This document shows positions 1-21,966 of a stretch of DNA of 21,966 nt, in pieces (within the stretch, counting starts at the first letter, position 1; each line of letters begins with the position of its first letter). This DNA is from a virus. Position numbers and translations under genes: made by a program. The notes beneath the pieces are model-generated. The model was not told the DNA's origin. It worked only from the letters and a program-made list of their open reading frames with translations, and did not search any database. The stretch is from positions 1-21,966 of the IMG/VR virus record IMGVR_UViG_3300009788_000324, one strand, 5' to 3'.

Positions 1-386
1 GGCCCAAGACGAAAATTGCTTACAATTCCGCCCAACTGATAATCCACAAGCCAAGTAATACCACCAGTAGGTCTAAAAAAACCAAATGTGTATTGATCGC
101 CGTTTAATCCCCATGCTCCACCGATCTGTAACCCAATCGTCGCATAAGTAGCTGAAAAATCATTGACAGTCGGAGTGCTATTATCAGTTATTTTAGTTGT
201 TAGCACGCCAGTAACAGGGTCATTGAATGAATCGCCGGAACTCATGCTTGGAACGTCCAGAGCATCATAAGCGGTCGCATCTTCGGGCGTCATATCGGCA
301 ACGGTAAATGCAGCTAGTTGAAAAATATCAACCACTGAGGCCGGCGACACCAAGGGGACAATGCTACTGCCAGCTATGACAGGCAT
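1..386 (-). CDS. Partial phage fibre-like / virion hypothetical protein (3' end outside window)
   Basis: An open frame of 128 codons runs without a stop to the left edge. Its ATG (384-386) overlaps the TAA of the preceding gene as TAATG, which indicates translational coupling. The visible part begins MPVIAGSSIVPL and is rich in Thr, Gly, Asp and aromatic residues with alternating beta-prone stretches (for example QIGGAWGLNGDQYTFGFF). No known domain is recognised. It is the last visible gene of the virion operon, after the ejection proteins, where podoviruses usually carry fibre or receptor-binding genes. Its composition (about 43% GC over 1-240, hand count) is clearly lower than that of the rest of the operon, which fits a variable, recently exchanged gene. 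The fibre role is inferred from position and composition only. Confidence 0.75.
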   Translation of the reverse strand, partial: MPVIAGSSIVPLVSPASVVDIFQLAAFTVADMTPEDATAYDALDVPSMSSGDSFNDPVTGVLTTKITDNSTPTVNDFSATYATIGLQIGGAWGLNGDQYTFGFFRPTGGITWLVDYQLGGIVSNFRLG

Positions 387-787
387 TACGTTACCGGCTT
401 GGGTATCGCTATGATCTTGTCGATGAAGCCGCGATCCGTGCGCTGGATATCGAACTCGTAGACAGAGCGCGGCTGCGGCTTGGAATTTTTATCAATGCTG
501 GCGAGTACCTCGGCGAGCGGTGCCAGGTCCAGGGGGGGTGAACGGTTCACCCCTGCATTGGTTTTTATCAGCGTTTGCAGCGTTGCCAGCACTTCCAGCT
601 GGCTCTGTGAGCGCGCCAGCTCGGCCGCGGTCCTGTTGGTGCTGTCTTTAATCAGCTGCTTGAAGCCCTCCACCAGCTCATCGAACTGCGCAATGCTGGT
701 CGCCGGCCGATCGATCTTGATTGATGCGCCGCCCTTAACCAGCTCGAGCAAATCAGATAGTTTCATTTCCTCTGACAATTCACCCAC
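386..787 (-). CDS. Hypothetical virion-operon protein, 133 aa
   Basis: The GTG start (785-787) is preferred because GGAG lies 7 nt upstream, and the gene overlaps the end of the large ejection-protein gene by 8 bp. The internal ATG at 764-766 has its purine-rich tract too close. The protein is acidic and mostly helical: residues 10-85 are heptad-like (LLELV, FDELVEGFKQLI, AELARSQSQLEVLATLQTLI), suggesting a coiled coil. A short beta-like tail (VYEFDIQRTDRGFIDKIIAI) follows. No family is recognised with certainty. Its place between the ejection proteins and the fibre-like gene suggests a virion assembly or accessory role (inference). Confidence 0.7.
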   Translation of the reverse strand: MGELSEEMKLSDLLELVKGGASIKIDRPATSIAQFDELVEGFKQLIKDSTNRTAAELARSQSQLEVLATLQTLIKTNAGVNRSPPLDLAPLAEVLASIDKNSKPQPRSVYEFDIQRTDRGFIDKIIAIPKPVT

Positions 788-3389
788 TTATGCACTCCAG
801 TAGCTTGTTAAGTACGTTGCGCCGCTTCACGGCTTTGTCAAAAACCTGCTGCGTATTGCGCTCAACCTTGGCAGTCTCGCCGGTTTCCTTGACCCGCACT
901 GTACCAGTATCCGTCAAATCCCCAAAGTCCTGCTGTTCGAAGATATGCGGCATATTACCGGCCACCTTGGCAAGAATGCTGTCAATCTGATCCGGTCGCG
1001 TGCCTCCGGCAATCTGCTCCTCACTACTGGCCAAGGCGCCAATCATCTCCATCAGCCCCTCGAGCTCACTGGTATCAATTTGTTCGAAACGCTCGCCGCC
1101 TTCCAGCAGCTTGCGCACCTCGGCGTTACTGAGCACATCCAGATCAATATCCTCGGCCTGTATGAAGCTCGCCAGCTGATCCAGGGCATCGCCCAGCTCG
1201 CGCATTATGGGATCGCCGGGCGAGTCAAAGCCGAATCTCGGCTGGCCGGCCTTCTCCGCTGCAATCGTTTCCAGTAATAAATCCGGATCGTTCTCAGCGA
1301 TAAAGCCGGACTCCGCCGCCGCCTCGGCTGCAGCATCGAGGCTCAGGCCCGCAGTTTTCTTGCCGCGGCCCTTCTGCGCATTCTCCGGCAATAGGTCCTG
1401 CCAGTCGCGTGCCGTGATCTCACCACCATCATCAATGAGCCCGCCCTTTTCCTGCAGGAGCTCTACCAGTGATTGCCCCTGCATCTCGCGCTGTGTTGGA
1501 AAATCACCGCTGCGCAAGCGATCCAGCAATGAATCCACCAGTACATCGACGTCCTCGCCGATAACTCCGGCCGGCAGGTCGCGCCTCACGCCGGCAAACA
1601 TGCGCTCATATAGTGCCATTGGGTCCATGCCCGCACGCTCGGCCAGGTTCACCATGCCGACCATAATCCTCGCTTGCTGCTGCGCTGCACCGCGCTCAGT
1701 ACCGGCAGCAATCAGCTGGCCGGTGATGTCCTTGACGATTTCCTGCTGTGCCGAGACCGTGGCATCATCGGTGGCCGCGGCCAGTTGCTCTATTTCCTTC
1801 TCCAGCTCCTCTCTGTTGGACTCGAATTCCTCCGCCTCGCGCCCCGTCATATCACCTTCACGGGCGCTGATATCGTTTATCAGGCCGCCGTAGTGATCCG
1901 TGGGTGCAATCTTCTCCGCAAACGCGGCCGTTGGTATCTCCACCTTCGTACCCAGCTCACGCGCTTCCTCGAGGTTTGTGATGCCCAGTTCAGACGCTAT
2001 CTGATCCGGATCCTGGCCGCTTTCCTGAAAGTAGGTGTCAAAGCGATCGGCGTCGATGAGGATATTGTCAACCGCACCATCCTTGGTGAGGGTGTCGACA
2101 AACTGGGCGTATTTGCCGGGCACATTCTGCCGTACCTTGGAGTCGGTGGCCGCCTCGCCCAGCGCCTTGAATGCCAGCATCCGTGATTTGGCGTTGCGTG
2201 CGCGCCGACCGTCCACCACCAACCGCTGCCCCGGTCCTATGCCGGCAATCAGCACCGTGCTTTTCAGTGTTATCTCGGCAATGTCCGCCATGCGCGAGGC
2301 CCACTGCTCACCGGTAAGCATATCCTCGCGATCATTCTGCGCTTTGAGGATTTCGCCCATCACAATCGTCATGGACTCCTGTGCGACCTCAGTTGCAATC
2401 TCCGCCGCGACTCCAATACCCCAGTCGCGCACCGCCTTGCCAGCCACCTGCCGGAACGTGACCCGACCCAGTAGTTGCTTGACCACCTCATCACCGACAC
2501 TACCAGTGAGATTGCGCACGCCGGGCAGCTTCGAAAACAGGATATTGCCGCCGACCGCTTCGAACAGGCCATTGACATTGCGGGCAATTGTGGCCGCCCA
2601 GGCTGCGTCATCGTGTGTGAATCCCAGCTCGCGGTATTCGAGATAAGCATGGCCGCCCTCAACCTTCTCGGCGTATTTGAAGCCACCACCGATCATGCCG
2701 GCAGTAAAACCGGCACCAAAGCCGACAACAGCACCCGGCGCCACACCCATCCCAAGCGTCGGTGTGCCGATGATTGCAGCGCCAGCAACCGCGCCCGCGG
2801 GCGCCGTGAGCGTGGCCGTCTGCAGCCCCTCTTTCCAGGAGCCAATGAAATTGGCAGATTGCTTGGTGAATTCCACCACCAGTGATTTGAAGCCGGAGGT
2901 GTCAAAATCGTGATCGACAGAATACTTCCTCAGCTCCTCGAGCCGCGCGGCATCGTCGGGCTTGAAATCACCTTGCCGCTGGCGGTCGCCGATCATGCCC
3001 ATTTCCTGCATCGCAAACGACGACTTACCCGCCATTTTCACCGCGCTCCAGTCGAACAAGGCATCCATCACCCATTCGGTGCGGGTCATGTTTGCCTCAT
3101 CGTCTTTGAGGATGGCCAGATGATAGGGATTGGCGGCTGCAAACTCGGCAAATTTGGGATTGGTATCACGGTACTTTTTCGGATCAAAGGCCCGCCGCCG
3201 GGTCTGCTGCTCGATGTAATCGAGATCATTGGCGATAACCTCCTCGGGCAGACCGGTCTGGCCGCGTAGCTTGAGGACTCTTGTCGCCTTGTCGACCTCA
3301 ACGTCCAGCTCGTTGCCTACTATCAGCCGCTTCTCAGTCTCTTGCTGTTTGAGGTAGTCGTCGTATTCCGGTAGCGCGCCCTGTGGCAT
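780..3389 (-). CDS. Large internal virion / DNA-ejection protein (polyvalent-protein type), 869 aa
   Basis: This is the largest protein after tail tubular B. The N-terminal third is charged and helical. Residues about 192-237 form a long Gly/Ala-rich hydrophobic segment (AGAVAGAAIIG, VVGFGAGFTAGMIGGG). Then comes the pattern VEGGHAYLEYRELGFTHDDAAWAA, typical of large phage internal or polyvalent proteins and compatible with membrane insertion during genome ejection. The middle has helical stretches (LAERAGMDPMALYERMF), and the C-terminus ends KRRNVLNKLLECISG, a common closing motif of this group. I see no clear lytic transglycosylase active site. In the T7 order it occupies the gp16 slot but is much shorter than T7 gp16 (about 1,300 aa). 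The ATG follows the previous gene's TAA by 3 nt. Ejection role: family and position, moderately sure. Confidence 0.85.
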   Translation of the reverse strand: MPQGALPEYDDYLKQQETEKRLIVGNELDVEVDKATRVLKLRGQTGLPEEVIANDLDYIEQQTRRRAFDPKKYRDTNPKFAEFAAANPYHLAILKDDEANMTRTEWVMDALFDWSAVKMAGKSSFAMQEMGMIGDRQRQGDFKPDDAARLEELRKYSVDHDFDTSGFKSLVVEFTKQSANFIGSWKEGLQTATLTAPAGAVAGAAIIGTPTLGMGVAPGAVVGFGAGFTAGMIGGGFKYAEKVEGGHAYLEYRELGFTHDDAAWAATIARNVNGLFEAVGGNILFSKLPGVRNLTGSVGDEVVKQLLGRVTFRQVAGKAVRDWGIGVAAEIATEVAQESMTIVMGEILKAQNDREDMLTGEQWASRMADIAEITLKSTVLIAGIGPGQRLVVDGRRARNAKSRMLAFKALGEAATDSKVRQNVPGKYAQFVDTLTKDGAVDNILIDADRFDTYFQESGQDPDQIASELGITNLEEARELGTKVEIPTAAFAEKIAPTDHYGGLINDISAREGDMTGREAEEFESNREELEKEIEQLAAATDDATVSAQQEIVKDITGQLIAAGTERGAAQQQARIMVGMVNLAERAGMDPMALYERMFAGVRRDLPAGVIGEDVDVLVDSLLDRLRSGDFPTQREMQGQSLVELLQEKGGLIDDGGEITARDWQDLLPENAQKGRGKKTAGLSLDAAAEAAAESGFIAENDPDLLLETIAAEKAGQPRFGFDSPGDPIMRELGDALDQLASFIQAEDIDLDVLSNAEVRKLLEGGERFEQIDTSELEGLMEMIGALASSEEQIAGGTRPDQIDSILAKVAGNMPHIFEQQDFGDLTDTGTVRVKETGETAKVERNTQQVFDKAVKRRNVLNKLLECISG

Positions 3390-3392
3390 GAG

Positions 3393-5231
3393 TTACTCCG
3401 AGAGCAGGGCTTCGGCCTCTGCTGTTTGACCGCTGATCCACAGGAAGTAAGCCTTCTCGATGTCGCGCTCGCTGACATTGTCGCCGTTGACGGCGAAATT
3501 GCGCAGGAACTGCTCCATGTTCTGTGGATTGCCTTGCGAGTCCGGCAGTGCCGCAATGCCGCGAATCTCATCAATATCCACGTACACCTCGCCGCTGGTG
3601 CGCTCCTCCTCACTGAGCCCAATTTGTGTGCGCGGCGTACCGGAAAACCAGCCCTCCACGTACACAATCTGGCCGATGGTGTGCGCGGTAATTTCCTGCA
3701 CTTCCTGCGGTGACAGGTAGCCGGAACCAGTTTCATTGTATTTTTGCAAGGAGGCATCGGTGAGTGCCCTGTTCACCGCACCGTCGATTCTGAGGTAACG
3801 GTCATAGTCCTTCTTTCCCGGCGCCGGAATACGATCAAACAGGCTGTGCGGGCCACCCACCAGCATGTTTTTCAGCAATTCGTCATCCGGATCGCCGCGG
3901 TAGATATTCGGGTCCTTGGCGGTCTCGGCGCCTTTTTTCATCGCATCCTGCTCACGCACCATGCGGTCCCAGTCGCTGCGGTCAAGCTGTGAAATCCACT
4001 CGGCAGTGTTGAGATTGGTCTGCAGCTGCTCTTTTGAGCTGAGCTGATACCACTCGTGGAACTTCTCCGGCACGCTCGCCGCGGCATAGCCTTCATCGCG
4101 TTGCCACTGCGCCGCAAAGTCCTTGATGAATTTTTGCCGCTGCGGACTCAGCAACGACATATCGCCCGGCGACAGCCCACCAAGCGATGTACCGGCGCGA
4201 ATCTGGTCCATCATCTCCAGCTCCAGCTCGGTGACGCCAAGGTTCTTGATTGCCAGGTCCTCTCTATTGCGCTCGCTGAGCTCCTGTTCGAGGAAGTTGC
4301 GCTTGGCGCCGTAGTCCTGATCCGATCGGTCCAACAGGGCCCGGGCGGACTTTTTCCGCGCCGCAAGGCTCGCTGCATCAGTCTCGGGAAAGTCAGCCAC
4401 CACCTGATCGATGATGCCAAACACGTCGCCCTGGATGGTGGAGAGCTTATCCTCATCCTTGGCCTTGCGCAGCATTTCGGCGACCGTGTCCTTGTTGAGG
4501 AAGTCCGCAATTGAGCCGGAGCCCTTGCCAGCTTGCAGATCCTCAATGCTGATCGGCCCGCGCGCCTTGCGCTTGGCCATTGATAGCTCCAGCTCAGCAA
4601 TGCGGTCTTTCACCTCCATCGCAATGAGGCGGCCATGGGCAGTGTCCTGCACGAACTTCTGCGCCCTAGCCTCCTTCTGCGTGTCGTCCCATGCCGTATT
4701 GGCATAGATGCTCTCGAGCTGTGTGAGCATGATGTCGTTGGCGGTTGCCGGGTCCGCGTTCAGTACCTGCTCACGCGCCAGCAGCAGATTGGCCTCTATC
4801 TTTGCGGTCTCGTTATCGAGTTTTACCACTCGGGATGCGTCCGCCACCTGTACCCGGCCGCGTTCGCGAATCAGGTCAGACTCCGAATCCAGCAGCTGCA
4901 TGTCGTCCGGGCTCAGCGAATAGCGTCCATACACCTCATCGCGAGTGGTGTTGTAACCAGTCGCATAGCGCTCATCGTAGGTGTGCCAGTCCTCATCATC
5001 ACGCAAGGCCTCGCGCTGTGCGATGTCAGCATTCAGCAGCTCGTTTTTCGCCAGCGAATAATTCAGCCGGTCCTCTTTGCGCTTTTTCTCACCGTAAATG
5101 GCAGCAAAGGTGTTGGCCGCCTTGGCCACCGCCTCACCTGTGCTAATATCACCAGCACCCGGCAGATCTACGCGGTTTGAGCGCAGTGAAGGGCGGGCGC
5201 CGAAGTCAGGGGCTTCTGGAATCTGCGGCAT
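3393..5231 (-). CDS. Internal virion protein, gp15 position, 612 aa
   Basis: The frame could extend upstream to 5294, but the ATG at 5229-5231 overlaps the preceding TGA as TGATG, the coupling used throughout this operon, and gives the sensible N-terminus MPQIPEAPDFGARPSLRSNR. The protein is long, charged and almost entirely predicted helical (for example EKKRKEDRLNYSLAKNELLNADIAQREALRDDE and LELEMMDQIRAGTSLGGLSPGDM), without a signal peptide or clear membrane segment. It lies between the gp14-like protein plus ENGIY protein and the 869-aa ejection protein, the slot of T7 gp15, which forms the internal core and periplasmic ejection tunnel. Function is assigned by position and architecture, not by a catalytic motif. 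Confidence 0.82.
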   Translation of the reverse strand: MPQIPEAPDFGARPSLRSNRVDLPGAGDISTGEAVAKAANTFAAIYGEKKRKEDRLNYSLAKNELLNADIAQREALRDDEDWHTYDERYATGYNTTRDEVYGRYSLSPDDMQLLDSESDLIRERGRVQVADASRVVKLDNETAKIEANLLLAREQVLNADPATANDIMLTQLESIYANTAWDDTQKEARAQKFVQDTAHGRLIAMEVKDRIAELELSMAKRKARGPISIEDLQAGKGSGSIADFLNKDTVAEMLRKAKDEDKLSTIQGDVFGIIDQVVADFPETDAASLAARKKSARALLDRSDQDYGAKRNFLEQELSERNREDLAIKNLGVTELELEMMDQIRAGTSLGGLSPGDMSLLSPQRQKFIKDFAAQWQRDEGYAAASVPEKFHEWYQLSSKEQLQTNLNTAEWISQLDRSDWDRMVREQDAMKKGAETAKDPNIYRGDPDDELLKNMLVGGPHSLFDRIPAPGKKDYDRYLRIDGAVNRALTDASLQKYNETGSGYLSPQEVQEITAHTIGQIVYVEGWFSGTPRTQIGLSEEERTSGEVYVDIDEIRGIAALPDSQGNPQNMEQFLRNFAVNGDNVSERDIEKAYFLWISGQTAEAEALLSE

Positions 5232-5593
5232 CAGACGGTCTGCGCGAAAGCGAGTGCGGAGGTGCCGATGACGATCGGATTGGTGCCGGTGCAATCCCAG
5301 ATGGTAACGGCGGTGCCGATTGCAACGATGACCAGTGTGCCATTGACTACATCGCGATTACCGTCAAAATCTCCGGCACGCACCCAGGCCGCACTTTCGA
5401 CGTTGTAAATGCCGTTTTCAGTGGTGTCCGTCTGGTCCTTGACCAGCACCCGATCACCCACCAGCACCGCTACCGTGTTGATAGTCTGCTCACCGGACAG
5501 CGTGATATTGACCGTTGTGTGCGTCACACACGGCGCCTTAATTGCAAGCCCCGCAAGGAAGCTGTCGACGCGGAAATTTTGCGTTGCTGTCAT
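5231..5593 (-). CDS. Small virion protein with ENGIY beta module, 120 aa
   Basis: The core has the recurring phage structural pattern V-x-D-R-V-L-V-K-D-Q, then ENGIYNV, then AAWVRAGDFDG at residues about 46-80. This pattern occurs in fibre-, spike- and baseplate-associated proteins and looks like a small beta-sandwich. The ATG overlaps the stop of the gp14-like gene (ATGA) and its own stop overlaps the next start (TGATG), so it is translationally embedded between two ejection-protein genes. That position is unusual for the module, since T7 has nothing between gp14 and gp15. It may decorate the tail or cap an ejection complex (inference). The module match is from memory; the function is unknown. 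Confidence 0.78.
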   Translation of the reverse strand: MTATQNFRVDSFLAGLAIKAPCVTHTTVNITLSGEQTINTVAVLVGDRVLVKDQTDTTENGIYNVESAAWVRAGDFDGNRDVVNGTLVIVAIGTAVTIWDCTGTNPIVIGTSALAFAQTV

Positions 5594-6087
5594 CTGAAAT
5601 TTCCAGCCGAGCGTACTGTGACCTTCTTGGTCGTCGGTACGCTGCTGCCGCCACCGCCAAACGAGCCACCACCAGACGCATAGGCGCCAGCGCCAGCTGA
5701 CAGCGCATTGAAAATGCCAGCAGTAAACGCAGCATCACCTTCCTTTTTGGCCTCCTCGGCGCGATGAATCAGCCCCTCGGCTTCATTCTGGCCGGCCCAC
5801 AATCTCGAGAAGATGCGGTATTCACCCTCGGCATTGAGATCACCGAGCAGTTTCACCACACCAGGATCGCCAGTACCGCCACCGCTGGCCGCTGCCACCG
5901 CCAGCGCCCGCGAGTACATGAATTCCTTGTTGCGCTGCTCCTCGGCCATCTCGCGCGTAGTGGTCGCCATGGAGCGATTCTTGGCCTCGCGGTACGCCAG
6001 CGACTCTGCAATTTTTTGCTTGCGGATATTGAAGGCCTCAATGGCCTTACCACCACCGGCAACCACTGCTAACGCTAGTTGAGCCAT
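5590..6087 (-). CDS. Internal virion protein, gp14-like, 165 aa
   Basis: I chose the ATG at 6085-6087. The in-frame GTG at 6096 has GGAG only 1 nt away, whereas the ATG has it 10 nt upstream. The N-terminus is hydrophobic (MAQLALAVVAGGGKAIEAF), followed by a long charged helical region (KQKIAESLAYREAKNRSMATTTREMAEEQRNKEF). A C-terminal small-residue stretch comes next (FNALSAGAGAYASGGGSFGGGG), then a TTKK tail. The layout of hydrophobic N-terminus, helices, Ala/Gly-rich ASAYASG-like stretch and basic tail is that of T7 gp14, the ejection protein that enters the host outer membrane. Length is close to T7 gp14 (about 196 aa). It lies directly after the GNAT-type gene in the gp13-gp14 order. Confidence 0.82.
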   Translation of the reverse strand: MAQLALAVVAGGGKAIEAFNIRKQKIAESLAYREAKNRSMATTTREMAEEQRNKEFMYSRALAVAAASGGGTGDPGVVKLLGDLNAEGEYRIFSRLWAGQNEAEGLIHRAEEAKKEGDAAFTAGIFNALSAGAGAYASGGGSFGGGGSSVPTTKKVTVRSAGNFR

Positions 6088-6413
6088 CCGTACCACGCTC
6101 CGTGTAAGTGCGTAAACCCGAGTCTGTGCATAATTCTACAGCTCTCCGCGTCCTCGGCAATCGCCAGCACCGGGCCACGGTAATCGTCGCAAAATGTCAG
6201 CGCCCGCTTGATTGCTCGCATTATCGTAATCGATTTGAGCTGCACTTGCAGCGCCGGCTTGAATTCAGAAAAAAACAAACCCCATTGCGGCTCGCGAACA
6301 ATGCCAATAATTCCCACTACCTCACCATCCATCTCCGCCACCAGCGCCCGTACTGTGCCGCGTGCCGGCTCACCGTAAAACGCCAGGATGTCAGCTGCGC
6401 TGGCATAGCGCAC
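6075..6413 (-). CDS. GNAT-fold acetyltransferase-like protein in the T7 gp13 position, about 112 aa
   Basis: The domain starts RYASAADILAFYG (first GNAT strand and helix). It continues with RALVAEMDGEVVGIIGI (strands 2-4) and ends with AESCRIMHRLGFTHLHGAWYGW (C-terminal GNAT strand pair with the LGF turn). The canonical acyl-CoA loop (Q/R-x-x-G-x-G/A) is not clear, so catalysis is doubtful. The frame is open up to ATGs at 6527 and 6506, but these give 91-112 bp of overlap with tail tubular B, and the extra residues are low complexity. GTG at 6411-6413, 2 nt after the tail-protein stop, places the start at the domain edge and is my choice. No start has a strong ribosome site. T7 gp13-like proteins at this position belong to a GNAT-like family needed for virion assembly. 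Confidence 0.75.
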   Translation of the reverse strand: MRYASAADILAFYGEPARGTVRALVAEMDGEVVGIIGIVREPQWGLFFSEFKPALQVQLKSITIMRAIKRALTFCDDYRGPVLAIAEDAESCRIMHRLGFTHLHGAWYGWLN

Positions 6414-6415
6414 AT

Positions 6416-9133
6416 TTATCGTGTGCGCCGCGGACGCTCCACTGACTCCATTTCCGCCAGCGCCGCTAATATCGTACACGGCCGCGGCGCTGCTGCTTGC
6501 AGGCATATTCTTGAATCCGTATCCCATTCGCCACCAAAGGCGAAATCGTCCTCGTGATATTCAGCATAGACCGTGTTCGCCGGCGTCACGTCGCCGTCCT
6601 CAACCAGCGGTAAATCAGACAGTTCGGTGAAGTCCGGGCCATACTGCAGACCCTGATAATGCAGGTTTTCGGCAATAAAGCCGAGCCGCTGCACGTTCTT
6701 GCGATCCAGTAAGCCCAGGCCATTGATCTCACCCAGCTTGGCAGACTTGAACTGCGCGGTGTAACCGAGCCCCGCCACTACCTTGGCGGCGGCCACTGTC
6801 AGCGTAATGCCGCCCGTGGCTGAGACAGTATGGGTACCAACATCCACCCCATCAGCCCACACCACCACAGTCTCATCGCGCAGGTGCAATAGCTCTGTCG
6901 TGAATGGCGTCACCGTGGCAGCACCGTCATATTCCACGAATGAGTCGGCCTGCTTGTTCAGTAAACCACCAACCGCCTCAGACTCCAGCGCCCACTTACA
7001 CAGGTGCCGCTGGGTGCCGCCGTTAATGGTGCGCTTGACGATGTAGTACACCTGATCCTCAACCAGTCCCGGCAATACCGAGACATCTTCAATCAGGCCA
7101 CCGGCACCCGGCGAATCAACGTCCATCCAGCAAATTACATTTTCCAGCCGGTCGTAGACCAAAATGCCCACCGTGCCGTCCGTCCTCACGCAATGAATGC
7201 GGATGTCCGGCTTCATCTGCACCGCAATGCGGGTAATGCCAACAACATTGAAATCTGGTGTGAACACAGACAGGTCCAGCGAACGGTAATCTTGCTCATC
7301 AAGGTTATAGGCCAGCTCGTACAACCGTTGCTTGGTGCGATCGACAAACAGCCCCTTGGAACTGATCGTCTTGATGTTGAAATTCGTCGGCGTCAGCGGC
7401 TCATCGAAACTATTGGAGCGCACCCCAAGCGGGTTATTGCCATCGTATTGTGCCGCCGCCACATTCGATGAGTTTTCCGAGGTGCCCAACAATAACCGCC
7501 CCATCGACATCAACCAATGAATGACACGAATGGGCCCCGAGCCAATCGAGCGTGAAATTGGCCCGCTGTCACCCTCGGTTGCATCACCAAAGTCCTCATA
7601 GCCGTCCGACACCGAGCCGAATATCTTATCCCTGCCGGCCAAAAACAGGCGCCCCTCATGCAGCGCCACCGAACTTGGGTAGCCGCGACGATCCGACCAT
7701 TCACCCTCCCACCAATCCTTGCTGGCGGTAATGGCACCAAAATCTTTCAATACCTGTGCGCTGACAACCGTGGAACTGGTAAAGGCGTTCACCCTGGCCA
7801 CACCCTCGATCGAGCCACCGGTGTAGTTGAGCGTGCAAATAACGGTATCGGTGCCGTAATCCCCCGTTTTGATACCCAACCGGTAATAGATAATCTGGCC
7901 GTCCTGGCCGTCATCGTATGAGGTCGAGATGTCGGCCGTGTACTGCGGCGCTGTGTCATTCCACGGCCCATCGGCGCTAAAGGCAAATTGCAGGGTAATG
8001 GTGGAATCAACGCGATTTTCTATAATCAGCGAAAACACCCGTGCAGTCTCAGAGCCGACTACGCGGATCGGGTCCGTGAAAACATCCGCCGCACCAGCGG
8101 ACACCGTCACTGTCTGCCCGGCGCTGGCAATGCGAAACAGCGTGCGATTGTCCGCATGGGACTGTTTGAACAACGGCGTCCGTGCCGTCAGCGTTATTTC
8201 GCCGTTTAACGCGCTCGGCGTGATTGTATTGCCGGATACGTTCTGCACCCGAAATGGCCCATTTTCCGGCAAATACTGCACCACACCCCAGGAACGGCCA
8301 ACACCGCGGCGTTCAATCTTCGTTAGCCGGTCGTTGTTGTTTGCAAAATAAATCACATCGCCAGACTGCGCCCAGCGCAGCAGGTCGTAATCGGCAGCTG
8401 CCGCCCATGGCGTACCAATTGCCAACGGCACCGCGCCGGTAACAACCGTGCATTGATTGATTCTGGCGTTAAATTCACGCTCGTTCGCAAACTCGACCAC
8501 AAAACTCGCACCGGTCGGCGTGAATGCCAGCACGCTATTGCCGCGCTCCAGGCGCACCTCGGCCACGTAATCATCATCGCCCGCCGTAGAGCCAACCTTG
8601 AGCCTTACCGGGCCATCGCTGATGACGACATTTAGAAAATGCTCACTATTCTGATCGGGGCCCGCCACGCTAACGCTTTGGCGCATGATGCCAAAGTTCG
8701 CACCATTGCCGTTTATCAGGGCATGACCAGAGGCATGGCCAACCACCCCGCCGGCTTCAGAATTATCCGTCCAGTTCGCATCCGGAACCGAAGTCGTAAA
8801 TGCGGAGTTTGCAATCAAGGTGCTAATTGATGTTTTGGTAATCAGCACATCGTTAATGCGCACCCGCACAATTCCCGGGCTCAATTCAAGTGCCGCCGTG
8901 TCGTCAACACCAAACGTGAATGGCACCTGCCGGCCAGCGCTGGTAGCGTCAGAATTGATGCGATCGATGAATTTCAGGCCCGGCCTGAGCATCATTGAAC
9001 CCAGCACCCGCGGTATCCAGTTGCGTTGTATCTCGGCCGACATTGCCATGCGCTCGATGTCAATACGCGCCAGGCCCCGCGGCGATATCACGCCCCTGTT
9101 AAAAGCCAGCAGTTCTTTGGTGGTCCTGCTCAT
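6416..9133 (-). CDS. Tail tubular protein B (nozzle, T7 gp12-like), 905 aa
   Basis: The N-terminus (FNRGVISPRGLARIDIERM, then IQRNWIPRVLGSMMLRPGLKFID) carries the family signature of podovirus tail tubular protein B: a G-x-x-SPR segment followed by the R-N-x-x-P-x-x-x-G-x-x-x-RPG-x-x-F loop. Most of the protein is beta-rich, with repeated strand and turn stretches as in the nozzle beta-propeller, and the C-terminus is short and charged (ESVERPRRTR). Its length is slightly above T7 gp12 (about 790 aa). The ATG overlaps the tail tubular A stop as TGATG, so the adaptor and nozzle are coupled. The product should form the hexameric distal tail tube through which DNA leaves. Confidence 0.93.
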   Translation of the reverse strand: MSRTTKELLAFNRGVISPRGLARIDIERMAMSAEIQRNWIPRVLGSMMLRPGLKFIDRINSDATSAGRQVPFTFGVDDTAALELSPGIVRVRINDVLITKTSISTLIANSAFTTSVPDANWTDNSEAGGVVGHASGHALINGNGANFGIMRQSVSVAGPDQNSEHFLNVVISDGPVRLKVGSTAGDDDYVAEVRLERGNSVLAFTPTGASFVVEFANEREFNARINQCTVVTGAVPLAIGTPWAAAADYDLLRWAQSGDVIYFANNNDRLTKIERRGVGRSWGVVQYLPENGPFRVQNVSGNTITPSALNGEITLTARTPLFKQSHADNRTLFRIASAGQTVTVSAGAADVFTDPIRVVGSETARVFSLIIENRVDSTITLQFAFSADGPWNDTAPQYTADISTSYDDGQDGQIIYYRLGIKTGDYGTDTVICTLNYTGGSIEGVARVNAFTSSTVVSAQVLKDFGAITASKDWWEGEWSDRRGYPSSVALHEGRLFLAGRDKIFGSVSDGYEDFGDATEGDSGPISRSIGSGPIRVIHWLMSMGRLLLGTSENSSNVAAAQYDGNNPLGVRSNSFDEPLTPTNFNIKTISSKGLFVDRTKQRLYELAYNLDEQDYRSLDLSVFTPDFNVVGITRIAVQMKPDIRIHCVRTDGTVGILVYDRLENVICWMDVDSPGAGGLIEDVSVLPGLVEDQVYYIVKRTINGGTQRHLCKWALESEAVGGLLNKQADSFVEYDGAATVTPFTTELLHLRDETVVVWADGVDVGTHTVSATGGITLTVAAAKVVAGLGYTAQFKSAKLGEINGLGLLDRKNVQRLGFIAENLHYQGLQYGPDFTELSDLPLVEDGDVTPANTVYAEYHEDDFAFGGEWDTDSRICLQAAAPRPCTILAALAEMESVERPRRTR

Positions 9134-9777
9134 CAGCCAATCAGCTGACTACGATTACCACGCTCCTGTGAGCCGGAGCGGAACCCCTGTCGCGCTCGGG
9201 CCCAGCCACCCTTGGGCGGAAACTTGGCTGGCGATTCCATCGCGTCAGTCGCCTTGGCCGCAATCAGCGCGTGTTCCATCAGCCGGCCGAGATCCAGCTT
9301 GTCGAAATCAAGCCCGGTGAGGCGTGGCGCGACCTTGAAGGCCATATAGTGCTCCACGTACTCGGTGAAATTTTCCGGCCACAGACTAAGGTCAAAGCCC
9401 CACTGCGTATCCATCGAGACATACTTGAAATAAATCAGCTCGGTGTCGGTGAATAGCCACTTGGCTTCATCCGAATAGCGCGTGATCGGGATATTAAAAT
9501 ACTCGTCGTAGCACACCATCATGGTGCGCACGAAATCAATTGGTTTGTCGAATGCAAACTGGTAGCCGAAGGCCGGCGTGGTGGATGGCGAGAAGCCGAG
9601 CTCCACGGCGCGTGCGGCAAAATTCCACTGGCCGTGCTGCAACACACGCTTGCGCATGTCGTTGCCCCAGATATCATCGAGCTTTTTGCGGGGCGGGCGG
9701 TTTTCGGTCAGGGATGCGAGTTTACGCTCGCCCAGGATCGTCAGCGCGCCATTGTAAATACTCAGTTGATCGGTCAT
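9133..9777 (-). CDS. Tail tubular protein A (adaptor/gatekeeper, T7 gp11-like), 214 aa
   Basis: The sequence opens LSIYNGALTILGERKLASLTENRPPRKKLDDIW, followed by RKRVLQHGQWNFAARAVEL. Both are classic signatures of the podovirus gp11-like adaptor (N-A-L-x-x-L-G, then W-x-F-A-x-R). A further typical segment is the RTMMVCYDEYFNIPITRY/FTDTELIYFKYVS block before the C-terminal helices (YMAFKVAPRLT). Length is close to T7 gp11 (196 aa). The ring of this protein joins the portal to the nozzle. A GGAG site lies 6 nt before the ATG, and a stem-loop lies just upstream (9794-9809). Confidence 0.93.
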   Translation of the reverse strand: MTDQLSIYNGALTILGERKLASLTENRPPRKKLDDIWGNDMRKRVLQHGQWNFAARAVELGFSPSTTPAFGYQFAFDKPIDFVRTMMVCYDEYFNIPITRYSDEAKWLFTDTELIYFKYVSMDTQWGFDLSLWPENFTEYVEHYMAFKVAPRLTGLDFDKLDLGRLMEHALIAAKATDAMESPAKFPPKGGWARARQGFRSGSQERGNRSQLIG

Positions 9778-9793
9778 GTCTCACTCCATCACC

Positions 9794-9809
9794 GCCGCAT
9801 CCCTGCGGC
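9794..9809 (-). promoter_or_regulatory. Stem-loop with GNRA-type tetraloop in leader of tail tubular A
   Basis: In the minus-strand RNA the sequence GCCGCA-GGGA-TGCGGC forms a perfect 6-bp stem closed by GGGA, which fits the stable GNRA tetraloop rule. It lies in the 54-bp gap between the 164-aa gene and tail tubular A, about 17 nt before that gene's ATG and just 5' of its GGAG site. There is no T-run after it, so it is not an intrinsic terminator. mRNA processing or stabilisation, or translational tuning, are possibilities. The structure is visible; the role is inferred. Confidence 0.5.
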
Positions 9810-9831
9810 TGGATTCAGTCCCTCGATTCGG

Positions 9832-10326
9832 CTATCGGTTGACGGCGGCCTCATGGTTTGCCGCCCATCTGCGCGCCAGCGGCTCGGTTGCGAAGCCATC
9901 CCTGAGCATCTTGCCATCACGGATGACGCGATAGCGATGCGTGGTGCCGGCAAAATCCACCTTGTACAGCGATGGTAATTCCACCTTGCCAGTGGTTGCG
10001 GCCAGTCGATACAAGACCTTTTTCACCACATGCGCGAAGGATTTGCCCTGATCGACAACGTGCAACACCAACTCCCAGGTCATGTCATCGGGAAACACCC
10101 GAATTTCATCGCCCGGCCGCAGGTGCAGGGCAAGATGTGCCCAGAAGCCTTCATCCATACATTGCTCGGCAGTGACTTCCACTGGCACATTCAGGCGCCA
10201 TATCTGATTGTGCGATTCCTGTAAACCAAAGCGCCCCAGGCTCGGTGGCACGGCCTTTGCGGGTTCCTCCACCGCAGGTGCATCCAGTTCCGGGTCAAGC
10301 GCTTCGGCGGTTGCTGTTTCAGACAT
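9832..10326 (-). CDS. Hypothetical virion-operon protein, 164 aa
   Basis: It begins with an acidic, Pro/Ala-rich, probably disordered tail (residues 1-30). A compact domain follows with QIWRLNVPVEVTAEQCMDEGFWAHLALHLRPGDEIRVFPDD (about residues 40-82), then strand-rich sequence to the basic C-terminus. The segment FWAHLALHLRPGDEI followed by beta strands is seen in podovirus proteins encoded between capsid and tail tubular A; no functional name is established that I know of. GGAG sits 7 nt before the ATG, directly abutting the U-tract of the upstream terminator, so translation starts immediately on read-through transcripts. Possibly a head-tail or head-completion protein (inference). Confidence 0.78.
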   Translation of the reverse strand: MSETATAEALDPELDAPAVEEPAKAVPPSLGRFGLQESHNQIWRLNVPVEVTAEQCMDEGFWAHLALHLRPGDEIRVFPDDMTWELVLHVVDQGKSFAHVVKKVLYRLAATTGKVELPSLYKVDFAGTTHRYRVIRDGKMLRDGFATEPLARRWAANHEAAVNR

Positions 10327-10337
10327 TTAAGCTCTCC

Positions 10338-10375
10338 AAAAAAACAAAAGGGGCAGGCCCACATGAGCCTGCCCC
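10338..10375 (-). terminator. Strong intrinsic terminator after capsid genes (T7 T-phi position)
   Basis: Read on the minus strand, GGGGCAGGC (10375-10367) pairs perfectly with GCCTGCCCC (10358-10350) around an 8-nt loop. The run TTTTGTTTTTTT (10349-10338) follows immediately. A 9-bp, mostly GC stem plus a U-tract is a textbook Rho-independent terminator. It lies between the small head protein gene and the 164-aa gene, the same place as T-phi after T7 gene 10. Because the tail and ejection genes lie downstream with no visible promoter, it presumably acts as a partial terminator that lowers tail-gene expression relative to capsid. Confidence 0.9.
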
Positions 10376-10407
10376 GCATTGTCGCGCAAAGCGATCCCTT
10401 ACGCCAC

Positions 10408-10668
10408 TTAGGCGATCGTGGCGATCGTCACCGAAGCGGCACCAGCCGTAACCGGCGTGCGCACGAAATGAATCGTGCTGGTGTCGGTATCAGTATCGAA
10501 ATACAGCAGGGCATCGCCCAGTCGCATCCCGATGTCATCGCCGTCAGAGAAATAATCGTCAGCGTCAATCGCGGTGTGGGCATCGGTATCTGCATAAATC
10601 CAGACTCCAGGACCATCACCAACATGCGCTACCACCAGTTTTGGCGGATTTGCTACGTCATAAGCCAT
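10408..10668 (-). CDS. Small head-associated protein, 86 aa
   Basis: The sequence opens MAYDVANPPKLVVAHVGDGPGVWIYADTDAHTAIDADDYFSDGDDIGMRLGDAL and ends in threonine-rich beta sequence. The pattern 'NPP...W-x-Y...DAxxxVDAxxYFxxGxxxGMxxGD' recurs in small proteins encoded next to the capsid gene in podoviruses and related phages. It is acidic with no membrane segment. An AGGAGG site lies 8 nt before the ATG in the 12-bp gap after the capsid stop, so it should be made at a high level with the capsid. A decoration or stabilising role is plausible but inferred from position, predicted expression and beta-rich sequence. Confidence 0.8.
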   Translation of the reverse strand: MAYDVANPPKLVVAHVGDGPGVWIYADTDAHTAIDADDYFSDGDDIGMRLGDALLYFDTDTDTSTIHFVRTPVTAGAASVTIATIA

Positions 10669-10680
10669 GTCTCAATCCTC

Positions 10681-11541
10681 CTATGCAGCAGCGAGTGCGG
10701 AGCCATCATGCGCGATGATTACCACGCCCGGTCCCTGCAAAAGCTGTGAGCCCATGTAAATACTGCAACGAGACCAGGAGTAATCCTGCTCCTCATCGTA
10801 GCCCGCTTTCGCCTCCAGATCGTCCGCGTTGTAAGCGTGGCCGATAGCAGACTTGTGATACATATACGTTTCCTCGGTTGCCGAACCGGGGCCGCCACCA
10901 CCATTGAGATTGGGGTGTACGATCCAGTTCATACCGAGCCAACGATATACGATCGGACGGTCTTTCCACGCCGGATCGGCGTAGTCGAATGGCCCGTTCA
11001 TCGTGAAGTCACGACTCGAAAAGTCATTCTCGCCCATCATGTAGGCTTCCGTCGCCGGCGTTAAGGTAAAGCAGATATTGCCGTCCCACGGCACATCGTT
11101 GTTGCCCAGTACCGTTTTACCACGCAGTACCCGGAGGGTATTCGAGGTCACCGCCGCACCCAGATTGACGGTGCTGGTGGCGAGCTCGCCGAACACGTCC
11201 TGATCGATTTTACGGTTGATGACGCCCATGCAGGTTTTCTGCATGATGGCGCGCTGGTTGCCCTGTGACGCGAAGATATTGAAATCCGTTTTGCGGACCA
11301 GATCGTGCCACTCGACCAGCGTTGCAACCGGTTGCGTGAGGTTGTCGCCGCGTGCCGGAATGAGTCCGTTCACGCCGCGCGTTTTGGCGGTCGCGCCGCC
11401 AGAATCAGCTACCAGAAAAGTCGCTTGGTTGCCCTTGATGACCGACTCGGTCGTCGTGGTCTCCCGAACGATTGACACCAGCTGCTCGAAACCGGAGATG
11501 AATTCCTGCCAGTATTGAATTTGAAAGGCTGTTTCAGCCAT
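10681..11541 (-). CDS. Major capsid protein, 286 aa
   Basis: The sequence resembles the podovirus 'phage capsid protein' family with an HK97-type fold. The N-terminal arm is helical (FQIQYWQEFISGFEQLVSIVRETTTTESV). Then follow a G-N-x-A-x-F-L-V strand, ARGDNLTQPVATLVEWHDLVRKTDFNIFASQGNQRAIMQKTCMGVINRKIDQDV (spine-helix region) and a C-terminal P/A-domain with RPIVYRWLGMNWIVHPNLNG. It lies directly after the scaffold and short genes, has GGGAG 7 nt before the ATG, and is followed by the T-phi-like terminator, as expected for the most abundant virion protein. No protease gene is visible, fitting scaffold-only assembly as in T7. Confidence 0.93.
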   Translation of the reverse strand: MAETAFQIQYWQEFISGFEQLVSIVRETTTTESVIKGNQATFLVADSGGATAKTRGVNGLIPARGDNLTQPVATLVEWHDLVRKTDFNIFASQGNQRAIMQKTCMGVINRKIDQDVFGELATSTVNLGAAVTSNTLRVLRGKTVLGNNDVPWDGNICFTLTPATEAYMMGENDFSSRDFTMNGPFDYADPAWKDRPIVYRWLGMNWIVHPNLNGGGGPGSATEETYMYHKSAIGHAYNADDLEAKAGYDEEQDYSWSRCSIYMGSQLLQGPGVVIIAHDGSALAAA

Positions 11542-11558
11542 CAGGCTTCTCCCAAAAA

Positions 11559-11577
11559 GAATAAAGTCCGTTTATTC
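11559..11577 (-). promoter_or_regulatory. AT-rich stem-loop in capsid leader
   Basis: On the minus strand, GAATAAA-CGGAC-TTTATTC is a perfect 7-bp inverted repeat with a 5-nt loop, followed by TTTTT and then the GGGAG ribosome site of the capsid gene. The stem is weak (one G-C pair), so it is a poor terminator despite the T-run. Its place a few bases upstream of the capsid ribosome site suggests a role in translation or RNA processing (inference). Confidence 0.45.
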
Positions 11578-11584
11578 CACTTGT

Positions 11585-11618
11585 CGGGGTAGCCTGGCTG
11601 CTGGCTTGCGGGGTAGCC
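11585..11618. repeat. Direct repeat CGGGGTAGCC (two copies) in capsid leader
   Basis: The 10-mer CGGGGTAGCC occurs at 11585-11594 and 11609-11618, 24 bp apart. It lies within the 165-bp non-coding leader (11542-11706) upstream of the capsid gene. The rest of that leader is very GC-rich (for example GGGGCCGCAGGGCCCGG, 11624-11640) and can form several short stems. No convincing sigma70 promoter is visible there. The repeats may be protein-binding sites or remnants; no function can be assigned. Confidence 0.4.
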
Positions 11619-11706
11619 GTTAAGGGGCCGCAGGGCCCGGCGTCAGGAGCCGGTGAGGCGGCCGGGGCTCAATTGAGGGTGTCCGGCCTGTGTGGTGCAT
11701 CTGAAT

Positions 11707-11859
11707 CTACAGCGAACCACCGGTAGATGCAACCACATGCTTGGTGCCGCCGGTTTTAAACTTTTTCTTGTGGCCACCGCCGTAGCCGCGCAGCGCGGTC
11801 TTGGCGGGCTTTTTACGTTTTTTGCCAACGTAGTGTGTTACCGGTGCGGTTTCAGCCAT
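11707..11859 (-). CDS. Short very basic protein, 50 aa
   Basis: The ATG at 11857-11859 overlaps the TGA of the preceding gene (TGATG), and the frame closes at TAG 11707-11709. The product starts MAETAPVTHYVGKKRKKPAK, continues with a Gly/Lys-rich middle (RGYGGGHKKKFKTGG) and ends VVASTGGSL. About a quarter of the residues are Lys or Arg and there are no acidic residues after Glu3, which suggests nucleic-acid or capsid-interior binding. Its first residues (MAETA) match those of the major capsid protein. It lies between scaffold and capsid. No family is recognised; a minor head or DNA-condensing component is an inference. Confidence 0.72.
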   Translation of the reverse strand: MAETAPVTHYVGKKRKKPAKTALRGYGGGHKKKFKTGGTKHVVASTGGSL

Positions 11860-12050
11860 CAGTTGGTCCCTGGCGATAGTGGCGAACGCACACTGCCAAG
11901 CTGGTGCGCGCGTGGTGCATTCGGTCGCCTTGCGCGCCTGTTGCCCGGTGCTGTCGGCACACCATTACCAGCCGGATCGATACCGGTGTATTGCTGTGAG
12001 CCGCCGGCAGCTTTGGCGCTGCCCACGGCCTTTTTCAACAATCTGCTCAT
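11859..12050 (-). CDS. Short basic, proline-rich protein, 63 aa
   Basis: The ATG at 12048-12050 has GGGAGAG 5 nt upstream and is preferred over the adjacent TTG at 12053. The N-terminus is basic and helical (MSRLLKKAVGSAKAAGG). The remainder is probably disordered and rich in Pro, Arg, Asn and Gly (APGNRRARRPNAPRAH). It follows the scaffold gene by 11 bp and is coupled to the next 50-aa gene by TGATG. There are no recognisable motifs. Position suggests a small head-assembly factor; not identified. Confidence 0.68.
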   Translation of the reverse strand: MSRLLKKAVGSAKAAGGSQQYTGIDPAGNGVPTAPGNRRARRPNAPRAHQLGSVRSPLSPGTN

Positions 12051-12061
12051 CAATGCTCTCC

Positions 12062-12988
12062 CTACGCGGCTTCGTGTTGCAGGCGGATACCGTACAGCTG
12101 TCTGAGCCGTGCTTGCTTGGCTTCGTCTTTATTGTACGCCGTGCGGTGCTCGGACATGAATTTTTCCAGCTCGGCGATTTCGTCGTTCATGGTTTTTGCA
12201 GGATCGGCGCCGCCGTCGATGATTTGCGTCACCGGGTCGAGTCTGCGCTGTGCCGTGGCCAGACCCTCCAGCACCTTGGCGTCGTTCATAAAGGCGCGGC
12301 CGTCCTGAAAGCGGCCATTGAGCAGCTGCTCCTTGACATCGCTTCCAAAGGTGTTTTCCAAAAACGCTTCCACCAGGTTGATATTGACACGGTAATCCGC
12401 CTGCCACGATTGCCGCAGGCTGTCGGTGGCTTCTTTGGCCTGCGTCACATCCAGCTCCGACTGGGCGGCTTGGCTCTCCTCGGCAAACTCGTTGTAGGCG
12501 CCAATCAGCGCGTGCGCATAACTGACCGGCGCGTGGACGCTGTGCAGTGCGCCCATGAAGGATTCGGCTATCGGCACATCATCTTCACCCAGTACCAGTC
12601 CTTCGGGCAGGTCTTTGAGATAACCGTCCACCTCCAGCGGGATGTCATTTGCCTGCCGGTAGGCCTTCACGGCCTCCTCATCGGCGTCCGCTGCCGGCAG
12701 ATCGTCTTTCATTTTGCCGGATGAAATGGTCTGGCGTTGCTCGCGCCAGGACTGTGCGAATGCTGCTGGCGACTCATAACGCTCGATCTCGGTTTTAAAT
12801 TTATCGTCCTCACCGGCCATCTCGCTGCGCCAATCGCGGTTGCTAAGCTCTTGATGCTGCTTGTAAAAGTCCTCAGCAGTCTCGAACTCTTTGAGTACTT
12901 CGATCCTGGCCGCATCCTCACCGGCCATGGCGTCGTACCAGTTGCCGTCTACAACGGTGCTCGGATCATCGATTATCGGGTCTGGCAT
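12062..12988 (-). CDS. Scaffolding (capsid assembly) protein, 308 aa
   Basis: The frame opens upstream to 13030, but the ATG at 12986-12988 is chosen because GAGGA lies 8 nt before it. It overlaps the Bbp19-like gene by 23 bp. The protein is acidic and almost wholly helical, with no globular signature: repeated Glu/Asp/Ala/Gln-rich stretches and a segment DDLPEGLVLGEDDVPIAESFMGALHSVHAPVSYAHALIGAYNEF that resembles podovirus capsid assembly proteins. The C-terminus is basic and helical (KDEAKQARLRQLYGIRLQHEAA), as expected for the capsid-binding end of scaffolds. The portal - scaffold - capsid order matches T7 genes 8-9-10. Confidence 0.88.
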   Translation of the reverse strand: MPDPIIDDPSTVVDGNWYDAMAGEDAARIEVLKEFETAEDFYKQHQELSNRDWRSEMAGEDDKFKTEIERYESPAAFAQSWREQRQTISSGKMKDDLPAADADEEAVKAYRQANDIPLEVDGYLKDLPEGLVLGEDDVPIAESFMGALHSVHAPVSYAHALIGAYNEFAEESQAAQSELDVTQAKEATDSLRQSWQADYRVNINLVEAFLENTFGSDVKEQLLNGRFQDGRAFMNDAKVLEGLATAQRRLDPVTQIIDGGADPAKTMNDEIAELEKFMSEHRTAYNKDEAKQARLRQLYGIRLQHEAA

Positions 12989-13307
12989 TTTTGTCATCCT
13001 CAATGTGTCGGGCGGCGATTTTATCATCATCCGTGCGCCGCGTGGCTGACCTTAGCATCCATACAAAGGTCATTCCTACAAAGCGTTTGCCCTCAGCGAA
13101 CGCCGTTGCGTGCGTGTCAGCCGGGCGGTAACTCAAATCGTCCTTGGTACTGGCCCGCATCAACCATTCGCACAACATACGCTGCTGGCGCGCGCTCCCT
13201 TGGCCGTTCATCACCGCGCGTAATGCCTGCACCTCGGCCTCGGTGTAGTGCGGCCGTTGGTGGGGATGTGTCCGCGGTATACATTCCTCGATACTGTCTT
13301 TAATCAT
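12966..13307 (-). CDS. Bbp19-like phage structural protein, 113 aa
   Basis: The C-terminal half carries the signature of the Bbp19-like family from Bordetella phage BPP-1: residues about 66-85 read THATAFAEGKRFVGMTFVWML, with the conserved TAFAEG-R-x-x-G core. Residues 20-60 form helices (TEAEVQALRAVMNGQGSARQQRMLCEWLMRA). The ATG overlaps the portal stop (ATGA), and its own 3' end overlaps the scaffold start. These small proteins are found beside portal genes in podoviruses; a head-tail or assembly function is likely but not established as far as I know. Confidence 0.82.
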   Translation of the reverse strand: MIKDSIEECIPRTHPHQRPHYTEAEVQALRAVMNGQGSARQQRMLCEWLMRASTKDDLSYRPADTHATAFAEGKRFVGMTFVWMLRSATRRTDDDKIAARHIEDDKNARPDNR

Positions 13308-14959
13308 GCCACTTTGGACTCAGCCGTGGCCAACTCTCTGACCGCAGCAGCGCCGGTCTTGGCAACCTCGGCGCCTTCCTCGAGCGCGGCTTGCTCGGCA
13401 TTGGCGGCCATGATTTGCTGCACGGTCTTTTCCGGGCGCAGGTTCTTTTCGCGTACATTGATGCCCTGCAAGGCATCGCGCAAGGAGGAACCAACATCGT
13501 AGTGCGCCACTGCGCTCGGGTCCATTTCCATCGCGGTGGCGATGAGCTCGGCCGATTCCATGAACACCGCCGCCTCTTTGCGCTCGATCGCCTCATGCAA
13601 TGGCGAGGTAAAGCGAAAATGTACATCCTTACCCTGCAGCTCGCGCGGGATGTCCTGCACCGAGCCAAAAACGCCAGCGCGCAGAAGGGCGTCGAAGGTA
13701 TCTTCACAAAGTTGGCCGTTGTATTCATGCTCCATCGGCTCGAATAGTGGCAAGGCTGCCCTGACGTACTCCTCCACGCGCTGACCTACTTCAAACGCTG
13801 TCATATCGCCCTCCGGCGGCGGCAGCGTTAATTTATTGATGTAAAAGGCTTCGGCGAGCATCGCCATTTGATTGTCGCGCTCGTTATAGCCCTGCGGCAG
13901 ACCGCGGCGATCCTGTGTCAGCGGCCTGAGCACTTCGCCGGTTTTTTCGTTGTATTCCTTGTCGGCCCAGGTAATGCCGCCGGAAAACAACTGGATATCG
14001 CCGCGAATCGCATCTTGCGTTGCAATCATCGGCGGCCTGACGCTCATCTCACCAGCCTCGAGCAGGGTTAGAGACATAGCTTGCAGTAAGCGAGCGTCAG
14101 GCAGCCCCGCCACAGTCGCGGGAGAATAGGCGTACTGGCTGCCGGATACGGTCTGCCAGCGTGGCAGCGTGAAACCATGGCTCGGCACACCAGTCTCGGC
14201 CATGATGGTGCCATTGTTCTCATCCAGGTACACCAGCATCCACGGGTAGCCCTCGCCTTGCCCGGACTGCCCCTGATAAATATCGGTGCTCACCGCAAGG
14301 CGCATACACGGCACTTTCGAAAGCGTTTCGCCGCCGCTTTTCTTGGCGACGTTGGGGTGTAGATTGGCCTCGCCGAATTGTTCCTTGAGCTGCTTGATGG
14401 TCGGCTTCCAGCGCACGTAAATCTCGCCAATGGAGCCGGTGGCGGCTTCTGACCAGGCACAGTCCCTGAGATGCCAGGTGCGATACAGCAGGTGCGGCGT
14501 GCGCGTGTTCCAGTTAATTTCGCGCGAAATGCAGCATTGCCCGAAAGCGGCAAAATCGGCATCGCCTTCTGAGGTGGCACGCACCAGGTTGGCCTTGCGA
14601 TCGTACATGGCACGGCGCATACGCTTGGTCATTTCCTGCAGCCACTCATTGCCGGCGCGGCTGAGGCTGTCGGTATCATCTATGGAAATCTCGAACCAGT
14701 CCTTTGCGCGTGGTCTGAGCATGGCGGCAAAGGCATTCGATAAATCGCGGTGTACCAGCAGCGGATAGGACGAATACAAATGCTCGGCGAATTCCTCGCC
14801 GATATAGCGCGTGATGATGAAATCGGCGCGTTGCGGATAGAAATTCTCGGCTATTTCCTGCCACAGCGTCGTCATCGCCTTGCGCTCGGAATACAGCAGC
14901 ATACCGCGCTGAATAAGCTCCGCCGGTCTCATAACTGAATCATCCGAGCTGATCCTCAT
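13304..14959 (-). CDS. Portal (head-to-tail connector) protein, 551 aa
   Basis: The N-terminus has the connector signature LIQRGMLLYSERKAMTTLWQEIAENFYPQRADF, followed by SYPLLVHRDLSNAFAAMLRPRAKDWFEI (wing region). The middle contains LLQAMSLTLLEAGEMSVRPPMIA, then PEGDMTAFEVGQRVEEYVRAALPLFEPMEHEYNGQLCEDTF, matching the head-to-tail connecting protein family. Length is close to T7 gp8 (536 aa). Two starts are possible: ATG 14957-14959, which overlaps the upstream gene by 20 bp with a poor ribosome site, or ATG 14930-14932, 7 nt after the upstream stop with a weak GGA. I list the longer. A 19-bp palindrome lies immediately upstream. Confidence 0.93.
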   Translation of the reverse strand: MRISSDDSVMRPAELIQRGMLLYSERKAMTTLWQEIAENFYPQRADFIITRYIGEEFAEHLYSSYPLLVHRDLSNAFAAMLRPRAKDWFEISIDDTDSLSRAGNEWLQEMTKRMRRAMYDRKANLVRATSEGDADFAAFGQCCISREINWNTRTPHLLYRTWHLRDCAWSEAATGSIGEIYVRWKPTIKQLKEQFGEANLHPNVAKKSGGETLSKVPCMRLAVSTDIYQGQSGQGEGYPWMLVYLDENNGTIMAETGVPSHGFTLPRWQTVSGSQYAYSPATVAGLPDARLLQAMSLTLLEAGEMSVRPPMIATQDAIRGDIQLFSGGITWADKEYNEKTGEVLRPLTQDRRGLPQGYNERDNQMAMLAEAFYINKLTLPPPEGDMTAFEVGQRVEEYVRAALPLFEPMEHEYNGQLCEDTFDALLRAGVFGSVQDIPRELQGKDVHFRFTSPLHEAIERKEAAVFMESAELIATAMEMDPSAVAHYDVGSSLRDALQGINVREKNLRPEKTVQQIMAANAEQAALEEGAEVAKTGAAAVRELATAESKVA

Positions 14960-15182
14960 CGGTGAGCACCGTGCTCACCCGGGAGCCGCGGCGTTTGGCG
15001 GCTTTGCGGCGTTCGTTGCGTTTGATGAGTTCTTCATCCGGCAACTCGGCGCCGGCAAACATGGCATCGAGGCCCGCCTGATGCTTCGCCACCTTCTTCG
15101 CGCGGCGCTCCTTGTTGGTGGCATAGCCCTTGCCGATCGAGGCGTTGATAAAGCGTTTGCCGGTATTTTTCAATCCTGACAT
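14940..15182 (-). CDS. Small basic protein between terL and portal, 80 aa
   Basis: The frame opens to 15275, but the ATG at 15180-15182 overlaps the terL stop (TAATG) and has AGGAG 7 nt before it, so this start is firm. The sequence is MSGLKNTGKRFINASIGKGY, a Lys/Arg-rich helix (NKERRAKKVAKHQ), a short acidic patch (ELPDEEL), then a second basic helix (KRNERRKAAKRRGS). There is no recognised family. A position between terminase and portal suggests a packaging or head accessory role (inference). Its last codons contain the palindrome at 14961-14979. Confidence 0.75.
   Translation of the reverse strand: MSGLKNTGKRFINASIGKGYATNKERRAKKVAKHQAGLDAMFAGAELPDEELIKRNERRKAAKRRGSRVSTVLTDEDQLG
14961..14979. 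repeat. Perfect 19-bp palindrome at the portal gene start
   Basis: GGTGAGCAC-C-GTGCTCACC has 9-bp arms around one central base. It lies inside the last codons of the 80-aa gene, 1 nt upstream of the longer portal start. In RNA it would fold into a 7-8-bp stem that could hide a portal ribosome site. As DNA it is a typical dimer-binding site. No T-run follows, so termination is unlikely. Chance occurrence of a perfect 9-bp-arm palindrome at a gene boundary is low but not excluded. Confidence 0.6.
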
Positions 15183-16822
15183 TACTTTCTCCTGCGCATT
15201 CCCTGTCTGCGTGGCCCCAGATTCACCACCGGGCGACGTTTGCCGAGTGTACCCCCTCGCTGATCGGCACGCCATTGCTGCAGGTCGGTGACGGCGCGTG
15301 CGCCAGCCGCCCAGCTCATCACCACCGCATCGCCGCGATCCGGTGAGCGACCGAGCTCTTTCACAAGATCCTTTTTCGGCGTGATCTTGATGCCGTTCGC
15401 GGTCAGCTCCCAGTGCGGTGCGGTCAGGTCGGAGCGCAGCATGGCATCATCCGGTAATGCAATTGGGCAACCGCCGTCCTGTTCCGGATCCAGCGCCTCC
15501 ATGAATTTCCAGTACACCTCGGCGCGCTTATTGAAGAATTTGAGGTGTTTTTCCTTGGTACGGCCGGTGGAAGGGTCGACACCGACATGCCGATAGCATT
15601 GCACGCCGTTTTCCTCCAGGTGCGCGAACGCCTCGGCACCGTTCATCTCGCCGCAGTCAATTACCGGCATGGCGCCGTGTTTACGGTATTTGAGCACCAA
15701 AGCGGCGACATCGCGGCCGTGTGGCGTTTCCAGCCCCGGTTTGGCGATCAATTCCATGAAATAGCCGTCATAACGCGGCGCCAGCACCGTTTCGTCCTTT
15801 TTCCTTGCGGCATCGACGCCAATGGCGCACATCGGCACCCCCAGCGGCGGTTGCGGTGTCCAGCGGTTGTGCGCCGCCCATACCCAGTCAGAGGGAATCA
15901 GCTGGTCCTCATCATCCTTTCTGGCGGCCATGAAGTTGCCATCGCGAATGGCCGAGCGCAGAGGTTCCTGCATGGCGTCCAGTTTCGCCGCGTATTTGCC
16001 GTCCGCCGCCAGAAACGGGTTATCTTCTAATTTGCCCGGAATAAAGGTCCTCGATTCGGGCGTTAAGTACTTCGGCTTGCCGTCCGGATGGGTGCGACCG
16101 GATTCGATTTTGACATCGGGCCCCTCGATCCAGTGATCAAAGCTGTTGCCGGCATCATCCACCAGCGTTACCACCCAGCGTAATTCACCCGGCAAGGCCG
16201 GATTCGGATACCTGTTATCCAGCCACGGCGCAAACATCGGGATAATCCAGTCGCCGGAGGAGCTGGTAGGCGGATTGGAGCCCAAAATGGTGCGACAGCG
16301 CTGCTTTTCATCCGTCGCATCGCGCACCCAGCCCATCAGGAATCTGACCGCCGCTTCGCGCATCTGCACCGCTTCATCAATGCACAGCAAATCGTGCGGC
16401 CGGCCCTGCCAGTGGTCCTCATCGCCGGGCTTATCAACCCCGGCAAAATCGATAACGCGGCCATTGACGGTCGTCAGCCGCGGCGGGCTGGAGCCGTTAT
16501 AACCCTTGTCGGTGCCGTTGATTTCCTTGGCACGATCGGTCAAACCAGTCAGATCAGTGTAATTACGGCGAATAACCAGCGTCTTTTTGTGCTCGGTAAA
16601 GGCCATGCCGAGCTCGAGGTCGGTTTTGCCAGAACCACCGGAGCCGCCGTACAGCAATACATCCGCCTGACAACGTGCCGCATCCAGCTGCGGCCCCGGC
16701 GTCGGCACCCACAAACGCCCATCCGAGCGCGCATCAATCAAGGCGTCCAGCTCAGCGCGTTCTTTGGGCGGCATGTGCAGGTAATTCGCCAGCAATTCGT
16801 CAATCAGGGCGTTTTCACTCAT
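15182..16822 (-). CDS. terL: Terminase large subunit (ATPase-nuclease), 546 aa
   Basis: The motor that translocates and cuts the genome. Walker A is GGSGGSGKT (residues about 59-67). Walker B is DLLCIDE (about 144-150), with the catalytic Glu last, and a coupling-motif-like LGSNPP follows (about 180-185). The RNase H-type nuclease half shows GVDAAR (Asp337), MPVIDCGE (Asp389) and DRGDAVVMSW (Asp495 or Asp498), the acidic metal-binding set. The ATG at 16820-16822 overlaps the upstream gene by 8 bp; the longer frame to 16885 has no support. Size is as expected. Its first six residues (MSENAL) are identical to those of the gene just upstream. Confidence 0.96.
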   Translation of the reverse strand: MSENALIDELLANYLHMPPKERAELDALIDARSDGRLWVPTPGPQLDAARCQADVLLYGGSGGSGKTDLELGMAFTEHKKTLVIRRNYTDLTGLTDRAKEINGTDKGYNGSSPPRLTTVNGRVIDFAGVDKPGDEDHWQGRPHDLLCIDEAVQMREAAVRFLMGWVRDATDEKQRCRTILGSNPPTSSSGDWIIPMFAPWLDNRYPNPALPGELRWVVTLVDDAGNSFDHWIEGPDVKIESGRTHPDGKPKYLTPESRTFIPGKLEDNPFLAADGKYAAKLDAMQEPLRSAIRDGNFMAARKDDEDQLIPSDWVWAAHNRWTPQPPLGVPMCAIGVDAARKKDETVLAPRYDGYFMELIAKPGLETPHGRDVAALVLKYRKHGAMPVIDCGEMNGAEAFAHLEENGVQCYRHVGVDPSTGRTKEKHLKFFNKRAEVYWKFMEALDPEQDGGCPIALPDDAMLRSDLTAPHWELTANGIKITPKKDLVKELGRSPDRGDAVVMSWAAGARAVTDLQQWRADQRGGTLGKRRPVVNLGPRRQGMRRRK

Positions 16823-17147
16823 GGCCCCACACCAGCTTGTAATTTTTCGAAAACCACAGCGCCGCCTCGGCACTATCAAAAGCAATCAGCTCGCCCTTGG
16901 CCGCCGCCTCGGCAAACGCCTCATTCGGCTCCAGTCTGACCAAATTGCCCTCCGCATCGCGCTGAATGGTCGGATACGCATAATGCTTGCCATCCGCCTC
17001 GCCAGTCGCCATCAGGTGTGTACCCTTAAAGCCCTTGCCCAGATCAATCGAGGGGCTGTTATCCGGATCCAGAATTCGCTGCACAAAATCCTTGGCCTTA
17101 TTGGCCTGCAAGATTTTCTGCACGCGTTCTAGCGCGTTTTCACTCAT
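16815..17147 (-). CDS. Conserved phage domain protein upstream of terL, 110 aa
   Basis: The sequence is MSENALERVQKILQANKAKDFVQRILDPDNSPSIDLG, then GTHLMATGEADGKHYAYPTIQRD, then a C-terminal helix and tail (GELIAFDSAEAALWFSKNYKLVW). The pattern FVQRILxPD...THxMAxxExDGKxxAYPTI...GExIxFxSxxxAxxFSKNYK resembles a small domain I associate with the ends of large phage and polyvalent proteins and with stand-alone phage genes; its function is unknown to me. Here it is a separate gene, coupled by ATGA to the gene before and overlapping terL by 8 bp. The first 14 nt (ATGAGTGAAAACGC) are repeated exactly at the start of terL. Confidence 0.8.
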   Translation of the reverse strand: MSENALERVQKILQANKAKDFVQRILDPDNSPSIDLGKGFKGTHLMATGEADGKHYAYPTIQRDAEGNLVRLEPNEAFAEAAAKGELIAFDSAEAALWFSKNYKLVWGHE

Positions 17148-17335
17148 TCCACCGCCTCACAAGTGGCAATAAACACAATCTCAGGCCCGCTCGCCGTCAC
17201 GGTCGCCAAACCTTCCTGGCAATCTCCCCACAAGCCATACCGCGCCAATTCGATCGGCGCCAACATCTCCAGCGGGCAACCCTCTACCGCACAGTTGGGC
17301 AAAATCAACCATAACAACAGCACAAATTCGATCAT
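17144..17335 (-). CDS. Small exported or membrane-anchored cysteine-containing protein, 63 aa
   Basis: The ATG at 17333-17335 overlaps the preceding stop (ATGA) and is chosen over the frame's earlier ATG at 17392. Residues 1-17 (MIEFVLLLWLILPNCAV) look like a signal peptide or single membrane anchor with almost no N-terminal charge. The remainder is acidic and has Cys at positions 15, 20, 39 and 59, suggesting disulfides after export. The LPNC stretch is not a good lipobox (no small residue before Cys). In T7, the slot between the terminase subunits holds the Rz/Rz1 spanins, so an envelope function is possible, but there is no spanin signature. Function unknown. Confidence 0.72.
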   Translation of the reverse strand: MIEFVLLLWLILPNCAVEGCPLEMLAPIELARYGLWGDCQEGLATVTASGPEIVFIATCEAVE

Positions 17336-17574
17336 CCGTAAGTCCTCGTCAAAACCCTGAAATTGTGCAAATACAAATCCCGGTGCCAACAAAATGAGCG
17401 GTACATCGCTATCGCCTCGCGACGGCGATAACGAATATCCGCCGGGTTCATCGTTTCTGTTATCACCGGTTGCTGCAAATCATCCAGCCGCAGCTCCGAT
17501 ACCGCAACGCATAGACCTTGTTCCGCAATCAATCTGCGAGTACCTATAGGATGGACCTCAAAATCATCACTCAT
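17332..17574 (-). CDS. Hypothetical protein, 80 aa
   Basis: The gene is coupled on both sides by ATGA overlaps. The sequence MSDDFEVHPIGTRRLIAEQG is followed by a helical, arginine-rich C-terminal half (DIRYRRREAIAMYRSFCWHRDLYLHNFRVLTRTYG) with many aromatic residues. No signal, membrane segment or family is recognised. It belongs to the six-gene run between terS and terL, whose strict coupling suggests the products are needed together (inference). Confidence 0.7.
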   Translation of the reverse strand: MSDDFEVHPIGTRRLIAEQGLCVAVSELRLDDLQQPVITETMNPADIRYRRREAIAMYRSFCWHRDLYLHNFRVLTRTYG

Positions 17575-18059
17575 TGGGCTTCATCCAACTCCGCCAGTAT
17601 CTCCCGGTCCAGGCGCTGCGCAGTAAGCTGTGCGTGTTCATACAAGCTGGCAAGAAAATTACCACGCCAACGTAGCTCCTCGACCTCTTGCCGGCGAGCA
17701 TTCAGCTGCTGCGCCACGTCGAAACGGTCGTGAACACCAGACACCAATGGATCGGTCGGAGACGGTACATAATGTGGATTGCCATTACCCCAAATGTAGT
17801 GCAACAACCAGCCCTCCTCGCGCCGAAATAGAATCGCCTCCCTGCTCATCGGCTTAGCATCCAAAATGGGCGGACGACTTGCCAAAAATGCCGCCTCAAA
17901 CAACCCCTTGGTCATCGATGCCGCCCAAGACTCAGCGTGCGGCACGCCCCGCAACAGCAACTGTTTGTGACGCTCCAGCTGCTGCTTCGTTGGGTCCACA
18001 TGCTGCCACGGCTCACAATCGCGCTCAACATTGAAAAATTTTGACCTGCCTGTCGCCAT
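17571..18059 (-). CDS. Hypothetical protein, 162 aa
   Basis: The largest gene of the terS-terL interval. The ATG directly follows the previous gene's TGA, and the stop overlaps the next start. Residues 20-60 are helical (DPTKQQLERHKQLLLRGVPHAESWAASMTKGLFEAAFL). Then comes a Trp- and His-rich stretch (REEGWLLHYIWGNGNPHYVPSPTDPLVSGVHDRFD), and the end is a long probable coiled coil (VAQQLNARRQEVEELRWRGNFLASLYEHAQLTAQRLDREILAELDEAQ). No catalytic motif or family is recognised. The C-terminal coiled coil suggests oligomerisation. Confidence 0.72.
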   Translation of the reverse strand: MATGRSKFFNVERDCEPWQHVDPTKQQLERHKQLLLRGVPHAESWAASMTKGLFEAAFLASRPPILDAKPMSREAILFRREEGWLLHYIWGNGNPHYVPSPTDPLVSGVHDRFDVAQQLNARRQEVEELRWRGNFLASLYEHAQLTAQRLDREILAELDEAQ

Positions 18060-18302
18060 TCAGCGCACCCAGCCCACATACGCACTACCAAGCGGCGCCG
18101 CATCACGCTCCGCTGCATCCAGCTGCCGTACCAACCCCCAAGTGCCGCGCGCCTGCAGCTCATCGTAATTATTAAAATTTTTCACCAGCGGCAAGCCAAA
18201 CACAATGCTCACCTCAATGCCGCCGTAAACCGCACCAATTCGCCACAAAACATCACTCCACTCCGAAGGCCCCAGCCAGTAAATGTGGAAATCATTAACC
18301 AT
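18060..18302 (-). CDS. Hypothetical protein, 80 aa
   Basis: The sequence GTGATGG carries an in-frame GTG and an ATG. The ATG at 18300-18302 is preferred because it overlaps the upstream TGA as TGATG. The protein is MVNDFHIYWLGPSEWSDVLW, a moderately hydrophobic middle (GAVYGGIEVSIVFGLPLV), then a polar tail ending AYVGWVR. The hydrophobic stretch is short and contains polar residues, so a membrane segment is doubtful. No family is recognised. Confidence 0.68.
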   Translation of the reverse strand: MVNDFHIYWLGPSEWSDVLWRIGAVYGGIEVSIVFGLPLVKNFNNYDELQARGTWGLVRQLDAAERDAAPLGSAYVGWVR

Positions 18303-18616
18303 CACGCCTTACCCTCCGCCCGCCGCTTGCGCATTAAATCCCGCTGATAACGCTTGCGACCCTCCAAAACCTTGACGCGCTCCTCGAGACTCTCAATTCG
18401 AGCCAAGGCCTCCCGAATCAACTCACGATCAGTCAACGTACTGACTACACCCTCGACAGGCTCCCCCGGCTCTACAAAATGAACCGCTCCCGCCTTGGCA
18501 GGCCTGTTGGTTTTCTTGCGGGCTGCCCTTTTCGGGCGAGGCTCCTGCTTCACGCCACACTCGCCGTAGTGGCGCTTGCCGCAAGAGGGGAAATTCTGAC
18601 ATTTGGGTGCGTCCAT
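18302..18616 (-). CDS. Putative zinc-binding, coiled-coil protein heading the small-gene run, 104 aa
   Basis: The N-terminus has closely spaced metal ligands, C-x5-C-x3-H-x3-C (Cys6, Cys12, His16, Cys20), a zinc-knuckle-like arrangement. A Lys/Arg/Pro-rich linker follows (EPRPKRAARKKTNRPAK), and residues about 62-100 form a basic coiled coil (TDRELIREALARIESLEERVKVLEGRKRYQRDLMRKRRAEGKA). Together these suggest nucleic-acid binding. An in-frame TAA sits 3 nt upstream of the ATG, so the start is fixed, yet no Shine-Dalgarno sequence precedes it. Instead the ATG is directly downstream of two GTTAGGCTAAC palindromes. It is the first gene after the possible terminator downstream of terS. The metal motif is seen; zinc binding is inferred. 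Confidence 0.75.
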   Translation of the reverse strand: MDAPKCQNFPSCGKRHYGECGVKQEPRPKRAARKKTNRPAKAGAVHFVEPGEPVEGVVSTLTDRELIREALARIESLEERVKVLEGRKRYQRDLMRKRRAEGKA

Positions 18617-18669
18617 ACGTTAGGCTAACATAAATCCGTTAGGCTAACGAATAAAACCTTTCGTATGGA
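18612..18669. promoter_or_regulatory. Nested operator-like palindromes at head of the small-gene/terL/virion operon
   Basis: Two copies of the perfect palindrome GTTAG-G-CTAAC (18619-18629 and 18638-18648; the second extends to CGTTAGGCTAACG) are spaced 19 bp centre to centre. Both sit between an outer 8-bp inverted repeat, TCCATACG (18612-18619) and CGTATGGA (18662-18669). The inner edge is at the start codon of the 104-aa gene. On the minus strand, TTTCCA-18 bp-TTTTAT is a weak sigma70 candidate that would start transcription within the palindromes. A repressor or activator site controlling the operon is the simplest reading. Confidence 0.65.
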
Positions 18670-18677
18670 TTTTTTGG

Positions 18678-18700
18678 AAAAACTGCGGGGGATCGCCCCC
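18678..18700 (-). terminator. Possible intrinsic terminator after terS
   Basis: On the minus strand, GGGGG-CGAT-CCCCC forms a 5-bp all-GC stem with a tetraloop. It is followed by GCAG and then TTTTT, about 60 bp downstream of the terS stop. The 4-nt gap before the T-run weakens the case. If active, it separates terS from the small-gene operon, consistent with the operator-like array just beyond it. Confidence 0.4.
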
Positions 18701-18743
18701 ACCACCAGGCTGAATCGCGCGCTCAGGGCCCCCCGCCGTGGAT

Positions 18744-18757
18744 ATAGGGACCCCTAT
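18744..18757. repeat. Palindrome ATAGGG-AC-CCCTAT just after terS
   Basis: Perfect 6-bp arms with a 2-bp centre, 4 bp beyond the terS stop codon, within the 145-bp non-coding interval 18617-18761. As RNA the loop is too short for a full hairpin, so a DNA-binding site is more likely. Possible role in packaging or regulation; unproven. Confidence 0.35.
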
Positions 18758-18761
18758 CTTC

Positions 18762-19457
18762 TCATTGTTCATGGTCGTCAAGGGGGGGTGACATTGTCAC
18801 CCCTTGTACAATGTCGGCAGGGCTCATGCTTGCATGGTTTACGGGCTGTAGCCCAGTGGTGGCGGGCGTTTCAGGTATCGACATGTGCACCGCTTCACCC
18901 TCAATGGTCACGCCTGCCGCCTGATCTTCAAGCATGAAGGTCGCAAGCCTGCGCATTCTCTCCCGGTCTGACAGCTGCACCGTATGCGTGTGGCCAATCT
19001 CGCCGCCATGCTCGTGCTGCACCTTCTCGCCGTAGATCAGCGGCGCACCCTTGCTCATCATAAACCGCCGAGTGTCTACCCGGAGCCGGTCCCGCTGGAT
19101 GTTCTCATGGTCTACAGCCTCATAGGTACGCCCTTTCGGGTCTGTTTTGGTAACTGTGTCCATGGTGGAGTCGTCAGCAATCGCGATGCACTCGTCACCC
19201 CATGAATGGGCTTGGTCGATGCGCGCCAGTGCGTAATCTGCGCTAAAGCTGGAATTCTCACGCCGCCACCTGTGAACCGTTGCAGGCACTGGTAGCCCGG
19301 GCGTCCTACAGATTGCGGACAGTGTTTTGCCACCTGCCACCTCGCCACAAATGAACGCCGCCAGTGACTCCGAGAACAGCGACGGACGGCCGATAACTGG
19401 CTTGGCTTTGGGTTCGGTGCCTGTAGCTTGCAGGGCTTGGCTTTCAGGCTTGCTCAT
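18762..19457 (-). CDS. terS: Terminase small subunit, Sf6-type, 231 aa
   Basis: Binds phage DNA at the packaging site and recruits TerL. Residues about 24-95 read RPSLFSESLAAFICGEVAGGKTLSAICRTPGLPVPATVHRWRREN followed by FSADYALARIDQAHSWGDECIAIADD. This is the helix-turn-helix domain (about 43-70) plus the linking helices of the Sf6-like family. Residues 96-160 continue the oligomerisation core (DRLRVDTRRFMMSKGAPLIYGEKVQHEHGG), and the tail is acidic and Pro-rich. The frame is open to 19538, but the extra 27 residues are unlike the family, so the ATG at 19455-19457 is chosen; its ribosome site (GAG) is weak. TerL lies six genes downstream rather than adjacent. Confidence 0.9.
   Translation of the reverse strand: MSKPESQALQATGTEPKAKPVIGRPSLFSESLAAFICGEVAGGKTLSAICRTPGLPVPATVHRWRRENSSFSADYALARIDQAHSWGDECIAIADDSTMDTVTKTDPKGRTYEAVDHENIQRDRLRVDTRRFMMSKGAPLIYGEKVQHEHGGEIGHTHTVQLSDRERMRRLATFMLEDQAAGVTIEGEAVHMSIPETPATTGLQPVNHASMSPADIVQGVTMSPPLDDHEQ
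18785..18814 (-). promoter_or_regulatory. Alternative hairpins in the 3' end of terS
   Basis: GGGGTGACA-T-TGTCACCCC (18785-18803) is a perfect 19-bp palindrome that folds in RNA with an 8-bp stem. Overlapping it, ACATTGT (18791-18797) and ACAATGT (18808-18814) are perfect 7-bp inverted repeats 10 bp apart. The two stems share a strand and cannot coexist, an attenuator-like layout inside the last codons of terS. As DNA it may instead be a TerS-binding site. Structures are seen; role inferred. Confidence 0.5.
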
Positions 19458-19523
19458 AGTCTCAGCTTGCAGCGCTTGGTTATGGTTTGAGGGCCTCAGT
19501 TTACACACCTGCCAAAATAGTGC

Positions 19524-19552
19524 TTGACACCGGACCATTGGTCCTGTATATC
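19524..19552 (+). promoter_or_regulatory. Sigma70-type early promoter
   Basis: TTGACA (19524-19529, perfect -35), a 17-bp spacer, then TATATC (19547-19552, 4 of 6 to TATAAT) face the J-domain gene. Transcription would start near 19559, leaving a leader of about 90 nt that begins with a 6-bp stem-loop (19562-19579). It is the best host-type promoter in the window. It implies that the plus-strand genes are read by host RNA polymerase, as early genes. Confidence 0.8.
19532..19544. promoter_or_regulatory. Operator-like palindrome within the early promoter spacer
   Basis: GGACCA-T-TGGTCC is a perfect 13-bp palindrome lying entirely between the -35 and -10 elements. A dimeric protein bound there would block polymerase. 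Nothing in the window encodes an obvious repressor. It differs in sequence from the GTTAGGCTAAC pair at 18612-18669, so a second regulator would be implied. Confidence 0.6.
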
Positions 19553-19561
19553 AAGAGGGGA

Positions 19562-19579
19562 AGCGGGGCAGTACCCGCT
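19562..19579 (+). promoter_or_regulatory. 5' stem-loop of the early transcript
   Basis: AGCGGG-(GCAGTA)-CCCGCT is a perfect 6-bp stem starting within a few bases of the predicted transcription start. A second, weaker fold (ACCC-TTT-GGGT, with CTAA/TTAG around it) follows to about 19602. Terminal stems protect mRNAs from 5' decay. No T-run is present, so it is not a terminator. Confidence 0.5.
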
Positions 19580-19648
19580 AAGCAGTCACCCTTTGGGTTA
19601 GCAGTAGCTTGCAGGGTGTAACGAAACTACCACGACGAGGAGGGCATC

Positions 19649-20182
19649 ATGCCCATATCAACCAAAGCCACCGCCCTGATTCACGGCGCCGCCAAGGTGC
19701 TTGGAATCGACGGCGAGATTACCGCGGAGAAGGTTACAGCAGCCTATCGCCGCGCAGCCATGAAGTACCACCCTGACAGGAACCCCGCAGGGCTGGTAAT
19801 GATGAAAGCCATTAACGCAGCACGGGAGGCGCTTGCAGACTTTCGCGGCAGCCTTGACCACTCCGAGGCGGCTGGCCAGTACGGTGGCGACCTCAATGAC
19901 GCTATCAGCCACCTGTTGAGCGTGGTGGGTCTGGACCTTGAAATATGCGGCGCTTGGCTATGGGTTACAGGTGAGACCAAGGCAGCCAAGGACCTCATCA
20001 AGCAGTTCGAGACAGACAGCGGCAACAGGTTTAGATGGCATTCCAAGAAGTTCGCTTGGTACTTCGCGCCCAATGACTTCAAGGGCCGCCGTCGCAGCCG
20101 TGGCAATGTGGCCATGGATGACATCCGCGACCGCTACGGCAGCGCTCACGTCGCCACTCAAGCACGGACGGCAGTAGCATAG
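19649..20182 (+). CDS. J-domain (DnaJ-like) early protein, 177 aa
   Basis: AGGAGG lies 6 nt before the ATG. Residues about 8-68 form a J-domain: AAYRRAAMKYHPDRNPAG carries the HPD tripeptide (41-43) needed to stimulate Hsp70 (DnaK) ATPase, and NAAREALADFRG follows as helix III. There is no Gly/Phe or zinc region. Residues about 98-165 form a second domain, GAWLWVTGETK, FRWHSKKFAWYF and SRGNVAMDDIRDRYGS, a combination also found in J-domain proteins of phages and integrative elements and of unknown function. It is the first gene after the early promoter, so it probably redirects host DnaK early in infection (inference). Confidence 0.88.
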   Translation: MPISTKATALIHGAAKVLGIDGEITAEKVTAAYRRAAMKYHPDRNPAGLVMMKAINAAREALADFRGSLDHSEAAGQYGGDLNDAISHLLSVVGLDLEICGAWLWVTGETKAAKDLIKQFETDSGNRFRWHSKKFAWYFAPNDFKGRRRSRGNVAMDDIRDRYGSAHVATQARTAVA

Positions 20183-20217
20183 GATTCACCGCACAGGGCC
20201 CTGCGGGGCTCTGATCG

Positions 20218-20244
20218 GTGGCGCTTTTGCCACTCACACGAGGA
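20218..20244 (+). promoter_or_regulatory. Leader unit: hairpin plus CACACGAGGA ribosome site (copy 1)
   Basis: GTGGC-(GCTTTT)-GCCAC (20218-20233) is followed directly by CACACGAGGA (20235-20244) and then the ATG 8 nt later. The exact 10-mer recurs before the 64-aa gene (21608-21617), again just after a 5-bp hairpin. The shared layout suggests a repeated translation-initiation cassette of the early operon. Confidence 0.55.
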
Positions 20245-20252
20245 AGCTTGAC

Positions 20253-20630
20253 ATGACAACACGACACCCACCATGGAGCGAGGCAGAGAACGCGGCGCTT
20301 GTGGCGCTGTATTTCGCCATGCTTGATTACGTCGGATTCGGCGTGGCCTACAACAAGGCGGCTATGATCCGCGGGGCTCAGAACAGCCACGCCGGGCCCA
20401 TTGATAGCGGCCTGAATACGGCGGCCCTCAAAGCTCGCAGCAAGCAGTCGATCGAGTTTAAGCTGATGAACGCCACGGCAGCGCATCGTGACCTTGCCCC
20501 CGAAGCCGAGACCATGCACAGCCACGGCTACCGGGCAATGCCGAACTATCAGGCAGCGCTCAAGGATGCCATGCGCGCCGAGATTGAATACCGCAAGGAT
20601 GCGGAACTGCAGCGCCGCCATGTTAGCTAG
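20253..20630 (+). CDS. Stand-alone nuclease-associated-type domain, 125 aa
   Basis: GAGGA precedes the ATG. The sequence shows WSEAENAALVALYFAMLDYV, then GVAYNKAA (33-35 YNK), RSKQSIEFKLMNATA (62-76) and GYRAMPNYQAALKDAM (92-107). The succession Y-x-x-M-L...Y-N-K...RSxxSIEFKxxN(I/A)(S/T)A...GYxPxxNYQxxL is the pattern I recall from N-terminal domains of HNH- and DUF3883-type restriction and nuclease proteins. Here it stands alone with no catalytic domain. It overlaps the methyltransferase gene by 11 bp, which hints at a shared DNA-modification or anti-restriction role. The family match is from memory and needs a profile search. Confidence 0.75.
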   Translation: MTTRHPPWSEAENAALVALYFAMLDYVGFGVAYNKAAMIRGAQNSHAGPIDSGLNTAALKARSKQSIEFKLMNATAAHRDLAPEAETMHSHGYRAMPNYQAALKDAMRAEIEYRKDAELQRRHVS

Positions 20631-21555
20631 GCTGCCCCGCCTCGACGTCACACGGCTGGCCGCGGACTTCTCCGCGGCTATCCGTGCGGAGCTGACAGAC
20701 GGCCAGCTGCTGAACGTGCGCAACGGTGACGCGGTCGCCGATGATTACACCGACAGCGGCCAGCTGATGTATGAGGCGGCCCAATTGCAGCGGCCTGGGT
20801 CCTTTGATATCACCGCGATTCAGTCCGAAATGCACACAGCGCAAGGCAGGGCCAAGCGCTCCGGCTATTACTTGTCACGGATTCTGCTCGCTTGCGAGTG
20901 GTCAAACACAGTCCGCGATGCCTTTGCAGCGCGTGGTCACGATGCCACCAGCTGCGACCTGCTCGCCAGCACCGGCAAGCATTATCAGGGCGATGTGCGC
21001 GACATTATGGGCGACGGTTATCACACTATGATTGCATTCCCGCCGTGTACCTACCTCGCCAGCTGTCAGCTATGGCGCTGCCAAGAAAAGCATGACAGGC
21101 ACTACCCGGCGCGGCAGCTGAAATCCGACGCGGCGCTGGAATTCGTGCGCGACCTGATGGCGGCACCGGTTGAGCGCCAAGCGCTTGAGAACCCGCGCGG
21201 CCGTATCGGCTCCGCGATCCGCAAGGCGGACCAAGAAATACACCCGTACCAATTTGGCCACGATGTCAGCAAGACCACGAGCCTGTGGCTCGACAAGCTG
21301 CCCAAGCTGGTCGCAGACCCCGCCGACTACATCCCGCATAAAATGGTGATGTGGCGCGGCAAACTGCGCAAGCGCTGGGGCAATCAGAGCCCTTGTGGCG
21401 CGGATAAGATGGGGCCCTGCAGTGACCGCGGGCACAAGCGCGGCAAGACCTATCAGGGCATTGCCGAAGCCATGGCGGACCAGTGGGGAGGTATTGCCCG
21501 GACCATCATGCCCAAGCCAGCAACGGAGGTGACACAGCTATGCCTATTTAGTTGA
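20620..21555 (+). CDS. Cytosine-C5-methyltransferase-like protein with N-terminal extension, 311 aa
   Basis: The frame opens to 20488, but the ATG at 20620 overlaps the previous stop by 11 bp and is the sensible start. There is no strong ribosome site, so coupling is likely. Residues about 87-125 (RILLACEWSNTVRDAFAARGHDATSCDLL) look like the SAM-binding start. IAFPPCTYLA (about 139-148) holds the Pro-Cys catalytic motif, and ALENPRGRI (about 188-196) resembles the ENV motif. The target-recognition region is very short. The first ~85 residues include VRNGDAVADDYTDSGQLMYEA, which resembles a small stand-alone phage protein, so this may be a fusion. Probably modifies phage DNA against restriction; activity not proven. 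Confidence 0.8.
   Translation: MLARLPRLDVTRLAADFSAAIRAELTDGQLLNVRNGDAVADDYTDSGQLMYEAAQLQRPGSFDITAIQSEMHTAQGRAKRSGYYLSRILLACEWSNTVRDAFAARGHDATSCDLLASTGKHYQGDVRDIMGDGYHTMIAFPPCTYLASCQLWRCQEKHDRHYPARQLKSDAALEFVRDLMAAPVERQALENPRGRIGSAIRKADQEIHPYQFGHDVSKTTSLWLDKLPKLVADPADYIPHKMVMWRGKLRKRWGNQSPCGADKMGPCSDRGHKRGKTYQGIAEAMADQWGGIARTIMPKPATEVTQLCLFS
20651..20686 (+). promoter_or_regulatory. Stable intragenic hairpin near the methyltransferase start
   Basis: CACGG-ctg-GCCGCGG-(ACTTCT)-CCGCGGC-tat-CCGTG gives 7 + 5 perfect pairs separated by a symmetrical 3x3 internal loop, about 30 nt after the start codon. Such a GC-rich structure can slow or regulate translation. As DNA it contains two CCGCGG sites. 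It may also be a by-product of GC-rich codons. Confidence 0.4.
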
Positions 21556-21589
21556 GTGCCCACACGTAGCCGCGTGACAGGCGGCTATC

Positions 21590-21617
21590 TGGGAGGCATT
21601 CCCATAACACACGAGGA
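21590..21617 (+). promoter_or_regulatory. Leader unit: hairpin plus CACACGAGGA ribosome site (copy 2)
   Basis: TGGGA-(GGCAT)-TCCCA (21590-21604) precedes CACACGAGGAG (21608-21618), 6-7 nt before the ATG of the 64-aa gene. The hairpin sequence differs from copy 1 but its position and the 10-mer are conserved. Confidence 0.5.
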
Positions 21618-21624
21618 GTACGAC

Positions 21625-21819
21625 ATGAACCAAAAGCAACGCGAGGCCCTAAAGGTGGTGATAGATGCCGCGGACCTATGGGGCCAAGAGTTAGACGAGT
21701 ACATCATCCCCGGCTGTAACGATGATCCGGAGCGGCAAGCCCAATATAAGGATGAACAGCGCGACTTAATGGCCGCACTGGAAACGCTCGCAGAATTTGA
21801 GCCAGAGGTGACGACATGA
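21625..21819 (+). CDS. Small acidic early protein, 64 aa
   Basis: The ATG at 21625 is chosen because GAGGAG lies 7 nt upstream; the frame's GTG at 21556 has no ribosome site. The product MNQKQREALKVVIDAADLWGQEL is helical, then GCNDDPERQAQYKDEQRDLMAALETLAEFEPEVTT is acidic. There is no membrane segment or known motif. It is translationally coupled to the next gene (ATGA). Small acidic early phage proteins often bind host enzymes, but nothing here identifies a target. Confidence 0.75.
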   Translation: MNQKQREALKVVIDAADLWGQELDEYIIPGCNDDPERQAQYKDEQRDLMAALETLAEFEPEVTT

Positions 21820-21966
21820 CCGGCGCTAGGCAGTGCTTTGTCATACTGGCAACGCAGTTCGAGGAGGGCCGCGGCTATATCCCGTCGCTGGTCACTGAGA
21901 ACGAAGCGGGCCACAGCCCCATGGTAGGCCGCGGCGAGCTTGCAACGCCATGGTACTGGGGTAAGA
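21816..21966 (+). CDS. Partial hypothetical early protein (runs off right edge)
   Basis: The ATG overlaps the previous stop (ATGA), GAGGTG lies 6 nt upstream, and the frame stays open for 50 codons to the window end. It reads MTGARQCFVILATQFEEGRG, then YIPSLVTENEAGHSPMVGRGELATPWYWG. The strand-like start and the terminal P-W-Y-W-G are reminiscent of short phage proteins with an 'IPxxVxExxxG...W-x-WG' pattern. No function is known to me. Confidence 0.65.
   Translation, partial: MTGARQCFVILATQFEEGRGYIPSLVTENEAGHSPMVGRGELATPWYWGK

Follow-up and report, generated by a model that had tools for sequence, protein, structure and literature searches.

In the telomere phage PY54, cI and cro are expressed from leaderless mRNAs whose 5' end is the AUG, and a palindromic repressor operator lies close by (PMC4488713). 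Phage lambda cI is a leaderless gene of the same kind, and these phage genes encode helix-turn-helix (HTH) repressors in the divergent immunity region of temperate phages. Leaderless bacterial genes, among them those of M. tuberculosis (PMC3898074), have no Shine-Dalgarno (SD) site and are marked by a TANNNT element about 12 bp upstream of the start codon (PMC3160421). Few such mRNAs are known from enterobacteria, 18 to 83 per species (cited in PMC3898074), and the phage studied here probably has gammaproteobacterial hosts.

The subject of this study is p104, a gene beside the terminase genes of a phage, with paired palindromes directly before its ATG. Like the PY54 and lambda genes, p104, leaderless by prediction, has palindromic putative operators nearby; like the bacterial genes, it combines an appropriately placed TAnnnT with a missing SD site. 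Unlike the phage repressors, its product has no HTH, the gene adjoins terminase genes, and the sampled bacterial genomes yielded no copy of it; unlike the bacterial genes, its candidate -10 element is buried in paired half-site operators. By analogy, the p104 region may work like the leaderless PY54 genes, but on the features tested it is not a member of that family. In the reading we favor, whose chances we judge to be evenly balanced, p104 and its control region form a self-contained cassette: a sigma70-type promoter lying within operators drives the gene as a leaderless mRNA, and p104 itself is the likeliest binder. What the comparisons described below bring out goes beyond one pair of palindromes: a conserved layout of putative operators with a predicted leaderless promoter, linked to an undescribed gene family that adjoins terminase genes.

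The p104 locus and its palindromic repeats

The window, meaning the whole stretch of DNA analyzed, is IMG/VR record IMGVR_UViG_3300009788_000324, positions 1 to 21,966, linear, 21,966 bp. Its relevant features are as follows.

16885-15182, minus strand: large terminase gene
18302..18616, minus strand: p104, a 104-aa protein with an N-terminal CCHC zinc-knuckle motif and a C-terminal basic helix
18612..18619, no strand: outer inverted repeat arm TCCATACG, overlapping the first repeat and including the start codon (ATG complement at 18614-18616)
18618..18629, minus strand: putative start-proximal operator copy (minus strand GTTAGCCTAACG), whose palindrome ends 2 nt before the p104 ATG; exact repeat, with a cognate repeat at the same place in relatives
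18622..18627, minus strand: candidate -10 element TAGCCT, -11 to -6 from the ATG
18637..18648, minus strand: putative second operator copy, 19 bp further upstream; exact repeat
18645..18650, minus strand: candidate -35 element TCGTTA, 17 bp upstream of the -10
18662..18669, no strand: other outer inverted repeat arm, CGTATGGA
18668..18757, minus strand: conserved G-rich block in the gap from the small terminase gene to p104
18762..19538, minus strand: Sf6-like terminase small subunit, upstream neighbor of p104 (phrog_1482, 2.5e-34; PF20901, 4.9e-29)

A sequence-only reading of this DNA had placed two palindromes 19 bp apart in front of p104, and both are present: GTTAGGCTAAC occurs exactly at 18619-18629 and 18638-18648. 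The start-to-start distance of 19 bp stands, and amounts to 1.8 helical turns instead of the nearly two turns then given. Each 11-mer is a 10/11 palindrome about an odd central base, and the full direct repeat is the 12-bp CGTTAGGCTAAC. A search for further copies across the whole 21,966-bp record found none besides the two. Direct 11-mer pairs within 60 bp are common by chance (103 of 300 Markov simulations); pairs that are also palindromic at 10/11 or better occurred in 1 of 300 simulated windows. Exact GTTAGGCTAAC pairs are also present in the viral contigs L003, L005, and L006, and were rejected as instances of the same element since their contexts are unrelated. Two unrelated viral contigs hold long arrays of GTTAGTGTTTACTAAC-like and CGTTAG/CTAACG-like units, at the start of L087 and at about 7290-7660 of L003.

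On the minus strand, the small terminase gene is followed by a 145-bp gap, p104, several small genes, the large terminase gene, a probable portal gene, and later genes. The description of p104 as the first gene of an operon is therefore not strictly correct, given the small terminase gene on that strand, 145 bp upstream. Both neighbors of p104 run in its direction, and a divergent regulator pair sharing operators is absent from the window. A type II toxin-antitoxin operon would have a conserved toxin gene beside the autoregulated one; the gene downstream of p104 has no match in the PHROG library, and a consistent partner across loci was not seen.

The sequence-only reading also nested the palindromes inside an outer 8-bp inverted repeat as part of a switch. 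The arms exist, and the chance of such a pair flanking a random block is about 0.7%, but the proposed role is unsupported, as neither the inverted repeat nor a folded structure is conserved. One arm is part of a distinct block that is conserved (CCA.AATTTCCACGCG in relatives), the other takes in the start codon, and their pairing is not kept. The G-rich block is likewise separate from the putative operators: its motif, GGGTGCCTTATAT...GGGGGGCCGCTGAGCGCG...CCCACAGTTTTTCC, lies 3' of the small terminase gene in the same gap at about 25 related loci, in relatives with and without p104, and is a candidate cos/pac packaging site.

Repeats and p104 in related and unrelated phages

Scanning with the large terminase protein identified 64 loci, about a dozen of which have p104 homologs; further p104 loci were added by scans with p104 alignments and repeat patterns. 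Cognate repeats precede the ATG at all 15 family p104 loci found, of which one is truncated at the edge of its contig; two unrelated phages have them as well. Absence of the palindromes from close relatives had been named in advance as evidence against a switch. That check gives a mixed result: L004 alone retains the exact GTTAGGCTAAC, yet all the other loci have a repeat of the same type, built from GTTAR/GTAAR half-sites and stopping 2-3 nt before the ATG. The family repeats fall into three classes. Class A, GTTARTGTTTAC, is found at L039, L042, L043, L045, L047, L048, L050, L054, L056, L068, and L091/L113; class B, TGTAAACYTAC, at L037 and L053; and class C, GTTAGCCTAAC, in the window and L004. 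The units differ in length (12, 10, and 11 bp for classes A, B, and C), and the palindrome center nonetheless stays about 8 nt before the ATG, because the gap between the last copy and the ATG is 2 nt in classes A and C and 3 nt in class B. Loci have two or three copies (L048 being truncated where its contig stops), and the usual spacing, shared by most relatives, is 19 bp. At most class A loci, a variable spacer (e.g., AGCATTT, AGAAATT, AGCCCAT, AGCCCGT) separates repeats that do not change. Extra or differently spaced copies at L045, L068, and L113 count against the favored cassette.

Near-complete relatives, 43-57 kb in size, have the exact motifs at the p104 locus and nowhere else. Terminase relatives without p104 have a different gene at this place, and repeats were not found there. 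In the large-terminase tree, the repeat classes are dispersed among relatives without repeats, which indicates that p104 and its repeats move as a cassette. Pairs of GTAAACTTAC and GTTAATGTTTAC in L087, L089, L090, L095-L098, and L101-L104 were set aside; they lie mostly inside genes or other arrays and not before p104 homologs.

A family profile search of 7,038 open frames yielded four further p104 homologs (E 1e-11 to 1e-7), all of which adjoin terminase genes of other families. Two of them carry repeats and have no SD site. In L145, GTTAAAC occurs three times, in both orientations, before p104; in L115, GCTAAC-N7-GTTAGC-N6-GCTAAC-N7-GTTAAC-TGA-ATG leads into the gene, which is divergent from a putative small terminase gene, an arrangement seen only there. 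In the other two, L112 and L151, the repeats are absent, p104 begins before the small terminase gene has ended, and the SD energies are -7.8 and -12.1 kcal/mol. The same gene family thus occurs in two alternative architectures, SD-led without repeats and repeat-bearing without SD.

The DtxR/IdeR iron box has the consensus TTAGGTTAGSCTAACCTAA. Its core is identical to GTTAGGCTAAC, and the two window copies match the consensus at 16/19 and 13/19 positions, but the class A and B repeats of the relatives (GTTAGTGTTTAC, GTAAACTTAC) do not fit it. With no link to DtxR and likely hosts outside the Actinobacteria, the locus was rejected as an iron-box site.

A relative of this phage family forms a contig of its own in a metagenome-assembled genome labeled Acidithiobacillales (L117 and L120; LJVB01000001.1, 54,650 bp). 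Its large terminase gene is split across the contig ends, and the contig is probably a circularly assembled phage, which hints at gammaproteobacterial hosts for the family.

Missing Shine-Dalgarno sites and a candidate leaderless promoter

That p104 lacks an SD site, as the sequence-only reading had it, is borne out by a duplex energy of +0.6 kcal/mol with the 16S tail; the background has a median of -3.3, and many of the window's other genes attain -6 to -12 kcal/mol. Across the repeat-bearing p104 homologs, the energies range from 0.8 to -3.8 kcal/mol, as compared to the strong values of the two without repeats. TAnnnT stands at -12 or -11 in 10/10 repeat-bearing upstream regions scored, at -11 in the window and at -12 in relatives. 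Counted by lineage (window, class A, class B, L115, and L145), the figure is 5/5, these lineages being not fully independent because classes A, B, and C share one phage family. The element falls at these positions in 2.2% of random upstream positions, and 0 of 20,000 shuffles matched the five lineages.

From these data we infer that the p104 mRNA is quite likely leaderless or nearly so. The candidate promoter in the window is a weak match, with 3/6 positions in the -10, inside the proximal repeat, and 3/6 in the -35, which overlaps the second. Across the lineages, -35-like hexamers lie at 16-18 bp from the -10; most relatives have TTGTTA, TTGTAA, or TTGATT (4/6) at 16-17 bp, often supplied by the upstream repeat. 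The best match is in L145, TTGATT-17-TAAACT with its -10 at -12, and the L115 counterpart is TACGTT at -12. Two observations count against this promoter: a good -35 was not found within the 16-18 bp range in L068 and L113, and in the window a rival hexamer, TATGTT at -16, outscores TAGCCT and would shift the RNA start to a few bases ahead of the ATG. The earlier proposal of a tight DNA switch with a leaderless mRNA is thus partly supported, by comparative evidence from the ATG-abutting repeats, the lack of an SD site, and the positioned TAnnnT.

In the mechanism proposed, a sigma70-type promoter would start transcription at, or a few bases from, the A of the p104 ATG; the resulting leaderless mRNA would not need an SD site. 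As the -10 lies within the start-proximal copy and the -35 overlaps the next, protein dimers occupying each pair of GTTAR/GTAAR half-sites would occlude the two promoter boxes, turning the gene off. If p104 were its own binder, the result would be negative feedback, possibly with dimerization through the C-terminal coiled coil and DNA contact through the basic helix or the knuckle.

The p104 protein and the identity of the binder

The p104 family is conserved from Met1. AlphaFold2 predicts a helix at residues 63-103 (pLDDT about 95), with low confidence for the remainder. The window protein has no Pfam or PHROG match, no family member has an HTH match, and no relative above noise was found among solved structures (PDB). 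The sequence and the model together suggest a CCHC-knuckle and basic coiled-coil protein without a recognized DNA-binding fold. Homologs were not found among annotated phages. None was confirmed in bacteria by a pattern scan of 84,980 genomes or by a profile search of 754 sampled genomes of two classes, both weak negatives run with no positive control. The libraries and literature searched hold no description of the family or of its two-architecture terminase cassette.

p104 is the sole protein cluster that is present in the window and in all four repeat-bearing genomes compared and absent from three without repeats. If the repeats are operators, we hold it about equally probable that p104 regulates itself or does not. 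The same leaderless promoter-operator could instead be bound by another repressor or activator, a family-wide phage protein or a host protein, with p104 merely the target. Such a binder would sit well with the lack of a recognized DNA-binding domain in p104, and proteins common to genomes with and without repeats are compatible with the cluster comparison. We nevertheless regard it as rather unlikely, since the operator sequence shifts between close relatives (classes A, B, and C), related half-sites recur at p104 in unrelated phages, and the motif is confined to the p104 locus in near-complete genomes. That the repeats are instead binding sites of the terminase small subunit, within a cos/pac packaging site, is suggested by their position in the gap adjoining its gene, next to the G-rich block. 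Relatives that have the orthologous small terminase and the G-rich block and lack p104 have no repeats, however; the putative small terminase gene of L115 is of another family, yet the repeats are still at the p104 start; and the position of the repeats is locked to the ATG. These points make a packaging site improbable.

CCHC knuckles often bind single-stranded RNA or DNA. The p104 knuckle might accordingly bind the repeats in a 5' leader of its own mRNA, made from an upstream transcription start, and the window leader would fold well (z -2.75). This control at the RNA level is very improbable: the folding is not conserved (z -0.07 in L047 and -0.68 in L115), the SD site expected of a leadered mRNA is absent, and L115 and L145 carry half-sites in either orientation, a sign that double-stranded DNA is recognized rather than RNA. 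Functionless chance palindromes before a weakly translated or misannotated gene are hardly credible. The exact pairs in the three unrelated contigs speak for chance, but the recurrence of one design at one position, throughout the family and in two unrelated phages, together with conservation of the protein from its first residue, refutes it in the main.

It is possible, though doubtful, that p104 is the founder of a class of phage autoregulators in which a CCHC zinc knuckle and a basic coiled coil read paired GTTAR/GTAAR half-sites, carried as a gene-plus-operator cassette beside the terminase genes of unrelated phages and alternating between leaderless self-controlled and SD-led, small-terminase-coupled forms. 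If the favored cassette is real, an undescribed protein family joins phage gene control, and one gene offers a natural paired comparison, leaderless with operators versus SD-led without them, that serves the question of when phages choose leaderless translation. It would also suggest that a packaging-associated protein controls its expression by feedback and is not produced solely with the late operon.

The window and L004 are 99.5% identical over 6.5 kb, and 17 of their 22 differences, some synonymous, fall within 63 bp (18320-18382) that encode the p104 C-terminal helix. A short recombination tract is the likelier source of this variable segment than a diversity-generating retroelement, which was rejected because the changes are partly synonymous and no template was found. 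The helices of the two proteins differ at 5 residues and the operators are identical, which counts against the favored reading. The knuckle type (CX2C or CX5C) does not track repeat class. In the C-terminal helix, 9/9 aligned class A cases have four residues (KRSE) inserted ahead of the YM..YM motif, and 3/3 class B and C cases (the window and L004 counted once) lack them; this tracking of the 12-bp class A repeats is suggestive, though kinship confounds it.
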